Assembly: GCF_000016185.1 (NCBI RefSeq)
Contig: NC_011420.2
Span: forward strand, 2,438,501-2,502,500
Direction: 5' to 3'
Origin: Rhodospirillum centenum SW
GTDB taxonomy: Bacteria; Pseudomonadota; Alphaproteobacteria; Azospirillales; Azospirillaceae
Length of the DNA stretch: 64,000 nucleotides
The notes beneath the pieces are model-generated. The model did not search any database. It was not told where the DNA came from and saw only the letters and a list, made by a program, of their open reading frames with translations. The position numbers were made by a program, and so were the translations under genes. Below are positions 1-64,000 of this stretch, piece by piece; position 1 is the stretch's first letter, and every line of letters begins with the position of its first letter.

Positions 1-443
1 GGGCCATCTCGCCCGATGGCGCCGGCCTGGACGAGCTGTTCGACACGCTGGAGGCCCGCGCGGCCCAGGGCCTGCCGGCCTTCGCCGCGCTGCACGAATC
101 GTTCCGCCGGCTGGCGCCGGAGGTGATCCGCGCCGACCGCACCCGCACGGATGCGGACTGGCTGGACCTCACGCTGGGCCGGCTGAATTCGATCGTCACC
201 GTCCGCCGCGCCTCCGGCGACATCGCCGGCGCCGACGGGGCCTCGATCGTGGCACGGGCCGAAGAGGCGCTGAACCAGGGCAACCTGACCCTCGCGGTCA
301 AGGAGCTGGACGCGCTGACCGGACCCGCGGCCCAGACCCTGCAACCCTGGATGGCCGACGCACGCAGCCGTGTGGCCGCGGAGAAGGCCGCCCAGGCCCT
401 GACCGACGCGGCCGTCACCCGGATCGGTGAGGGCGGCCAATGA
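1..443 (+). CDS. Mitofilin-family membrane protein, C-terminal end (partial)
   Basis: This is the 3' end of a gene that begins before the window; the frame is open from position 3. The visible 146 residues are helical and rich in Ala, Leu, Arg and Glu, with the C-terminal pattern of the alphaproteobacterial mitofilin-like proteins (COG4223) that normally precede hemY. Its TGA overlaps the hemY start by 4 bases (ATGA), so the two are probably translationally coupled. In this family the N-terminus carries one membrane anchor and a periplasmic coiled coil; neither is visible here. The family call rests on the C-terminal style and the hemY neighbour. Confidence 0.7.
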   Translation, partial: AISPDGAGLDELFDTLEARAAQGLPAFAALHESFRRLAPEVIRADRTRTDADWLDLTLGRLNSIVTVRRASGDIAGADGASIVARAEEALNQGNLTLAVKELDALTGPAAQTLQPWMADARSRVAAEKAAQALTDAAVTRIGEGGQ

Positions 444-1858
444 GACGCGCGGTCTTCTTCTTCATCAAGATCGGCCTGCTGATCGCGCTGGCGATCTGGC
501 TGGCGCGCAATCCCGGCAGCGTCTCCATCCAGTTCCAGGACTGGATGGTGGACATGCCCTTCTGGGCCATGCTGCTGGCGCTGGCGGTGATCATCGTCGC
601 CTCGGTCGTGCTGTACCGGGTGTTCAGCTTCGTCGTGGGCGGCCCCGCCGCCTTCGCCCGCAGCCGGCAGGCGGCGAAGCGGGAGCGCGGCTACCACGCC
701 CTGACCCAGGGCATGGTGGCGGTGGCCGCCGGCGACCGCGAGGCCGCCAGCCGCTTCGCCCGCAAGGCCGACACGCTGCTGAACGAGCCGCCGCTGACGC
801 TGCTGCTGTCGGCGCAGGCGGCCCAGCTCGCCGGCGACGACATGGCGGCGCGCAAGTACTTCCAGTCCATGCTGCAACGCCCGGAGACGGAGTTCCTGGG
901 CCTGCGCGGGCTGCTGACCCAGGCGCTGAAGGGCGGCGACCGGACGGAGGCGCTGAAGCTGGCCCGCCGCGCCGCGGAGATCCAGCCCAAGGCGCAGTGG
1001 CCGGTGCTGGCCCTGATGGAGCTGGAGGCGAAGGAAGGCCACTGGAAGCAGGCCGAGGAGGCGCTGGACCGCGCCACCGCGACCAAGGCCCTGCCGCAGG
1101 AGACCCTGCGCCGCCACCGCGTCGCCCTGCTGGTGGAGCGCGCCCGCACCGCCGTGGCCGAGGGCCGCAGCAAGGACGCGCTGGCCCTGGCGCAGCGCGC
1201 CAACGAGCAGATGCCGTCGCACGTTCCGGCGGCCGTGCTGGTGGCGACGCTGCGGGCCCAGGCGGGCAACCGCAAGGCCGCCACCCGCGCCATCGAGGAG
1301 GCGTGGAAGATCGCCCCGCACCCCGAACTGGCCGAGGCCTGGGGCCGGATCGAGGCGATCTTCCGTCCCGGCATCGACCCGGCCTCGCTGGTGAAGCGGT
1401 ACGAGGCGCTGGTGGCGCTGGACCCGCGCGCCGCGGCCGCCTATGTCGCCCTGGGCGAGGCCTGCCTGCGGGCCGATCTGCGCGATCAGGCACGCACCCA
1501 TCTGGAGAAGGCCTGGACCCTGGCCCCGACGCAGCACGTCTTCCGCCTGCTGACGGAGCTGGCCCGGCACGAGGACGGCGACGGCGAAGCGATGCGGGAG
1601 TGGCTGGAGCGCAGCGCCGGCCTGCACCCCGATCCCGACCCGGTCTGGGTCTGCTCCGCCTGCGGCACGCCGGCCGCCGGCTGGAGCGCGGTCTGCCCGT
1701 CCTGCCGGGGCTTCGACACGATGGAGTGGCGGGCCGCGAAGCCTGCCCTGCGGCTGGCCGACACCGCCCCGGCGGCGATCCTGCCCGCCGCCTCCCGCCC
1801 CGCCCCCGCCACCACCACGCCCGACACCCCGGCCGCGGGCTTGGCACCGGAGGGGTGA
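440..1858 (+). CDS. hemY: HemY-family tetratricopeptide membrane protein
   Basis: HemY-type inner-membrane protein of 472 residues, coded in many proteobacteria beside heme-biosynthesis genes. Two hydrophobic helices lie at about residues 5-22 and 40-68, followed by a long run of TPR-like helical pairs (about 90-395). A CxxC...CxxC pair at about residues 404-419 (VCSACGTP, CPSCRG) suggests a zinc ribbon in the C-terminal tail, which ends in a Pro/Ala-rich stretch. This is the regulatory or assembly HemY of proteobacteria, not the Bacillus protoporphyrinogen oxidase of the same name. The start overlaps the upstream mitofilin-like gene by ATGA. Confidence 0.85.
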   Translation: MRRAVFFFIKIGLLIALAIWLARNPGSVSIQFQDWMVDMPFWAMLLALAVIIVASVVLYRVFSFVVGGPAAFARSRQAAKRERGYHALTQGMVAVAAGDREAASRFARKADTLLNEPPLTLLLSAQAAQLAGDDMAARKYFQSMLQRPETEFLGLRGLLTQALKGGDRTEALKLARRAAEIQPKAQWPVLALMELEAKEGHWKQAEEALDRATATKALPQETLRRHRVALLVERARTAVAEGRSKDALALAQRANEQMPSHVPAAVLVATLRAQAGNRKAATRAIEEAWKIAPHPELAEAWGRIEAIFRPGIDPASLVKRYEALVALDPRAAAAYVALGEACLRADLRDQARTHLEKAWTLAPTQHVFRLLTELARHEDGDGEAMREWLERSAGLHPDPDPVWVCSACGTPAAGWSAVCPSCRGFDTMEWRAAKPALRLADTAPAAILPAASRPAPATTTPDTPAAGLAPEG

Positions 1859-1875
1859 GCCGTTAAGCAGGGTCC

Positions 1876-2886
1876 ATGCTTCTGCCGCTGCCCGCCGGGG
1901 CCGAGACCCTGCTGATCCTTCTGCTGGCCCTGCTGCTGGACGCCTTCCTGGGCGACTGGCGGCTCCTGAACCGGCATGTCCCCCGCCCGCGCGCGCTCGC
2001 CGCCCGGGCGGGGGACTGGCTGGACCGCCGGCTGAACCGCATCGAGCGCTCCGATGCCACCCGCCGCCTGCGCGGGCTGCTCACCGTCCTTTTCCTGATG
2101 CTGACCGCCCTGGCCGTGGGCACTGCCGTCACGGTGGTGGCCCGTCTCCTGCCCTATGGCTGGATGCTGGAACTGCTGCTGGTGCTGCGCTGCGTGGCCG
2201 TGCGGCAGCCCTGGGCGGGCATGCGCGGTGTGCTGGACGCCCTGTCCGGCCCCGACGCCAGCCTGGAGGCCGGCCGCTCCGCCCTGGCCGAGATCAGCGA
2301 CCGCCAGAGCTGGCGGCTTGACCTGCACGGGGTCGTCCGCGCCGCGGCCGAGGCCGGCGCGCGCGACCTGGCGCGCCGGGTGGTGGCGCCCGCCTTCTGG
2401 TACGCGCTGCTGGGCATGCCGGGAATGCTGGCCTGGACCGTGGCCGACGCGCTGGCCGCCACGATCGGCCACGACACCCCGCGCTATGCCGATTTCGGCG
2501 CCGCCGCGGCGCGGACGGGCCGGATCATGGTCTGGCTGCCCGCCCGGCTGACGGGCCTGCTGCTGGCGCTGGCCGCGCTGTTCGTGCCGGGAGCGCAGGG
2601 GCCGGGTGCGGTGCGCGCCATGCTGGCCACGGCCCCCGGCCATCCCGCGCGGGATGACGCCTGGCCCGTGGCCGCCCTGGCCGGGGCGCTGGATCTGTCG
2701 CTGGCCGGGCCGCGGCGGGAGGGCGACATGGTGGTGAAGGAGCCCTGGCTGGGCGACGGCCGCGCCCGCGCCCAGCCGGCCGACCTGCGGCCGGCGCTGG
2801 TGCTCTACCATGTCGTGGTGATGCTGACGGGCCTGCTGGCCGGGGCCGCCGGGCTGGCCCTGCTGCGCTTCGGGCCCGTCTGGTGA
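1876..2886 (+). CDS. cobD: Adenosylcobinamide-phosphate synthase CobD/CbiB
   Basis: Integral membrane enzyme of 336 residues that attaches the aminopropanol arm to adenosylcobyric acid, late in cobalamin synthesis. The N-terminus has the LLLDAFLGD motif of the CbiB family. Several membrane helices follow, and the conserved SWRLDLHGVVRAAAE-type segment lies at about residue 140, with RRVVAPAFWYALLG next. It starts 17 bases after hemY in the same direction. The related genes cobC, cobS and cobT lie within the next 3.4 kb but in a different transcription unit. No cobU/cobP or cobalamin riboswitch was seen nearby. Confidence 0.88.
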   Translation: MLLPLPAGAETLLILLLALLLDAFLGDWRLLNRHVPRPRALAARAGDWLDRRLNRIERSDATRRLRGLLTVLFLMLTALAVGTAVTVVARLLPYGWMLELLLVLRCVAVRQPWAGMRGVLDALSGPDASLEAGRSALAEISDRQSWRLDLHGVVRAAAEAGARDLARRVVAPAFWYALLGMPGMLAWTVADALAATIGHDTPRYADFGAAAARTGRIMVWLPARLTGLLLALAALFVPGAQGPGAVRAMLATAPGHPARDDAWPVAALAGALDLSLAGPRREGDMVVKEPWLGDGRARAQPADLRPALVLYHVVVMLTGLLAGAAGLALLRFGPVW

Positions 2887-2905
2887 CGGGCCCGGACAGC
2901 GGCGG

Positions 2906-3580
2906 CTACTGGTTCAGAACGCTGGAGAGGGCCTGCGCCTCGGGCCGGTAGAAGGCCCGGTCCAGCAGGATGCCGCGGGGGCTGGTCTCCTGCCGGTAGA
3001 AGCTGTTGTTCCATTCCGTGCGCGGCGCGATCACGGAGCCTTCGACCGCGGCCCCGCCGAACAGGCCCGAACTCTTGGCGTAGACATAGATGTCGGCACC
3101 GATGCCCACGCCGTAGCCGGCGCCCACCGCCGTGCCCAGCTCGCCCACCGCCACGTTGGCGTCCGCCCCCAGCTTGACCTTGCGGTCGATCACCGCCTCC
3201 AGGCCCTTCTGGGTCATGATGACCAGCATCATCTGCGAGGACTGGCCGCCGAACTGGAGCCCGAAGCTGGCCTCGGCCATGGTGTAGAAGGCGGGGCCGG
3301 ACCAGGCGCCGTCATCGCCGCGGGCGACCAGCACCCCGGTGCCGCCACCGCCGCCCAGGAAGAAGCCCGCCTGGATCACGTTGGGCAGGATCATCACCGC
3401 CCGCGCCCGCTGCACCAGCGACTTCAGATTGGCGTATTCCGGATCGGTCAGCAGCGTCAGCGCCGTCACACGGGCACGCTCGACCAGCAGCTCCGGTTCC
3501 GTCAGTGCGTGCGCCGGACGCACGGGCGCCAGCAGCACCAGCAGCAGAAGCCCCAGCAGGGCCGCACCCAGCCTTCTCAT
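2906..3580 (-). CDS. Exported SYLF-domain (Ysc84-type) lipid-binding protein
   Basis: 224-residue protein with a clear signal peptide: basic MRRLGAA, a Leu-rich core and a cut after about residue 25 (RPAHA). The mature part matches the SYLF/Ysc84 family: a helix with AVMILPNVIQAGFFLGGGGG, then FGLQFGGQSSQMMLVIMT and a Gly/Ala-rich stretch ending near NNSFYRQ. SYLF domains bind phosphoinositides in eukaryotes; the bacterial periplasmic members have no firmly known role. It faces cobD tail to tail and sits between cobD and cobC without an evident link to cobalamin. Confidence 0.82.
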   Translation of the reverse strand: MRRLGAALLGLLLLVLLAPVRPAHALTEPELLVERARVTALTLLTDPEYANLKSLVQRARAVMILPNVIQAGFFLGGGGGTGVLVARGDDGAWSGPAFYTMAEASFGLQFGGQSSQMMLVIMTQKGLEAVIDRKVKLGADANVAVGELGTAVGAGYGVGIGADIYVYAKSSGLFGGAAVEGSVIAPRTEWNNSFYRQETSPRGILLDRAFYRPEAQALSSVLNQ

Positions 3581-3715
3581 CGGCGGTCTCCTCCATTCCC
3601 AACGACAGGCGGAATCAGCGTCCCGACTACCACATCCGCGACCGGCGGCCCACCCCGGAGCCGGCGGCGGTCGGCACGGCCGACGCTGGCCGACGAACGC
3701 GGCGGATGCGGGGCC

Positions 3716-4345
3716 TCATCGCGGCGGAAGATTGACCCCGACCACGCGCCAGGTCCCCGCCACCCGGTCCAGACGGGAGAGATGCAGGCAATCGGCGCAC
3801 AGGGCCAGCATGCTTTCGGGGGTCAGCGAAAGGGCGTGCCCGACCGCCGCCCGGATGGCGCCGGCATGCGCCACGGCGACGATGTCGCGGCCGGCATGCA
3901 GGTCCGACAGCCGGTCCACGGCACGGCCGACCCGCGCTGCCACGTCGGCGAAGGATTCCCCGCCCGGCGGGGCGGAGCGGGCCGGCGCCTCCCAGAAGCG
4001 GTCCACGCCCGGCTCCCCGGACAGGTCGGCATGGGTGCGGCCCTGCCACGCGCCGAAATGCTGCTCCATCAGCTCGGGCTCGGCCGCCAGCGAGGGCGCC
4101 GGGGCGGGCGTCTCCCCGTCGCCGCACAGCGCCAGCAGGGCCTGCGCCGTCTCCCGCGTGCGGCGCAACGGCGTCACCAGCCAGACGGCATCCGCCGGCA
4201 GCCGCGGCGCCAGCGCGGCCAGCCCGTCGCGGTCGGAGAGGTCCGCCGGCAGGTCGAGCTGTCCGGCGATGACACCCGGGGGGGCCGCCACCGGGGCGTG
4301 CCGCACCCACCACCAGCGGGTGGCGACGAAGGGGTCGGCCGTCAC
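3716..4345 (-). CDS. cobC: Histidine phosphatase, probable alpha-ribazole phosphatase
   Basis: 209-residue member of the histidine phosphatase (phosphoglycerate mutase-like) superfamily. The catalytic RHA motif is at about residues 15-17 (RHAPV; RHG is more usual), TPLRRTRET at about 57-65, the acidic EQHFGAWQGRT near 90 and the second catalytic His in VAHAGAIRA near 155. The gene lies 7 bases downstream of cobS on the same strand, which supports a role in dephosphorylating alpha-ribazole phosphate for the cobalamin lower ligand. The substrate is inferred from this neighbourhood; the fold is shared with many other phosphatases. Confidence 0.78.
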   Translation of the reverse strand: MTADPFVATRWWWVRHAPVAAPPGVIAGQLDLPADLSDRDGLAALAPRLPADAVWLVTPLRRTRETAQALLALCGDGETPAPAPSLAAEPELMEQHFGAWQGRTHADLSGEPGVDRFWEAPARSAPPGGESFADVAARVGRAVDRLSDLHAGRDIVAVAHAGAIRAAVGHALSLTPESMLALCADCLHLSRLDRVAGTWRVVGVNLPPR

Positions 4346-4352
4346 CGCCGCC

Positions 4353-5153
4353 TCACGCCGCCGTCACGGAGATGAGGGCCAGCAGGAAGGCGATCTCCCC
4401 CAGCTGCTGCGCGGCCCCCAGCACGTCGCCGGTGACGCCGCCGATCTGGCGCAGCGCCAGCCGCCCGACCAGGACCGTGGCCAGCGTGGCGGCGGCCAGC
4501 ACCGCCAGCCCGTGCAGACCGGAGTCCAGATGCATCTGCCCCAGCGCCGTGGCGCCCAGGCTGAACCCGATGAAGGCGGCGGTCAGGGCACGGGCGCTGT
4601 TGGGCTTGCCCATGGAGGCGGAGACGCCGCCCTGGCGGGCCTCCGGCAGGGCGAGCTTCAGCAGCGGCATCACCCCGCGGGTGAAGGCATGCGCGCCGAT
4701 CAGGGCCAGCGCCACCGTCCGCGGGTCCGCCAGCGTGGCCAGCGCCCCGCCCCGGAGCAGCACCGCCAGCAGCAGCGCCACGCCGCCGTAGGTGCCGATC
4801 CGGCTGTCCTTCATGATCTCCAGCTTGGCCGCTCTGTCGCGCCCGCCGCCGAACCCGTCGGCGACGTCGGCCAGCCCGTCCTCGTGCAGCGCCCCGGTCA
4901 GCCAGACCAGCGCCGCCAGTGCCAGCAGGGCCGAGAGCGTGGGCGGCAGGCCCGCCGCGTCGGCGCCCCAGTAGACCAGCCCGCCCGCGGCGCCGATCAG
5001 GGCGCCGACGATGGGGAACCAGGTCATGGCCCGCTGGTGCAGGTCGGCCGTCCATTCGCCCCGGAAGGGCAGCGGCACCCGGGTCAGGAAGATGATCGCC
5101 GCGGTCAGTTCCGCGAGGGCGGAGGGGGGGCGCGGCCGTGTTGCATCGGTCAT
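4353..5153 (-). CDS. cobS: Adenosylcobinamide-GDP ribazoletransferase (cobalamin synthase)
   Basis: Membrane enzyme that joins adenosylcobinamide-GDP and alpha-ribazole. The signature runs HEDGLADVADGFGGG then RAAKLEIMKDSRIGTYGG at about residues 72-108, and hydrophobic segments fill most of the rest. The start is placed at the ATG at 5153 (MTDATRP, 266 residues), the usual family length. A longer open frame reaches 5246 but adds 31 residues with no conservation pattern and would run close to the divergent cobT. The cobC-like gene follows after 7 bases. Confidence 0.9.
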   Translation of the reverse strand: MTDATRPRPPSALAELTAAIIFLTRVPLPFRGEWTADLHQRAMTWFPIVGALIGAAGGLVYWGADAAGLPPTLSALLALAALVWLTGALHEDGLADVADGFGGGRDRAAKLEIMKDSRIGTYGGVALLLAVLLRGGALATLADPRTVALALIGAHAFTRGVMPLLKLALPEARQGGVSASMGKPNSARALTAAFIGFSLGATALGQMHLDSGLHGLAVLAAATLATVLVGRLALRQIGGVTGDVLGAAQQLGEIAFLLALISVTAA

Positions 5154-5257
5154 CCGTCCGGTATACGGGAGGAGCGCCGCCGCCGCCAGCGCCGTTCCAG
5201 CCCATCCGGGGGGAACCGCCTGCCCCGACGGATGACGACAACCCATCAGGACGTGAC

Positions 5258-6292
5258 ATGCCCTCCGACAGCACCCCGGCTCCCGCCACCCTGGACGAAA
5301 TCCGCCGCATCCTGCCCGAGATGCCGGGCCCCGACCTGGAAGCCGGCACGGCGGCCCTGCAGCGGGAGGTGCAGCTCGTGAAGCCCCGCGGCTCGCTGGG
5401 CCGGCTGGAGGAGCTGACGCAGTGGCTCGCCACCTGGCAGGGCCGCACCCCGCCGACGCTGAACCATCCCCGCATCGCCGTCTTCGCCGGCAGCCACGGG
5501 GTCGCCGCCCAGGGCGTCTCGGCCTTTCCGGCCTCGGTCACGGCGCTGATGGTGCAGGCGTTCGTCAACGGCGGTGCCGCCGTGAACCAGCTTGCCCGTG
5601 CGGCCGACGCCGACCTGCGGGTCTACGAGCTGGACATCGAGCACCCGACCGCCGACTTCACCCAGGGCCCGGCCATGGACGAGGGCGCCTGCGCCCAGGC
5701 CATGGCCTACGGCATGATGGCGGTGGAGCCGGGCATCGACCTGCTCTGCCTGGGCGAGATGGGCATCGCCAACACGACCAGCGGCGCCGCCCTCTGCGCC
5801 GGCCTGTTCGGCGGCGACCCGGCCGACTGGGTGGGCCGCGGCACCGGCATCGACGACGAGGGGCTGGCCCGCAAGCGGGCCGCCGTGGCGGCCGGGCTGA
5901 AGGCGAACCCCTCGGCGCTGACGGACCCGTTCGAGACGATGCGCTGCCTGGGCGGGCTGGAGCTGGCAGCCATCGCCGGCGCCGTCATCGCCGCGCGCAT
6001 GGCGCGGGTGCCGGTGCTGCTGGACGGCTACACCTGCACCGCCGCGGCCGCCATCCTCTACAAGGCCGACCCGAAGGCGCTGGACCACTGCGTCGTCGCC
6101 CATTGCAGCGCCGAGCCCGGCCACCAGCGCCTGCTGAAGACGATCGGCAAGCAGGCACTGTTCGATTTCGGCATGCGCCTGGGCGAGGCGTCGGGAGCGG
6201 CGCTGGCGATCCCGGTGCTGCGGGCGGCGCTGGCCTGCCACACCGGCATGTCCACCTTCCAGGAGGCAGGCGTCGCCGGCGGGCAGGGCTGA
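5258..6292 (+). CDS. cobT: Nicotinate-nucleotide-dimethylbenzimidazole phosphoribosyltransferase
   Basis: CobT, 344 residues, makes alpha-ribazole 5'-phosphate from dimethylbenzimidazole and nicotinate mononucleotide. Family motifs are VKPRGSLGRLEEL near residue 35, FAGSHGVAAQGVSAFP near 80, the GEMGIANTTSGAA active-site segment near 165, and the C-terminal CHTGMSTFQEAGVAGGQG. The ATG at 5258 is chosen because AGGA lies 7 bases upstream and the encoded start (MPSDS) fits the family. It is divergent from cobS, with about 100 bases between the two starts. A rho-independent terminator follows at 6322-6353. Confidence 0.92.
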   Translation: MPSDSTPAPATLDEIRRILPEMPGPDLEAGTAALQREVQLVKPRGSLGRLEELTQWLATWQGRTPPTLNHPRIAVFAGSHGVAAQGVSAFPASVTALMVQAFVNGGAAVNQLARAADADLRVYELDIEHPTADFTQGPAMDEGACAQAMAYGMMAVEPGIDLLCLGEMGIANTTSGAALCAGLFGGDPADWVGRGTGIDDEGLARKRAAVAAGLKANPSALTDPFETMRCLGGLELAAIAGAVIAARMARVPVLLDGYTCTAAAAILYKADPKALDHCVVAHCSAEPGHQRLLKTIGKQALFDFGMRLGEASGAALAIPVLRAALACHTGMSTFQEAGVAGGQG

Positions 6293-6321
6293 CGCCCCCT
6301 TCCCGACTGACCGACGGACGG

Positions 6322-6353
6322 GGGCGGAGCGGCGGTGCCGGCTCCGCCCTTTT
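6322..6353 (+). terminator. Rho-independent terminator after cobT
   Basis: A perfect 9-bp stem (GGGCGGAGC / GCTCCGCCC) with a 10-base loop is followed directly by TTTT and CC. It lies 30 bases after the cobT stop and ends the cobT transcript. Confidence 0.7.
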
Positions 6354-6768
6354 CCTGTCCGGCGTCCGGTCCGGATACCAGCCGGATCGGCATCCATAGT
6401 CCCATAGTCCCTAGTCCCATAGCCCAGTCCGACGGGGGCAGGCATCCCGGATGTCCTGAAGCACAAGGAAACCACATCCGGATTCAAAACAAAACTAACC
6501 CGAAATCGTCAGCGAATTATAGTCACGCTTTTTACCACTTTTTTGAGCCGCATTATCTCACACAGCCTGCGACAAAACTTCTTGGGTGTGCGATTTCGGC
6601 CTTACCTCACCCTTACGGATTAATCCTCAATTAGTGAACTACCCCGATCCTGTGGGGGCTCGGCAGGACCTGAACATCCGTTCGGAGATCCGATGTCGGC
6701 AGCCACGGCCTGCCCTTCCGCTTCCGGAAAGGACGGGTCGCCCGCAGACCACGGATTGGGACCGACCC
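6354..6768 (+). promoter_or_regulatory. AT-rich leader and promoter region of the beta-helix gene
   Basis: About 415 bases without a gene. The first part carries imperfect short repeats of CCATAGTC (6394-6424). Positions about 6480-6640 are far more AT-rich than the rest of the window and include runs such as CTTTTTACCACTTTTTTG and the palindrome GGATTAATCC (6618-6627). This is most simply a promoter and 5' leader for the gene at 6769. No promoter boxes can be assigned with confidence. A longer frame from 6586 is open into the gene, but its first 61 codons lack protein-like character. Confidence 0.45.
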
Positions 6769-9051
6769 ATGTCTACCTACGTTTCCATCACGGATTTCGG
6801 CGCCCGCGGCGATGGCCGCACGGACAACAGGGCCGCCATCCAGAAGGCGCTGGACCACGCCAAGGCCACGGGCCAGGCGGTGTACGTTCCCGAGGGGAAC
6901 TTTCTGCACAAGGGCGTGCTGAAGATCGACGGCGTGGACATCTACGGCGCCGGGGGCAAGTCCGTGCTGAAGGCCGTGGGGGCGGCCAGCTCCGACGCCC
7001 AGGCCCTGATCGTCAGCGGCGACGGCGCCTCCATCAAGAACCTGACGCTGGACAGCGACGCGACGGCCCGGGGCGGCACCGGCAACAGTGCCAAGGTCTG
7101 GGTTGTCGGCGCCAAGAACTTCGAGATCGATCACGTCACCATCAACAATTCCTTCGGGGCAGGCATCCTGGTCGGCAAGGAATCCGCCTTCGGGAAGGTG
7201 ACGAACAACGCGGTGAAGAACACCAACGCCGACTCCATCCACTTCTACCAGGGCTCCCACGACATCCTGGTGAAGGGGAACCGGGTGGAGAATTCGGGCG
7301 ATGACGGGATCGCCGTCGTCAGCTATGCCAAGAACGCCGCCTGGACCCAGGACATCACGATCGAGAACAACACGATCGTGAACAACCACTGGGGCCGGGG
7401 CATCAGCGTCGTCGGCGGCCAGGACGTGGTGATCCGCAACAATCTGGTGGACGGCAACAAGAACGGGGCCGCCGGCGTCTACATCGCCTCCGAACCGGCC
7501 TACGACACCTGGGGCGTCAAGAACGTCACTGTCGAGAACAACACCATCAAGAATGTCGGCGGCTACAGCACCGGCCACGGCGCCGTGATGATCTATTCCG
7601 GCACCAGCCGGATGGTCGAGGACATCATCGTCCGTAACAACCAGATCCTGGACGCCGAGAAGAACGGCATCTTCGTCCGCGGCGACAAGATCGACGACAT
7701 CCTCCTGTCGAAGAATCTGATCGCCGGCTCCGGCGCGGCCCCCATCGCCATCTCCGGCAAGGCGACGGACGTGGTGCAGACCGGCAACGTGACCGACCCT
7801 GCCGCCTGGAAGCCGTCAGGCTCCAGCCCGGTGGAGCCGGTGCCCACCCCGATCCCTGCGCCGGCCCCGACACCGGAAGCGAAGACGCTGGCGGTTACCG
7901 TCTACGCCGCCGGCGACGACTACAAGGGCGACCCGCAGTTCCGCCTGCTGCTGGACGGCAAGGCCTTCGGCAGCGCCCAGACGGTGACCATGGACCGCGG
8001 CGACGGCTGGCAGCAGTTCAAGTTCAACCTGCCTGCCGGGACCGACCCGAACCGTATCAGCGTCGAGTATTTCAACGACCTGTACGGCGGCAAGGGGATG
8101 GACCGGAACCTGGAGATCGACAAGATCGTCGTCGGGAACCAGACCTTCGATCCAGGCAAGGCCGGCTTCCTGACCAGTAACGGCCAGATCAAGGTCGTCC
8201 TGCCGGCCGACGCGCCCGCTCCGACCCCCGCTCCGGCTCCGACCCCCGCACCGGCACCCGCACCGGCACCCGCTCCGGCCCCGGCCCCGCTCAAGGTGAC
8301 GGTCTACGCCGCCGGCGACGCCTACAAGGGCGATCCGCAGTTCCGCCTGCTGCTGGACGGCAAGGCCTTCGGCAGCGCCCAGACGGTGACCATGGACCGC
8401 GGCGACGGCTGGCAGCAGTTCAACTTCAACCTGCCCGCCGGGACCGATCCCGACCGCATCAGCGTCGAGTATTTCAACGACCTGTACGGCGGCAAGGGAA
8501 TGGACCGGAACCTGGAGATCGACAAGATCGTCGTCGGGAACCAGACCTTCGATCCGGGCAAGGCCGGCTTCCTGACCGGCAACGGGCAGGTCCACTTCGA
8601 TCTGCCGGACAGCCCGGCGCCGGCTCCCGCGCCCGTCCCGACGCCGACGCCCAAGCCGGCTCCCGCACCGACGCCCAAGCCGGTGCCGGTTACCGTCTAC
8701 GCCGCGGGCGACGACTACAAGGGCGACCCGCAGTTCCGCCTGCTGCTGGACGGCAAGGCCTTCGGCAGCGCCCAGACGGTGACGATGGACCGCGGCGACG
8801 GCTGGCAGCAGTTCAAGTTCAACCTGCCCGCCGGAACCGATCCGAACCGTATCAGCGTCGAGTATTTCAACGATCTGTACGGCGGCAAGGGGATGGACCG
8901 GAACCTGGAGATCGACAGGATCGTCGTCGGGAACCAGACCTTCGATCCGGGCAAGGCCGGCTTCCTGACCGGCAACGGGCAGGTCCACTTCGACGTGGTG
9001 AAGGTGGACTTCCTCGGGCTGGCGGGACTCGCCACCCACACCGACCTCTGA
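6769..9051 (+). CDS. Right-handed beta-helix polysaccharide-active protein with three CBMs
   Basis: 760-residue modular protein. Residues 3-50 (DFGARGDGRTDNRAAIQKAL then VYVPEGNF) are the entry segment of the Pectate_lyase_3/AlgE-type beta-helix fold. Regular Asn-rich coils (ENNTIVNN, IRNNLVDGNKNG, VRNNQIL) continue to about residue 345. Three near-identical 93-residue modules follow, joined by Pro/Ala/Thr linkers. Each has VEYFNDLYGG and DRNLEIDKI-type segments like the calcium-dependent xylan-binding modules CBM36/CBM60. Lyase, epimerase or hydrolase activity cannot be told from the motifs. No signal peptide is seen, so export may use a type I or other route, or the start may be misplaced. 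The ATG at 6769 starts exactly at the domain edge. Confidence 0.8.
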   Translation: MSTYVSITDFGARGDGRTDNRAAIQKALDHAKATGQAVYVPEGNFLHKGVLKIDGVDIYGAGGKSVLKAVGAASSDAQALIVSGDGASIKNLTLDSDATARGGTGNSAKVWVVGAKNFEIDHVTINNSFGAGILVGKESAFGKVTNNAVKNTNADSIHFYQGSHDILVKGNRVENSGDDGIAVVSYAKNAAWTQDITIENNTIVNNHWGRGISVVGGQDVVIRNNLVDGNKNGAAGVYIASEPAYDTWGVKNVTVENNTIKNVGGYSTGHGAVMIYSGTSRMVEDIIVRNNQILDAEKNGIFVRGDKIDDILLSKNLIAGSGAAPIAISGKATDVVQTGNVTDPAAWKPSGSSPVEPVPTPIPAPAPTPEAKTLAVTVYAAGDDYKGDPQFRLLLDGKAFGSAQTVTMDRGDGWQQFKFNLPAGTDPNRISVEYFNDLYGGKGMDRNLEIDKIVVGNQTFDPGKAGFLTSNGQIKVVLPADAPAPTPAPAPTPAPAPAPAPAPAPAPLKVTVYAAGDAYKGDPQFRLLLDGKAFGSAQTVTMDRGDGWQQFNFNLPAGTDPDRISVEYFNDLYGGKGMDRNLEIDKIVVGNQTFDPGKAGFLTGNGQVHFDLPDSPAPAPAPVPTPTPKPAPAPTPKPVPVTVYAAGDDYKGDPQFRLLLDGKAFGSAQTVTMDRGDGWQQFKFNLPAGTDPNRISVEYFNDLYGGKGMDRNLEIDRIVVGNQTFDPGKAGFLTGNGQVHFDVVKVDFLGLAGLATHTDL
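7897..8970 (+). repeat. Three intragenic 279-bp repeats coding for carbohydrate-binding modules
   Basis: Copies at 7897-8175, 8299-8577 and 8692-8970 each encode a 93-residue module from TVYAAGD to AGFLT. They are almost identical at DNA level, with only scattered third-base changes and a few substitutions (Asn/Asp after TDP, Lys/Arg before IVVG). The linkers (PAPTPAPAP-type) differ in length, giving spacings of 402 and 393 bases. The high DNA identity points to recent duplication or ongoing gene conversion. Confidence 0.92.
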
Positions 9052-9087
9052 TCCGCCGGTCCGCCGGGGCGGGCGGGCCGACGGACG

Positions 9088-9115
9088 AAGGGGCGGGCCC
9101 GGCGGCCCGCCCCTT
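9088..9115. terminator. Bidirectional terminator hairpin
   Basis: A perfect 12-bp stem (AAGGGGCGGGCC / GGCCCGCCCCTT) with a 4-base CGGC loop lies between the convergent beta-helix gene and csaA. The AA and TT at its ends give short U tracts on either strand. Confidence 0.65.
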
Positions 9116-9184
9116 TCCCGTTGGCGCTTTCCCGTCCACGCTTTCCCGTCCGCGCTTTCCCGCTGCCCGGACGGAAGCCGAAGC

Positions 9185-9550
9185 TCAGAACATCCGGCCG
9201 CCGTCCGGCACGGTCAGGTCCGGGCGCAGCAGCACCACCTGACCGTCCGGATCGGGCACGCCCAGCACCAGCACTTCGCTCATCACCGGGCCGATCTGGC
9301 GCGGCGGGAAGTTGACCACCGCCACCACCTGCCGGCCCACCAGCCCCTCGGGCGTGTAGTGCCGGGTGATCTGGGCGGAGGACTTCCTGATCCCCAGCGG
9401 CGCGCCGAAATCGACCCACAGCCGGATCGCCGGCTTGCGCGCCTCCGGAAAGGGTTCCGCCTGCACGATGGTGCCGACGCGGATATCCACCTTGAGGAAG
9501 TCGTCGAAGCCGATGCGGTCGGGCGTGCGGTCGGCGGTCTCTTGGCTCAT
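9185..9550 (-). CDS. csaA: CsaA-type tRNA-binding-domain protein (secretion chaperone)
   Basis: 121 residues forming a single tRNA-binding (EMAP-II-like OB) domain. Motifs are FLKVDIRVGTIVQAEPFPEARKPA at about 18-41 (quoted in part), then LGIRKSSAQITRHYTPEGLVGRQVVAVVNFPPRQIGP, read in short pieces, and the C-terminal end at RMF. CsaA of Bacillus binds unfolded precursors and acts as an export-linked chaperone; a direct role in tRNA binding is less clear. folE lies 43 bases upstream... downstream order on this strand is folE then csaA, so the pair may share a transcript. Confidence 0.85.
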   Translation of the reverse strand: MSQETADRTPDRIGFDDFLKVDIRVGTIVQAEPFPEARKPAIRLWVDFGAPLGIRKSSAQITRHYTPEGLVGRQVVAVVNFPPRQIGPVMSEVLVLGVPDPDGQVVLLRPDLTVPDGGRMF

Positions 9551-9593
9551 GGGCGTGTCCCGGCTGGGGCGTGGGCCCCGGCGGCGCCCGCCG

Positions 9594-10256
9594 TCAGGCC
9601 TCCACGCGGTTGGTCGGATTGCCGATCATAGCCAGGAACTCCCGCCGCGTCGTCGGGTCGTCGCGGAAGGCGCCCAGCATGCGGCTGGTCACCATGCTGA
9701 CACCCGGCTTGTGGACGCCGCGGGTGGTCATGCACTGGTGCGACGCCTCGACGACGACGGCGACGCCCAGCGGCTGCAACACCTCGTCGATGCTGTTGGC
9801 GATCTGCGAGGTCATCTTCTCCTGGATCTGGAGGCGCTTGGCATAGACCTCGATGACCCGCGCCAGCTTGGAGATGCCGACCACGCGCTTGCGCGGCAGA
9901 TAGGCGACATGGGCCTTGCCGATGATCGGCACCATGTGGTGCTCGCAGTGGCTCTCGAAGCGGATGTCGCGCAGCACCACCATCTCGTCGTAGCCGTCCG
10001 TCTCCTCGAAGGTGCGGGAGAGCAGCTCCACCGGGTCCTCATGGTAGCCGGCGAAGAACTCCTCGTAGGAGCGGACCACGCGGTCCGGCGTGCCCAGCAG
10101 CCCCTCGCGCCCGGGATCGTCGCCGGCCCAGCGGATCAGGGTGCGGACGGCGGCTTCCGCCTCGGCCCGGGTCGGGCGCTCGACGGGAGCGGCGGCGCGG
10201 CGGCCGTGCGCGGGGCCGGGAACGATCATGCCGGCGGTCGTCTTGCTGGGGCTCAC
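9594..10256 (-). CDS. folE: GTP cyclohydrolase I
   Basis: FolE converts GTP to 7,8-dihydroneopterin triphosphate, the first step of folate and pterin synthesis. The zinc and active-site segment [19 protein letters not shown] lies at about residues 124-142, followed by [20 protein letters not shown] and the second zinc Cys/His region [11 protein letters not shown]. The GTG at 10256 is chosen as start (220 residues) because AAGGAGG lies 8 bases upstream. The open frame continues to 10331, but those extra codons have no ribosome site. The N-terminal 35 residues are a variable extension. csaA follows 43 bases downstream. Confidence 0.92.
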
Positions 10257-10506
10257 CTGCGGCCTCCTTTTCCTTGCTGTCGTCTCGTGTCTCTTCTTCA
10301 TACGCCCCGCGGAAACGGACGCCCTTGGCAATTCTCAGGCCCCGGGTCCGCGGGAGGGCCGGCTTCCCCCTCCCGGGGCGGCGGCCGGACGGGCCCGTGT
10401 CGGCCCATCCCTGCACAAAGGTGGAACACCCACCGGGGCTTTCAAGCGCACGATGGATCGGAAGCGGTAGCCGGGGAGAGACGGCGGGGTCGGCCGCGGC
10501 ACCGGC

Positions 10507-10902
10507 TCAGTTCGGGCGGCTGCGGCCGTGCGGACTGTCCAGGGAGAAGGCAGGGATCCGCACCTCGAACGCCTCGCCCGAGGCGGTGACCATGCCGTAG
10601 CTGCCGACCATGAAGCCCGAGGGTGTGGGCAGCGGCGTGCCGCTGGTGTACTCGAAGGCCTCGCCGGGGCGCAGCACCGGCTGCTCGCCGACGACGCCCG
10701 GGCCGCGCACCTCCTGCACCCGGCCCTGTGCGTCTGTCACCTGCCAGTGGCGGGTGCGGAGCTGCACCGTCTCCAGCCCCTCGTTCTCGATCCGCACATG
10801 ATAGGCCCAGACGAAGCGCCGCTCCTCGGGCTGCGACTGCTGCGCCAGATATTCCGGCCGCACCGTGACCCGGATCGACCGCGTGACCTCGCTGTACATC
10901 AT
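10507..10902 (-). CDS. apaG: ApaG-domain protein
   Basis: 131 residues, the full length of the ApaG family (an immunoglobulin-like beta fold, also found in some F-box proteins). Typical segments are [68 protein letters not shown] and the C-terminal [20 protein letters not shown]. ApaG has been tied to cobalt/magnesium resistance in Salmonella, but its biochemical role is unclear. It stands alone on this strand. Confidence 0.9.
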
Positions 10903-11224
10903 CCCTCCCCGGCCTTCCCAGGCCCTGCCCGGCTTGCTCCGCGCCGCCCGTCGCAGCGATGCCGGACCCCCGCCCGGCGCGCAACGGCCCTGCGGTAAAT
11001 TGGGTCTTGCGCGGGGGTCGGCAGCAGGTCATATAGGCCGCACGGCATAACTGCTGAAGAGCCGCGCCATGCTGCGCCCCGCCTCACTCCGACGACGACC
11101 GGACGGTCGCCCGCTCAGCGGGCGGACGGACCGCACGCCCGGGTGCTGACGGCGCAGAACGCGCGACGGGAGCCCGGGACCAGGTGCCCTGCACCATTTG
11201 CCGATACCGGGATCTCCCCCTCCG
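10903..11224. other. Intergenic region between divergent apaG and the GNAT gene
   Basis: About 320 GC-rich bases holding the two divergent promoters. Small open frames on both strands have no protein-like character and no ribosome sites. No clear promoter boxes or palindromes were seen. Confidence 0.5.
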
Positions 11225-11935
11225 ATGATGATCGCCCCCGAGCAGCCGCAGCACGCCGCCGGCATCGAATCCCTCCTGGACGACGCCTTCGGCGCCAAGC
11301 GTCACGCCAAGACCGTGTACCGCCTGCGCGCCGGGATCGGGCCGGTTCCCGGCCTCAGCTTCGTCGCCACGGATGAGGACGGCCGGCTGGTCGGCACCAT
11401 CCGCTACTGGCCGGTGCTGATCGGCACCTCCACCCCCGCCATCCTGCTGGGTCCCATCGCCATCCATGCCGACTGGCGCAGCAAGGGGCTGGGCGGCACG
11501 CTGATCCGCTACAGCCTGGACCGGGCGGCGGAGCAGGGCCACCGCATCGTGCTGCTGGTGGGCGACGCGCCCTACTATGTCCGCTTCGGCTTCACGCGGG
11601 AGAACACGCTGGGCCTGTCGCTGCCGGGGCCGGTGGATCTCGACCGCTTCCTGGGGCTGGAACTGGTGCCCGGCGCCCTGGACGGCGTGGTCGGCCTGGT
11701 CGGCCGGGCCGACGGCAGCAGCGCCCCGGCGGAGGAGACGGACGACTCCGCAGCCGAGGAGGCCACCGGCACGCTTGCCGACGACGGCGCCGGCCCGTCT
11801 CCCGTGGCGCCCCTGCCCGTGGCGCCCCTGCCCGTGCCGCCGCTCCCAGCCACGCTGCTGCCCACGGTGCTGCCGCCGTCCGACCACGGCCCCTCCGCCT
11901 CCCCCCACCGGCCCCGCCGCTCCGCCCGCCGGTGA
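11225..11935 (+). CDS. GNAT-family N-acetyltransferase
   Basis: 236 residues. The first 170 are a GNAT fold: IESLLDDAFGA, the beta strands LVGTIRYWPV and AILLGPIAIHADWRSKGLGG (acetyl-CoA pyrophosphate loop, RSKGLGG), then IVLLVGDAPYYVRFGF. It resembles the YhbS-like subgroup. The substrate is unknown. The last 65 residues are a low-complexity Pro/Ala/Val tail with repeated PVAPLPV. ATG at 11225 (or the adjacent 11228) is preferred over an upstream in-frame TTG at 11198; the ribosome site is weak for all of them. It ends about 110 bases before tRNA-Gly. Confidence 0.82.
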   Translation: MMIAPEQPQHAAGIESLLDDAFGAKRHAKTVYRLRAGIGPVPGLSFVATDEDGRLVGTIRYWPVLIGTSTPAILLGPIAIHADWRSKGLGGTLIRYSLDRAAEQGHRIVLLVGDAPYYVRFGFTRENTLGLSLPGPVDLDRFLGLELVPGALDGVVGLVGRADGSSAPAEETDDSAAEEATGTLADDGAGPSPVAPLPVAPLPVPPLPATLLPTVLPPSDHGPSASPHRPRRSARR

Positions 11936-12042
11936 GCCTGCCGCTGAGCCTGCCGCTGAGCGGTCGGCGGATGCGGCACCGGACGACACCCCACGCGGGT
12001 GCTTGAACCGGCCGCCGGAAGGCCCTATAAGGACGGAGCGGC

Positions 12043-12116
12043 GCGGGTGTAGCTCAATGGTAGAGCAGAAGCTTCCCAAGCTTACGACGAGGGTTCGATT
12101 CCCTTCACCCGCTCCA
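12043..12116 (+). tRNA. tRNA-Gly (anticodon CCC)
   Basis: 74-base cloverleaf with CCA encoded. The acceptor stem is GCGGGTG / CACCCGC, the D arm GCTC-AATGGTA-GAGC, the anticodon loop TTCCCAA (CCC at 34-36) and the T arm AGGGT-TCGATTC-CCTT. The anticodon stem has one G-A mismatch at its outer pair. The 3' end is followed by TTTTTTC. It marks the left edge of the accessory block; tRNA-Gly 3' ends are frequent integration sites. Confidence 0.95.
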
Positions 12117-12493
12117 GTTTTTTCAAGGGCTTACGAGCCTTATTCCCATCCGAAATTGTGCGTACGGAAAAAATACGGAAAACATCGGTTTTCCGTGGCG
12201 ATTTCGCACGTCGTCAGATCCGCTCCTATCGGGGCGGCAATGTCCCGATCGATCGGGTGAGCACTTGGTTCATGGACGTGGCGGGTTGCCCTTAGTGGAG
12301 TGCTTGGCGGCCAGGTCCGCCGGGACGGCAGCATTGCGAAAATTCTGCTGGACCGGGCGGGGGGGGGGCGGGGCTGGTCTGATCCGGGAATTCAGTTCGG
12401 GCCTCGGGTGACCTTCCCATCCCCGGAACCTCCGACAATCTCTCGACCTGATCAGGGGCCGCCGGCAGCCCCGCGAAGGAAAACGCGCAGCCT
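12117..12493. other. Intergenic region after tRNA-Gly
   Basis: 377 bases, AT-rich at first (12117-12210) then GC-rich. The start holds a T run that may end the tRNA transcript, and GTACGGAAAAAATACGGAAAAC direct repeats of TACGGAAAA. No integrase gene or remnant can be supported. No ribosome site stands out before the ABC-F start apart from GAAGGAAAACGC about 10 bases upstream. Confidence 0.45.
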
Positions 12494-14116
12494 ATGATCC
12501 GATTTGAGAACATCACCAAGCAGGGCGGCCACCGGATCCTCTTCCTTGAAGCGTCCGCCGCCCTGAACAGGGGGGAGAAGGTCGGTCTGGTCGGTCCCAA
12601 TGGCGCCGGCAAGACAACGCTGTTCCGGATGATCACTGGCGAGGAGACGCCGGACGAGGGCCAAGTGGCGATCGAGAAGCAGGTCTCTATCGGCTATTTC
12701 AATCAGGATGTGGGCGAAATGTCCGGCCGGACCGCCGTGGCGGAGGTGATGGACGGCGCCGGGCCGGTCAGCACGGTGGCGGCGGAACTGGCCGAGCTTG
12801 AAGCGGCCATGTGCGATCCCGAACGCACCGCCGAGATGGACGCGATCATCGCGCGCTACGGCGACGTGCAGGCCCGCTTTGAAGAGCTGGGCGGTTACGA
12901 GCTGGAGGCGCGGGCGCGTGAGGTTCTGGCGGGGCTCAGCTTCAGTCAGGAGATGATGGACGCGGATGTGGGGGTCCTGTCCGGCGGCTGGAAGATGCGC
13001 GTGGCCCTCGCCCGCATCCTGCTGATGCGGCCCGACGCCATGCTCCTGGACGAGCCGAGCAACCATTTGGACATCGAAAGCCTGATCTGGCTGGAGCAGT
13101 TCCTGAAGTCCTTTGATGGCGCCCTGTTGATGACCTCGCACGACCGCGAGTTCCTGAACCGGGTCGTCGGCAAGATCATCGAGATCGATGGCGGATCCCT
13201 GACCAGCTATTCCGGCGATTACGCATTCTACGAACGCCAGCGGGCCCTAAACGAGAAGCAGCAGCAGGCCCAGTTCGAACGGCAGCAGGCCATGCTGGCG
13301 AAGGAGATCAAATTCATCGAACGCTTCAAGGCCCGGGCCTCCCACGCGGCCCAGGTGCAGAGCCGGGTGAAGAAGCTGGATAAGATCGAACGGGTCGAGC
13401 CGCCGAGGCGCCGCCAGACAGTGGCCTTCGAGTTCCGGCCGGCCCCCCGATCGGGCGACGATGTGGCCGTCCTGAAGAACGTGCACAAGGCCTATGGCAG
13501 CCGCACCATCTATGGCGGGTTCGACCTGACGATCCGGCGGCGGGAGCGTTGGTGCGTCATGGGTGTGAACGGTGCCGGAAAATCCACCTTGTTGAAGCTG
13601 GTGGCCGGGACCACCGCGCCGGACCAGGGCACCGTCGCCATCGGGGCCAGTGTCAAGATGGGCTATTTCTCCCAGCATGCGATGGAGCAGCTCGACGGCG
13701 GTCACACTGTTTTCGAGGCTATGGAAGCGGCATTTCCTCTGGCGAACCAGGGATCGCTCCGCGCCCTTGCCGGCTGTTTCGGCTTTCCCGGCGATGACGT
13801 GGAAAAGAAATGCCGCGTCCTGTCGGGCGGGGAGAAGGCGCGGCTGGTGATGGCGATCATGCTGTTTGATCCGCCGAATTTCCTGGTGCTCGACGAACCG
13901 ACCAACCATCTCGATCTCGATACCAAGGAGATGCTGTTGACGGCGCTGGCCGCCTATGAAGGCACCATGCTGTTCGTCTCACACGACCGGCATTTCCTGG
14001 CCGCCCTTTCCAACCGTGTGTTGGAACTGACGCCCGACGGCATCCACCAGTACGGCGGCGGCTATACGGAGTATGTGGCGCGGACCGGACATGAAGCACC
14101 CGGACTCCGCAGCTGA
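12494..14116 (+). CDS. ABC-F family ATP-binding protein
   Basis: 540 residues with two ABC ATPase domains and no membrane part, as in the ABC-F proteins that act on the ribosome (EttA, YbiT, Uup, resistance factors). Domain 1 has GPNGAGKTT near residue 35, LSGGWKMRVALAR and LLDEPSNHLDI. The linker (about 230-300) is a helical, charged P-site-tRNA-interaction-like region with EKQQQAQFERQQAM. Domain 2 has GVNGAGKST, LSGGEKARLVMA and LVLDEPTNHLD. It most resembles the YbiT-like group. A housekeeping translation role is more likely than antibiotic resistance, but this is not decided by sequence. Codon use is slightly less GC-rich than in neighbours. Confidence 0.88.
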   Translation: MIRFENITKQGGHRILFLEASAALNRGEKVGLVGPNGAGKTTLFRMITGEETPDEGQVAIEKQVSIGYFNQDVGEMSGRTAVAEVMDGAGPVSTVAAELAELEAAMCDPERTAEMDAIIARYGDVQARFEELGGYELEARAREVLAGLSFSQEMMDADVGVLSGGWKMRVALARILLMRPDAMLLDEPSNHLDIESLIWLEQFLKSFDGALLMTSHDREFLNRVVGKIIEIDGGSLTSYSGDYAFYERQRALNEKQQQAQFERQQAMLAKEIKFIERFKARASHAAQVQSRVKKLDKIERVEPPRRRQTVAFEFRPAPRSGDDVAVLKNVHKAYGSRTIYGGFDLTIRRRERWCVMGVNGAGKSTLLKLVAGTTAPDQGTVAIGASVKMGYFSQHAMEQLDGGHTVFEAMEAAFPLANQGSLRALAGCFGFPGDDVEKKCRVLSGGEKARLVMAIMLFDPPNFLVLDEPTNHLDLDTKEMLLTALAAYEGTMLFVSHDRHFLAALSNRVLELTPDGIHQYGGGYTEYVARTGHEAPGLRS

Positions 14117-14527
14117 ACGGGAAGCCTCCGCCGTTGCTGCCGACGAGCAGCGCGTTGCGCCGATTGAGGGGCAGCGGGACGTCCTGAATTCTCGGAGTCC
14201 TTTGGTGTCCGTAGCGACCGCGTGACGGGGTGCCCTTCGTGCGGGGCTCTCAGCGGCCTCGCCAAGGGGAAGCGCCGGTCGGCCGGTGCCGTCAGGACCC
14301 TGCCCTGAAGGTTGATGTGACGATTGTTGACCTACGACCAGCCGGCCGATGTCGGCCGGGGACCGGGCGCATGTCGGCTCCATTGCCAAGACGCTGATCG
14401 CTACCGGTGTCTTGCGGCCGGTCAGCGACGGCAGGCTGTCGTTGGGCACGCCTTGTCGCCCGTCGCTGGTGATGCGTCAGGTGACAGTCGGCAGGATCCG
14501 GCGGCTTTGCCTCAGGGCGCGATCTCG
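14117..14527. other. Intergenic region after the ABC-F gene
   Basis: About 410 bases with no supported gene. Short frames on both strands contain no recognisable domain. It leads into the duplicated fic control region at 14528. Confidence 0.4.
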
Positions 14528-14545
14528 CAAGGTGGTCGGTTCACG

Positions 14546-14606
14546 AACATGTCGGCTGGACATGTTAAAGGAATGGCGTTTTTCGAACATGTCCAACCGA
14601 CATGTT
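14546..14606 (+). promoter_or_regulatory. Two tandem palindromic operators, degenerate fic locus
   Basis: Two perfect inverted repeats, AACATGTC-N5-GACATGTT, at 14546-14566 and 14586-14606, centred 40 bases apart. The second overlaps the ATG at 14602. The same pair with the same spacing precedes the intact fic gene at 21480. The intervening GCGTTTTTCGAA is shared as well. Confidence 0.75.
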
Positions 14607-14675
14607 CGAACCGTCCTCCATCATCCCCCCCCCCCGCTCCCCCCGGTGGAGCTGGACGCGAAGCCCGTCTGCCCG
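14602..14675 (+). pseudogene. Remnant of a fic gene N-terminus
   Basis: The ATG at 14602 begins the same sequence as the intact fic gene at 21480: CCGTCCTCCATCATCCCCCC, then a C run, then GTGGAGCTGGACGCGAAGCCCGTC. The frame is shifted in the C run, and similarity stops at about 14675. Together with the upstream operators, the similarity to 21405-21552 covers about 148 bases. No Fic catalytic motif remains. Confidence 0.75.
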
Positions 14676-14761
14676 TGTGTGGTCCTCGCAGGCAATTGGC
14701 CGGGGAGCCGGTTGGACGGGAAGGGGGAACGCTCCAACGACATCGCCCGTTCGCGGGGTTT

Positions 14762-15904
14762 TCACGGTTCGTCGGACACGTCCTCATCGGACACCTCACC
14801 GATCGCTGTAACGCCGAAACGGTCGGGTTCACGGCCGACCTCGCGCGCCCAAATCTCAATGCATTCTTGGAGCGCCACGCGCTCGTCGTCGTACAGCCGG
14901 GTGCGCCCCTCCAGGAGGGCGGCGCGCCAGCGCTCGCCGCGCCCCCAGGCCTCGGCCCAGGCCTCACCGATCTCGAAGGCGCGGCGTGTCTGCCGGTGGG
15001 CACGGATCAGCGCCCCGGCCTGGGCGGCATCCTTGGCGCTTTTGACCAAACCCTCCGGGTCGGTGCGGCGCTTGGCGCAAACAATGATCTTGTGCACGGC
15101 GAAGCGATGGGGGGCGGGCACCAGGACCGGGATGCCGGCGCGGTGCAGCACGGCGGCACGGACCGGGGCCCGCAGCAGGAAGTCGAGATAGCGCAACGGA
15201 TTGGCCCCAGCCCCGCCGAGAGCCGGCATGGGGGCCGGGCGTCCGGCGACATCGTCGCGGGTCCGGTTCGGTGTCAGGAACTCGACTTCGAACCGCTTGG
15301 CGTTGCGGAACTTCGTGGAAAGAATCGGGTCCGTCAGATGAGGGACCGGCCGGAAGGTCGGATCGACCGCGCGCAGGACATCCAGGATCGGCGGCAGGCT
15401 GTCCTCGACCAGTAGCGAGATGCCGTGGAACTGCGCGAAATCGAGATCGCCGGTCCGCATATGCTCACCGGGCAGCCGAAGTCCCAGGAGGCCGGAATAG
15501 GTCTGGAACGCGGCTGTGCCGACCAGGACTCCCCGGAGCCGGAAGATGCCCGCCTTCCAAAGCGCCTCGATGATGTCGCTGGACAGTGGATCGGTCGATG
15601 GCAGGCCGCCGGCGACGAGCGCCGACACGATACGCCGACGTTCCGCCGCGTCGGCCTTGATCTGCTGAAAATTCGCCACCCGGCGCGCCAGGTCCGGATC
15701 ATTCTCCGGACCGACATATTTCTGCCTGCGGTGACCGCCATCGGTGTGCTGAAAGTACCAATACCCCCGCTCCCCGCGGTGCTTCAGCAGGAACTGGCCG
15801 TCATCCGGGAAATCCTGATCGAACTGCGCGTCCAGCCCACGCTGCACCAGGTCGGCATAGAGCGTTTGGATTGATAGGCCGATTTCAGGGAATGACGAGC
15901 GCAT
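14762..15904 (-). CDS. GSU2403-type nucleotidyltransferase-fold protein
   Basis: 380 residues, soluble. The middle part reads FRLRGVLVGTAAFQTYSGLLGLR, then RTGDLDFAQFHGISL (quoted in pieces) at about 125-165. This is the G[T/S]-x-A plus D-x-D pattern of a nucleotidyltransferase fold as in the uncharacterised COG5397/GSU2403 family. The C-terminal half has RFAVHKIIVCAKRR. Substrate and role are unknown. The ATG at 15904 is chosen because AAGGA lies 7 bases upstream; two further ATGs at 15934 and 15943 lack such a site. It lies downstream of hipBA and between the two fic copies, so a link to defence or toxin-antitoxin functions is possible but inferred only from position. Confidence 0.68.
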   Translation of the reverse strand: MRSSFPEIGLSIQTLYADLVQRGLDAQFDQDFPDDGQFLLKHRGERGYWYFQHTDGGHRRQKYVGPENDPDLARRVANFQQIKADAAERRRIVSALVAGGLPSTDPLSSDIIEALWKAGIFRLRGVLVGTAAFQTYSGLLGLRLPGEHMRTGDLDFAQFHGISLLVEDSLPPILDVLRAVDPTFRPVPHLTDPILSTKFRNAKRFEVEFLTPNRTRDDVAGRPAPMPALGGAGANPLRYLDFLLRAPVRAAVLHRAGIPVLVPAPHRFAVHKIIVCAKRRTDPEGLVKSAKDAAQAGALIRAHRQTRRAFEIGEAWAEAWGRGERWRAALLEGRTRLYDDERVALQECIEIWAREVGREPDRFGVTAIGEVSDEDVSDEP

Positions 15905-16560
15905 GAGAGCATCCTTGCCATCTGAGCCGGACATTGATGGCATATAGCACGAATCATCATATTCATCAGCATGATAAGCATGTGCCATTAAGATAACTAT
16001 ATAGAGGGCAATGGAGATGCATTCTCTGGCGCTGGTGCAGGCCGTGTAAGTGGGCGGACACCGTTGACCCGGCCCAGGGCGACATTCTGCGGCGGGGCAA
16101 GCTGTTGCAGGCGACGGCGTTGAGCGGGCTAGGCCAACGACTGGTGGGCGGCCCGAACCGCCTATCTTGTGATCGACGACTGGCCCAACCGAAGAAGGGA
16201 GCGGCCTCGGTCGGCATCGCTCCCCCGCATGCCTTGGCTCCGGGCAAGACCGGCACCTGTCGGACCCCTGGTCCATTTGACTGTTGAGTGGCGCCCACCT
16301 CCGGACCTTCAATCTTCTATGGGCTACCCGTGGTTTCGACAGACTGCTCCGTACAGATCGGATGCGCGGCGCTCCATTCTTTTTGATGCAGCGCCACGCG
16401 ACTTGCGCCACCGGCCGCTTCGTCTGGAAACTCTTCAAGTTATTCGGATTGGGAGGTTGATCGGCCGTTTCCAACAGATCATTCCCAAAATCGGATTTGC
16501 AGGTTGACGGTCGCGTTTCGGCGTGTGGCCGTGGACGAGGCGTGAGGCCTGCTCAGTTGC
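15905..16560. other. Intergenic region of the accessory block
   Basis: About 650 bases without a supported gene. The part next to the nucleotidyltransferase gene (15935-16015) is AT-rich and probably holds its promoter. A frame on the minus strand is open from 16474, but its first 190 codons lack protein-like character. Positions 16040-16300 on the plus strand have an Ala/Gly-rich open stretch that could be a gene scar; it matches nothing recognised. Confidence 0.4.
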
Positions 16561-17859
16561 TCAGAGTCTACCGCGATACCCGTCCGCCAGAACGCGCAAG
16601 TTAGCGCCGGTCCCATCCAGATCGTCGAAAGCGAATGGATTGAGAAATTGGCGTCCCCAGAACATGCGCCGGTCAGCAATGGTCAGTTCGGCTTCCTCAC
16701 ACACGGTGTGCCAGTTGTTGCCGATGGTCGTTACCTGTGCTTCGACGATGTGGAGCGCCTCTGCCATGGACAGGTGGAAGATCGGGGCCGCGGCGAGGCA
16801 GGTCGCAATGCGGCTCGACCGGTCGCCGCTGGCGATCAGCATTGCCTGCCCCGCTTCCCGGCCCGTCCGGGCCTGGGGGCAGATGTCATAGGCCGGTGTC
16901 AGTGTGAGCATTGCGCCATCCCAGAAGGCGGCATGGTTCCGGGCGTGATCGTCGGTGTTGCCCACCAGGATGTTGAAGACGATCCGGCTGAAGAGTTCCC
17001 GCAGCGTCGCCTTCGGCTGATGGAAGCAGTGCCGGATGATTTCGGCCAGGAGTTCGTAGCTGGCGTAGCGCGCCTCCATCTCGTCCAACCCCTGGAGCGT
17101 GAGCGCGGACACCAGGGCCTTGCGGGTCCAGCCTCCGGCGCTGCGGACACGGTCGAAGCGCTCGACCAGCAGAACGTCCCGGTGTGCCGCCCGCACCATT
17201 CGGACCGGTGCGACATGCAGGCCGGCCAGCGCCGCAAGCCGCATGGCGATGAATTCCGCCTTCACCACGCTGTAGGTGTCGTTGCCGGCGGAGAACTTGG
17301 CGATCCACTTGCGGTCCGCCTGATCGATCAGCGCCTTTGGCCGAGCGCCGCCGATGGAGGAGCCGTGATAGAGGGCGCGGTCCAAATCCGGATTCAGCGG
17401 GAGACCCTGTTCGACGCGGTTCGCCGCCTCAAGGAGGTCCTCCATGGAGGCGTTCGCTGCCGAGCGTGGCACATACGCGGTGGGCGAGGCTTGGAAATCC
17501 AGCGCACCGATGCGATCGGACCCCGACTCCAGCAGGCAGGTCAGTTCACCAGGTTCGACGGCCTCGGCCGCAGCGCCCGTCAGCCCCATCAGGCGGTTGA
17601 TGATGACCCGTCGACCCCAGGCGTCGGGCGAGGCATCCCGGATGCAACTCGGCAGGCTCAGCGCTCCCAGAGGCTCCTGTTCCCCGCGCTCGAGCGGCAA
17701 TTCCGGCGTATAGATCGGAATGGCGTCCGGTCGGTCCAGATAGCTCCGGCCGTAGAGGAAATGGAGCCGGCCGGCGCGGTCGATCAAACGGCCGCAGACG
17801 ACCGGTTCCGTTTGTCCAGGCAGCCAGATCCAGACATAGGCGTCGCGCTCAGAACTCAT
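16561..17859 (-). CDS. hipA: HipA-family serine/threonine kinase toxin
   Basis: 432-residue HipA-like kinase, the toxin half of a type II toxin-antitoxin pair. In E. coli, HipA phosphorylates glutamyl-tRNA synthetase; the target here is unknown. Visible motifs are SSIGGARPKALI (P-loop-like segment near 190), WIAKFSAGNDTY with the kinase Lys, VLLVERFDR near 250, the catalytic loop NILVGNTDDHARNHAAF near 320, and the metal-binding LTPAYDICP. All key residues appear present. The ATG at 17859 is preferred; a GTG one codon earlier is also possible. It overlaps the end of hipB by 11 bases. Confidence 0.88.
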   Translation of the reverse strand: MSSERDAYVWIWLPGQTEPVVCGRLIDRAGRLHFLYGRSYLDRPDAIPIYTPELPLERGEQEPLGALSLPSCIRDASPDAWGRRVIINRLMGLTGAAAEAVEPGELTCLLESGSDRIGALDFQASPTAYVPRSAANASMEDLLEAANRVEQGLPLNPDLDRALYHGSSIGGARPKALIDQADRKWIAKFSAGNDTYSVVKAEFIAMRLAALAGLHVAPVRMVRAAHRDVLLVERFDRVRSAGGWTRKALVSALTLQGLDEMEARYASYELLAEIIRHCFHQPKATLRELFSRIVFNILVGNTDDHARNHAAFWDGAMLTLTPAYDICPQARTGREAGQAMLIASGDRSSRIATCLAAAPIFHLSMAEALHIVEAQVTTIGNNWHTVCEEAELTIADRRMFWGRQFLNPFAFDDLDGTGANLRVLADGYRGRL

Positions 17860-18205
17860 CACTCACCGGCCGAGGTTTCCGTATCCGTTTCGGGAGCAGG
17901 GCCAGCTTGTCCGCGATATGGCGACTGTGCACCGCCTGAACGCCGCCCTCCTCTGCGCCGAAGAGCGGAACTCCGGTGATGGCGCAGGCCTCGAGGGCGA
18001 GGCCCAGGGTGACGCCCGGGTCGCCCTTCTCGATCTTCTGGACGGTTGCTCTGGACACCCCGATCCGCTCGGCCAGGTCTGTTTCACTCCAGCGCCGCTC
18101 GCGGCGGGCCAAGCGCACCTGTGCGCCGAGCAGCCTCGCTGCGCCGGTCGTCGCCCTGGAATAAACGCGGCTATCGGTCACGGCATTGCCTATTATTACA
18201 GTCAT
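17849..18205 (-). CDS. hipB: HipB-like XRE-family antitoxin
   Basis: 118 residues with a Cro/C1-type helix-turn-helix at about 26-80 (LGAQVRLARRERRWSETDLA, RIGVSRATVQKIEKGDPGVTLG in pieces). It is encoded just upstream of hipA with an 11-base overlap, the normal antitoxin-first order. Antitoxins of this kind repress their own promoter. The AT-rich stretch at about 18190-18240, with TATTACAGTCATAAAGCTGAA near the start, probably contains that operator, though no clean palindrome was identified. Confidence 0.88.
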   Translation of the reverse strand: MTVIIGNAVTDSRVYSRATTGAARLLGAQVRLARRERRWSETDLAERIGVSRATVQKIEKGDPGVTLGLALEACAITGVPLFGAEEGGVQAVHSRHIADKLALLPKRIRKPRPVSDEF

Positions 18206-18438
18206 AAAGCTGAATAAGGACCAGAATATTAGTCAAATGGACGCTTGCTGCCAAGGCTCTTTCTGGTTCGCTCGCAGGGAGTCCGATCCACCGCCCCTTG
18301 CTCCGCCAGTGGAGCGGATGCTCTGGGGGAGGTCTGCACCCGCCCCAGCGCGCCGGACGTGACAGTCCGTGGCGAGGAGTGGCCCGTGGCGGGCCGAGCT
18401 CAGAGGGCATCGCGGAGGAGCCCTGGTATTCAGACCGA

Positions 18439-19950
18439 TGACAAACCCCGTCGTTTTCGGCGGGGTTTTCATTTTTGGGGATTGCGGCTGTCGAAACTGG
18501 TTGGGTGGATCGGGCAGACAGGGAGGTTTCTGTCTCAGGCTGGCCGGAGGGCTGCCTTCGGGGCGATTGCGAGGGCGATTTTCTTGATGTTCTGGGCGGC
18601 GGCGGCGAGCAGGCACTGCCAGGTGACGCCGAGGAGGCCGCGGAAGCGTGCGTAGCGGTGCCCGAAGAGCTGTTTGGCGTCGGCAAAGGAGCGTTCGACC
18701 GTCTCTTTTCGTCGCTTGTAGATGGCCTTGCCCCAGGGGGTCTTGCGGTGGGCGTCGGTGCGCTCGCGGATGTCGGCCCAGAGGTGGCGGGTGATGGTGC
18801 GGACGGCCTTGGGGTTGCGGGTGCACGACGCGAGCAGCGGGCAGGCGAAGCAGAGGGCCGGATCGCTCCTGTAGTGGCGGTAGCCGTTGCGGTCGGTGGT
18901 GGCGTAGGCGAGGGCCTGTCCGCCGGGGCATGACCAGGTGTCGGTCCCGGGCTCGTAGGTGAAGGCGCTCTTGGGCATCATCCCCGGGGCCGGGGGTGTC
19001 GGTCGGTTGTAGCCGGTGACGCCGAGGATGGCGCGGTCCTCCAGCCCCTTTGCGATCCCGGCCGTGGCATAGCCGGCGTCCAGCCCGACGGCCTTGACGT
19101 CGAGCGCGAAGCGGGCGCGCTGGCGGTCGAGCCGGCCGAGATAGACGATGCTGTCGTGCACGTTGGCGGGGGTGGCGAAGCTGTCGGTGATGATGCCATG
19201 GCGCCCATCCACGGTGCGGTGATCAAGGTAGAAGAAGCCGGTGGGCTTGCCATCGCGCACCATGTAGCCGCTCTCCGGATCGGTGCGGCTGATCTTGGTC
19301 TCCTTCTCGGGCGGCTGCCGGTCCTTGGGCTTGAGGGGCTTCTTGCCGTGGGTGGCGCGGTCCGCCTCCACCGCCCGGTCCAGATCGTCCCAGTAATCCG
19401 CCCGCGACTTGGCGACCACCGCCTTGTCGTAGCGGTTCTTGTTGGCGTTGGCCTTGAGGTGGGTGCTGTCGGTGTAGAGCACGGTGCCGTCCACCAGCCC
19501 GTGGCCGATCGCCTGCTCCACCACATGGTCGAAGATGTCCTGCGCCACGGAGGTGTCCCGGTAACGCCGGCGCCGGTTCTGGCTCAGCGTCGAGGCGTCG
19601 AACACCGGATCGGTCAGGCGCAGACCCAGAAACCAGCGATACGCCACGTTCACCTGGATCTCGCGCACCAGCTGGCGTTCGGAGCGGATGCCGAACAGGT
19701 AGCCGATGAACAGCGCCTTGAACATGACAACCGGATCAAGGGCCGGACGGCCGTTGTCCGGACAGTAAAGCCCGGACACGCGATCATGGATGAAGGAGAA
19801 GTCGATCACCGCGTCGATCTTGCGAAGCAGGTGATCGGGCGGAACCAGACCGTCGAGCGTCACCATCTCGATTTCAGTCTGCTGCGCCGTCGGTTTCCTC
19901 AGCATGACCAATCGAATCACAAAGGCCCGGCTCACGCCAGGCCTTTGTCA
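18439..19950 (-). mobile_element. IS1182-family insertion sequence
   Basis: About 1.5 kb element with a single transposase gene. Both outer ends begin TGACAAA (18439 on plus, 19950 read on minus), and each end is followed by a short hairpin of similar shape: AACCCCG...CGGGGTT at 18444-18468 and AAAGGCC...GGCCTTT at 19921-19946. The left hairpin followed by TCATTTTT could also act as a terminator against transcription into the element. No clear target duplication was found, so the ends are estimates. It lies in the 3' end of the photolyase-like gene. Confidence 0.7.
18535..19905 (-). CDS. IS1182-family transposase
   Basis: 456-residue DDE transposase. It starts MLRKPTAQQTEIEMVTLDGL and continues with VPPDHLLRKID, YCPDNGRPALDPVVMFK, SERQLVREIQVNVAYRWFLG and VLYTDSTHLKANANK (first catalytic Asp). 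Then come DAGYATAGIAKG and the C-terminal RRKETVERSFADAKQLFGHR with the catalytic Glu. It also contains a Cys-rich strip (CFACPLLASC), typical of the family. It looks intact. The ATG at 19905 is preferred; the frame is open further upstream into the flanking gene. Confidence 0.9.
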   Translation of the reverse strand: MLRKPTAQQTEIEMVTLDGLVPPDHLLRKIDAVIDFSFIHDRVSGLYCPDNGRPALDPVVMFKALFIGYLFGIRSERQLVREIQVNVAYRWFLGLRLTDPVFDASTLSQNRRRRYRDTSVAQDIFDHVVEQAIGHGLVDGTVLYTDSTHLKANANKNRYDKAVVAKSRADYWDDLDRAVEADRATHGKKPLKPKDRQPPEKETKISRTDPESGYMVRDGKPTGFFYLDHRTVDGRHGIITDSFATPANVHDSIVYLGRLDRQRARFALDVKAVGLDAGYATAGIAKGLEDRAILGVTGYNRPTPPAPGMMPKSAFTYEPGTDTWSCPGGQALAYATTDRNGYRHYRSDPALCFACPLLASCTRNPKAVRTITRHLWADIRERTDAHRKTPWGKAIYKRRKETVERSFADAKQLFGHRYARFRGLLGVTWQCLLAAAAQNIKKIALAIAPKAALRPA

Positions 19951-21145
19951 GCAGTCTGGGTATTTTCTCCTTGAACGCGAAGTAGCCGCGCGTCGCATGG
20001 GGCCAGCTGGCGCGGTCGTAGGGCCGGGGCAGGCGCACGAGCTGGATGCCGGCGTCGCCCAAGGCCGTCTCCAGGGCAGCCAGCCTGTCCGCCGTCGGTC
20101 CCACGGGCGCGTAGGGCGCCACCACTTGGGCCAGACCGGCGGCGCGCGCCCAGTCGATCATCCTGGCACACCAGTCCGTGCCTGTCAGGCGGTCGGGCGT
20201 CAGGCCGAACGCTTTCCCGGCGCGCTGTGCCGCATCCGCAAGGGCACCCGAGACCCAGGTCTGCACCCGCTCCGAGACGCCATGGGGGCTGTGCACGGGG
20301 GCCGTGTCCAGCACCGCGACCGCGGCGAGCGGCGGCACGCCCGCCAGGCTTTCCGGCGCCAAGTCGTCCTCGTGCAGCAGCAGGCCCGTCCGGACCGTGG
20401 GGTCTGCCACGGGCAATGCCGGCAGCGTACCCGGCGGCGGGATGGGCGTCCCGGTCAGCGGGGCGGCGGAGGTCGCGAGGCCGACCGGATCGAAGCGGCC
20501 TTCCGTGTATGTGCGGATGTTGTCCCGCCGGGCGAGATAGGTTTTGCCCACCGTCTGCAAGCCGCCGACCCAGCGCCAGGACAGGGTGTTGCTGGCCGGG
20601 TCTCCGTCCAGGAGATGGCGCAGGAAGAACTCGGCCCCGAGTTCCCAGGGCAGCCTCAGGGTAAAGATCCAGATGCTGGCGAACCACATCCGGGCGTGAT
20701 TGTGCAGATACCCCGTCTCCCGCAGTTCCGCCGCCCAGGCATCGAAGCCGTCGATGCCGGTGCGACCGGCGACCGCGTCCGTGTAGCAGTCGTGCAGGCC
20801 GGGATCCCGGTCCAGCCGGCGGCGGGCCTCGGCGACGCCGGCGAGCCAGTCCCTCCAGACCTGCGGACGCAACTCCAGCCAGCCCTTCCAGTAGGTTCGC
20901 CAGAACTGCTCCTGGATGAACTTCTCGGCCGCTCCAAAGCTGTGGACATCCAGCACATGGCGGATGACCTCGGCCTCCGTCACCAGCCGGTGGCGCACAT
21001 AGGGGCCAAGCCCGGAGACGTTGCCGCGATCCGCCGGTCCGCGGTCATGGTTGCGCTCGGCGGCATAGCGCTGCCCGGCGCGGGGCAGGAAGGCGTGGAG
21101 CCGGGCTAGCCCGGCATCGCGGCGAGGAGGGAATGGCTGCGTCAT
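19874..21145 (-). CDS. Photolyase/cryptochrome-like protein, FAD domain first, 3' end altered by IS
   Basis: 423 residues as read. Residues about 8-230 are the helical FAD-binding domain of photolyases and cryptochromes (GLARLHAFLPRAGQRYAAER, LGPYVRHRLVTEAEV, FIQEQFWRTYWKGW, GYLHNHARMWFASIWIFTL, DGDPASNTLSWRWVGG, TKTYLARRDNI-like). Residues about 260-395 look like the alpha/beta photolyase domain that is normally N-terminal: LLLHEDDLAPESL, AVAVLDTAPV, and a tail with PHATRGYFAFKEKIP. Domain order therefore seems swapped. From 19950 the frame enters the IS1182 element and adds about 24 foreign residues before the stop, so the native C-terminus is missing. The start is taken at ATG 21145; the frame is open to 21400. 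Confidence 0.7.
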   Translation of the reverse strand: MTQPFPPRRDAGLARLHAFLPRAGQRYAAERNHDRGPADRGNVSGLGPYVRHRLVTEAEVIRHVLDVHSFGAAEKFIQEQFWRTYWKGWLELRPQVWRDWLAGVAEARRRLDRDPGLHDCYTDAVAGRTGIDGFDAWAAELRETGYLHNHARMWFASIWIFTLRLPWELGAEFFLRHLLDGDPASNTLSWRWVGGLQTVGKTYLARRDNIRTYTEGRFDPVGLATSAAPLTGTPIPPPGTLPALPVADPTVRTGLLLHEDDLAPESLAGVPPLAAVAVLDTAPVHSPHGVSERVQTWVSGALADAAQRAGKAFGLTPDRLTGTDWCARMIDWARAAGLAQVVAPYAPVGPTADRLAALETALGDAGIQLVRLPRPYDRASWPHATRGYFAFKEKIPRLLTKAWREPGLCDSIGHAEETDGAAD

Positions 21146-21423
21146 GCGCAAGATATCGGTCGCGTCAAGGATCCTGCCAGTGGACCCCAGGGCAGCCGCA
21201 TCCGCGCTCGCCATGCCTGCCTTGCGCAGGTCCTCGCCTATCATCTCGACGACGCAGTACCGGCCGTCCCCGCCCGCCGGCCCGATCCGGAGTGTCAGCT
21301 GCCGAGGGCGTGCCAGCGCCTTTTCCATCACGTTTTGGTAGGCAATGCTGGCATTCGTTAAAGCGGGTGGTGGCCTCTCAACCGGTGCGTTCTGACACAT
21401 GTTCGCGAGGTGTTTGGTTCTCG

Positions 21424-21484
21424 AACATGTCAGCCGGTCATGTTAAAGAAATAGCGTTTTTCGAACACGTCCGGCCGACATGTT
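21424..21484 (+). promoter_or_regulatory. Two tandem palindromic operators of the fic gene
   Basis: Inverted repeats AACATGTC-N5-GTCATGTT (21424-21444) and AACACGTC-N5-GACATGTT (21464-21484) lie 40 bases apart. The second covers the fic start codon at 21480, so a bound repressor would block both promoter and ribosome access. The Fic protein has a C-terminal helix-turn-helix and is a natural candidate for the binder, by inference. Homologous sites lie at 14546-14606. Confidence 0.72.
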
Positions 21485-22574
21485 AAATCCGTCCTACATC
21501 ATCCCCCCGCTGCCGCCCCCGGCGGAGCTGGAAACCAAGCCCGTCCTCCGCGCCGCGGCGGAGGCTCACCGCTATCTGGCGGAGGTCAAGGGTCTCGCCG
21601 CCGCCATTCCCAACCAGGGCATCCTGATCGACACGCTCTCGCTCCAGGAGGCGAAGGCCAGCTCGGAGATCGAGAACATCGTCACCACCCAGGACGAGTT
21701 GTTCCAGGCCGATCTGCTGCCCGAGGCGATGCGCTCACCGGCAGCGAAGGAGGTGGCGCTCTATCGCGATGCGCTGAAGCTGGGCTTCGAATCCATGCGC
21801 GCATCCGGTGGGCTGATCACGAACAACACCCTCATTGCCATGTTCCAGACCCTGAAGCGCACGACGGGGGAGTTCCGCACAACGCCGGGAACCGCGCTAC
21901 GGAACGACCGGACGGGCGACATCGTCTTCGTCCCGCCCCAGGACGGGCGGGAGATCATCGCCCACATGACCGCGCTGGAACGCTTCATCAATGATGACGC
22001 GCTGTCGGATCTGGACCCACTGGTCAAGATGGCGGTGATCCACCATCAGTTCGAAAGCATCCACCCGTTCCCCGACGGCAACGGCCGCCTGGGTCGAATC
22101 CTGAATGTGCTGTACCTGACCAGGGTTGGGCTGCTGGACATCCCGGTCCTGTATCTCAGCCGCGCCATCACCGGCAGCAAGGGCGAGTATTACCGACGGC
22201 TCCAGGCCGTGCGTGACGAGGGCGCCTGGGAGGAATGGGTGCTCTACATGCTGCGCGCCGTCGCCTCAACCTCGCGCACGACCTTGGAGCTGATCGAGGG
22301 GGTGCGGGCGCAGATGGCGGACTACAAGCATCGGATCCGCCGCGACCTGCCCAAACTCTACTCCCAGGACCTCCTGAACAACCTGTTCCGCCACCCCTAC
22401 ACCCGGATCGACTTCGTGCAGACCGAGCTGGGCGTGACCCGTCAGACCGCCGCCCGCTACCTGGACCAGCTGGCTGAGGCCGGCTTCGTGCAGAAGCATC
22501 AGGCGGGGCGGAACAACTACTATATCAACACGTGCTTGGTGGACCTCTTTATGCGGGTGTCCGACGGCGAATAG
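21480..22574 (+). CDS. fic: Fic-family AMP transferase with C-terminal winged helix
   Basis: 364 residues, intact. An N-terminal helix region carries the class II inhibitory motif SSEIEN (about residues 61-66), whose Glu blocks ATP binding. The core Fic motif HPFPDGNGRLGR is at about 196-207, preceded by FVPPQDGREI, the flap region. Residues about 280-364 form a winged helix (LNNLFRHPYTRIDFVQTELG, VTRQTAARYLDQLAEAGF). Such proteins transfer AMP to Ser/Thr/Tyr of a partner; the target is unknown. The start codon sits within an operator palindrome, which suggests self-control. Confidence 0.92.
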   Translation: MLNPSYIIPPLPPPAELETKPVLRAAAEAHRYLAEVKGLAAAIPNQGILIDTLSLQEAKASSEIENIVTTQDELFQADLLPEAMRSPAAKEVALYRDALKLGFESMRASGGLITNNTLIAMFQTLKRTTGEFRTTPGTALRNDRTGDIVFVPPQDGREIIAHMTALERFINDDALSDLDPLVKMAVIHHQFESIHPFPDGNGRLGRILNVLYLTRVGLLDIPVLYLSRAITGSKGEYYRRLQAVRDEGAWEEWVLYMLRAVASTSRTTLELIEGVRAQMADYKHRIRRDLPKLYSQDLLNNLFRHPYTRIDFVQTELGVTRQTAARYLDQLAEAGFVQKHQAGRNNYYINTCLVDLFMRVSDGE

Positions 22575-22766
22575 GATTCGCAAGGACGCACAAGGGCGTG
22601 CATGGACGTGACCACGTCGGCGCAGGCCGGCCTACCCGAAGGGCCACTTCGGATCGACCGATCTGCCAGGGCAGCATGTCACCTTCCGTGTCCCGCTCCC
22701 ATCCCGACGTCGAGCGGCATGCAGGCTCAAAGCCGGCCTGCCGCCGTGGTGGATCATGCCGGCGCC

Positions 22767-23183
22767 TCACCCCGTCTCCCGGGGCCGCCCTCCCGTCTTG
22801 ACGGGCATGCGCTTCCCATAGCGGAGCAGAGCCGCGATCTCCTGCTCACTCGGCGCTTTGACCGTGATGTCGAGTTTATAATCATCCGGCCATAGGCCGA
22901 GGATGGTGGATCCCGGCCCCAGGGCGAAGGAAAAGCCGCCGCTCCGTCGCAGGGTCTCGAAGTCGTTGCGGATCCTCTGGGTCGACTGCAACCACTTGAC
23001 GACCCCGTCGCCCAGCATGCGGTCGGCGAACGGATCCGAGGTCGATGCCTGTGGCACGCGATCCCTGACCATCTCCTCGCAGGCCCGGACGATGCTTGCG
23101 CAGCGGTATTTGGTCCAGATCTTGTGGATGGTGCTGGCCTCCAGGGTCCCGTGATCCGTCGTCTCGCGCACCAGCCAGATCAT
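22767..23183 (-). CDS. Hypothetical protein, second gene of a small pair
   Basis: 138 residues starting MIWLVRETTDHGTL at the ATG 23183, which overlaps the stop of the upstream gene as ATGA. The protein is soluble and mixed, with DRMLGDGVVKWLQSTQRIRN, FALGPGSTILGLWPDDYKL and a basic C-terminus. No family is recognised. The frame is open further upstream to 23603, but that stretch is in part the shadow of the gene at 23180. The coupling implies it works with that gene. Confidence 0.5.
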   Translation of the reverse strand: MIWLVRETTDHGTLEASTIHKIWTKYRCASIVRACEEMVRDRVPQASTSDPFADRMLGDGVVKWLQSTQRIRNDFETLRRSGGFSFALGPGSTILGLWPDDYKLDITVKAPSEQEIAALLRYGKRMPVKTGGRPRETG

Positions 23184-23416
23184 CCGATTGGTCGTAGGTG
23201 TTCCTTCAGGAAGTCGGCGTCCTGGTGCTTCGCCAGCCGGTAGGCCGCCCGGAACATGGCCGCTGCCACTGCGATCTTGCCGGACACCGCTTTGCCTCGT
23301 GCGACCACCTCGGCCAGGGAGGGGCCTTCGATGGCCAGCGTCCCGAGATCCTCCTCCTCGATCTTCTTCGAGAGCTGCTGGAGGATGGTGTCGAGCTTCC
23401 GGGCGTCCGCCGCCAT
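23180..23416 (-). CDS. Hypothetical small helical protein, first gene of a pair
   Basis: 78 residues beginning MAADARKLDTILQQLSKKIE. It is a good helical protein: EGPSLAEVVARGKAVSGKIA, then AMFRAAYRLAKHQDADFLKE. The ATG at 23416 has GGGAGG close upstream; the frame is open to 23476. The stop overlaps the next gene start by 4 bases. No family is recognised. The two genes sit directly beside the broken ISL3 transposase, so the head of their operon may be lost. Confidence 0.5.
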   Translation of the reverse strand: MAADARKLDTILQQLSKKIEEEDLGTLAIEGPSLAEVVARGKAVSGKIAVAAAMFRAAYRLAKHQDADFLKEHLRPIG

Positions 23417-23600
23417 AGGCCTCCCGGCGTCGGCGCCGCAGGACCAGCTCCCAATCGGTGAGGCCACGGGCGACATAGCTATAGGCGGCCTTCAGATCAG
23501 CTTGCCCTTGCCCCGGCCAAAGCTGGCAGGCGTCGAGATGGAGCAGCGCCTCCTTGCGGTCCACGATGCTGTGTACGGAAAGAAAGAAGGGGCGCCGCTT
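23417..23600 (-). other. Possible C-terminal scrap of a truncated upstream gene
   Basis: On the minus strand, one frame reads HLDACQLWPGQGQADLKAAY and SYVARGLTDWELVLRRRRRE, which looks protein-like, before running into the gene at 23416. It starts at the edge of the ISL3 fragment. It may be the end of a gene cut by that insertion. Low certainty. Confidence 0.3.
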
Positions 23601-23608
23601 CATAACGG

Positions 23609-24445
23609 GTGGTCAGCGCCGACGACTTCCACGACGGCGTCACCTACACCACCCTGACCGACCCGGTGTCCGGCACCTTCCTGGACCTGGTGCCGGGCCA
23701 TCCCCAGGACGTGCTGGCGGCGACGCTGCGGGCCCGGCCGGGATGGGAGGGGATCGAGGTCTTCGTGATGGACGGCTGCAAGGCGACCCGCGCCGCCGTC
23801 CGGGCGTTCAATCCCAGGATCGTCGTCGCCGCCGACCGCTTCCATATGGAGCAGCTGGTGATGGAGGCCCTCCAGGGGCTGCGCCGGCTGCTGGCCGGCG
23901 ATATCGCCCTGGCCTTTCGCAGGGACAAGGACGAAGACGGCATCGCTGCCAACCTGCACCACCGCCTGAAGCGGCACTGGTGGGACCTGGACGAGGCCGA
24001 GCGCGAGCACCTGGGGCAGGTCTTCGACCGGTTTCCCCTGCTGGGCGAGGCCTAACGGTTCAAGGAACTGTTCAATGCCTTCTACCAGCTGGAGGACCGG
24101 GCGGAGGCCAGCCGCGCGCTCGACCACTGGCTGGCCAGCATGCCGCGGGCGCTGCGGCCGCATTTCCAGAGCGTGCGCCAGACGGTCGGACGCGATTGGC
24201 GGCCGGAGCTGCTGAACTACTTCAGCTTCCGCCACACCAACGGCTTCACGGAGTCGGTCAACCGCCGGCTGCGCGACCGCCTGCGGGCCGGCCGGGGCAC
24301 GACCAGCCCCGCCGACCTGCGCCTCTGGGCCATGGCCCGCTTCGGCGGCTACGGCCCGGCGGAGTTCGAGCGCCGGCTCGACACCTTCGCCTGGCACGAC
24401 CACACCCCCACCCACCTGCTGTCCCCCTTCCACCAGGAGATCTGA
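23609..24445 (+). pseudogene. ISL3-family transposase, truncated and with an in-frame stop
   Basis: Only the catalytic part of an ISL3 transposase remains: VSADDFHDGVTYTTLTD and VFVMDGCKATRAAVRAFNP, then ADRFHMEQLVMEAL. After the stop TAA at 24053-24055 the same frame continues RFKELFNAFYQLEDR and ends with FRHTNGFTESVNRRLRDRLR (catalytic Glu segment). The N-terminal zinc-ribbon and helix-turn-helix part is missing. The stop probably arose from TAC (Tyr) to TAA. The gene is non-functional. Confidence 0.82.
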
Positions 24446-24448
24446 GCC

Positions 24449-25087
24449 ATGACAATCACTGCCAAGACCCCCGTTTCCTCCGCGTCCGCCGCCCCCCGCA
24501 CGGTCGAGAGCCTGGGCGCCCAACTCGACAGCCTGGAGGCCGCCATCGCCCAGGTGCTCGCCGGCCTGGAGAGCGGGCCGCTGGCCCTGCCGGCCGACTG
24601 GCCGGCCAACGCGCGCAGGACCAGGCGCTCCTCGCGTAGCGGGCTGCCGCCCGAGCCCGCGCTGCGCACCGCAGTGCAGGACTACCTGCGCGATGCCGGC
24701 GTGCCGGCGCCGACGGCGACCCTGGCCGAGGAGCTGGGCCGGGCGGCGGGGCTCGCCGTCGAGAACCCGCGCATCTGGAAGCAGGTGCGCGACCGGGTGG
24801 CCTCGCTGCTGCACCGCATGCAGGGGCAGGGACTGGTGGAGAACCGCCAGCCCATGGGCCCGGCGCTCTGGGCCCTGCCGGCCTGGCCGGTGCCGCCGGG
24901 GCCGGGGCGCCGCCGCCCCAACCCGGTGGCCGGGCACCCGGCCAACGACCGGGCGCTGGCCCCGGTCCCGGTGGGGCGCGGCCAGCCGGCACCGGGCGAC
25001 CAGCTGGCGCTGCCGGTCGATCCGGCGGGCCCGGCGGCGGCTGCAAGGGGGGGAGCGGGTGAGCAAGCCGTGCTTCGGCGCCTGTGA
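24449..25087 (+). CDS. Hypothetical protein, likely passenger of the ISL3 element
   Basis: 212 residues beginning 3 bases after the ISL3 transposase stop, so it was probably co-transcribed with it. The first 50 residues form a helix (SLGAQLDSLEAAIAQVLAGL). The middle (about 70-135) resembles a winged helix (RTAVQDYLRDAGVPAPTATL, IWKQVRDRVASLLHRMQG). The end is Pro/Ala-rich with no structure. The function is unknown. It may be a leftover of a larger mobile element. Confidence 0.5.
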   Translation: MTITAKTPVSSASAAPRTVESLGAQLDSLEAAIAQVLAGLESGPLALPADWPANARRTRRSSRSGLPPEPALRTAVQDYLRDAGVPAPTATLAEELGRAAGLAVENPRIWKQVRDRVASLLHRMQGQGLVENRQPMGPALWALPAWPVPPGPGRRRPNPVAGHPANDRALAPVPVGRGQPAPGDQLALPVDPAGPAAAARGGAGEQAVLRRL

Positions 25088-25221
25088 GCGCCGGGGGTGG
25101 TACCCGCGAGAACAGCGATTCCAGTCGGTGCGACCTAGGCCGCTCCGCCTAGGCTTTTGGCCCCTACCTCGTCCGCATGGCTCCCCTCCCTCACACGGGG
25201 GATCACAGCCGGTTCGTACAG

Positions 25222-25330
25222 GTGCCTTGATCGCCCAGCCCTCCCGCTGCAGCAGTATGTGGATGCGGCGATACCCGTAGCGCTGGCGCACGACGGCGAT
25301 CTCCTTGATCCTGAGCCGTAACGGGGCCTG
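25222..25330 (-). pseudogene. IS3-family transposase (orfB) fragment
   Basis: About 36 codons read [20 protein letters not shown] then RIHILLQREGW, a well-known stretch of IS3-family orfB before the DDE core. Nothing of the rest remains. The fragment abuts the IS5 fragment at about 25328. Confidence 0.78.
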
Positions 25331-25537
25331 ATTGAGCCGTTGCTTCCGCCGGAATCGCTCAAGCCGAAGGGCGGGCGGCCTCGGCTGGACAACCGGGCGG
25401 CGTTGACCGGCATCCTGTTCGTCCTGCGCAGCGGCATTCCCTGGGAACTGCTGCCGGTGGAGATGGGGTGCGGGTCCGGCATGACCTGTTGGCGCCGGTT
25501 GCACGACTGGCATCAGGCCGGGGTATGGTTCTGTTAG
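25328..25537 (+). pseudogene. IS5-family transposase N-terminal fragment
   Basis: Reads [20 protein letters not shown], then [19 protein letters not shown] and [16 protein letters not shown], then a stop. This is the N-terminal third of an IS5-group (IS427/IS1031-like) transposase. The beginning and the catalytic part are missing. Confidence 0.82.
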
Positions 25538-25627
25538 GCGCTCTTAATTCGACCATGAAGGTGCTAGTGTGAAGCGCCTTCGATGAAGGCTGGTTCTCTC
25601 CGTTGCAAGAAAACTTGTTCGCGGGAA

Positions 25628-26233
25628 ATGCAGGATTTCGTACAACCAGGGCCGAAGACCGAGAAGGTCCGGAGCCGGGGGCGTCCCCGCGATCCGGAGA
25701 AGGATCGTCTCATCCGGGATGCGACATGGACGCTCATTGCCCGCCATGGCTATGACGCCCTGACATTCGAGGCGATCGCCCAGGAGGTCGGGTGCAGCCG
25801 GACCACGCTCTACCGTCGGTTCCCGACGAAAGAGGAACTGGTCACGACGGTGCTGGAAAAGACGCTGCGCGCGGTGGAACCCGTCATCCGGGACGATATG
25901 TCGCCGCGCGATGTGCTGATCATGTTGGTGCAGGTCGGTGTGGACTATCTGTCGGGGCATCGCGGGGCGGCGATCCTGAATGTCGCCTCCGCCGCGCGCA
26001 GCAAGCCGGAACTGGCCCGCGTCTTCGACAAGCATCTGGCCAATGTCGCCCCGTACTATGTCTCACAACTGCGCCGTCTGGCGCCGGATGCCGACGATGC
26101 CAGGGTGGAATTCGTGCTGCACACACTGATGGGCAGCTTCATTCACCATATTGCCATCCGCCGGGTCAGCCTGTCCCAGGCACAGATGGAAGATCTGGTC
26201 GACCAGGCCATCGCCCTGATCAGCAAGCACTGA
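25628..26233 (+). CDS. TetR-family transcriptional regulator
   Basis: 201 residues from the ATG at 25628 (MQDFVQPGP); an in-frame ATG at 25583 would add 15. The DNA-binding domain is at about 20-66: RDPEKDRLIRDATWTLIARH, then TFEAIAQEVGCSRTTLYRRF. The ligand domain follows, with FVLHTLMGSFIHHIA. It converges with phoD and is separated from it by a long hairpin. It may regulate the phoD-TonB receptor pair, whose promoter has strong palindromes (30547-30615); this is inferred. Confidence 0.85.
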   Translation: MQDFVQPGPKTEKVRSRGRPRDPEKDRLIRDATWTLIARHGYDALTFEAIAQEVGCSRTTLYRRFPTKEELVTTVLEKTLRAVEPVIRDDMSPRDVLIMLVQVGVDYLSGHRGAAILNVASAARSKPELARVFDKHLANVAPYYVSQLRRLAPDADDARVEFVLHTLMGSFIHHIAIRRVSLSQAQMEDLVDQAIALISKH

Positions 26234-26254
26234 CCGCGCCTGCGGAATCTTTTA

Positions 26255-26309
26255 TTCCCCCCTGTCGGTCGGGGTTCGGCTTTGCCTCACCCCGGTCGAC
26301 AGGGGGGAA
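26255..26309. terminator. Long bidirectional hairpin between tetR and phoD
   Basis: A 13-bp perfect stem (TTCCCCCCTGTCG / CGACAGGGGGGAA) is extended by eight further pairs, two of them G-T, around a 13-base loop. It lies between the converging tetR and phoD genes. There is no clear U tract, so it may also serve as a 3' stabilising structure. Confidence 0.65.
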
Positions 26310-26339
26310 CGCGGCCATGAACCGCGTGTCTTTGTGGGG

Positions 26340-28133
26340 TTACACCTCGTCGATCGATTTGATGCCGCCGCCCTCACCGGGAAGGATGCGGTAGCTTTTC
26401 AGGGTGAACCGCTTGTAATCCCGGCTCAACACCGTGGTGACGCCGATCAGGTCGACCTTCGCTTCCTCTGCCGACAGGGTCACCAGGGCGAAACCCTTGG
26501 TCAGATGCTGGTTGAACAGCACCTCCTCGCAGGCGTCGGCGAAGGCCGGCCCCAGTTCGACATTGCCCAGCATGTTGCCCAGGCTGCTGCTGGTGATGGC
26601 CGTCGTGCCGATCTCCGCGGCGATGCGGCGGCGGCCGGCCCCGTTCAACGCGTTCATCCAGAAGGCGTGGCTGTCACCGGACAGGATCAGCGGCCGGGCG
26701 CCGGACTCCACCAGAATGGCATCCATGCGGGCGCGGGCGGCCGGATAGGCATCCCAACCGTCGAATTCGAACGGGATGTCACGGGGCAGATCGGCCAGTT
26801 GGCGGACCCAGGGACGCAGATAAGGCGTCATCTGCGCCAGCGCCTTTTCCCAGCCGTCCTTGCCCATGGCCGCGACGACATCGACGCCGGTGGTGCGGGC
26901 CATGACCACCTGATTGCCCAGAATCTGCCAGGGCTTGCCGGCACGGACGGAGGTTTCAAGCTGGGCACGCAGCCATTTTTCCTGGGCATCGCCCAGCACG
27001 CTGCGCGACGGATCCTCGATCCGCTTCTTCAGCGCCTCGGTATCCAGCTTGATGCCATAGGGGGCAGGGATGGGCTTGCCGGTGCGGGCGGCTGTCAGCA
27101 CGTCCTTGACGATGGCGGCATCGGTCACCGGCACGGGCCTGGCCGGGTCGGTCTTGTCCACCACCAGCCAATGCGCGTCCTGCGGGTCGCGCAGGCTGAT
27201 CTGCCGGCTGCGGCCGATATGCCGGTTCTCCAGCATGACCAGCGTCGCCAGGTCGCCCAGCTCGAACGTGCGGTTGATCTCCTCGAACCCACGGCCCTGT
27301 TCGGGCTCCCGGATGGGAATCCATTCATAATAGGCGCGGATGGAGGCCGCGCGCCGTTCGATCCAGTCGCCTTCTTCGGGCTGGTGGTTCTGGGCACCGC
27401 CGGTCCAGCAATCGTTCGCCGTCTCATGGTCGTCCCAGATGCAGATCCAGGGCGCGCGGGCATGGGCCGCCTGCAGGTCCGGGTCCAGTCGGTAGCAGGA
27501 ATGCCGCTCCCGGTAATCAGCCAGGGTCACGGCTTCGTTCAGCGGCGTGGGCACGCGGCCGATCTTCTGCCCGATCGACATGCCCAGCTGGTCCGGCGCA
27601 CCGCCATATTCATAGATATAGTCGCCCAGATGCAGCATCAGGTCGACCCGCTCCAGCTTCGCCATCTCCTTGTAGGCGTTGAAGAAGCCGGTGGAATACA
27701 GCGCGCATGAGGCCACGGCGATGACCATGTCCTTCACCTTGCCTTCCGGCAGGGTCTGGGTCTGGCCGACGGGCGACGTCTGCCCGCCGCAGCGGAAGCG
27801 GTAATGATAGCGGGTCAGCGGGCGCAGGCCGGTGACATCCACCTTGACCGTGAAGTCACGGGCGGCACTGGTGCGCGCCGTGCCCCGGCGGACGGAACCC
27901 TTGAAGTCGGGTTCCTCCGCGATTTCCCAATCCACATCCACGGCGCCGGCATCGGCCTGGTCGGGCGTTACGCGCGTCCACAGGATCACGCGGTCCTGGC
28001 GCGGGTCGCCCGACGCCACGCCGTGACGGAAGCTGACGGCCGAGGACTCGGCTGCACCGGCAGCCGTGCCGATGGTAGCCGACAGGGTGGCGGCACCGGC
28101 CAGGCCCAGGGCGCCGCGTCGATTGATTTTCAT
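26340..28133 (-). CDS. phoD: PhoD-family alkaline phosphatase/phosphodiesterase
   Basis: 597 residues. The N-terminus MKINRRGALGLAGA is a Tat signal (NRRGAL) with a cut near residue 27, so the enzyme folds in the cytoplasm and is exported. Metal-site motifs of PhoD are present: VASCALYSTGFF near 140, HLGDYIYEYG near 167, ICIWDDHETANDCW near 230, ILGNQVVMAR near 410 and SGDSHAFWMNAL near 495. PhoD enzymes use calcium and iron to cleave phosphate mono- and diesters. The gene follows the TonB receptor after 67 bases that contain a hairpin, so the two form one unit. Confidence 0.9.
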   Translation of the reverse strand: MKINRRGALGLAGAATLSATIGTAAGAAESSAVSFRHGVASGDPRQDRVILWTRVTPDQADAGAVDVDWEIAEEPDFKGSVRRGTARTSAARDFTVKVDVTGLRPLTRYHYRFRCGGQTSPVGQTQTLPEGKVKDMVIAVASCALYSTGFFNAYKEMAKLERVDLMLHLGDYIYEYGGAPDQLGMSIGQKIGRVPTPLNEAVTLADYRERHSCYRLDPDLQAAHARAPWICIWDDHETANDCWTGGAQNHQPEEGDWIERRAASIRAYYEWIPIREPEQGRGFEEINRTFELGDLATLVMLENRHIGRSRQISLRDPQDAHWLVVDKTDPARPVPVTDAAIVKDVLTAARTGKPIPAPYGIKLDTEALKKRIEDPSRSVLGDAQEKWLRAQLETSVRAGKPWQILGNQVVMARTTGVDVVAAMGKDGWEKALAQMTPYLRPWVRQLADLPRDIPFEFDGWDAYPAARARMDAILVESGARPLILSGDSHAFWMNALNGAGRRRIAAEIGTTAITSSSLGNMLGNVELGPAFADACEEVLFNQHLTKGFALVTLSAEEAKVDLIGVTTVLSRDYKRFTLKSYRILPGEGGGIKSIDEV

Positions 28134-28160
28134 GATGGCATCTCTCCTGTTTCCGGATCT

Positions 28161-28194
28161 CCGGGGGCGGCGCGATCGGTCGCGCCACCCCCGG
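28161..28194 (-). promoter_or_regulatory. Intercistronic hairpin between TonB receptor and phoD
   Basis: Arms of 15 bases (28161-28175 and 28180-28194) pair with one mismatch around a TCGG loop. It lies seven bases after the receptor stop and 28 bases before the phoD ribosome site region. It could protect the receptor mRNA or partly end transcription, letting receptor and enzyme be made at different levels. Confidence 0.6.
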
Positions 28195-28200
28195 TTGCCG

Positions 28201-30516
28201 TCAGAACTTGACGTTCAGATCGACGCGGACCGTGCGGCGCGTGCCGGACACGAAGGTCGGCATGCCGAACGAGTCACCCGTATTGCCGGCATCGACAATG
28301 AACTTGCGGTCCAGCAGGTTCTCGCCCACCAGGTCGATGGACCAGGGGCCGCTTTCCGGCGCGAAGGAGAGCTTGGCGTTCAGCAGGCCATAGGCCTTCT
28401 GCACCTCGTCCACCTTGGTGTCGGAATAGGCGGCGGGCGTGCGCACCTGCAGGTCGGTGCGGTCATTGTCGTCGGAGAAGAACACCCGCGACTGCCAGCT
28501 ATAGAAGGGCGCGAAGGCCACGGTGCCGAAGGGCACGTCCGCCGTGGCGTTCAGGCCGATGGCGAACTTGTGGTCCGGGCTGTTGCGGAACTGGTTGCCC
28601 TCATAGGCGCCATTGTCGAAGCGCGCATGGTTATAGGCATAGGTGCCCAGAACGGACAGATCGGGAATGATCTGCCAGCTCACCTGGGTCTCAAAGCCGG
28701 TAGCGCTGGCGTCGCCGGCATTGACCGAGGTCAGCACGCCATCGACGCGCTGCTTCGTCTGGAAGTTCGAATAGGTGTAGTGATAGACGGACGCGTCGCC
28801 TTGCAGGCGGCCGTTGAACAGGCGGTACTTCACGCCGGCCTCGCTGGAGGACAGCTTTTCTTCCGGCACCAGGTCGGTGCGGCCCGAAGAGGTGAGTTCC
28901 ACCACATCCGGCCGCTTGCCAACGCCATGCACGGCATAGAGATTGACCGACGGCGTGAGGGCATAGCGCACGCCCACGCGCCCCGTCACCAGGGTGGAGG
29001 AATGGTCACCCGTCACGGCGACGCCGCCGGGGGTGGAGGTGATCAGCAAGCCCTTGCCCGTCAGCTTTGATACGCCCAGCGGCGTGTTGGCCAGCAGCGA
29101 GACGTCCTTTTCGTCCCAGGTCACGCGCCCACCGACGAAGGTTTCCAGCTGTTCGGTGATGTGCCAGGTGCCGTCGGCGAAGACGTCATAGGTTTGGATA
29201 TCCGCCGTCTGCACCTTGCGGTCCAGGTGGAAGGCCTTGTAATTGGCGGCCTTGGAACCCAGCGCGCTGATGATCTGATTGTTGGTCAGGCCCTTGGGCG
29301 CATAGCGTTGCAGGTTGCCGGTCAGCAGCAGGGCCATGGCCCGCTCGTCCGACCCCAGATCGACCGACAGGTCGTTCTCGGCCTTGAAATAGCCGGCGCC
29401 GATGAAGCCTTCGAACGGGCCGACATCGCTGATGTTCAGCCGGACTTCTTCGGAATACTGCCGGCCGCCATTGCACTGTTCATAGGCGATGATGTTGGTG
29501 GGCGTACCGTCAATGTCACCGGCCTGGCAGGCGCTGTACCAGCGATAGCCGCTGACGGAGGTGAGCGACAGATTGTCGTTGATCTCCAGGCGGGCCGTGC
29601 CGCTGAGGCCCAGCACCTCGCGGTCGGTATAGGCGGCCGGCATCTGTCCGAAGGTGCCGATATGGGTCGGGGACCAGAAATTCAGGTCACCCTCGACGGC
29701 GCCCGTCTGTTGGTTCAGCGGCAGGAACAGGCCCGATTTGAAGGCGCCACCGCTGTCGGTGTCGTCCTTGTCATAGGTGCCGGCGAAATCGAAGGAGAAA
29801 TCGCCTTCCGGATTGTAGCTGGCGGTCAGGCGATAGGCGCGGGCGTCGATCTTGTTATAGCTGTTGTCGCTTTCCGCATCCTTCACATAGCCATTCTGTT
29901 TGTGGACCAGGGCGCCGGCGCGGACACCGAAATAATCCGACAGCGGCACATTGACCACGCCCTGCACCTGGCGATAGCCGTAAGTGCCGATGCCGGTCTT
30001 GAATTCGGCCCCCAACTCGGGGGTCGGCAGCTTCTGGAACACCGACACCCCGCCATTCAGCGCTGAACGGCCGTGCAGCGTGGATTGCGGGCCCTTTTCC
30101 ACTTCCACCCGATCGACGTCGAACATCTCGGCATAGGCCGAGGCGATCTGGGTGATGGGGATGCCATCCTGGAACAGGGCCACGCGCGGCTCGCTGGCCG
30201 GGGACGTGTCGTCGGAGGTGATGCCGCGCAGGGAGATGCCGGGCAGCAGACGGTCCTGCAACTGGATGACCAGGCCGGGCGTGATCTGGGCCACGCGGTT
30301 CAGTTCCGTGGCGCCGATCTGGGACAGCAGCTCGCTGTCATAGGCACTGATCGACATGGGCACGTCGGAGATGCGCTGCGCGCGCTTCTGGGCCGTGACG
30401 ATGATCTCCTGAATTTCCGCCACGGGTTCTGCTGCGCCGGCGGGCGTCGCCGTCTGGGCATGGGCGAGCGAACTTGTGCCCAGCAGCATGGCCGTGAGCA
30501 GACTGACCTTTCTCAT
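28201..30516 (-). CDS. TonB-dependent outer-membrane receptor
   Basis: 771 residues. The signal peptide MRKVSLLTAMLLGTSSLAHA is cut before QTAT. The plug domain begins near EIIVTAQKRAQRISDVPMSI and runs to about 170 (VEVEKGPQSTLHGRSALNGG). The barrel ends with the typical aromatic C-terminus VRVDLNVKF. The TonB box may be EIQEIIVTA. The substrate is unknown; pairing with an exported PhoD suggests a phosphate ester. GGGGAGGAAAG lies seven bases before the ATG. The promoter region carries two palindromes. Confidence 0.9.
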   Translation of the reverse strand: MRKVSLLTAMLLGTSSLAHAQTATPAGAAEPVAEIQEIIVTAQKRAQRISDVPMSISAYDSELLSQIGATELNRVAQITPGLVIQLQDRLLPGISLRGITSDDTSPASEPRVALFQDGIPITQIASAYAEMFDVDRVEVEKGPQSTLHGRSALNGGVSVFQKLPTPELGAEFKTGIGTYGYRQVQGVVNVPLSDYFGVRAGALVHKQNGYVKDAESDNSYNKIDARAYRLTASYNPEGDFSFDFAGTYDKDDTDSGGAFKSGLFLPLNQQTGAVEGDLNFWSPTHIGTFGQMPAAYTDREVLGLSGTARLEINDNLSLTSVSGYRWYSACQAGDIDGTPTNIIAYEQCNGGRQYSEEVRLNISDVGPFEGFIGAGYFKAENDLSVDLGSDERAMALLLTGNLQRYAPKGLTNNQIISALGSKAANYKAFHLDRKVQTADIQTYDVFADGTWHITEQLETFVGGRVTWDEKDVSLLANTPLGVSKLTGKGLLITSTPGGVAVTGDHSSTLVTGRVGVRYALTPSVNLYAVHGVGKRPDVVELTSSGRTDLVPEEKLSSSEAGVKYRLFNGRLQGDASVYHYTYSNFQTKQRVDGVLTSVNAGDASATGFETQVSWQIIPDLSVLGTYAYNHARFDNGAYEGNQFRNSPDHKFAIGLNATADVPFGTVAFAPFYSWQSRVFFSDDNDRTDLQVRTPAAYSDTKVDEVQKAYGLLNAKLSFAPESGPWSIDLVGENLLDRKFIVDAGNTGDSFGMPTFVSGTRRTVRVDLNVKF

Positions 30517-30546
30517 GATGTGACTTTCCTCCCCATCATTTATTAT

Positions 30547-30615
30547 CGATACGATATCGCACCGTTAATAGATGATGGCTTCAACGCCGATTACGATACG
30601 CCACTGTATCGTAAT
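30547..30615 (-). promoter_or_regulatory. Palindromic operator sites upstream of the TonB receptor
   Basis: A perfect 10-bp inverted repeat, ATTACGATAC-GCCACT-GTATCGTAAT, lies at 30590-30615. A smaller one, CGATA-CGA-TATCG, lies at 30547-30559. Both contain the half site ACGATA/TATCGT. The area is AT-rich and lies 30-100 bases upstream of the receptor start, as expected for a promoter with repressor sites. A TetR-type dimer is a suitable binder. Confidence 0.7.
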
Positions 30616-30764
30616 TGTGTTGCAGATATATGTAACCCTTGCGGACCACCGACGGATGGCCGCCCGGGACCCGGAAATCGGGGATGCGTGGGGAACCCCT
30701 CGTGGTCAGTTCTCGCCCTTGAAGAGGCCCACGACCGGGTGGCCACCGGCCGGGCGCCCCGCCG

Positions 30765-30900
30765 GTGATCGCGATCGGCGACGCGGTGGTGCGGGTGCCG
30801 CCGGGCCTGGACACCGTTTCGCTGAAGACGGTGCTGCGGGCGGTCAGGGCCAGCCGGTGATCCGGGGCCAGGGACCGGTCCGGGTGCTGGTGACGCGGCG
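30765..30900 (+). pseudogene. IS66 tnpA end and tnpB start, remnant
   Basis: Frame 30765-30860 reads [31 protein letters not shown] and stop, the usual end of IS66 TnpA. An overlapping GTG at 30857 begins [14 protein letters not shown], similar to the start of IS66 TnpB. Nothing else of the element is seen. The rest of 30616-31191 holds no supported gene. Confidence 0.55.
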
Positions 30901-31191
30901 GGCGCCGCGCCTCCCGAATCCGGCCCGCGGTGCGGGGCTGCCCCGGATGCGCAGGGTCCGTGCGCCCGACCGCACCCCGCCCGTGCCCGTCCGCCCGGGG
31001 TGCGCCGTCCGGCCCGCTGCCCCGTCCGGAGGGCGAAAACCGCTCCGGACTGCGGCGGGGCGGCAACAGAGCCCCGGAAAAGCGCGGATTCCGTGGCGTC
31101 CGCCCGGAAAGGTCCGTGGACAGCGGCGTTGCCGCCTCCCCATAAGCAGCGACAGCCGCGACGCGGCCGAACCAACAAGGGAGCACACACC

Positions 31192-31467
31192 ATGCAGAAG
31201 GCTGATCTCGCCGAGGCCGTGGCCCAGGCGACCGGGGCCAGCAAGGCGGCCGCGGCGAAGACCGTGGATGCCATCTTCGACGCCATCCAGCAGGCGCTCG
31301 CCAAGGGCGAGGATGTCCGGCTGACCGGTTTCGGCACCTTCTCCGTCTCCGAGCGCGCCGCCCGCGAGGGCCGCAACCCGCAGACCGGCGCGACCATCCA
31401 GATCGCCGCCTCCAAGCAGCCCAAGTTCACGGCCGGCAAGGCCCTGAAGGACGCGGTCAACGGCTGA
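31192..31467 (+). CDS. hup: HU-family DNA-binding protein
   Basis: 91 residues, the exact size of HU/IHF-type nucleoid proteins. The sequence begins [20 protein letters not shown], then [12 protein letters not shown] and the arm [10 protein letters not shown] with the intercalating Pro, ending [12 protein letters not shown]. It binds and bends DNA without strict sequence preference. The ATG at 31192 has AAGGGAG upstream; the longer frame from 31000 is not part of the protein. A hairpin terminator follows. Confidence 0.93.
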
Positions 31468-31478
31468 AGGCCGCCGCT

Positions 31479-31502
31479 CCCGCCGGCTCCCGCGCCGGCG
31501 GG
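31479..31502 (+). terminator. Probable terminator after HU gene
   Basis: 8-bp stem CCCGCCGG / CCGGCGGG with an 8-base loop, 12 bases after the stop, followed by GGCCCCTTCCC. The U tract is poor. Confidence 0.45.
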
Positions 31503-31586
31503 GGCCCCTTCCCGTCCCCGCGGTGCCGCCCGGCCCAGGGCACCGCAGCGCCTTCCGCCCGAGCCCCCCTTCAGCCCAAGCCCCCC

Positions 31587-31979
31587 TCAGCCCGAGCCCA
31601 GCGCCCGCAGCATCGCCGGCGTGTCCAGGTGGGTTTCCAGCGCCGCCACGCGGCCGTCGCGGAAGCTCCAGACCTGCACGGCCGCCAGCGCGAAGGACGG
31701 GCCGCCGCCCAGCACCCGGCCGCGCACCGTGCCCACGGCGACGACGCGCTCGCCGGCGTCGATCAGGCGCTCCGTCTCCATCACGGCCTCCACCGAGCGG
31801 CCCAGCTTCAAGGTGTACTCCAGGAACTCCGCCAGTCCCCGGTAATGCCCGCCCCAGGGCAGCAGGCTGGACTGGTAGACCTGGATTCCGGGGTGGACCA
31901 GGGCGCGGATCGTATCCATGTCCTTGCGCGCCAGCGCGGCGTGCAGGGTCAGGACCGTTTCGACGGTGCTGGCGGGCAT
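31587..31979 (-). CDS. SnoaL-like (NTF2 fold) protein
   Basis: 130 residues of the SnoaL/NTF2 alpha+beta fold: VETVLTLHAALARKDMDTIR, LVHPGIQVYQSSLLPWGG, RGLAEFLEYTLKLG, then the strands VVAVGTVRGRV and VQVWSFRDGRVAALETHLD. Members are small polyketide cyclases, isomerases or plain binding proteins. The substrate cannot be told. It converges with the HU gene and stands alone. Confidence 0.75.
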   Translation of the reverse strand: MPASTVETVLTLHAALARKDMDTIRALVHPGIQVYQSSLLPWGGHYRGLAEFLEYTLKLGRSVEAVMETERLIDAGERVVAVGTVRGRVLGGGPSFALAAVQVWSFRDGRVAALETHLDTPAMLRALGSG

Positions 31980-32178
31980 CGGGGAACCTCGGGGCCTCCG
32001 GGAGCGGACCGCAACGGGCGGGAAACCGCTTGCGGTGGAGACGGGGCTGCGGACAATCTCTTCCCGCAGGAACGCGGGTGCTGACGGGCGGGCGATCGCT
32101 GGTTACCATGGCGTGCGCGGTCCCGCACACGCGCTTAAGCAGGATAGACGGTCCTTGGCAGGGTAAAGGTGTAATCAG

Positions 32179-32370
32179 GTGAGCAAGGCGCTTGAGATCC
32201 TGAAGGGTTACCCCGCGCCGACCCCGCGCGAGGAGTCGGTGCTGAACGAGATTCTGGAACGGCTGGGCCAGGGACGACTGGCGCCGGAGGACGCGGTGGA
32301 GCGGATCATGGACCGGCTGGACTGGCCGCTGGACCGCGCAGCCGCCGAGGTGGACGCCTATCTGGACTGA
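32179..32370 (+). CDS. Small hypothetical protein
   Basis: 63 residues starting at a GTG (MSKALEILKGYPAPTPREES). It is acidic and helical, with LNEILERLGQGRLAPEDAVE and RIMDRLDWPLDRAAAEVDAY. The amphipathic pattern and clean termination make a real gene likely. The family is not recognised and no ribosome site is strong. It stands alone. Confidence 0.55.
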   Translation: MSKALEILKGYPAPTPREESVLNEILERLGQGRLAPEDAVERIMDRLDWPLDRAAAEVDAYLD

Positions 32371-32456
32371 CCCGGCTCAGGGCTGACGGGACTCTGGGCT
32401 GATGCCGACCCGGCCGGCCGGTCAAGGCTGCCCCGCCGGTCAGGCTGCCCCGCCGT

Positions 32457-33032
32457 TCAGGCTGCCCGGTCGCCCGTCGCGTCGCCCTTGACGATGCGCA
32501 GCGTCCGCCCCTGCGGGCGTGGCGCCGACGGGCCGGCCAGACCGACATGGGCGCGCAGATCGGCGCCCCCCAGGCGCAGCGCGACCGCCAGCAGCAGCAG
32601 CGGCAGGAGCAGCATCGCCGCGGCCCCCGGGCCGTGCTGGACCATCCAGGAGATGGCGACAGCCCCGACGGCCCCGGCGCCGACGGCCAGCGTCACGATC
32701 ACCCCCAGCCAGGCCCAGAGACGCCCGCGCACCAGCCCCGCCAGCAGCACCCCCGTGCCCGCCGCGACTGCCAGCGACAGCGCGGCCAGGACGGGCAGGA
32801 CCGCGCGGCCGATCCCGTCGAGCCCCCCCTCCGCCCACACCACCAGCAATGCGGCCGGGGCCAGCACGATCGGCGCCAGAACGCTGGCTGCCATCTGCAC
32901 GGGCCAGGGCGACTTCGCCCCTGGGATCCGGTCGCGCCCCGTCCCGGACCTGCCCGGCTCCTCATGCCCCGGCCATGCCTTGCCCGGCCATCCCTTGCCC
33001 GGCCACTCGCTGCCTGGCTCCTCCCTGCCCAT
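32457..33032 (-). CDS. Hypothetical membrane protein with WPG-repeat N-terminus
   Basis: 191 residues from the ATG at 33032, with GGAGG five bases upstream. Residues about 1-45 are a hydrophilic, repetitive strip (EWPGKGWPGKAWPGHEEPG). Four hydrophobic helices follow, at about 50-70, 80-103, 108-128 and 135-160 (APIVLAPAALLVVWA, VLPVLAALSLAVAAG, WLGVIVTLAVGAGAVGAV, MLLLPLLLLAVALRLG). The C-terminal tail is basic. No family is recognised. It is divergent from the monooxygenase gene with 288 bases between. Confidence 0.6.
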   Translation of the reverse strand: MGREEPGSEWPGKGWPGKAWPGHEEPGRSGTGRDRIPGAKSPWPVQMAASVLAPIVLAPAALLVVWAEGGLDGIGRAVLPVLAALSLAVAAGTGVLLAGLVRGRLWAWLGVIVTLAVGAGAVGAVAISWMVQHGPGAAAMLLLPLLLLAVALRLGGADLRAHVGLAGPSAPRPQGRTLRIVKGDATGDRAA

Positions 33033-33320
33033 GGTCGCCTCCCCCGTTGCCCGGTCGCGCGTCCGGCGTTGCGGCTTGCAGAATGAAACACTCCCGGAGC
33101 GCAGGCAAGGCGCCGGCCGGCACGATTCCGGGCGGGTCCCCGGCCGGGCGGACCTGCCCGGCCCGTCCGAAGGCCGGACAGGGGGCCGGAGAGGGGGCCG
33201 CCGGGACTTCCCCGCACCACGCCCCTGCCATAGAGTAACTGCTCTAAAGGCCGACGGCTCAACGCCGGCACGGCCGCCCCGCCGATGTGCCGGCGCGGCC
33301 GCACAGGGAGGAGGACGGGC

Positions 33321-34943
33321 ATGGACGCACGGATCGAGGTGCCGGAGGGCGGCGTGCTGCCGGCAGACGGGGTGCAGCCGGGCGACGGTGGCGAGGAAGC
33401 GGCGGAGGTCTGCATCGTCGGCACCGGCTTCGCCGGCATGGGGGCGGCCATCCGGCTGAAGCAGGCCGGCATCGGGCCCGTCGTCCTGCTGGAAGCGGCG
33501 GGCGACGTGGGCGGCACCTGGCGGGACAACACCTATCCCGGCTGCGCCTGCGACATCCCCAGCCACCTCTATTCCTTCAGCTTCGCGCCCAAGGCCGACT
33601 GGACCCGGATGTACCCGCCGCAGGCGGAGATCCAGGACTACATGCGGGACGTGGCGCGGCGTTTCGGGCTGCTGCCGCACATCCGCTTCCACGCCGCGGT
33701 GACGGCGTGCGCCTATGACGCCGCGGCGGCCCTGTGGCGGGTGCGCTGCGCCGACGGGCGCCGTGTCGCGGCGCGGTTCCTGATCCTGGGCCTGGGCGGG
33801 CTGTCGCGGCCGGCCCTGCCGGACATCCCCGGCCGCGGGAGTTTCCAGGGCCGGGCCTTCCATTCGCAGCAGTGGGACCACGGCTACGACCTGACCGGCA
33901 AGCGGGTGGCGGTGATCGGCACCGGCGCCAGCGCCATCCAGTTCGTGCCGCGGATCGCCCCGCAGGTCGCGCGCCTGCACCTGTTCCAGCGCACCCCGCC
34001 CTGGATCATGCCGCGGCCGGACCGGCCCATCGGCCCCTGGGAGCGGGCGGTCTACCGCCATGTGCCGGGGGCGGCGTGGCTGCGCCGGGCGTCGATCTAC
34101 TGGTGGCAGGAATCGCTGGCTGTCGGCTTCACCCTCTATCCCGGCCTGCTGCGCCGGTCGGAACAGAAGGCAAAGGACCACATCGCGGCCCAGATCCCCG
34201 ATCCGGAGCTGCGCCGCAAGGTGACGCCCGACTTCCATATCGGCTGCAAGCGGGTGCTGATCTCCGACGACTACTACCCGGCCCTGACCCGCCCCACTGT
34301 GGAACTGGTCACCGACCCGGTCCGGGAGATCACCTCGACCGGCATCGTCACCGCCGACGGGGTGGAGCGCGCGGTGGACTGCATCGTCTACGGCACCGGA
34401 TTCCGCGCCACCGACTATCTGGCACCGCTGCGGGTGGTCGGGCCGGACGGGGTGGACCTGAACGAGCGCTGGCGCGACGGGGCGGAGGCGCATCTGGGCA
34501 CCACCGTGGCCGGCTATCCCAACCTGTTCCTGATGACCGGCCCCAACACCGGGCTGGGGCACAATTCCATCGTCTTCATGATCGAAGCGCAGCTCAATCT
34601 GGTCATGGACCTGCTGTGCCGGGTGCGCGACAGCGGCGCCCGCACGGTGGAGCCGCGGGCCGAGGTGCAGCGCCGCTTCAACGAGGCCGTGCAGGAACGG
34701 ATGCGCCGCACCGTCTGGATGTCCGGCTGCCGGAGCTGGTATCTGGATGCCCGGGGACGCAACACCACGTTGTGGCCGGGCTTCACGGTGGAGTACTGGC
34801 GCCGCACCCGCCGGGCCGTGCCGGGCGACTATCTGCTGGACGCGCCCCACCCCGTTCCGGCCGTCGCCGCGGACACGACGGCCGTCGGCGGCCGCGCTGA
34901 CGACGCGGGACGGGCGGACAGGTCGGAATCGCTTATTTATTAG
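33321..34943 (+). CDS. Flavin monooxygenase of the Baeyer-Villiger type
   Basis: 540 residues from the ATG at 33321, with GGAGGAGGA upstream. The FAD Rossmann motif GTGFAGMGAA is near residue 36 and the NADPH motif GTGASA near 200. Between them lies FQGRAFHSQQWDHG, the FxGxxxHxxxW fingerprint of Baeyer-Villiger monooxygenases. GGTWRDNTYPGCACDIPSHL (about 64-83) and GPNTGLGHNSIVFMIE are also typical. Such enzymes insert oxygen next to ketones; the substrate is unknown. The C-terminal 25 residues are low-complexity. There is no operon partner. Confidence 0.88.
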   Translation: MDARIEVPEGGVLPADGVQPGDGGEEAAEVCIVGTGFAGMGAAIRLKQAGIGPVVLLEAAGDVGGTWRDNTYPGCACDIPSHLYSFSFAPKADWTRMYPPQAEIQDYMRDVARRFGLLPHIRFHAAVTACAYDAAAALWRVRCADGRRVAARFLILGLGGLSRPALPDIPGRGSFQGRAFHSQQWDHGYDLTGKRVAVIGTGASAIQFVPRIAPQVARLHLFQRTPPWIMPRPDRPIGPWERAVYRHVPGAAWLRRASIYWWQESLAVGFTLYPGLLRRSEQKAKDHIAAQIPDPELRRKVTPDFHIGCKRVLISDDYYPALTRPTVELVTDPVREITSTGIVTADGVERAVDCIVYGTGFRATDYLAPLRVVGPDGVDLNERWRDGAEAHLGTTVAGYPNLFLMTGPNTGLGHNSIVFMIEAQLNLVMDLLCRVRDSGARTVEPRAEVQRRFNEAVQERMRRTVWMSGCRSWYLDARGRNTTLWPGFTVEYWRRTRRAVPGDYLLDAPHPVPAVAADTTAVGGRADDAGRADRSESLIY

Positions 34944-35126
34944 ATTTTTCTTAAATGCAAGAAAGGGATTGCGGCGATGCCCCTGTTCCGGCCGCGCCCC
35001 GGTCCATTGGTATAGGACATAGTAATCTATGCGGAAGAGAGGCGCTCGGGCGAATACTTGTCCTGGTCCTGGGTGGGCCGCATTGGCTAAAGTGCGTCGC
35101 TTTCCCGTTGCCACAGGCATTCATCC

Positions 35127-35615
35127 GTGCCCACCGATCACCTTGACAGTTCCGCCATGTCGCCCGAGGCGACGCGATTCGCGCAGGCCTGCCTCGCCCT
35201 GAGGAACGAGGGGCTGCTGCGCAAGGCCGCCTTCCGGGCGGAGAACCTGCCGGTGGACCTGCTGCCCAACGTGGCCATCCTGGACTGGGCCCCTCCGGAA
35301 AACCTTCGGGTGCGGCTGGCGGGCACCGCCCTCTGCACCAGCTACGGGCGCGACATCACCGGGCTGGACGTGCTGGACCTGCCCAGCGGCCTGCCGCCGG
35401 AGCACAACCGCGACGCCCTGATGCAGGCGCTGCGCACGCCGGACCTGACGGCGCATCTGGTCAGCTTCCAGCATGGCGGGATGACCGTGGCCTATGAGCG
35501 GCTGGCGCACCCGCTGGTGGATACCGAGGGCACGGCCCGCTGGCTGGCGGTCTGGGTCAAGCTGCGGCCGGGACTGACCCGAACCGTCTTCATGGGGCTG
35601 GTCGGCGAGGACTGA
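35127..35615 (+). CDS. PAS_5-type PAS-domain protein
   Basis: 162 residues starting at GTG 35127; an ATG at 35157 is an alternative. It matches the small alphaproteobacterial PAS family PF07310 in layout: NEGLLRKAAFRAENLPVDLL, VAILDWAPPENLRVRLAGTA, YGRDITGLDVLDL, then FQHGGMTVAYERLAHPLVDT. These single-domain proteins lack an output domain. The AT-rich stretch at 34925-35030 upstream (with TATTTATTAGATTTTTC and TATAGGACATAGTAATCT) probably holds the promoter. It converges with the response regulator/kinase pair, which suggests a shared signalling role. Confidence 0.75.
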   Translation: MPTDHLDSSAMSPEATRFAQACLALRNEGLLRKAAFRAENLPVDLLPNVAILDWAPPENLRVRLAGTALCTSYGRDITGLDVLDLPSGLPPEHNRDALMQALRTPDLTAHLVSFQHGGMTVAYERLAHPLVDTEGTARWLAVWVKLRPGLTRTVFMGLVGED

Positions 35616-35645
35616 CCCGGCCGGACCGGACCCGGCGCAACAGGC

Positions 35646-36029
35646 TCAGCAGGCACAGAAGGCCTGCACCATCTCCGCCAGCAGCCGCCGCGGATTGACC
35701 GGCTTGGACACCCGGCGGGCGTGGCGCAGCACGGGATCGGCCGTCGCCATCGTCTCGTAGCCGGTGACCAGCAGGAAGGGAATGTTGCCGTCGCACAGGC
35801 GCTGCGCCACGGGCGTTGAAAGCTGGCCGTTCAGATTGCCGTCCAGGATCGCCGCATCCGGCACATGGTCGTCCAGCAGCAGCAGCGCCCGCTCCACCGA
35901 CGGCGCCGGGCCGATCGGCACACAGCCGAGGCCGGTCAGCATGTCCTCATAGGCGAGGGCGATCAGCATCTCGTCCTCGACGACGAGGATGCGTTTGTTG
36001 CGCAGGCAGGTCGGGTCGGCGGCGGTCAA
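35646..36029 (-). CDS. Single-domain response regulator
   Basis: 127 residues forming one receiver domain. The acidic pair is in ILVVEDEMLIALAY, the phospho-acceptor Asp in AAILDGNLNG near residue 65, the Thr in FLLVTGYE near 89 and the Lys in VSKPVNPRRL near 110. There is no output domain. The start overlaps the stop of the HWE kinase by 4 bases, so the two are coupled and the kinase is the likely phosphate donor. Confidence 0.9.
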   Translation of the reverse strand: MTAADPTCLRNKRILVVEDEMLIALAYEDMLTGLGCVPIGPAPSVERALLLLDDHVPDAAILDGNLNGQLSTPVAQRLCDGNIPFLLVTGYETMATADPVLRHARRVSKPVNPRRLLAEMVQAFCAC

Positions 36030-37891
36030 GGCATCACGCTCGGTCTATGATCCTCTCCCGGCCCAACCGGGGCGGGGAAGCGTAGTTCCCAGCACAGCCC
36101 GTCCTCCTCCGGGTACAGCTCGGCGCGGCCGCCCAGTTCCAGGTCGGCGGCCCGGCGGATCAGGCGGGTGCCGAAGCCTTCCGCCCGGTCGCGCGGGGGC
36201 CGCCGCCCGCCCCGCTCCCGCCAGGTCAGCCGGATGCCGCCGTCCGCCGGCTCCCGCCGCCAGGCCAGGTGCAGACGCCCCGCAGGCGCCGACAGGGCAC
36301 CGTGGCGGGCGGCGTTGCTGGCCAGTTCATAGAGCACCAGCCCCATGGCCACGGCCTGCTTCGGCGGCAGGGTGACGGCCGGCCCCTCGATGCTGACGCG
36401 CCCCTCGTGCGGGGCCAGTTCCTCCTCCGCCAGCGCGCGCAGGTCCACCCCGTTCCAGTGCGCCCGCAGCACCAGCCCGTGGGCACGGGCCAGCGCCTCC
36501 AGACGGCCGTGGAAGGCGTCACCGAACTCCGCCAGGGTCGTGGCGCGGTGCAGGGTCTGGGCGGCCAGCACCTGCACCACGGCAAGCGTGTTCTTGACCC
36601 GATGGCTCAGCTCCGAGGCCAGCAGGCGCTGGCTCTCCTCCGCCCGCAGCCGCTCGGCCACGTCCTCGAAGGTGCTGACGGCCAGGACGACGCGGCCCTG
36701 GGCATCGCGGATGGGGGCGGCGCTGACCTCGAAATGGGTCAGGCGGCCGTCGCCGCGGCGGTAGGGCATCGGCTCGCGCTCCACCCGCTCGCCGTCGCGC
36801 GCGGCGCGGGCGATGGGATAGCGCTCCGGCGGCCGGGGCGATCCGTCCGCCTCCAGCGCGCCGTAGCGGGCATAGCCACCGATGTCGGCCGACGACAGCA
36901 GGGGATGGCCCAGCAGCGCCACGGCACGGGCGTTGTGGAACAGAAGCTCGCCTGACGGCGCCGCCGCGACTGCGACGCCCACGGGCATCTGCTCGATGAT
37001 GGCGCGCAGCCGGGCCTCGCTGTCCCGCAGATCCTGCTCGGCCTGTTTGCGCGCGGTGATCTCCAGATGGGTGCCGGTGGCGATCAGGGGGCGGCCGTCC
37101 GCGGCACGCTCGACCACGCTGCCGGTATCCAGCACCCAGATCCAGTGCCCGTCCCGGTGACGCAGCCGGTGCTCGCAGACATAGAGGGGCGTGCGGCCCT
37201 CCAGATGGTCGGTCAGCACGGCGGAGATGCGGGTGCGTTCCTCCGGATGGGTCAGCGTCTCCCAGGCGCGGACATGCGGCTCGATCTCCTCCCGCGCATA
37301 GCCGAGCATCCCGATCCAGCGGTCGTCGAACGCGACCGCCCCGGTCTCGACATTCCAGTGCCAGGACCCCAGGCCGGCGCCACGCAGCACGACCTCCAGC
37401 CGGTCCCGCGCCCGGCGCAGGTCGGCGGCGATGGCCTCACGCTCGGTCAGGCCGTCGCGGGCGCGCCACTGCCGGCGGCGGGAGCGTCGGGCGAAGGCGA
37501 CGGCGGCGCACAGATCGGCGTCGCGCACCGGCCGTTCCAGCCGCAGCGCGGCGGCGACGGCCGCGGGCGGGGCGGGCGGACCGCCCGGGCCGGCCAGCAG
37601 CACGACGGGAAACTCCGACCAGACCGGCTGGCCGGCGGTCCAGGCGGCCAGCCGCGCCAGTGCCGGTCCGGCCAGCGCCTCCTGCGCCAGCACCGCCGCT
37701 TCGGCCGTGTCGATCCGGTCCAGCACATCGGCAAGATCGGCGCAGACCGCCACGGGACCCTGACCCGCCCGCTCCAGCAGGGCGGCGACGGTGCGGGTCT
37801 CGGTCCGGTCGGCGGCGAGGAGCAGCACGGGCGCCGGCCGCTCCCGGGACGTCTGGCCTGCCGCAGAACCGGGCCGCTTGCGTCCTGCCAT
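36026..37891 (-). CDS. HWE-family sensor histidine kinase with two PAS domains
   Basis: 621 residues from the ATG at 37891. Residues about 20-135 look like a degenerate receiver (VLLLAADRTETRTVAALLER; no phospho-Asp, LERP instead of KP). PAS 1 follows at about 165-290 (GSWHWNVETGAVAFDDRWIG, then THLEITARKQAEQDLRDSEA), and PAS 2 at about 295-415. The kinase part has the H box ELSHRVKNTLAVVQ and the N box YELASNAARHGAL. The WxE motif in TWRERGG marks the HWE family. There are no membrane segments, so the signal is cytoplasmic. It is coupled to the receiver gene through an ATGA overlap. Confidence 0.9.
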   Translation of the reverse strand: MAGRKRPGSAAGQTSRERPAPVLLLAADRTETRTVAALLERAGQGPVAVCADLADVLDRIDTAEAAVLAQEALAGPALARLAAWTAGQPVWSEFPVVLLAGPGGPPAPPAAVAAALRLERPVRDADLCAAVAFARRSRRRQWRARDGLTEREAIAADLRRARDRLEVVLRGAGLGSWHWNVETGAVAFDDRWIGMLGYAREEIEPHVRAWETLTHPEERTRISAVLTDHLEGRTPLYVCEHRLRHRDGHWIWVLDTGSVVERAADGRPLIATGTHLEITARKQAEQDLRDSEARLRAIIEQMPVGVAVAAAPSGELLFHNARAVALLGHPLLSSADIGGYARYGALEADGSPRPPERYPIARAARDGERVEREPMPYRRGDGRLTHFEVSAAPIRDAQGRVVLAVSTFEDVAERLRAEESQRLLASELSHRVKNTLAVVQVLAAQTLHRATTLAEFGDAFHGRLEALARAHGLVLRAHWNGVDLRALAEEELAPHEGRVSIEGPAVTLPPKQAVAMGLVLYELASNAARHGALSAPAGRLHLAWRREPADGGIRLTWRERGGRRPPRDRAEGFGTRLIRRAADLELGGRAELYPEEDGLCWELRFPAPVGPGEDHRPSVMP

Positions 37892-38040
37892 GATGCCCTG
37901 TCGTTGTCCCACCGGCCGGAGGCCGGTCGCGGGACCCTGCCCATAACATGCCCCTGTAGGCAGGTGCGACAGAATTGCCCCGGCACCGGCCACCGCAATG
38001 GGGGTATCGGGCCATCGGGCGGACAGAGGCGGCGCCGGTC

Positions 38041-39579
38041 CTACCAGCTCAGCAGGGCGCGCAGCCGGGGGGTCTTCTTCATCTGGTGCCCGGCCATGCG
38101 GCCCAGCAGCCGGTCGAGCGCGGCGACCGCCTCGGCCACATGCTCGCCCTTGTTCAGCATGACGCATTCGGCGCGCGAGGCCATGGCGGCGTCGGTCATC
38201 TCCCCGCGCGTCGGCAGGCCCTTCTTCACCAGCGTCTCCAGCACCTGGGTCGCCCAGATGACGGGGACATGCGCCGCCTCGGCCAGCCAGAGGATCTCCT
38301 CCTGCATCTCGGCGGTGCGCTCGAAGCCCAGCTCCACGGCCAGATCGCCGCGGGCGATCATGATGCCGAAGGGCTGCCGGCCGGCCGCGGCGACGATGAT
38401 GCCGGGCAGGTTGCGCACCGCCCGCGGCGTCTCGATCTTCGCCACCAGCCCCAGGCGCCGCCAGTCGTCCGGACGGCGGCGGCGCAGCTCCTCCTGCAAG
38501 GCGTGGACGTCCTCGGCCGACTGCACGAAGCTGTAGCCGATCAGGTCGGCGTGCGCGGCCACGAAGTCCAGGTCCGCGCGGTCGTCGTCGGTCAGGGCGG
38601 CCAGCCCCAGTTCCGTGTCCGGGAAGTTCAGCCCCTTCTCCGGCTTCAGCCGGTGCCCGTCGGGCGGCGCGTGCTCGACCCGGAGCAGCAGCCCGTCCGG
38701 CCCGGCGGCGGTGACGACGGCGCCCACCCGCCCGTCGTCGATGAAGACCCGGTGGCCGGGCCGGGCACAGGCCAGCACGGCCGGGATGGTGCAGGTCGCC
38801 TGATGCAGGGGCGCGTCGCGCCGCGGGAAGCGGGCGGCGGCGGTCAGCAGCAGCGGGTCGCCGATGCCGATGCGGCGGTCGCCGGCCGGGGTCAGGACGC
38901 TGCCGGTGCGCACCTTCGGCCCGGCCAGATCCATCAGCACCCGCACGCGCCGGCCGGTGGCGGCCTCGGCCCCGCGCAGGTTGGCGATCATGCGGCCCCA
39001 GGCATCGGGACCGTCATGGGCGCAGTTGATCCGAACGGCATCCGTCCCCGCCTGCACCAGCCGGCGCATCAGGGCGGGGTCGGTCGCCGCTTCGGGCGGC
39101 AGGGTGACCAGGATGCGGACCTGCCGGGGACCATCGGGCCGTGGCCCGAACAGCTCGACCGCGTTGCGCGCCAGCAGGCGCTCGCCGCGGAAATAGCGGC
39201 GCGGTCCGGGAAAGTCGCCTGGCCGCGGCGCCCCCGCGATGGCGGCCAGCGCCGCCGCCACGGCGTCCAGGTTGGCGCGCACGCGCCCCTCGCAGCGGCC
39301 CAGGCTGGACAGGCCCCAGGGCATCAGCGCCGTCTGCAACGGCCGCAGGTCATGCCGGCGCAGCGCCAGATAGTCGGCGAAGTTGGCGGCGGACAGGCGG
39401 AAGGCCCGGCGCTCCACCCGGTCGCCCCACCCGGCCAGGACCGCCGCCGCTTCCGCCGCGACGCAGTCACGCAGGCCGGAGACCAGCCCCAGCAGGGCAG
39501 CGGGCGATGCTGCGGCAGCGTGCGAGAAATCCGGCGGATGGCAGCCCGCCTCCGGCGGGACGGGAACGGTATCCGGCAT
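38041..39579 (-). CDS. Pyruvate kinase-like barrel protein
   Basis: 512 residues. The N-terminal 160 are a family-specific helical part. The catalytic barrel runs from about 170: ILVTLPPEAATDPALMRRLV, DAVRINCAHDG, VLMDLAGPKVRTG and GLVAKIETPRAVRNL, then FGIMIARGDLAVELG and PVIWATQVLETLVKKGLPTR with EMTDAAMASRAECVMLNKG. It lacks the usual regulatory C-terminal domain of pyruvate kinase. It corresponds to the bacterial pyruvate kinase-like group, where activity is not well proven. It stands alone. Confidence 0.82.
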   Translation of the reverse strand: MPDTVPVPPEAGCHPPDFSHAAAASPAALLGLVSGLRDCVAAEAAAVLAGWGDRVERRAFRLSAANFADYLALRRHDLRPLQTALMPWGLSSLGRCEGRVRANLDAVAAALAAIAGAPRPGDFPGPRRYFRGERLLARNAVELFGPRPDGPRQVRILVTLPPEAATDPALMRRLVQAGTDAVRINCAHDGPDAWGRMIANLRGAEAATGRRVRVLMDLAGPKVRTGSVLTPAGDRRIGIGDPLLLTAAARFPRRDAPLHQATCTIPAVLACARPGHRVFIDDGRVGAVVTAAGPDGLLLRVEHAPPDGHRLKPEKGLNFPDTELGLAALTDDDRADLDFVAAHADLIGYSFVQSAEDVHALQEELRRRRPDDWRRLGLVAKIETPRAVRNLPGIIVAAAGRQPFGIMIARGDLAVELGFERTAEMQEEILWLAEAAHVPVIWATQVLETLVKKGLPTRGEMTDAAMASRAECVMLNKGEHVAEAVAALDRLLGRMAGHQMKKTPRLRALLSW

Positions 39580-39699
39580 GGGGGGCCCGCTTCTGCATCG
39601 GTTCCCCCGTTCTAACAGCCCCTCATGACAGTCAGGTGACAGTCCGGCCCGGTGACAGCCCCGCGTGCCCCGTCGTCCTGCCCCCTCCGTCCGGGTGGG

Positions 39700-40272
39700 T
39701 CAGTCCGCGCCGCCCGCGGTCGGGGTGCAGCGCGGCAGGTCGGGCGGTGCGGGCTGCCAGGTCTGGCTGCGACCGAACCAGGGGATGCCGACATAGCCGC
39801 GCACCCGCAGCCGCTCCGGCCCCTCGACATGGACACGGGCGCGGTAGGTCTCGCCGCTGCTGGGATCATAGACGCGGCCGCCGGTCCAGTCGTCCGCCCC
39901 GTCCCGCTCCAGGCCCCAGATCACAGTCAGGCCGCAGAGGTCGCGGTCGCGCAGCGCCGGGTCGGGATTGCGCCGGTCCTTCGCCACGCCGTCGGGATAC
40001 TGGTCGGGCCGGCCCCAGACCAGCCGGCCGCAGAGCGACGGTCCGCAGGCGAAGAACTCCACCGCCGCCTTGCCGTTCTGCATCATCCAGACACCCCGCG
40101 GCACCGCCGCCCCGTCCGCAGGGGCCGCCGCGGCCGGCAGCGGCGCGAGAAGGACGACGCCCGCCAGCAGGGCGGCCGGAGCGAGGGCGGGGGCGACCCG
40201 CGCGGGCCGCCATTGCCTAGCCGGGCCGCAGCCCCTATGTTGCAGCGGCTTTCGGAGGCAGTCCCGTTCCAT
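39700..40272 (-). CDS. Exported DUF2147-domain protein
   Basis: 190 residues from the ATG at 40272. A long basic n-region is followed by a hydrophobic core ([20 protein letters not shown]) and a cut near residue 50. The DUF2147 domain follows: [55 protein letters not shown] and [18 protein letters not shown]. The family is periplasmic and of unknown role. Its ATG and the lepA ATG on the other strand share the tetramer CATG, which leaves no space between the two genes. The upstream frame continues to 40308 within lepA. Confidence 0.78.
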
Positions 40273-42073
40273 GACCGATCTTTCCCGCATCCGCAATTTC
40301 TCCATCATCGCGCATATCGATCACGGCAAGTCCACGCTGGCGGACAGGCTGATCGAATTCTGCGGCGCCATCGAGGCGCGGGAGATGAAGGCCCAGCTCC
40401 TCGATAACATGGACATCGAGCGGGAGCGCGGCATCACGATCAAGGCGCAGACCGTCCGCCTGAACTACAAGGCCAAGGACGGCGAGATCTATCAGCTCAA
40501 CCTGATGGACACGCCGGGCCATGTGGACTTCGCCTACGAGGTTTCGCGCTCGCTCGCCGCCTGCGAGGGGTCCATCCTGGTGGTGGACGCCAGCCAGGGC
40601 GTGGAAGCGCAGACGCTCGCCAACGTCTATCAGGCGATCGACGCCAACCACGAGATCGTCCCCGTCCTGAACAAGATCGACCTGCCGGCGGCCGACGTTC
40701 CGCGGGTGAAGCAGCAGATCGAGGACGTGATCGGGCTGGACGCCTCGGACGCGGTGGAGGTCTCGGCCAAGTCCGGCATCAACATCGACGGCGTGCTGGA
40801 GGCGATCGTCACCCGCCTGCCGCCGCCCAAGGGCGATGCGGCGGCGCCGTTGCAGGCGCTGATCGTGGACAGCTGGTACGACGCCTATCTGGGCGTCGTC
40901 GTGCTGGTGCGCGTCGTCAACGGCGAGCTGCGCACCGGGCAGAAGGTGCGCTTCATGGCCACCGGCGCCACCCGCGAGCTGGACCGCGTCGGCATCTTCG
41001 GACCGAAGAAGATGCTGGTGGACAGGCTGGGGCCCGGCGAGATGGGCTTCGTCACCGCCGCCATCAAGGACATCCGCGACACCAAGGTGGGCGACACCAT
41101 CACCGAGGAGAAGCGTCTGGCGCCGACGCCGCTGCCGGGCTTCAAGCCCTCCATCCCGGTGGTGTTCTGCGGCCTGTTCCCGACCGATGCCGCCGATTTC
41201 GAGGATCTGCGCGAAAGCCTGGGCAAGCTGGCGCTGAACGACGCCAGCTTCCAGTTCGAGATGGAAAGCTCGGCCGCGCTGGGCTTCGGCTTCCGCTGCG
41301 GCTTCCTGGGCCTGCTGCACCTGGAGATCATCCAGGAACGGCTGGAGCGCGAGTTCAACCTCGACCTCATCACCACCGCACCGTCCGTCGTGTACCGCAT
41401 GCACATGAACGACGGCACGATGAAGGAGATGCACAACCCGGCCGACATGCCCGACCCGGTGAAGATCGACCGGATCGAGGAGCCGTGGATCAAGGCCAAC
41501 ATCATGCTGCCGGACGAGTATCTGGGCGGCGTGCTGCAGCTCTGCACCGAACGGCGCGGCATCCAGAAGGACCTGACCTATGTCGGCGGCCGCGCCATGC
41601 TGGTCTACGAGCTGCCGCTGAACGAGGTGGTGTTCGACTTCTACGACCGGCTGAAGTCCATCTCCCGCGGCTATGCCAGCTTCGACTACGTGCTGGAAGG
41701 CTACCGCGAGGGCGACCTGGTGAAGATGTCGATCCTGGTCAACAACGAGCCGGTGGACGCGCTGGCCATGATCGTCCACCGCACCCAGGCCGAATACCGC
41801 GGCCGCCAGCTCTGCGAGCGGCTGAAGGACCTGATCCCGCGCCACCTGTTCAAGATCCCGATCCAGGCGGCCATCGGCGGCCGCGTGATCGCGCGCGAGA
41901 CCATCGCCGCGCTGCGCAAGGACGTACTGGCCAAGTGCTACGGCGGCGACATCAGCCGCAAGCGCAAGCTGCTGGACAAGCAGAAGGAAGGCAAGAAGCG
42001 CATGCGCCAGTTCGGGGAGGTGGAAATCCCCCAGAGCGCCTTCATCGCGGCGCTGCGGATGGGACAGGAGTAG
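40271..42073 (+). CDS. lepA: Elongation factor 4 (LepA)
   Basis: 600 residues, the full family length. GTPase motifs are [14 protein letters not shown] (G1), RGITIKAQ (G2), MDTPGHVDF (G3), NKIDLP (G4) and SAKSG (G5). The EF-G-like domains follow, and the LepA-specific C-terminus ends [16 protein letters not shown]. It acts on stalled ribosomes and in 30S assembly. GGAGG lies 12 bases before the ATG, a rather long distance. A TATGTT at about 40236 may be a promoter -10 box inside the DUF2147 gene. Eight foldback repeats follow directly downstream. Confidence 0.97.
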
Positions 42074-42130
42074 GCGGCCGGCCCAGCCCGCCCTCTGACC
42101 GGCCCGCCGCTCCAGAGTCCCGTAGGGCCT

Positions 42131-43440
42131 GGAAACACGGATGGCACGGATGCCGGCTGCGCCGGCGCACGGATGGCACGGATAAGGGGATACCCCCTGT
42201 CCGTGTTCATCCGTGGAAATCCGTGTTCATCCGCGTTCCTGAAATACCGGCCGTGGGCGGTCCATCCTGGACAGCGATGCGCCGTAGTCCCCTGGGGCCT
42301 GGAAACACGGATGGCACGGATGCCGGCTGCGCCGGCGCACGGATATGCACGGATAAGCAGATATCCTCTATCCGCGTTCATCCGTGGAAATCCGTGTTCA
42401 TCCGCGTTCCTGAAATACCGGCCGTGGGCGATCCATCCTGGACAGCGATGCGCCGCGGTCCCCTGGGGCCTGGAAACACGGATGGCACGGATGCCGGCTG
42501 CGCCGGCGCACGGATATGCACGGATAAGGGGAGAACCCCTGTCCGTGTTCATCCGTGGAAATCCGTGTCCATCCGCGTTCCTGAAATACCGGCCGTGGGC
42601 GATCCATCCTGGACAGCGATGCGCCGCGGTCCCCTGGTGCCTGGAAACACGGATGGCACGGATGCCGGCTGCGCCGGCGCACGGATGGCGCGGATAAGGG
42701 GATACCCCCTGTCCGTGTTCATCCGTGGAAATCCGTGTTCATCCGCGTTCCTGAAATACCGGCCGTGGGCGGTCCATCCTGGACAGCGATGCGCCGCGGT
42801 CCCCTGGGGCCAGGAAACACGGATGGCGCGGATGCCGGCTGCGCCGGCGCACGGAGGGCGCGGATAAGGGGAGAACCCCTGTCCGTGTTCATCCGTGGAA
42901 ATCCGTGTTCATCCGCGTTCCTGAAATACCGGCCGTGGGCGGTCCATCCTGGACAGCGATGCGCCGTAGTCCCCTGGGGCCTGGAAACACGGATGGCACG
43001 GATGCCGGCTGCGCCGGCGCACGGATATGCACGGATAAGCAGATATCCTCTATCCGTGTTCATCCGTGGAAATCCGTGTTCATCCGCGCTCCTGAAATAC
43101 CGGCCGTGGGCGATCCATCCTGGACAGCGATGCGCCGCGGTCCCCTGGGGCCTGGAAACACGGATGGCACGGATGCCGGCTGCGCCGGCGCACGGATATG
43201 CACGGATAAGCAGATATCCTCTATCCGCGTTCATCCGTGGAAATCCGTGTTCATCCGCGTTCCTGAAATACCGGCCGTGGGCGATCCATCCTGGACAGCG
43301 ATGCGCCGCGGTCCCCTGGGGCCTGGAAACACGGATGGCACGGATGCCGGCTGCGCCGGCGCACGGATGGCACGGATAAGGGGATACCCCCTGTCCGTGT
43401 TCATCCGCGGAAATCCGTGTTCATCCGTGTCCAGAAAATG
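42131..43440. repeat. Array of eight 170-171 bp foldback repeats
   Basis: Units start with GGAAACACGG at 42131, 42301, 42472, 42643, 42813, 42983, 43154 and 43325; the last is incomplete at its end. Each holds CACGGATGGCACGGATGCC, the palindrome GCCGGCTGCGCCGGC, another CACGGAT pair, a short variable core, then ATCCGTGTTCATCCGTGG and AATCCGTGTTCATCCGCG. The left and right CACGGAT/ATCCGTG blocks can fold back on each other. Three core variants occur, in the order A B C A C B B A (GGGGATACCCCC, GCAGATATCCTC, GGGGAGAACCCC). The array fills the gap between the convergent lepA and SDR genes. Several frames stay open across it, but nothing suggests a protein. Confidence 0.95.
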
Positions 43441-43498
43441 CCGACCGTCGGCCGGCATCCCGGCCTGACTCCGGGGCCGGAGCGTCAGGCGGTGCGGA

Positions 43499-44260
43499 TC
43501 ACTTCGGGGCCATGCGCAGGGCGCCGTCCAGGCGGATGGTCTCGCCGTTCACCATGGTGTTGGTGCAGATGAAGTGGACGAGGTCGGCATATTCCTCCGG
43601 CCGGCCCAGCCGGGGCGGGAACGGGACGGAGGCGGCGAGGCTGTCCTGCGCCTCCTGCGGCAGGCCCAGCATCATCGGCGTCAGGAACAGGCCGGGGGCG
43701 ATGGTCACCACCCGGATGCCGAAGCGCGCCAGTTCGCGCGCCGCCGGCAGGGTCAGCGCATGGACGCCGCCCTTCGAGGCGCCGTAGGCCGCCTGACCGA
43801 TCTGCCCGTCGAAGGCGGCGATGGAGGCGGTGTTGACGATCACCCCGCGCTCCCCGTCCGCCAGCGGGTCGAGCCGCTGCATGTCGTCGGCCGCCAGCCG
43901 CAGCACGTTGAAGGTGCCGATCAGGTTCACCTCGATCACCCGGCGGAACAGGTCCAGGCTGTGCGGCCCTTCCTTGCCCAGCACCTTGGCCGGGGTGCCG
44001 ATGCCGGCGCAGTTCACGGCGATGCGGGCCGGCCCGTGCCGGTCGCGCGCCGCGGCGATGGCCGTGGCCGCCCCTTCCGCGCTGGACACGTCGCACAGCA
44101 CGGCGAAGCCGCCGATCTCCCGCGCCACCGCCTCGGCATTGCCGAGATTGACGTCCAGCACCGTCACCCGCGCCCCGGCCGCGGCCAGCCGGCGCGCCGT
44201 GGCCGCCCCCAGGCCCGAACCGCCGCCCGTGACCAGCGCCGCCATACCCTTCACATCCAT
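43499..44260 (-). CDS. Short-chain dehydrogenase, 3-hydroxyacyl-CoA dehydrogenase-like
   Basis: 253 residues of the classical SDR fold. The NAD site is [16 protein letters not shown] near residue 10, with acid LDVN after strand 2, which favours NAD. NCAGIG is near 84, [11 protein letters not shown] near 144 (Ser), and the catalytic YGASKGG near 159. It most resembles the type II 3-hydroxyacyl-CoA dehydrogenases (HSD17B10-like) of fatty-acid or isoleucine breakdown. The substrate is inferred from overall similarity. Confidence 0.85.
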
Positions 44261-44415
44261 GGGGTTTCCTCCCTGATCGTCTGCCGCCGCGTCGGCGCGG
44301 CCGCCTGCGGCCCTGATAGACCCCCGGCCGGGGCCGCCGCAACCGCCGGACCCCGCCGCATCCGCCCTGGGGGCAGACGCTTCCCTGCGCCCCCGTCCCG
44401 CCCCATATTGGAAGC

Positions 44416-44907
44416 ATGAGCCACACCGGACCCGACAGCGGTCCCGGCGCCGCCTTCGCGGAGGAGGCGCTGCGGATCGACCCGATCAAGCTGGAGCGCG
44501 ACCGCCGTCTGGTGCTGCGCCAGTTCTGGCGCAAGCTGCGCGGCACCCTGGCCCGCGTCCCCTTCGTGGAGGATGCGGCGGCCGCCTTCAACGCCGCCAC
44601 CGATCCGCGCACGCCGCCCGCGGCGAAGGCGGTGCTGCTGGGGGCGCTGGCCTATTTCATCGCGCCCATCGACTTCATGCCCGACTTCGTGGCGCTGCTG
44701 GGCTATACCGACGACGCCACCGTGCTGATGCTGGCGCTGAAGACGGTGCGCGACAATCTGCGGCCCGAGCATTACGAGCGCGCCCGCGCCTGGCTGGCCG
44801 ACCAGGGGGTGGAGCGCACCGACGCTGACGAGGTGGCCGACGGCCCGGTCATCGACCATGAACCCGCGGCCCCCGGCGACGGGCGGGACCGTCCGGGTCC
44901 GGCATGA
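44416..44907 (+). CDS. YkvA-like DUF1232 membrane protein
   Basis: 163 residues. The DUF1232 core is at about 70-110: [20 protein letters not shown], then [15 protein letters not shown], with the hallmark [10 protein letters not shown]. One or two membrane-associated helices are expected. The function of the family is unknown. The N-terminus is polar and helical and the C-terminus is Pro/Asp-rich. The DUF3429 gene starts 20 bases downstream, probably in one unit. Confidence 0.85.
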
Positions 44908-44926
44908 ACAGGACTCCGACCCAGGC

Positions 44927-45475
44927 ATGACCACGCAGACGACCGCCCCCGCCGCCCCTGTCCGGACCGTCCGCTCGGGGCCGTTCCGCGACGTGCCCGC
45001 CCCCGCCGTCTGGCTGGGGCTTGCCGGGCTGATCCCGTTCTATGCCGGGGCGCTGGGCGGCTGGCTGCTGCCCGCCCCCCATGCCGCCCATGCCCTCCAG
45101 TACATGCTGTATTACGGGGTGGCGATCCTGAGCTTCCTGGGCGGGGTGCACTGGGGTCTGGCGCTGGCCGGCTTCGGCGCTCCGGCCGTGGCCGATCCGG
45201 AGGAGGACCCGCCCGCCAGCATGGACTGGACACGGCTGGGCTGGAGCACGGTGCCCGCCCTGATCGGCTGGCTGGCCCTGTTCCTGAGCGGCTTCGCGGC
45301 GCAGATCACCTTCCTGCTGGCCGGCTTCGTGGGCATGCTCTACGGCGATTTCCGCGCCGCCCTGGCCGGGGCGGCCCCGCTCTGGTACCTGAAGCTGCGC
45401 CGGCCACTGACGGTGCTGGTGGCGGGGGCGCTGGCGATCGCGCTGGCCCGCACGGCCGTCACGCTGGGGACATGA
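44927..45475 (+). CDS. DUF3429-family membrane protein
   Basis: 182 residues from the ATG at 44927. Several hydrophobic helices are visible: AVWLGLAGLIPFYAGALGGW, MLYYGVAILSFLGGVHWGLA and VPALIGWLALFLSGFAAQIT, then LLAGFVGMLYGDF. The GGVHWGLA segment is typical of DUF3429 (TMEM69-like) proteins of unknown function. The frame is open 23 codons further upstream, but that would overlap the DUF1232 gene. It converges with the EamA gene. Confidence 0.8.
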   Translation: MTTQTTAPAAPVRTVRSGPFRDVPAPAVWLGLAGLIPFYAGALGGWLLPAPHAAHALQYMLYYGVAILSFLGGVHWGLALAGFGAPAVADPEEDPPASMDWTRLGWSTVPALIGWLALFLSGFAAQITFLLAGFVGMLYGDFRAALAGAAPLWYLKLRRPLTVLVAGALAIALARTAVTLGT

Positions 45476-45503
45476 GGGCGGGAACCTGCCGCTCCCGCGG
45501 GGT

Positions 45504-46469
45504 TCAGCCCCGTGGGGCGGGTGCGGCCAGCCGGCCGCCGCGCCGGGCGATGTAGAGCGTGCTGGCGACGATGATCGCCGCCCCCGCCGCCGTCCAGCCG
45601 TCCACCGCCTCCCCGAAGATCCAAAAGCCCAGGGCCGCCGCCACGGGCAGGCGCACATAGTCGAACGGGGCGACGAAGCTGGCCTCCGCCCCCACCCGGT
45701 AGGCGCGGATGACGGCGGCCTGACTGCCGACGCCGAGCAGCCCCAGCAGCCCCAGCAGCAGCCACTCCGCCGGCGTCGGCGGAACCCAGACCAGCCAGGC
45801 CGGCCCCACCAGGGCGATGGCGGAGACCACCTGGAAGCTGAGCAGCAGCGTCAGTTCGCGGTCGTCGTCGGGCATCGCCTTCACCTGGGCCGCCGAGGCG
45901 GCGACGAACAGGGCGTTGCCCAGGGCGGCCAGCGCCGCCCACTCGACCATCCCCGCCCCCGGCCGCAGCATCACCAGCACGCCCAGGAAGCCGACGATGG
46001 TGGCCGTCCAGCGCCGCCAGCGCACCGTCTCGCCCAGGAACAGCACGGCGATGACGATCATGAACAGGGGCTGCGCGAAGGTGATGGCGGTGACGGTCGC
46101 CAGCGGCAGCATCGTCAGGGCGTAGAAGCTGCACACGATGGCCGCAAGCCCGGTCAGGCCGCGCACCAGATGCCGGCCGGGGTAGCGCGGCCAGGCCGTG
46201 GCCCAGCCGGCGCGGGCGATGAAGGGCAGCACCGCCAGCACCCCCACCGCGGCCCGGAAGAAGACGATCTGCATGGCGTCCAGCCGCCCGCCCAGCAGCT
46301 TGACCACCGCCCCCATGCAGGCGAAGCCCAGCGCCGACAGCAGCATCCAGAGCACGCCGCGCAGATTGACGGACAGCGGCTTCCCGCCGCCGGCCGGCGG
46401 CGGCGGTTGCGGCGGCACGGGCGGCTGCGAAGACGGAAGCGGGGGCGAAAGCGAGGGTCCGGGCGGCAT
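45504..46469 (-). CDS. EamA/DMT-family transporter
   Basis: 321 residues from the ATG at 46469. After a Pro-rich N-terminal tail (about 30 residues) come ten hydrophobic helices arranged as two EamA repeats. Repeat 1 starts VLWMLLSALGFACMGAVVKL with FFRAAVGVLAVLPF. Repeat 2 begins LAALGNALFVAASAAQVKAM and contains SFVAPFDYVRLPVAAALGFW, IFGE. Family members export amino acids, nucleosides or drugs; the substrate is unknown. It is divergent from the FkbM gene, with 209 bases between the starts. Confidence 0.85.
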   Translation of the reverse strand: MPPGPSLSPPLPSSQPPVPPQPPPPAGGGKPLSVNLRGVLWMLLSALGFACMGAVVKLLGGRLDAMQIVFFRAAVGVLAVLPFIARAGWATAWPRYPGRHLVRGLTGLAAIVCSFYALTMLPLATVTAITFAQPLFMIVIAVLFLGETVRWRRWTATIVGFLGVLVMLRPGAGMVEWAALAALGNALFVAASAAQVKAMPDDDRELTLLLSFQVVSAIALVGPAWLVWVPPTPAEWLLLGLLGLLGVGSQAAVIRAYRVGAEASFVAPFDYVRLPVAAALGFWIFGEAVDGWTAAGAAIIVASTLYIARRGGRLAAPAPRG

Positions 46470-46678
46470 GCGGCGCACCCTAGCGGGGCCGGGCGCGCCC
46501 GGCCAGCCGGCGGCGGCACGCCCGGCGGGGCTGACCGCGCCGCGGGCGGTGCCGCCCCCGACCAGCCCCCCTGTCCGCCCGCGCTGTTGCCGTGGCGTCC
46601 CGGCTCGGCCAAGCTCCGGGAACCTGCCCGCCGGGGGTCGCCCCGCGGGTCCCCCCCGACGGAGCCCGTCGCCCGGGA

Positions 46679-47428
46679 ATGCGCCTGGACCCCGCCCGCC
46701 TGTTCGGCCTTGTCCGATCGCTGCTGATCTACCGGGCACGCCCGCATCAGGCGCGGCGCCTGCGCGCCTTCTATGCCGAGTTCGCGGGCCGGGGCGATCT
46801 CTGTTTCGACATCGGCGCCCATGCCGGCGACCGTATCCGCGCCTTCCGCAGCCTGGGCGCCCGCGTCGTGGCGGTGGAGCCGCAGCCGGATCTGGCCCTG
46901 CTGCTGCGCGGGCTGCACGGGCGCGACCGCAACGTGGTGCTGCTGGACTGCGCCCTGGGGGCCGCCGACGGGCAGGCGGAGCTGCGCATCAACCGGCGCA
47001 ACCCCACGCTCTCCACCCTGTCGGGGGCATGGGCGGCACGGATCGGCGGCTCGCCCCGCTTCCCGCAGGAGCACTGGGACGCCACGGCCCAGGTGCGGGT
47101 GCGCACGCTGGACGGGCTGATCGCCGAGCACGGCCTGCCCGTCTTCACCAAGATCGACGTGGAGGGGGCGGAGGCCGAGGTGCTGGCCGGGCTGTCGCAG
47201 CCCCTGCCCGCACTGTCCTTCGAATATCTGCCGGAGTTGCCGGATCTGGCCTCGGCCTGTCTCTGGCGGCTGGCGGCGCTGGGCCGCTACGTCTTCAACG
47301 CCAGCGCCGGCGAGAGCCTGGACTGGGAACTGCCCTACTGGGTCGGCCCGGCGGAGCTGAACGAATGGCTGCGCTCCCGCCGGCCGGAGGATGGCGGCGG
47401 CGACGTCTACGCCCGGCTGGCCCCCTGA
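46679..47428 (+). CDS. FkbM-family methyltransferase
   Basis: 249 residues from the ATG at 46679. The SAM-binding motif is LCFDIGAHAGDRIRAFRSLG near residue 40, followed by VVAVEPQPDLALLL (acid after strand 2). Further FkbM features are NVVLLDCALGAADG, VRTLDGLIAEHGL, FTKIDVEGAEAEVLAGL and LSFEYLPE. It methylates a hydroxyl or other O atom of an unknown small molecule or glycan. The frame is open 29 codons further upstream, without protein character. Confidence 0.85.
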   Translation: MRLDPARLFGLVRSLLIYRARPHQARRLRAFYAEFAGRGDLCFDIGAHAGDRIRAFRSLGARVVAVEPQPDLALLLRGLHGRDRNVVLLDCALGAADGQAELRINRRNPTLSTLSGAWAARIGGSPRFPQEHWDATAQVRVRTLDGLIAEHGLPVFTKIDVEGAEAEVLAGLSQPLPALSFEYLPELPDLASACLWRLAALGRYVFNASAGESLDWELPYWVGPAELNEWLRSRRPEDGGGDVYARLAP

Positions 47429-47452
47429 GCGGCATCCCGGTCAGGGCCGGCG

Positions 47453-47671
47453 TCAGGTCCTGTCATCACCGCGGCCCCGGTCCGCGATCCGGAGGACGGC
47501 TCCCTCCGCCGGCCGGGCGATCTCGATCACCGTCTCGACGCGGACCAGCCGCCGGTCCATGTCGCGCACCTCCTCTGCCAGCGCCTTGACGCCGTCGCTG
47601 ACGGCAACGACCTTCCCGTTCAGCTCAATAGCCGTCTTCAGGCCCGCAAGGATGTCCTTCAGCACGGTCAT
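47453..47671 (-). CDS. Small hypothetical helical protein, downstream of RHH gene
   Basis: 72 residues beginning MTVLKDILAGLKTAIELNGK, then VKALAEEVRDMDRRLVRVET. The heptad pattern suggests a coiled coil. The start overlaps the stop of the upstream ribbon-helix-helix gene by 4 bases, so the two are coupled. No family is recognised. It could be the partner of the regulator in a toxin-antitoxin-like or mobilisation-like module, but no toxin motif is seen. Confidence 0.62.
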   Translation of the reverse strand: MTVLKDILAGLKTAIELNGKVVAVSDGVKALAEEVRDMDRRLVRVETVIEIARPAEGAVLRIADRGRGDDRT

Positions 47672-47952
47672 GCGCGCCTCCGACTGCCGACCTCGGCCAA
47701 CGTCGCGGCGACCGCTTCCAAGGCGTCATCCAGCGCCCGAGCCGCCGCACGGTTGCTTTGGTCTAGCTCGACCGCCAGCGCCGCAAGCTGGCGCATCTCC
47801 TCCTGAGCGTCGGGGTCGTAGCCGTCGACCGATCGGCGCACAAGGTCGCTGATGGTAACGCCGGCCGCCGCCGCCTTGCGCTCCAGCGACTGCCGCTCAG
47901 TCGGCGTCATCAGTACAGTAACCCGCTCCGTCGCACGCTCAACCATCGCCAT
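47668..47952 (-). CDS. Ribbon-helix-helix DNA-binding protein with coiled-coil tail
   Basis: 94 residues from the ATG at 47952, with GGAG six bases upstream. Residues about 8-42 read ERVTVLMTPTERQSLERKAA then AAGVTISDLVRRSV, the beta-helix-helix pattern of MetJ/Arc-type and MobC-like regulators. The tail (about 50-90) is a helical, Ala-rich coil. An upstream ATG at 47970 is possible. A perfect TACCAT-GATA-ATGGTA palindrome lies just before the gene, as expected for self-repression. The downstream gene is coupled by ATGA. Confidence 0.7.
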   Translation of the reverse strand: MAMVERATERVTVLMTPTERQSLERKAAAAGVTISDLVRRSVDGYDPDAQEEMRQLAALAVELDQSNRAAARALDDALEAVAATLAEVGSRRRA

Positions 47953-47975
47953 GTCAGTCTCCAGGATCATGTGCG

Positions 47976-47991
47976 TACCATGATAATGGTA
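47976..47991 (-). promoter_or_regulatory. Operator palindrome before the RHH gene
   Basis: Perfect inverted repeat TACCAT (47976-47981), GATA, ATGGTA (47986-47991), located 24 bases upstream of the start. Ribbon-helix-helix regulators usually bind such short palindromes at their own promoter. Confidence 0.65.
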
Positions 47992-48152
47992 TCGCCGTCC
48001 CGCCGGCACAAGCCGGCCCGGCGCCGGCCGGCAGACGCGAGGAACCAGCACGGAAAACAAACGGAACGCGATCCGGAGACCGGACTTCGTTGAAGGTGGC
48101 GGGACGTTCTTCTATACCTTGAATTCCGCCACAGCGTAGACGGCCAGTAGAA

Positions 48153-48893
48153 ATGATCGACGATGCCTGGATCGAGAGCCTTCCGGAAGATCCCTGGCTC
48201 GCTCTCAGCCAGTGCGTCGAAATCTGGCCCGCACTCCGGAAGTCGGCGATCCTGCATGGCGGCGCCCAGCCTGTGCGGGAATGGAATACGGATCGTTACG
48301 ACGACTTCATACAGATATACGCTGTCTGCACCACCATCACCCGCAACATCGGGGAAATCATCACAGGCGAGATAGAGTTCGCCGCGTCGGCGCAGGCGAA
48401 CATGGAGAAGATCGACAAATACATGGAGTTCATCTCCGCCGCCGTGCAGCGGAAGATGACCGACATCAGGGTCATGGAGATACGGCGCAGGACCGGCGCC
48501 CTGCTGCGGACCGCGCCGGGCTACACCCTGACCGAAGGCGACATCGAGCGGGCGCAGAACATCATCAACGAGCTGCGGGGCCTGATCGCCGCCTCGGACT
48601 CCCTGGAGGAGCGGTTCCGGCAGCGCCTGCTCCGGAAGCTGGAATCCCTCCAGTCCGAACTGCACAAGCGCATGTCGGACTTCGACCGCGTCTACGGCAT
48701 GATCGCGGACGCCTCCGTCCTGATGCGCAAGATCGGCGAGGACGCGAAGCCGATCGTCGAGAGAATCCGGGAGCTTGTCGGCATCGCCTGGAGGTCGCAG
48801 GCCCAAGGCGAGGAGCTGTCGAGCGACACCCCGCCGCCGCAGATCGGAACCGGGGCCGGGACCGGGGCCGGGGAAGCCGGCACCTCACCCTGA
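48153..48893 (+). CDS. Hypothetical coiled-coil protein
   Basis: 246 residues, soluble. The N-terminus MIDDAWIESLPEDPWLALSQ is acidic. The middle (about 65-210) is almost all helix with heptads: FAASAQANMEKIDKYMEFIS, QNIINELRGLIAASDSLEER, RQRLLRKLESLQSELHKRMS. The C-terminus is a Gly/Thr-rich tail. No family is recognised. Codon use is less GC-biased than in the flanking genes, which hints at transfer. It converges with the ParA-type gene and is divergent from the ribbon-helix-helix pair. Confidence 0.65.
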   Translation: MIDDAWIESLPEDPWLALSQCVEIWPALRKSAILHGGAQPVREWNTDRYDDFIQIYAVCTTITRNIGEIITGEIEFAASAQANMEKIDKYMEFISAAVQRKMTDIRVMEIRRRTGALLRTAPGYTLTEGDIERAQNIINELRGLIAASDSLEERFRQRLLRKLESLQSELHKRMSDFDRVYGMIADASVLMRKIGEDAKPIVERIRELVGIAWRSQAQGEELSSDTPPPQIGTGAGTGAGEAGTSP

Positions 48894-48901
48894 CCCTCCC
48901 C

Positions 48902-49528
48902 TCAGTCCAGGCTGCGGATGAAGTCCAGCAGCGGGGTCCAGTCGGCGCGGACCTCGGCGGCGCGCTTGCTGGTGAGGTCGAACAGGGTCAGGCCGCTGTC
49001 GGCGAGGTCGGGGTAGAGCTGGCTGTCGCGCAGCCGCGCCACCACCGTATGGCCGACGCCGGAGAGGAAGCGGTCCAGCCGCTCCGCCGCCCTGGTGCGC
49101 GGGCGCAGGCGGTTGCCGACGACGGCGACGGGGATGCGGTTCTTGCGGATGGCCTTCAGCTCGTCCAGCTTGCCCAGGAAGCGGGCGGTCGCCGCCTCGT
49201 CGAAGGCGCCGGGCAGCACGGGCAGCACCACGAGGTCCGCCTCGCGCACCAGCTGCTCCACGTCCTTCGCCCGCATCGCGGCCGGGGCGTCGATCACCAG
49301 CCGGTCCACGCCCTTGGGCGGCTCCCCGATCTCCTTCGTCCAGTCGATGCCCAGGATGGCGGCGGCGGTGCGCGGCCGGCGTTCCAGCCAGCCGAGGGAG
49401 GAGCGTTGCCGGTCCACCTCCGCCAGCACGGTGCGGGAGCCCGCCGTGGCGAAGGCCGCGGCGAGGTGGGAGGCGATCGTCGTCTTGCCGACACCGCCCT
49501 TCACGTTGGCGACGAGGATGGAGCGCAT
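48902..49528 (-). CDS. ParA/MinD-family ATPase
   Basis: 208 residues, a single ParA-type domain without an N-terminal helix-turn-helix. The deviant Walker A motif is VANVKGGVGKTTIASHLA at about 6-23. Then come EVDRQRSSLGWLERR (in place of the common D-x-D-x-Q) and VIDAPAAM (Walker B region), with RLRPRTRAAERLD near 150. Small orphan ParAs position cargo such as carboxysomes, chemoreceptors or plasmids. No parB is nearby. The gene follows the CYTH-CHAD gene by 11 bases on the same strand, so that protein or its polyphosphate partner is the best candidate cargo (inferred). Confidence 0.85.
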   Translation of the reverse strand: MRSILVANVKGGVGKTTIASHLAAAFATAGSRTVLAEVDRQRSSLGWLERRPRTAAAILGIDWTKEIGEPPKGVDRLVIDAPAAMRAKDVEQLVREADLVVLPVLPGAFDEAATARFLGKLDELKAIRKNRIPVAVVGNRLRPRTRAAERLDRFLSGVGHTVVARLRDSQLYPDLADSGLTLFDLTSKRAAEVRADWTPLLDFIRSLD

Positions 49529-49539
49529 GGGCCGTGAGC

Positions 49540-51108
49540 CTACCCCAGCTTCGGGGGCTCTGACCAGAAGGGCCGGGTTTCCGCGAACGCCTCCCAGTCG
49601 CGGACCAGCCGCGGTTCCAGGCTCTGCAGCCCGCGGCCGTGCCAGCCCAGCACCATGCCGGCGCCCTGACGCCAGCCCTCGGGCGCGTCGGCGCCCAGTT
49701 CCGCCTCCACCTGCCCGATCAGCTTGTGGACGGTGGCGACATCCTGGAGATGGCCCAGCGCGTCCTGGAGTTCGGCCAGATCGTCGGCGTACTTCTTCAC
49801 CGCCTTGGGATCGTAGAGCCCGCGGAAGAAGTCGGCGGCGTAGCGCAGCTTCTTCAGCGCGATGCGCAGCCGGTGCCGGGCCTCCGGCACCAGGGTGGCG
49901 AAGCGGCGGCCGCGCTTGCGCGCCTGCCGGTGGCGCCCGTCCAGCAGCCGGTCGGCGGCGGCCTGGACGGGGGAGAGCAGCGCGGCGGAGGTCTCGCTGA
50001 CCGGCTGGTCGCGCCAGCCGCGCCCGTCCACCCAGGCGCCCAGCCGCAGCAGCAGGGCGGTGTAGCGCGGCGACCGGATCGCCTCCGCCGCGCGGTCGTA
50101 GCCCAGCGCGCGGCAGCGCCGCGCCGCCGCGTCCAGCGCGCGCAAGGCCGGCTCGCCGGGAAAGGCCGCGTCCACCGGCGCCAGCAGCGCGCCCAGGAAG
50201 ACGTCCCAGTCGCGCGCCTGCCCGCAGGCGTCGGCCAGCCATTTCACCTCGTCCGCCAGCGCCGCGTACTGCGCCGGCGGCAGGTAGTCGCGGAAGAGCT
50301 GGAGCGCCGAGCGCAGCCGGCGCAGCGCCACCCGCACCTGATGGATGCCCTCCGGATTGTCGCCGGCCAGGGCGCAGGCCTCGTTGGCGACCAGATGGTC
50401 GATGCAGTGGCGCACGATGCGCGCCATGGCCGATTCGACCGTCTCCTGCGGTCCCAGCACCAGCTTCGTGGCCTTCACCGGGCCGTCCACGGCCCCGGCC
50501 GCCAGCGCATAGCCGCGTTCCGCCTTGGAACGGGTCTCCACCCGCAGCGGCGCCACCGCGTTGAGCGCCAGCGCGATCTCGTAGAGGCTGCGGGGATCGC
50601 TGCCGTTCTTCAGTTCAAGCTCGATCTCGTGGACCGCCAGCACCTGCCCGTCGGCGGTGCGGATCTCGCCCTGGTCGATGGCGACCTCCACCTCCTGCCC
50701 CTCGGCGGGAACCAGGGTGCGGACGGTGCGGCGGATACGGGCCTCGAACACCGGCCGCAGCTCGTCCTCGTCCAGCGGGCCGAGCGACGGCAGGGGGTTG
50801 CCTTCCGGCAGGACCGTCAGGTCCGGCGCGGCGCCGGCGACCGGCGCCTCCCACTCGCCGCGGGCGAGCGCCATGCCCGCCGTCTCCGCCGCCGATTTCA
50901 GGGTCTGCACGTAGCGCCGGCCCTGCCGCCGCACCCGCAGCGACAGCGCCTGGCCGTGCAGGCGAAGATCGGCGGTGTCGAAATAGACCGTCTCCAGCTC
51001 GCGGGTGACGGCGCGGCCCTTGCCCCCGGACAGCACCGGCGCGGCCCGCAGCCGGGGCAGATCCTCCGGCCGCAGACGCAGTTTCAGCTCGATCTCCTGT
51101 CCGGACAT
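49540..51108 (-). CDS. CYTH and CHAD domain protein (triphosphatase/polyphosphate binding)
   Basis: 522 residues from the ATG at 51108. The N-terminal CYTH domain (about 1-200) starts with the hallmark EIELKLRL (ExExK) and continues VYFDTADLRLHGQALSLRVR and VEVAIDQGEI. It is a tunnel-fold hydrolase of inorganic triphosphate as in E. coli YgiF. The CHAD domain (about 225-510) is helical with conserved His/Arg: GIHQVRVALRRLRSALQLFR, RHRLRIALKKLRYAADFFRG and LQDALGHLQD. CHAD proteins bind polyphosphate granules. It is the first gene of a pair with the ParA-type ATPase. Confidence 0.92.
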   Translation of the reverse strand: MSGQEIELKLRLRPEDLPRLRAAPVLSGGKGRAVTRELETVYFDTADLRLHGQALSLRVRRQGRRYVQTLKSAAETAGMALARGEWEAPVAGAAPDLTVLPEGNPLPSLGPLDEDELRPVFEARIRRTVRTLVPAEGQEVEVAIDQGEIRTADGQVLAVHEIELELKNGSDPRSLYEIALALNAVAPLRVETRSKAERGYALAAGAVDGPVKATKLVLGPQETVESAMARIVRHCIDHLVANEACALAGDNPEGIHQVRVALRRLRSALQLFRDYLPPAQYAALADEVKWLADACGQARDWDVFLGALLAPVDAAFPGEPALRALDAAARRCRALGYDRAAEAIRSPRYTALLLRLGAWVDGRGWRDQPVSETSAALLSPVQAAADRLLDGRHRQARKRGRRFATLVPEARHRLRIALKKLRYAADFFRGLYDPKAVKKYADDLAELQDALGHLQDVATVHKLIGQVEAELGADAPEGWRQGAGMVLGWHGRGLQSLEPRLVRDWEAFAETRPFWSEPPKLG

Positions 51109-51276
51109 GCGCCGGCCCTGCTCCCTTGCCGAAGAACGCTGCGCCCGCCGTCGCGTCCCGCCCCGCACCGCTCCGCCCTGCCAAGACGGAACCATGCCGC
51201 TGCGCTGCGGGTCCGGACGACCGGCGGCCAAGGTATACGCCCGCCCGGGCTTCCGCAATGTGGCGGCGACGTTACG

Positions 51277-52543
51277 CAGGGCACTGAACTCATGTGACAG
51301 CGGGTGACAGATTGCGGAACTGCTGATTCTGTGGGCCGGTGTTATCGGACGGCACGGGATCGGCGTCATGGACGAGGACGATTGGGGTTCGAAGTCGCGG
51401 CTTCGGGTGCTTTTGGAGCATTTCAGCCGGATAGAGGACCCGCGGGATGAGCGGCGGATCCTGCATCCGCTGCCGGAGATCCTGCTTTTGGTGGTGTGCG
51501 GCACGATGGCGGACTGCGACGACTACGAGAACATCGCGGCCTGGGGTGCGGCGCACCTGCCGTTCCTGCGTCGGCATCTGCCCTACGCGCACGGCGTTCC
51601 CGGCGAGCGGTGGCTGACGATCCTGATGAACCGGATCGATCCGGCGCTGTTCTCGGCCGCCTTCACCGCGTGGGTACGTGCGACCTTTCCGGGGCGGGCC
51701 GACTTCGTCGCCATCGACGGCAAGACCTCGCGGCGTAGCCACGACCGCCGCGCCGGGACCGCGCCGATCCACCTCGTATCCGCCTTCGCGACGACCTCCC
51801 GCCTGGTGCTCGCCCAGGAGGCGGTCCCCGACAAGGCCAACGAGCTTGCGGCGATTCCGGTGCTGCTCGACCGGCTCGGCGAGAACGGCGGGTTGGCCGG
51901 CGCCCTCGTCTCCATCGACGCCATCGCCACCAACCCGACCATCGCCGCCGCGATCCGGGGCCAGGGCGCCGACTACCTCCTCGCCGTCAAGGCCAACCAG
52001 CCCACGCTGCGCGCGGAGCTCGAGGTGGCGTTCGCCGTCGGCGACGGCGCCGACCACCACCACGACCTCGACAAGGGGCACGGCCGGGTCGAAGAACGCC
52101 ACGTGAGCGTGATCCGTGAGGTCGACTGGCTCTCCGGCACGCGCCGGTTTCCTGGGGAGATGCGCCTGCCCGACGTCGCCGCCATCGTCCGCGTCCACAC
52201 CACAGCCCACATCGGCGACCGGACGCGGACCGACACCCGCTACTTCATCTCCTCCGCCCCGCTCACCGCCGAACGCGCCGCCGACGCCGTCCGCGGGCAC
52301 TGGGGCATCGAGAACAGGCTGCACTGGGTGCTCGACGTCCTCTTCAAGGACGATCTCTCGCGCTTGCGAACCGGCCACGGTGCCAAAAACATGGCCGTCG
52401 TCCGCCACTTCGCCCTCAACCTCATCCGCGCAGCCAACGACCGAAAGTCGCTCAAGACGCGCCGAAAAATGGCAGGATGGTCGGACGACTACCTCGCCTC
52501 TCTCCTCAACCCCGCCATCCCTTAACTTGGATTCGAAGCCCTG
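51277..52543 (+). mobile_element. ISAs1-family insertion sequence with 10-bp target duplication
   Basis: 1267-bp element bounded by CAGGGC (51277) and GCCCTG (ending 52543), with imperfect inverted ends beyond these six bases. It is flanked by the direct repeat CGACGTTACG at 51267-51276 and 52544-52553. One intact transposase gene lies inside. The clean duplication and intact gene suggest recent insertion. Confidence 0.93.
51368..52525 (+). CDS. ISAs1-family transposase
   Basis: 385 residues, intact. The family layout is present: LRVLLEHFSRIEDPRDERRI, LHPLPEILLLVVCGTMADCD, FVAIDGKTSRRSHDRRAG (first Asp), and HLVSAFATTSRLVLAQEAV. Then come GALVSIDAIATNPTIAAAI (second Asp), YLLAVKANQPTL, and the catalytic Glu region VRGHWGIENRLHWVLDVLFK. 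The only gene of the element. Confidence 0.94.
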   Translation: MDEDDWGSKSRLRVLLEHFSRIEDPRDERRILHPLPEILLLVVCGTMADCDDYENIAAWGAAHLPFLRRHLPYAHGVPGERWLTILMNRIDPALFSAAFTAWVRATFPGRADFVAIDGKTSRRSHDRRAGTAPIHLVSAFATTSRLVLAQEAVPDKANELAAIPVLLDRLGENGGLAGALVSIDAIATNPTIAAAIRGQGADYLLAVKANQPTLRAELEVAFAVGDGADHHHDLDKGHGRVEERHVSVIREVDWLSGTRRFPGEMRLPDVAAIVRVHTTAHIGDRTRTDTRYFISSAPLTAERAADAVRGHWGIENRLHWVLDVLFKDDLSRLRTGHGAKNMAVVRHFALNLIRAANDRKSLKTRRKMAGWSDDYLASLLNPAIP

Positions 52544-52548
52544 CGACG

Positions 52549-53622
52549 TTACGACCCCGCGACAGGGGCCGCGGATCTGCGGAAGGCCACCAGCTTGGAC
52601 ATGAAGGCGAGATCCCGCCGCTCCTCCGCCAGCCCCTGGGCGGTGAACAGGGGCGCGAAGTCCCGGGCCACGTAGTCGCCGTAATAGGGTTCGTGGAAGG
52701 TTACGGGGAACAGCCGCAGAAGCGCGTCGAAGCGCGGCTTGTCCCCGGTCTGGAGGCTGTCCATCACGACCAGCAGGCCGCCCGGCTTCAACACCCGCGC
52801 CATTTCCGCCGCGGCCCGGGCGCGCACCTTCCGCGGCAGCTCGTGCAGCAGGAAGATGCAGGTCACCACGTCGAAGCTGGCGTCGGGGAACGGCATCGCC
52901 TCCGCCGGGGCCTGCACCGCGTGGTGCCGCGACCAGGGGGCCAGGGTGCGCCGCGCCTGGGCGAGATAGGGGGCGCTGAGGTCCAGCGCCGTGACGTCCA
53001 GGCGCGGCCAGTTGTCCTTGACGAAGGTGAGGAAGCGCCCGGTGCCGGCGGCGACGTCCAGCAGGCGCAGGTCGCGCACCGGCCGGCCGTGCAGATGCTC
53101 CGCCACGGGCACCAGCACCTGCCGGCGCATGGCGTCCGCCCCGCCGCCGAACAGCACCTCCACCTGATGGTCGTAGAGCCGGGCGGAGCGGTCGGACAGG
53201 TAGCCGTCGGTCTGGAAGTGGAAGTTCTGGCGGTAGTAGCGGGGCAGCTTCTCCGATCCCGGCAGGGGCGCGCGGAACACCTCGGCATTGCCGCCGCTGC
53301 GCCGCCGCCGCTGCACCTCCGGCACGTCGCGCAGGAAGCGGGCGGCGTCCGCCAGCAGCCGGCGCGGATTGCCCACCAGATCGTGCGGCATGCGGTAGAG
53401 CCCGGCCTCGATGTTGCGCCAGTCGCGCCGCAGCAGGCCGCGCAGGTCGGCCAGCACCTCCGCCGTGGAGGGGAACGGCCCCGGCGGCCGCGCGTCGGGA
53501 TCGGGGCGGTTGCCGCCCAGGCGGGCCGCCAGCGCGTACTGGCCGAAGAACCAGCCCACCCGCGCCGCCTGCCCCACCGCGTAGGCGACCCGTCCTGCCG
53601 CCCGTTCCGTCACCGTCGCCAT
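52549..53622 (-). CDS. Class I SAM-dependent methyltransferase
   Basis: 357 residues. The SAM site is DLRLLDVAAGTGRFLTFVKD at about 187-206, then LDVTALDLSAPYLAQARRTL, MPFPDASFDVVTCIFLLHEL and VLKPGGLLVVMDSLQTGD, a UbiE/Ubie-like core. The N-terminal 170 residues are a family-specific helical part (GLLRRDWRNIEAGLYRMPHD, YYRQNFHFQTDGYLSDRSA). The substrate is unknown. Its TAA stop lies inside the target site duplicated by the ISAs1 element, which therefore inserted right at the gene end without changing it. Confidence 0.85.
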   Translation of the reverse strand: MATVTERAAGRVAYAVGQAARVGWFFGQYALAARLGGNRPDPDARPPGPFPSTAEVLADLRGLLRRDWRNIEAGLYRMPHDLVGNPRRLLADAARFLRDVPEVQRRRRSGGNAEVFRAPLPGSEKLPRYYRQNFHFQTDGYLSDRSARLYDHQVEVLFGGGADAMRRQVLVPVAEHLHGRPVRDLRLLDVAAGTGRFLTFVKDNWPRLDVTALDLSAPYLAQARRTLAPWSRHHAVQAPAEAMPFPDASFDVVTCIFLLHELPRKVRARAAAEMARVLKPGGLLVVMDSLQTGDKPRFDALLRLFPVTFHEPYYGDYVARDFAPLFTAQGLAEERRDLAFMSKLVAFRRSAAPVAGS

Positions 53623-53692
53623 GCTTCCCTCCCCCGTCCTGCCGGGCCCGGTCCGGACCGCCTGCCTGTCCGGTCCCGCGGGGGGCGGACGC

Positions 53693-54430
53693 TCAGCCGC
53701 CGTCGCGGGCGAGCGAGCGGTCCAGCGCCTGCCGCGCCGGCGGCGTCAGACAGGGCCGGGCCAGCGCGAAGATGTGGCGCACCCCGTCACGGATGGCCTC
53801 CTCCGGCCGGAACCCTTCCGGCGCGCCGTTGCGGGCGAACTCCCAGAACCCGCGGGACACCAGCCAGATATTGTCCGCGAGCAGCCGCAGGTCGAGGTCC
53901 GCCACCCCTTCGGAGACGATTCCGGTGCGCCGCAGCCGGCACAGCGTCTCCGCCAGATGCGCCACGAAGCGGCGTTGCAGGTCCGCCATGTCGCCGGCGA
54001 GATCGGGATCGCGCCGGCACAGCTCGGCCATGTCCTCGTAGAAGAAGCGCCAGCGCAGCATCAGGTCGAAGGTGCCGGCCGTGTAGTGGCGGAAGATCTC
54101 CACCGCCCCGCCGGTGACCGGCGTCTCCAGCAGGGCGCGGCATTCCTCGCCGAACCGCCCGTAGGCGGCGCGCACGATCTCCTCCTTGTTGCGGAAATGG
54201 TAGTAGAGGTTGCCGGGGCTGATGCCCAGTTCCGCCGCGATATGGTTGGTCGTCACCGCCGAGGTGCCGCGCGCGTTGAACAGACCGATGGCCAGATCGA
54301 CGATGGCATCGCGGGTGCGGCCGGAACGGGCGGTGCCGCGCCGGGCGGGCGCGCAGGGGGGCTCGGGCGGCTCGGACCGCTCCGGTTCTGGCGGGCCGGC
54401 GGCGCGGCACTTCGCGGCACTGTCCTTCAT
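53693..54430 (-). CDS. TetR-family transcriptional regulator
   Basis: 245 residues from the ATG at 54430. A Pro/Glu/Arg-rich N-terminal tail of about 35 residues comes before the DNA-binding domain: RDAIVDLAIGLFNARGTSAV, then TTNHIAAELGISPGNLYYHF at about 58-77. The ligand part follows, with FYEDMAELCRRDPDLAGDM. It is divergent from the hydrolase gene and 70 bases upstream of the methyltransferase gene on its own strand, so it may control both. The frame is open to 54538 over a 15-bp repeat. Confidence 0.85.
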   Translation of the reverse strand: MKDSAAKCRAAGPPEPERSEPPEPPCAPARRGTARSGRTRDAIVDLAIGLFNARGTSAVTTNHIAAELGISPGNLYYHFRNKEEIVRAAYGRFGEECRALLETPVTGGAVEIFRHYTAGTFDLMLRWRFFYEDMAELCRRDPDLAGDMADLQRRFVAHLAETLCRLRRTGIVSEGVADLDLRLLADNIWLVSRGFWEFARNGAPEGFRPEEAIRDGVRHIFALARPCLTPPARQALDRSLARDGG

Positions 54431-54439
54431 CGGGCCTTC

Positions 54440-54484
54440 GTCGAAACTGCGGGCGTCGAAACTGCGGGCGTCGAAACTGCGGAC
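54440..54484. repeat. Three tandem 15-bp repeats upstream of tetR
   Basis: GTCGAAACTGCGGGC occurs three times in direct succession (54440, 54455, 54470; the last with one change). It lies in the 268-base gap between the divergent tetR and hydrolase genes. It could be a regulator-binding array or a coding repeat (SFDAR) if the regulator started further upstream. Confidence 0.85.
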
Positions 54485-54698
54485 GGCGGAACGGCGGGCG
54501 GCGGAACGGCGACGGGGAAGAACCGGGTCCCGGGCCACCCCAGGGCGTCCCCGGCCTGGAGCGTTTACTCTAGGTCGGCCGTCGCGCTAGGGTCAAGGAA
54601 AGCCAGGGAAACCGGCCGCCCGCGGCCCGGCCCCTTCCGACGCAGAACCGAAAGCGCATCCAAGAGCATATCCGAGAGCATATCCGACGGGGGTTGGC

Positions 54699-55748
54699 AT
54701 GAAGGCGCAGATGGAGAAGCTGGTCACCAAGGGCATGCTGATGCTGCCCTCGGCCATGCGCGACACGCTGCTGAAGGTGCAGCCGGTGGAGATCGCCGGC
54801 AACCGCCTGGACGAGGACGTGGCGGCGCTGCTGGTGCTTCTGGAGAAGTCGGGCCGGCCCGCCCTGGACGAGATCGGCCGCCAGTCCGGCGTGGAGGCCG
54901 CCCGCCGCGCCTTCCGCGAGGCGGTGCGCCCCGCCTCGGAGGTGGAACCGCCGCGCACCGTCGTCACCAGCGACCTGACGCTGGCGGGGGCGGCCGGGCC
55001 GCTGCGGGCGCGGCTCTACACGCCCGACCGGGCGCCGCTGCCCGGCCCGCTGCTGGTCTATTTCCACGGCGGCGGCTATGTCGTCGGCGATCTGGAGAGC
55101 CACGACCCCTATCTGCGCTACGTCGCCGCCAAGTCGGTGACGCGGGTCCTGTCGGTGGAGTACCGGCTGGCGCCGGAGCACCCCTACCCCGCCGCGGCGG
55201 AGGATGCGGTGGCCGCCTATGCCGACGCCGCGGCGCGGGCGGAGATGCTGGGCGCCGATCCCGCCCGCCTCGCCATCGGCGGCGACAGCGCCGGCGGCAC
55301 ACTGGCGCTGGTGGCGGCGCTGGCCGGCGTGACGGGCCCCCGGCCGCCGGCCGCGCTCTGGCTGATCAACCCGGCCGCCGACAAGGCGGAGGCCTATCCC
55401 TCGGCCACGCTCTACGCCAGCGGCTTCCTGCTGACCCAGTCCCTGATGGACTGGTTCATGGACCAGTACTTCCCCGACAAGGCCCGCATGGCCGAACCGA
55501 TGGCGAGCCCGATGCGCTCGGACGATCTCGGGCGGCTGCCGCGGACCTTCGTCACGGCCGGGCGCTTCGACCCGCTGTCCGATCAGGTGCCGGCGCTGGC
55601 GGAGAAGCTGAAGGCGGCCGGCGTGCCGGTGGAGGCCCGGATGGAGCCGGGACTTGTCCACAACTTCCCCCAGTTGATCGCCTTCATCCCCGCCGCCCGC
55701 CGGGCCACGGACAGCGCCTGCGAGTGGCTGCGCTTCGCCCTGGGCTGA
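54699..55748 (+). CDS. Alpha/beta hydrolase of the hormone-sensitive-lipase group
   Basis: 349 residues. The oxyanion motif HGGG is in LVYFHGGGYVVGDLESHDPY near residue 124. The nucleophile Ser is in IGGDSAGGTLALVAAL near 195, the acid in TAGRFDPLSDQVPALAEKLK near 295 and the His in EPGLVHNFPQL near 322. VEYRLAPEHPYPAAAEDAV is also typical. The first 90 residues are a helical lid-like part. It is an esterase or lipase of short acyl esters. Divergent TetR and methyltransferase genes may be functionally linked. Confidence 0.9.
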   Translation: MKAQMEKLVTKGMLMLPSAMRDTLLKVQPVEIAGNRLDEDVAALLVLLEKSGRPALDEIGRQSGVEAARRAFREAVRPASEVEPPRTVVTSDLTLAGAAGPLRARLYTPDRAPLPGPLLVYFHGGGYVVGDLESHDPYLRYVAAKSVTRVLSVEYRLAPEHPYPAAAEDAVAAYADAAARAEMLGADPARLAIGGDSAGGTLALVAALAGVTGPRPPAALWLINPAADKAEAYPSATLYASGFLLTQSLMDWFMDQYFPDKARMAEPMASPMRSDDLGRLPRTFVTAGRFDPLSDQVPALAEKLKAAGVPVEARMEPGLVHNFPQLIAFIPAARRATDSACEWLRFALG

Positions 55749-55778
55749 CCCCGGACCGGGACCGCGCCCGGCGCCGGA

Positions 55779-56126
55779 TCAGTCCCGCGGCAGGCGGGTC
55801 TCCGGCGTCGGCGGCGACAGATCCTCGTAGAGCGTGCGGGCCTCCGGGGCCGGGCCGCGGCGGGCGGCCAGCGCCCGCACCCGGATGACCCGGATGTGCG
55901 GGCCGAGCGGAAAGGTCAGCACGTCGCCGGGCTTCACCCTGTGGTGGGCCTTGGTGACGTGCGCCCCGCCGATCCGGATGGCGCCGGAGGCGCAGAGCCT
56001 GGCCGCCAGCCCGCGGGTCTTCACGAAGCGGGCGTACCACAGCCACTTGTCCAGCCGCAGCCGTCCCTGGGCGAGGTCCGCCGCATCGGCCGGATCGGGC
56101 GGGGAGAGGTCCGCCTCTGCGATCAT
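55779..56126 (-). CDS. Hsp15-like S4-domain RNA-binding protein
   Basis: 115 residues. The S4 domain is at about 21-70: RLRLDKWLWYARFVKTRGLA, ARLCASGAIRIGGAHVTKAH. The C-terminal part has RVKPGDVLTFPLGPHIRVIR. E. coli Hsp15 rescues stalled 50S subunits that still carry a nascent chain. The start overlaps the stop of the helicase gene by 4 bases, so the two are coupled. In alphaproteobacteria this pair is common. Confidence 0.88.
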   Translation of the reverse strand: MIAEADLSPPDPADAADLAQGRLRLDKWLWYARFVKTRGLAARLCASGAIRIGGAHVTKAHHRVKPGDVLTFPLGPHIRVIRVRALAARRGPAPEARTLYEDLSPPTPETRLPRD

Positions 56127-59100
56127 TCCTGGCCCGCGCGCTCGAACTGGCGGGCCAGTTTCGCCAGCGCGGCGAAGGGATGGTCGGGGTCGATCGGGCG
56201 CGGCGCCGGCTGGCGCGGCGGCTGGCGCGAGGGGGGCCTGTCCGCCGGCCGGCCACCCTTTCCGCCCGGCGCCTCCCCGGGAGCGCCGCCCCGGTTCCCC
56301 CGGTCGCGGCCCGGGGACCCGGCCTGGGCGGGTCTGCCCTGACCGGAACCGGCGTGGCCCTGTTTCGCATGGGCCGGCTTCGCGTGACCCGGCTTCGCCG
56401 CGGCGGCAGACCTCTCCCGCAGGGGACGCCCCGCCTTCTGACGCTCGCCCGCAGGACGTTCAGCAGGACGTTCACCGGCCGGCTGGTCCGGTGCCGCCTG
56501 GACGCCCTCGCTCGTGGCGGGCCGGCCGGTCCGCCGGGCGCCGCCGCGACGGCCGCGCTTGCGCCGGACCCGTCCCTCCGCCGTCTCCGCGGCGGCCTCG
56601 GGCGTAGTGCCGGACGGGGTACCGGACGGGGTACCGGACGGGGCCGCGAGGGGGTCGGGCGGCGTGTCGGAAGCGGGAGCGGCGGCAACGGCGCTGGCCG
56701 GAGCCTCCACCGGCCGGGCCTTGCGCCGCCGGCGGCGGGGACGGGCGGGCGGGCTCCTCCGCCGTGGCCGTGACGGCAGCCTGGTCCGCCGGGTCGGCGG
56801 TGGCCGGCGTGGCCGCAACGTCCGGCGTCGGCGCGGCGGCCGGCTGCGGGGTCGGGCGGGGCCGGTGGTCGGGACGCCGGACGGATTGGCGGCGTATTTT
56901 ACGGTGACGGTCGGTTCCGGTCCCGCTTTCTCGGGGGTCTCCGGAGCCGCCTCCGGGGTCTCTTCCGGGACCATCTCCAGGGGCGCGTCCGGTGCGGGGC
57001 CGGCGGGAAGCGGCGCGGCCTGGTCCCCCGCCGCCTCCGGACCTGCCGTCTCCGCGGGAACGATCTCCGCAGCCAGGGTCTCACCGGCCGACGCTTCCGG
57101 GGCCACGGGCTGCAGGGATACAGGCTGCGCGGGCTGGGGCTGCACGGCCTGGGGCTGCGGGGCCGGCAGAATCCGCGGGCGCCAGCCGAGCGCGGTCAGC
57201 ACGCCGCCCAGTTCCTCCCCCGAACAGCCGAGCAGGGAGGCGAGGTCGCCCACCGCCGTCAGCGGCCCGGAGCGGCCGCGGGTCGCCAGCTCCTTCTCCA
57301 GCCGGTCCAGCATGTCGATGCGGATGGCGCGCGGCCCGACCCGGGGGTAGCCCACGGCGTCGGCCAGCCGTCCGGGCAGGTCCGCCGCGGGAACGGAGAC
57401 ACGCCCCGCCGGCGGCACCGCCGCGGGAAGCGGCTGGTTGTGGCGCACCGCCCAGAGCATGGCCCGCAGCGCCACCGCCCGCGGCTTCACGAGCTGCGGC
57501 AGGAAGACGTGGCTGAAGCCCAGGCGCAGGCCCAGGGCGGCGAGCTGGCGGCGCTGCGCCTTGTCCAGCCCGGCGATCAGCGGTTCCAGCGGCGGCCGCG
57601 GCAGGGTCCCCAGCGCCTCCGCCACCTGGAAGGCGATGCCGCGGGCCCCGCCCGCCAGCTCCGCCGTCTCCAGCCGCAGCAAGGGCGCCAGCGCGGCGGC
57701 GACATGCTCCTGCACCCAGCGGGTCAGGCGCTGGCGCACGCGGTCGCGCTGGGCGCCGTCCAGCAGCTCGTCATGCAGGGTCCGCACCTCCGGCCGCAGC
57801 ACCGACGGGCCGGGCGCCAGCCTGCCGACGGGCGCCCCCTCCCAGGCCACGCCGCCGTCGTCGGCCAGGGTGAAGGCGTCGTCCGCCGCCGACTCCAGCG
57901 CGCGCACACGGGCGGCGATCTCGTCCTTCAGCGCGCGCCGCGCGGCGGTCATCAGGGCGCGCTGATCCTCCGGCGCCACCTCGGCGTCGAGGATGAAGCG
58001 CAGCCCCTCCAACTGTCCGACCGGATGCCCTTCCACCATGACCTCCCCCGATGCCGCGACCGAGCCCGCCAGATCGCGGCCGTCGCGCAGCGACTTGAGC
58101 AGCCCGGCCGAGCGTTTGTCCACGAAACGCTGCGTCAGACGTTCATGCAGCGCGTCGGACAGCCTGTCCTCGATGGCGCGCGTGCGTTCCTGCCAGTGCG
58201 CCGGGTCGGCCATCCAGTCCGCCCGGTGCGACACATAGGTCCAGGTCCGGACATGGGCGATGCGCGCCACCAGCGCGTCGATGTCGCCCTCCGTCCGGTC
58301 CAGCCGGGCCACCTGTCCCGCCACCCAGTCCTCCGGCAGCCGGCCGCCCGGCGCCGACAGGTGGCGGAACATCTGGCCCAGCAGGCGGGTATGGGCGTCC
58401 GACAGCACCTTGCGGAAGTCCGGGACCTGGCAGACCTCCCAGAGCAGGCGGATGGCCGCGGGGCCGGTGCAGAGCGCCGCCACCTCCGCCTCTTTCGCCA
58501 GGATCTGTAGCGCGAGCTGGTCGTCCGCCTCCCGCGCCCGGATCAGCTCGGGCGCGAAGGGCCGCGCGTCGAGGGAGCGTTGCAGGGCCGCGAGCGAGCG
58601 GAAGTCCAGGTCCGCGTTGCGCCACATGAGATGCTGGAGCGGCGGGAAGCTGTGGTTCTCCACCGCCTCCACCAGCTCCTCGTCCATCGGCTCGCAGTCC
58701 CAGGTGGTGCCGAACAGCCCGTCGGACAGGTGGCGGCCGGCGCGGCCGGCGATCTGCGCCACCTCCGTCGCCTTCAGCCGGCGCGGCTGGTGCCCGTCGA
58801 ACTTGCTCAGCCGCGCGAACCAGACCGAATCGACGTCCATGTTCAGGCCCATGCCCACGGCGTCGGTGGCGACCAGATAGTCCACGTCGCCGGCCTGGTA
58901 CATGGCGACCTGGGCGTTGCGGGTGCGCGGGCTGAGCGCCCCCATCACCACCGCCGTGCCGCCGCGGGAGCGGCGCACCATCTCGGCCATGGCGTAGACA
59001 TCGGTCACGCTGAAGGCGACGATGGCCGAGCGCGGCGGCAGCCGGGTCAGCTTCTTGTGCCCGGCATGGGAGAGGTTGGAGAAGCGCGGGCGGGAGATGT

Positions 59101-59557
59101 ACTCGGCCCGCGGCACCAGCTTCTGGATCAGGCCGCGGACGGTGTCGGCGCCCAGGAACATCGTCTCCTCGCTGCCGCGGGCGTGCAGCAGCCGGTCGGT
59201 GAAGATGTGCCCGCGCTCGGGATCGGCGCAGAGCTGGATCTCGTCCACCGCCAGGAACTGCACCTGCCGGTCCAGCGGCATCGATTCGACCGTGCAGACC
59301 CAGTACTGCGGCGCCGGGGGGATGATCTTCTCCTCCCCCGTCACCAGGGCGACGGCCTTCGGTCCCTTCAGCCGCACCACCTTGTCGTAGTTCTCCCGCG
59401 CCAGCAGGCGCAAGGGGAAGCCGATCATGCCGGAGCGGTGCGCCAGCATCCGCTCCATGGCGAGGTAGGTCTTGCCGGTGTTGGTCGGTCCCAGCACCGC
59501 CATGACCCGGCCGTGCTGGTCGGAAACCGGGCGGCCGGTCGTGTAAGCGTTGCTCAT
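56123..59557 (-). CDS. Suv3-like DExH RNA helicase with long disordered tail
   Basis: 1144 residues from the ATG at 59557 (MSNAYTTGRP). The motor has Walker A in AVLGPTNTGKTYLAMERM near residue 22, the DEIQ box in LAVDEIQLCAD near 107, and QIAGRAGRHLSDGLFG (motif VI) near 275, as in mitochondrial Suv3. The accessory and C-terminal helicase domains run to about residue 800. From about 810 to 1130 the tail is low-complexity Pro/Ala/Arg/Gly, ending FAALAKLARQFERAG. The stretch at about 56720-56870 looks shifted in frame (see findings). It probably takes part in RNA degradation with exoribonucleases. Confidence 0.87.
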   Translation of the reverse strand: MSNAYTTGRPVSDQHGRVMAVLGPTNTGKTYLAMERMLAHRSGMIGFPLRLLARENYDKVVRLKGPKAVALVTGEEKIIPPAPQYWVCTVESMPLDRQVQFLAVDEIQLCADPERGHIFTDRLLHARGSEETMFLGADTVRGLIQKLVPRAEYISRPRFSNLSHAGHKKLTRLPPRSAIVAFSVTDVYAMAEMVRRSRGGTAVVMGALSPRTRNAQVAMYQAGDVDYLVATDAVGMGLNMDVDSVWFARLSKFDGHQPRRLKATEVAQIAGRAGRHLSDGLFGTTWDCEPMDEELVEAVENHSFPPLQHLMWRNADLDFRSLAALQRSLDARPFAPELIRAREADDQLALQILAKEAEVAALCTGPAAIRLLWEVCQVPDFRKVLSDAHTRLLGQMFRHLSAPGGRLPEDWVAGQVARLDRTEGDIDALVARIAHVRTWTYVSHRADWMADPAHWQERTRAIEDRLSDALHERLTQRFVDKRSAGLLKSLRDGRDLAGSVAASGEVMVEGHPVGQLEGLRFILDAEVAPEDQRALMTAARRALKDEIAARVRALESAADDAFTLADDGGVAWEGAPVGRLAPGPSVLRPEVRTLHDELLDGAQRDRVRQRLTRWVQEHVAAALAPLLRLETAELAGGARGIAFQVAEALGTLPRPPLEPLIAGLDKAQRRQLAALGLRLGFSHVFLPQLVKPRAVALRAMLWAVRHNQPLPAAVPPAGRVSVPAADLPGRLADAVGYPRVGPRAIRIDMLDRLEKELATRGRSGPLTAVGDLASLLGCSGEELGGVLTALGWRPRILPAPQPQAVQPQPAQPVSLQPVAPEASAGETLAAEIVPAETAGPEAAGDQAAPLPAGPAPDAPLEMVPEETPEAAPETPEKAGPEPTVTVKYAANPSGVPTTGPARPRSRPPRRRRTLRPRRPPPTRRTRLPSRPRRRSPPARPRRRRRKARPVEAPASAVAAAPASDTPPDPLAAPSGTPSGTPSGTTPEAAAETAEGRVRRKRGRRGGARRTGRPATSEGVQAAPDQPAGERPAERPAGERQKAGRPLRERSAAAAKPGHAKPAHAKQGHAGSGQGRPAQAGSPGRDRGNRGGAPGEAPGGKGGRPADRPPSRQPPRQPAPRPIDPDHPFAALAKLARQFERAGQE

Positions 59558-59759
59558 GCGCTCAATCCTTGGCGCTGCGGCGTCCCAATGCAAGGGGCCC
59601 CTGCTGCAAGGAGGCCGCATCCCGGGCGTTTCCTTTCCCGGGCGGGGGTCACAGAATAGCCATGCGGCCATGGCATCAGGACAGGCCGCCGGACCGGCAG
59701 GCCCGGGCCGGGCAGTGCCGGCAGGAGAATGCCGGCGGGAACCTTCAGGCAGGAAACCG

Positions 59760-61295
59760 ATGCGCTCGAAGACCGCGGCCGCCCTCCTCGTCCTCCTCGC
59801 CGCCCTGGCCGCTTCGGTGGGGCCGGCCGTGCGCGGTCTGGCCCAGGAGGCGGTCACCGCCGGCATGCCCGCTGGCGTCACGCCCACCGGGGCGGAGCTG
59901 CTGCGCGAGCTGCTGGAAGCGCGGCTGGCCGAGCTGACGGCCCCGCGTTTCGGCCGGCCCCGGCTGGACCGCGCGCCGGAGGTGGAGGTGGCCCCCGACG
60001 ACGGGTACTACGAGGTGCGGGTGCCGTCGCTCCGGGTGGTGCTGACCAACGGCTGGCTGGTGGAGGCGCTGGACCTGCACGCCCGCGCGACCCCGACCGC
60101 CGGCGGCGGCTGGGAGGTGACGGGCACCCTGCCGGTGCCGCTGGCGGTCTACAGCGCCGAAGGATTCCGCGCCGGCGAGCTGACCCTGGGCCGGCAGTCC
60201 TTCAAGGGCCGCTGGAGCCCCGACCTGCGGACGCTGGAGGCGCTGGACGCCTCCGTCCGCGATCTGCTGTTCACCCCGCGCGACGGCACCGGCACCCTGC
60301 AGGCCGCCGCCGTGACCGTGAAGATGGCACCGGAGAGCTACGCCGACGGACGCTGGACCGGACCGGCCACGGTGACCCTCTCCGAACTGTCCATGAACGG
60401 CGCCGACGGGCAGGCGGCGCTGGCCCTGACGAAGCTGACGGCGAAGCTGCGGGTGGAGGATCTGGACGTCGCCCGCTACGCCGCCTGGAATGCCGCGCTG
60501 GCCCGCCGGGCGGCCGTGGACGACGGGCAGGAGGGGCTGACCGCCGCGGAGCGGGAGGCGCTGCAACAGGCGCTGCCGAACCTGGACGGGCTGCTGTCCC
60601 GCGCCCAGGCGGAGGTGGAGGTGCGCGGCCTGCGCCGCCGCTTCGCCGACGGCACCCGCAGCGCGCTGGACAGCGCCACCTGGACCCTGGCAGCCGACGG
60701 GTTGCAGGGGGAGCGGGTGCGGCTGTCGCTGGACTATGCCCACAAGGGGCTGGTGGCCGACGGTCCGTCGGTGAAGCGCCCCGTGGTCCCCGGCAGGGGC
60801 GAGATCCGGCTGACGGCGGAGGACCTGCCGCGCCGGGCACTGCTGGACGCCTGGACCCGCCGGCTGGCGGAGGAACCGGCCATCGGCGGCGGCGCGGCGC
60901 GGGAGAATTTCGACCGCCGCATCCTCACGGCGCTGGGTGACGCCGGGGCGGAGGTGCGCCTGGACCGGCTGGGCTTCGAGGCGCAGGAGGCGGGCGCCAC
61001 CGCCAACGGCATCGTCAGCTTCGACGACGCCACGGCGCACGGCCTGCTGGGCGGCCTGTCCATGACCCTGCGCGGCTTCGACGCCCTGATCGCCCAGGCG
61101 ACCGACGGCTACCGGATGCGCAACACCGGGGCGGCGCTGGGCCTGTTCGCGCTCCAGGGCCTGGGCTCGCCCGACACCGACCGCGAGGGCCGCGCCACCC
61201 GCGCCTACCGGCTGGAGGTGGCGCCCGACGGCCGCATCCTGCTGAACGGAACGGAGGTGACCAGCCTGATCACCGGCCTGATGGCCCTGCGCTGA
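59760..61295 (+). CDS. Hypothetical exported protein
   Basis: 511 residues from the ATG at 59760. A signal peptide (basic MRSK, Leu/Ala core, cut near residue 30 at GLAQEA) is followed by a beta-rich, mostly acidic mature part with repeated strands (YYEVRVPSLRVVLTNGWLVE, LPVPLAVYSAEGFRAGELTL, VTLSELSMNGADGQAALALT). The layout resembles the large periplasmic DUF2125/DUF945-like beta proteins, but no family is assigned. It stands alone, divergent from the helicase gene. Confidence 0.7.
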   Translation: MRSKTAAALLVLLAALAASVGPAVRGLAQEAVTAGMPAGVTPTGAELLRELLEARLAELTAPRFGRPRLDRAPEVEVAPDDGYYEVRVPSLRVVLTNGWLVEALDLHARATPTAGGGWEVTGTLPVPLAVYSAEGFRAGELTLGRQSFKGRWSPDLRTLEALDASVRDLLFTPRDGTGTLQAAAVTVKMAPESYADGRWTGPATVTLSELSMNGADGQAALALTKLTAKLRVEDLDVARYAAWNAALARRAAVDDGQEGLTAAEREALQQALPNLDGLLSRAQAEVEVRGLRRRFADGTRSALDSATWTLAADGLQGERVRLSLDYAHKGLVADGPSVKRPVVPGRGEIRLTAEDLPRRALLDAWTRRLAEEPAIGGGAARENFDRRILTALGDAGAEVRLDRLGFEAQEAGATANGIVSFDDATAHGLLGGLSMTLRGFDALIAQATDGYRMRNTGAALGLFALQGLGSPDTDREGRATRAYRLEVAPDGRILLNGTEVTSLITGLMALR

Positions 61296-61304
61296 GGGCG
61301 GCCG

Positions 61305-61586
61305 TCAGGCCGCCCGGACGATGCGGATTTCCACCTGGAGACCCGCTGCGACCGCCATGTTCACCAGGGTGTCGAGGCCGAACAGGGCGATCTTGCCGCG
61401 CATCAGGTCCGAGATGCGGGGCTGCGTCACGCCCAGCCGGCGGGCAGCCTCGTCCTGGGTCCAGCCCTGCTGCCGGATGTGCGCTTCCAGATCCAGCATG
61501 AGGGTCGCCCGGAGCTTCATGTTCTCCGCCGCAGCGGCCGTATCCTCGATGGCGTCCCAGACGCTGGTGAAACGCTGTCCGTTCAT
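61305..61586 (-). CDS. XRE-family antitoxin (HigA/RelB-type)
   Basis: 93 residues from the ATG at 61586, with AAGGAG eight bases upstream. The helix-turn-helix is at about 36-85: LEAHIRQQGWTQDEAARRLG, VTQPRISDLMRGKIALFGLD, the HTH_37/HigA pattern found beside Gp49/RelE-like toxins. The gene is intact and follows the broken toxin with a 4-base overlap. It may still repress the shared promoter. Confidence 0.85.
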   Translation of the reverse strand: MNGQRFTSVWDAIEDTAAAAENMKLRATLMLDLEAHIRQQGWTQDEAARRLGVTQPRISDLMRGKIALFGLDTLVNMAVAAGLQVEIRIVRAA

Positions 61587-61950
61587 CCGCCAAGCTCCTT
61601 CAAGCGGTCCCGGTACCGCCGTCCGGCGAGGTCCAGGTCGGACCGCGCCGTCTTCTGCGTCTTCTTCTGGAAACAGTGCAGGACATAGACCGCCTCCGCG
61701 AAGCGGGCGACCTGGGTGACCCTGAACGCCCCGGCCGCATCGCGCAGCCGGATTTCCTGCACGCCGGCCCCGATCGTCGGCCCCCAATCGTCGGCATCAG
61801 CTTCCAGTCATGGGCCTCAAGACCGCGTTGAACCCTGTCGAGCTGGAATCCGGCCTCACGCCGGACGGTATCGGGAAAAGACCGAAGCTCTTCCAGCGCG
61901 CTGCCCCGGAAGACGATGGGCTTCACCGCAGGGGGCTCGGGAACGGGCAT
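61583..61950 (-). pseudogene. RelE/HigB-type (phage Gp49-like) toxin, frameshifted
   Basis: The gene starts at ATG 61950 (MPVPEPPAVKPIVFRGSALE) and continues LRSFPDTVRREAGFQLDRVQ and HDWKLMPTIG. There a 14-bp tandem duplication (CCGACGATTGGGGG before CCGACGATCGGGG, minus strand, near 61780-61800) shifts the frame. In the new frame the rest is plain: GAGVQEIRLRDAAGAFRVTQ, VARFAEAVYVLHCFQKKTQK, and a stop overlapping the antitoxin start. Removing the 14 bases restores a full toxin of about 117 residues. As it stands the toxin should be inactive. Confidence 0.85.
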
Positions 61951-61959
61951 GCCCCGCTT

Positions 61960-61975
61960 ATACAAGATTCTGTAT
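61960..61975 (-). promoter_or_regulatory. Operator palindrome of the toxin-antitoxin pair
   Basis: Inverted repeat ATACA-AGATTC-TGTAT lies 10 bases upstream of the toxin start, within a locally AT-rich patch. Its position suits a promoter -10 region with the antitoxin-binding site. Confidence 0.55.
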
Positions 61976-62107
61976 GTCCAGACAAGGTTGCCCCCGCCCA
62001 TCCGCGCTTGCGGCCGGACGCGGCTTCGCCCATATCGTCGCCCGCGGTTCAGCGAACCACAGCACAGCCCCCACCACCGACAACAAGACTGCGAAGGGTG
62101 ACATGCC

Positions 62108-64000
62108 ATGACTGAGGAGAAGCTCAGTTTCCAGGCCGAGGTCAGCCGGCTCCTGGACATCGTGGCCCACAGCCTCTACTCGGAGAAGGAGGTGTTCCTG
62201 CGCGAGCTGGTCTCGAACGCGTCCGACGCGTGCGACCGGCTGCGCTACGCCGCCCTGACCCAGCCCGAGCTGACCGCCGGCGACCCCGGCTTCCGCATCC
62301 GCATCGTGCCCGACAAGGCCGCGCGCACCCTGACCATTGCCGACAACGGCATCGGCATGAACCGCGAGGATCTGGTCGAGAATCTGGGCACCATCGCCCG
62401 CTCCGGCACGGCCGCCTTCCTGACGTCGCTGTCCGGCGACAACCGCAAGGATTTCAGCCTGATCGGCCAGTTCGGCGTGGGCTTCTATTCCGCCTTCATG
62501 GTGGCGGACCGGGTGGAGGTGTTCACCCGCAAGGCCGGCGACGCCACCCTCTGGCGCTGGGCCAGCGACGGCAAGGGCAGCTTCACCGTGGGGGCCGTGC
62601 CGGAGGGCGAGGTGCCTGCAGACGGGGGGCCGGCGCGCGGCACCCGCATCGTGCTGCACCTGCGCGAGGGCGAGGACGACTATCTGGAGGAGCTGCGCCT
62701 CCGCACCATCATCAAGAAGTACTCCGACCACATCGCCGTGCCGATCGTGCTGGGCACGGGCGAGGAGGCCGCGCCGGCGAACGCCGCCTCGGCCCTGTGG
62801 ACCCGGCCGAAGTCGGAGATCACGCCCGAGCAGTACAAGGAGTTCTACCACCACGCCGGCCACGCCTTCGATGATCCGTGGCTGACCCTGCACTGGCGGG
62901 CCGAGGGCGTGATCGAGTACACGGGCCTGCTGTTCGTGCCCAGCCAGCGGCCGTTCGACCTGTTCGACCCGCAGCGACGCCACCGCGTGAAGCTCTATGT
63001 CCGCCGGGTCTTCATCACCGACGAGGCGGAGAGCCTGGTGCCCGGCTGGCTGCGCTTCCTGCGCGGCGTGGTGGACAGCGAGGACCTGCCGCTGAACATC
63101 AGCCGCGAGATGCTGCAGCACAACCCGACCCTGGCGAAGCTGCGCAGCGGCATCACCAAGCGCGTGCTGGGCGAGCTGACGAAGAAGGCGGCCGACCCCG
63201 AGTCCGCGGCCGACTATGCCCGCTTCTGGGACGCCTTCGGCGCCGTGCTGAAGGAGGGGCTGTACGAGGACCATGCCCACCGCGACGAACTGCTGAAGCT
63301 GCTGCGGGTCCGCACCACCGCCTCGGGCGGGGAGCTGATCGGGCTGGACACCTATGTCGGCCGCATGAAGGAGGGGCAGGAGGCGATCTACTACATAGCC
63401 GGCGAGGACGCCGCCGCCCTGGAGAAGAGCCCGCAGCTCGAAGGCTACCGCGCCAAGGGCGTGGAGGTGCTGCTGCTGACCGACCCGGTGGACGAGTTCT
63501 GGGTCGGCACCGTGCGCGAGGCCCAGGGCAAGCCCTTCAAGTCCGTCACCCGCGGCGGCGCCGATCTGGCGAAGATCCAGGGCGGCCCGGACACGCCCCC
63601 GGCCGAGCGGCCGGCGGAGGGGGATCTCGCCTCCCTGATCGCGCTGCTGAAGATGACGCTGGGCGACACGGTGAAGGATGTCCGCGCCTCCGAACGGCTG
63701 ACCGACAGCGCCGTCTGTCTGGTGGCGGACGAGGGCGACCTGGACATCCATCTGGAGCGGCTGCTGAAGCAGCACCGCCAGCTCGACACCGCCGCCACCC
63801 GCATCCTGGAGGTCAATCCCGGCCACCCCCTGGTCCGCCGGCTGGCGGAACGGGTGGCCGCGGGCGGCGCACAGGACGGGCTGGCGGACGTGGCCTGGCT
63901 GCTGCTGGACCAGGCCCGGATCGTGGAGGGGGAGCCGCTGCCCGACCCGGTCGCCTTCTCCCGCCGGCTGGCCCTGTTCGTGGAGCGTGGCCTCGCCGCC
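62108..64000 (+). CDS. htpG: Molecular chaperone HtpG (Hsp90), partial
   Basis: 631 residues are visible; the gene runs off the right edge. ATP-site motifs of the N-domain are ELVSNASDACDRLRYAAL near residue 35, IADNGIGMNREDLVENLGTI near 77 and GQFGVGFYSAFMVADRVEVF near 119. The middle domain has FDLFDPQRRHRVKLYVRRVF and LPLNISREMLQHNPTL. The dimer domain begins near 500. A GAAGGGTGAC ribosome site precedes two overlapping ATGs; the one at 62103 (ATGCCATGA) would end at once, so 62108 is the start. Confidence 0.96.
   Translation, partial: MTEEKLSFQAEVSRLLDIVAHSLYSEKEVFLRELVSNASDACDRLRYAALTQPELTAGDPGFRIRIVPDKAARTLTIADNGIGMNREDLVENLGTIARSGTAAFLTSLSGDNRKDFSLIGQFGVGFYSAFMVADRVEVFTRKAGDATLWRWASDGKGSFTVGAVPEGEVPADGGPARGTRIVLHLREGEDDYLEELRLRTIIKKYSDHIAVPIVLGTGEEAAPANAASALWTRPKSEITPEQYKEFYHHAGHAFDDPWLTLHWRAEGVIEYTGLLFVPSQRPFDLFDPQRRHRVKLYVRRVFITDEAESLVPGWLRFLRGVVDSEDLPLNISREMLQHNPTLAKLRSGITKRVLGELTKKAADPESAADYARFWDAFGAVLKEGLYEDHAHRDELLKLLRVRTTASGGELIGLDTYVGRMKEGQEAIYYIAGEDAAALEKSPQLEGYRAKGVEVLLLTDPVDEFWVGTVREAQGKPFKSVTRGGADLAKIQGGPDTPPAERPAEGDLASLIALLKMTLGDTVKDVRASERLTDSAVCLVADEGDLDIHLERLLKQHRQLDTAATRILEVNPGHPLVRRLAERVAAGGAQDGLADVAWLLLDQARIVEGEPLPDPVAFSRRLALFVERGLAA

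Follow-up and report, generated by a model that had tools for sequence, protein, structure and literature searches.

The window, a 64,000-nucleotide stretch of the single-contig genome of Rhodospirillum centenum SW (4,355,543 bp), contains the gene lepA and a convergent gene of the SDR oxidoreductase family. The gap between them is occupied by an array of eight direct units of 170–171 bp each, all in one orientation. A preliminary description of this DNA had placed eight direct tandem units between two convergent genes, and we confirm both points. lepA ends at 42073 on the plus strand and the SDR gene at 43499 on the minus strand, and the TRF call (42117–43427, period 171, 7.7 copies) agrees with the unit starts, which are those of the elements in Table 1 and lie 170 or 171 bp apart.

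Table 1. Features of the array and its flanking genes, in window coordinates
Feature	Position	Strand	Basis or remark
lepA, translation elongation factor 4 (TIGR01393)	39968..42073	+	ORF list; lepA profile begins at ORF residue 107
Whole tandem array, eight same-orientation elements and seven near-identical spacers of about 59 bp	42117..43433	+	TRF, unit alignment
Element 1, core A	42131..42241	+	Unit comparison, folding
Spacer 1 of seven	42242..42300	.	By eye; as expected of tandem duplication of an element plus flanks
Element 2, core B	42301..42412	+	Unit comparison
Element 3, core C, B-like background	42472..42583	+	Unit comparison
Element 4, core A	42643..42753	+	Unit comparison
Element 5, core C, A-like background	42813..42923	+	Unit comparison
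Element 6, core B	42983..43094	+	Unit comparison
Element 7, core B, identical to element 2	43154..43265	+	Unit comparison
Element 8, core A, right end of the array	43325..43433	+	Unit comparison; flank beyond resembles spacer start
SDR-family oxidoreductase, FabG-like, convergent with lepA	43499..44260	-	ORF list, profile; gene end at 43499

One unit consists of a palindromic element of about 110 bp and a spacer of about 59 bp. From left to right, the element carries a left ladder (CACGGAT twice), a side hairpin (GCCGGC-TGC-GCCGGC), a second left ladder, a core hairpin, and right ladders reading ATCCGYG. Its inverted arms are ladders of a single heptamer, CACGGAT/ATCCGTG, repeated at a spacing of 9–10 bp, about one helical turn. 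By eye, the starts of the spacers resemble the right flank of the array and their ends its left flank, so that the array seems to go back to tandem duplication of one element along with its own flanks.

Pairwise identity among units 1–7 is 91–100%, with a mean of 95%, and the variation among the array units, at 24 alignment columns, is mosaic. Comparing the units gave the core order A B C A C B B A, just as first reported. The GGGG and CCCC halves of cores A and C had also been said to move together. This coordinated movement is absent, since the two cores are only two substitutions apart, both within the loop, and their stem letters are identical and at the same position. Core B forms a different and weaker hairpin (about −6 vs −15 kcal/mol). 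The background of core C is B-like in unit 3 and A-like in unit 5 (alignment columns 45 and 131), which suggests that the units exchanged core variants and supports the exchange among units considered earlier.

Fold of the unit and its compensatory changes

A single unit folds at −96 kcal/mol on the plus strand (z −6.4) and at −90.4 kcal/mol on the minus strand (z −5.8). On both strands, 0 of 200 shuffles were as good, so that the structure signal lies far above that of shuffled sequence. The 111-bp element folded as ssDNA has a z of −7.7, and its fold, as RNA or as DNA, is a three-way junction composed of the arms and the side hairpin.

On the family level, RNAalifold took a slipped register on the ladders, and the structure was therefore named by hand. 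In this hand-named structure, 92.2% of the cells are paired, compared with at most 41.2% when it is slid by one to three columns. The excess of paired cells over shuffles is slight (92.2 vs 91.2%), and the cells changed on both sides number 17, against 6.9 in shuffles. Two of the five whole-structure measures (pairs with changes on both sides, and further pair types) do not rise above shuffles.

The rows of alignment A1 (28 rows) were mostly chosen for a perfect side hairpin, and its side-hairpin count is therefore biased. A scan of side-hairpin slots that was not conditioned on pairing is less so. It showed 6/6 pairing in 40 of 43 slots, with seven different stems, a count obtained by hand sorting of 126 rows; the 40 include seven near-identical units of the array. 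When all 65 distinct slots are taken, ladder slots included, 22 are perfect, versus 0.5% of shuffles. These compensatory side-hairpin stems support the idea that the folded form is under selection at the level of the repeat family. The earlier suggestion of such selection thus stands on the family-wide stems, whereas its original argument from cores A and C falls.

Dispersed copies in this genome and its relatives

Searched against the genome, the unit is not a single occurrence. A decamer pattern gave 44 matches, of which 23 fall in the array and the other 21 at seven loci elsewhere (hand grouping), and the reversed pattern, used as a control, gave 0. The genome therefore has eight ladder loci by hand grouping, with some copies degenerate or differently arranged; their placement relative to genes was read for the window array. 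Two other loci are tandem too, with periods of 144 and 175 and with different spacers. By eye, the ladders at the tandem site of period 175 (L042, genome 1949817–1950260) run the opposite way, with ATCCGTG preceding CACGGAT, and the spacers there are unlike. On the same record (genome 1939350–1939690), we notice by eye a ladder element between inverted CACGGAG/CTCCGTG repeats, which may be another ladder family placed around the first.

Among 82 genomes of the same bacterial family, this one included, 38 have a decamer match; 12 have at least six matches, and the count reaches 70 in one relative. Four genomes of another genus of this family carry copies with the same layout, whose consensus reads TTTTGACACGGATGAACACGGAT, side hairpin, CACGGATGAACACGGAT, core, ATCCGTGTTCATCCGTG, GAT, ATCCGTGTTCATCCGTGTC.

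Several of these copies are nested. In G012, G003 and G013 (L191, L206 and L279, respectively), CACAGAT-type palindromes sit by eye within the cores of CACGGAT-type elements. Also by eye, several elements of G012 (L194, L197, L199, L202) lie within a second inverted repeat, about GGGCAACGAAGTCAGGTTAAC..., and these doubly enclosed elements may be a composite that multiplied as a whole. In G078, the 3' ends of group II introns (RF00029, 41.7 bits each) are located inside or against ladder elements (L310:560–634 and L313:913–987), so that these introns may use the palindromes as targets.

Comparison of orthologous sites revealed elements present in one species and absent from another. For two elements of G012, at the L196 and L198 sites, G017 or G043 share the flanking sequence and lack the element, the intergenic bases having diverged. 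At a third site (L299/L307), the element is found in G079 and G078, and G080 has GGATCC in place of the element's ends. The occupied sites read GGATCA...TGATCC, which fits a 4-bp target duplication or a scar alike; G081 is without GGATCC at this site. No clear target-site duplication was found at the sites compared among relatives, no clean junction emerged at L297 or L315, and an empty site sought for the GxxExxY locus of G079 (see below) was not found. At these sites of relatives, the element is thus present or absent between species of related genera.

A second tandem duplication was seen. In G078, two copies stand 175 bp apart, separated by a spacer made of right plus left flank, and G079 and G080 have a single copy at this site. 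The G078 pair has the anatomy of the window array, at an early stage.

The ladders themselves vary in length. At one orthologous site in three species (L296, L306, L317), they comprise 4, 2 and 3 heptamers, and the GxxExxY locus of G080 also shows a ladder difference of one decamer. Ladders at an orthologous site thus differ by whole decamers, implying that ladder length changes in 10-bp steps.

GxxExxY genes and heptamer ladders

The only match to GxxExxY (TIGR04256) in this genome is a 31-codon C-terminal fragment, under both curated cut-offs (TIGR04256, PF13366). It lies about 50 bp from a ladder whose polarity is opposite to the canonical frame and which, by eye, resembles the right arm of a noncoding copy that has decayed. 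A profile search of the genome found no intact GxxExxY gene, between ladder arms or elsewhere. Because this sole match is a fragment near a ladder, we examined GxxExxY genes elsewhere. In relatives, several of them are located between inverted ladders of CACGGAT/ATCCGTG, AACGGAT/ATCCGTT or CACAGAT/ATCTGTG.

We applied a ladder test that is blind to the word, requiring an exact hexamer repeated at fixed spacing upstream and its complement repeated likewise downstream, within 250-bp flanks. It covered 80 GTDB loci, the best 80 of 203, whose record titles span many phyla and are mostly metagenome bins, and 30 family loci; three GTDB loci with short flanks and one family locus (L053, by hand) were left out. 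All GTDB counts that follow come from this best 80 of 203. At a spacing of 9 or 10, inverted ladders frame 37/77 GTDB and 14/29 family loci, that is 51 of 106, a set whose members are not all independent, several genes being near-identical. The other 55 are negative, and among the 51 positives a few owe their result to deviant words (L080, L110, L121, perhaps L114).

Other spacings gave different counts. The test was positive at 0/77 GTDB and 2/29 family loci for spacings 7/8, at one GTDB and no family locus for 11/13, and again at one and none for 14/15. Spacing 12 alone gave 0/77 and 7/29, and adding it to 9/10 gained one locus; spacing 20 gave 10 GTDB and 3 family loci. With the windows shifted by 400, 700 and 1000 bp, ladders were found at 0/71, 0/69 and 0/66 GTDB loci, respectively, and at 0/29 family loci each time. 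When the upstream flank of a locus was combined with a downstream flank taken from a different locus, the test gave 17/376 and 2/138 (spacing 10 only). Genes of the comparator small-gene family TIGR02436, which we presumed might share such repeats, had ladders in 0/17 cases, 2 of 19 having been dropped for short flanks.

The polarity of the ladders is constant. A word could be classified at 42 of the 51 framed loci, and all 42 point into the gene, one with an outward word as well; six of the nine loci without a classifiable word carry CAGATT or CGGATT. The heptamer type, moreover, tracks protein distance (Mantel r 0.42, 0/5000 permutations) among 33 proteins, reduced from 42 by removing near-identical ones. 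In G078/G079, the noncoding copies and the GxxExxY element have the common termini GGATCACGGATG..ATCCGTGATCC. Among 17 GxxExxY-carrying loci that were read, the side hairpin is not evident on most arms; it is found mainly on noncoding copies. In G003, G012, G013 and G017, the GxxExxY arms are of the CACAGAT type, and the dispersed copies counted there are of the CACGGAT type, the sole type searched. Eight plasmid records had a match.

At the genome level, repeats and GxxExxY co-occur. A GxxExxY match is present in 11/12 repeat-rich genomes (one being a fragment) and in 26/70 others (p 0.0008), or in 10/12 and 25/70 above the curated cut-off (p 0.003), repeat-rich meaning 6 or more matches, a cut that was picked after the counts were seen. 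Common ancestry could explain part of this correlation and of that between heptamer and protein.

In an alignment of 30 GxxExxY proteins, D73, E83 and K85 are invariant besides the name-giving G, E and Y. A D and an ExK constitute the PD-(D/E)XK motif of the restriction-endonuclease-like fold. The predicted structure (pLDDT 95) has its closest structural match in SSO0001 (Z 11.3, 98 residues, 3.2 Å), and the archaeal resolvase Hjc aligns with Z 8.0 over 84 residues at 3.1 Å; a Z near 8 may reflect only the common nuclease core. A PDB sequence search with one GxxExxY protein returned no relative. By motif and model together, GxxExxY is a small protein with the PD-(D/E)XK nuclease fold, a fold that alone is no proof of function. 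We know of no tested function for this conserved family.

Both the fragment found here and the framed genes of other genomes match the described family TIGR04256/PF13366 (PDDEXK_3). What differs is the framing, and the ladders seem undescribed in open-licence passages on the family. Passages on GxxExxY in the open-licence literature do not mention repeats, PDDEXK_3 together with repeats was not found there, and ladder strings of 13–16 letters gave matches that were unrelated by title, further strings giving none. The R. centenum genome paper is without terms for palindromes, transposase or intergenic regions, its one mention of repeats being of PPE-repeat proteins, and the RepRanger paper is without terms for RAYT, Azospirillum or nuclease. 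Within these passages, the element class, a PD-(D/E)XK-fold gene framed by heptamer ladders, seems to be undescribed.

Origin of the array

The array is most likely the tandem amplification of a noncoding palindromic mobile element. More precisely, we assign a probability of about 0.68 to the reading that its unit is a noncoding palindrome from the GxxExxY-ladder family, spread by the nuclease and later duplicated in tandem to eight units. The palindrome would belong to, or derive from, a family of inverted heptamer ladders (9–10 bp) that frames a GxxExxY gene. The GxxExxY nuclease would recognise the ladder, probably when it is extruded as a hairpin or three-way junction, and would cut it, and repair of the break would copy the element to new sites. 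Short geneless copies would spread as followers, like REPs with RAYTs or MITEs with transposons. In the gap between lepA and the SDR gene, slippage or unequal exchange at the palindrome may have duplicated one copy along with some 59 bp of the sequence flanking it. Tandem growth would then have reached eight units, after which core variants were exchanged. We infer both that the nuclease binds or cuts the ladder and drives the spread, and that tandem growth took this route. As the only GxxExxY match in the genome is a fragment, the array is probably a relic, with recombination as its sole source of change.

A wider claim is more tentative, and we would put it a little below even odds. GxxExxY proteins would be the enzymes of an unrecognised, phylum-spanning class of mobile elements, whose PD-(D/E)XK nuclease recognises and cuts ladders folded into hairpins or three-way junctions and which leave noncoding followers such as the array. 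To our knowledge, the source of extragenic palindromes in bacteria without a RAYT is an open question. If the claim is true, GxxExxY elements would be a second, RAYT-independent answer to it. A specific, co-varying ladder frames GxxExxY in about half of the 106 loci, in many phyla, and also occurs as dispersed noncoding copies. Such framing allows a direct test with one protein and one substrate. The array also shows how palindromes of this kind can give rise to tandem repeats; in a second such case, two relatives have just one copy at the orthologous site.

A different explanation is that the ladders are moved by other machinery, for example a general replication or repair route, with GxxExxY as a passenger or as a protein that polices or exploits palindromes. 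The repeat-rich relative G077, which lacks a GxxExxY match, speaks for it, as do the half or so of GxxExxY loci without ladders and the side hairpins residing mainly on noncoding copies. We nevertheless consider it unlikely, though it deserves to be taken seriously, in view of the specific framing across many phyla with matched, co-varying heptamers of constant polarity, and the genome-level co-occurrence of repeats and GxxExxY.

The array could also be a structured RNA or DNA element with a host function, such as a bidirectional terminator, an insulator or a small-RNA source, that is kept between lepA and the SDR gene. Its very strong fold on both strands, its placement between convergent 3' ends and the compensatory stems of the family are what such an element would lead one to expect. 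The preliminary description had implied a link to this gap, which the comparison among relatives does not support. lepA was matched in 80 of 81 genomes, this one included, and the region downstream was read in 29 relatives with loci. A CACGGAT-type ladder lies 3' of lepA in 0/29 (1.5 kb was covered in 27 of them and about 0.8 kb in the other two), and the SDR gene likewise in 0/29, although the same search recovers the SDR gene in the window as a positive control. The array therefore appears not to be tied to lepA in relatives. Moreover, ladder copies occur at seven other loci, terminator-like sites in the region are at chance (1 found vs 1.1 expected in shuffles), and an Rfam search of the region returned, at E up to 1, only a snoRNA model far below its cut-off. 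Taken together, a host-functional element is improbable.

A REP/BIME family mobilised by a RAYT (TnpA_REP, Y1 tyrosine transposase) would likewise produce dispersed palindromes, tandem clusters and a patchy distribution. The likeness to REP/BIME families with longer units and no nearby RAYT, drawn in the preliminary description, is a fair analogy, as the palindromes are dispersed and the whole genome has 0 matches to Y1_Tnp (PF01797, RAYT/IS200-type). With this absence, we do not regard the array as a RAYT-type REP. According to the RAYT-REP study (PMC2817692), the RAYT gene is flanked by two inverted REPs with noncoding copies dispersed in the same genome, REP and RAYT co-evolve, and REP copy number is tied to the presence of the RAYT gene. 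The ladder family resembles that described system in its framed enzyme gene, its dispersed noncoding copies, the co-variation and the link of copy number to the gene, and so follows the same logic with another enzyme. That enzyme, GxxExxY, has the PD-(D/E)XK fold, in contrast to the tyrosine transposase related to IS200/IS605, and the ladder arms consist of heptamers at 9–10 bp within elements of about 110 bp that bear a side hairpin. The eight units, furthermore, share one orientation, whereas those of BIMEs alternate. Nine of the 12 repeat-rich genomes, including that of R. centenum, lack a Y1_Tnp match, and Y1_Tnp is not associated with repeat-richness (3/12 vs 19/69, p 1). With elements of this length as well, mobilisation by a RAYT is very improbable.

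Least credible of all is an assembly artefact, the collapse or expansion of a single repeat, since near-identical tandem units, hard as they are to assemble, here vary at 24 alignment columns in a mosaic within a single-contig genome that has tandem copies at two more sites and ladders at another five.

Returning to the reading as a mobile palindrome, two further systems are instructive. A MITE is a short noncoding element that shares terminal inverted repeats with a coding relative and has a target-site duplication. The ladder family resembles MITEs in the termini common to noncoding copies and gene-carrying element (G078/G079) and in its presence or absence between species. It differs from them in that the gene-carrying relative encodes no known transposase, the ends are of ladder type rather than plain terminal repeats, target-site duplication is not established, and no intact gene-carrying copy is present in this genome. 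The array element may be called a MITE only by analogy.

Repeated heptamers in intergenic sets, with a patchy and possibly horizontal distribution, also occur as the TAACTGA repeats of Beggiatoaceae (PMC4679880). Those repeats are nearly all direct and mostly lie just upstream of start codons (PMC4679880); they differ from the ladders in being direct instead of paired inverted, in their heptamer, and in that no linked nuclease gene is mentioned for them.

Elsewhere in the window, a tandem repeat with a period of 393 bp (7892–8994, 2.8 copies) lies within an 821-codon ORF on the plus strand (6586–9051).
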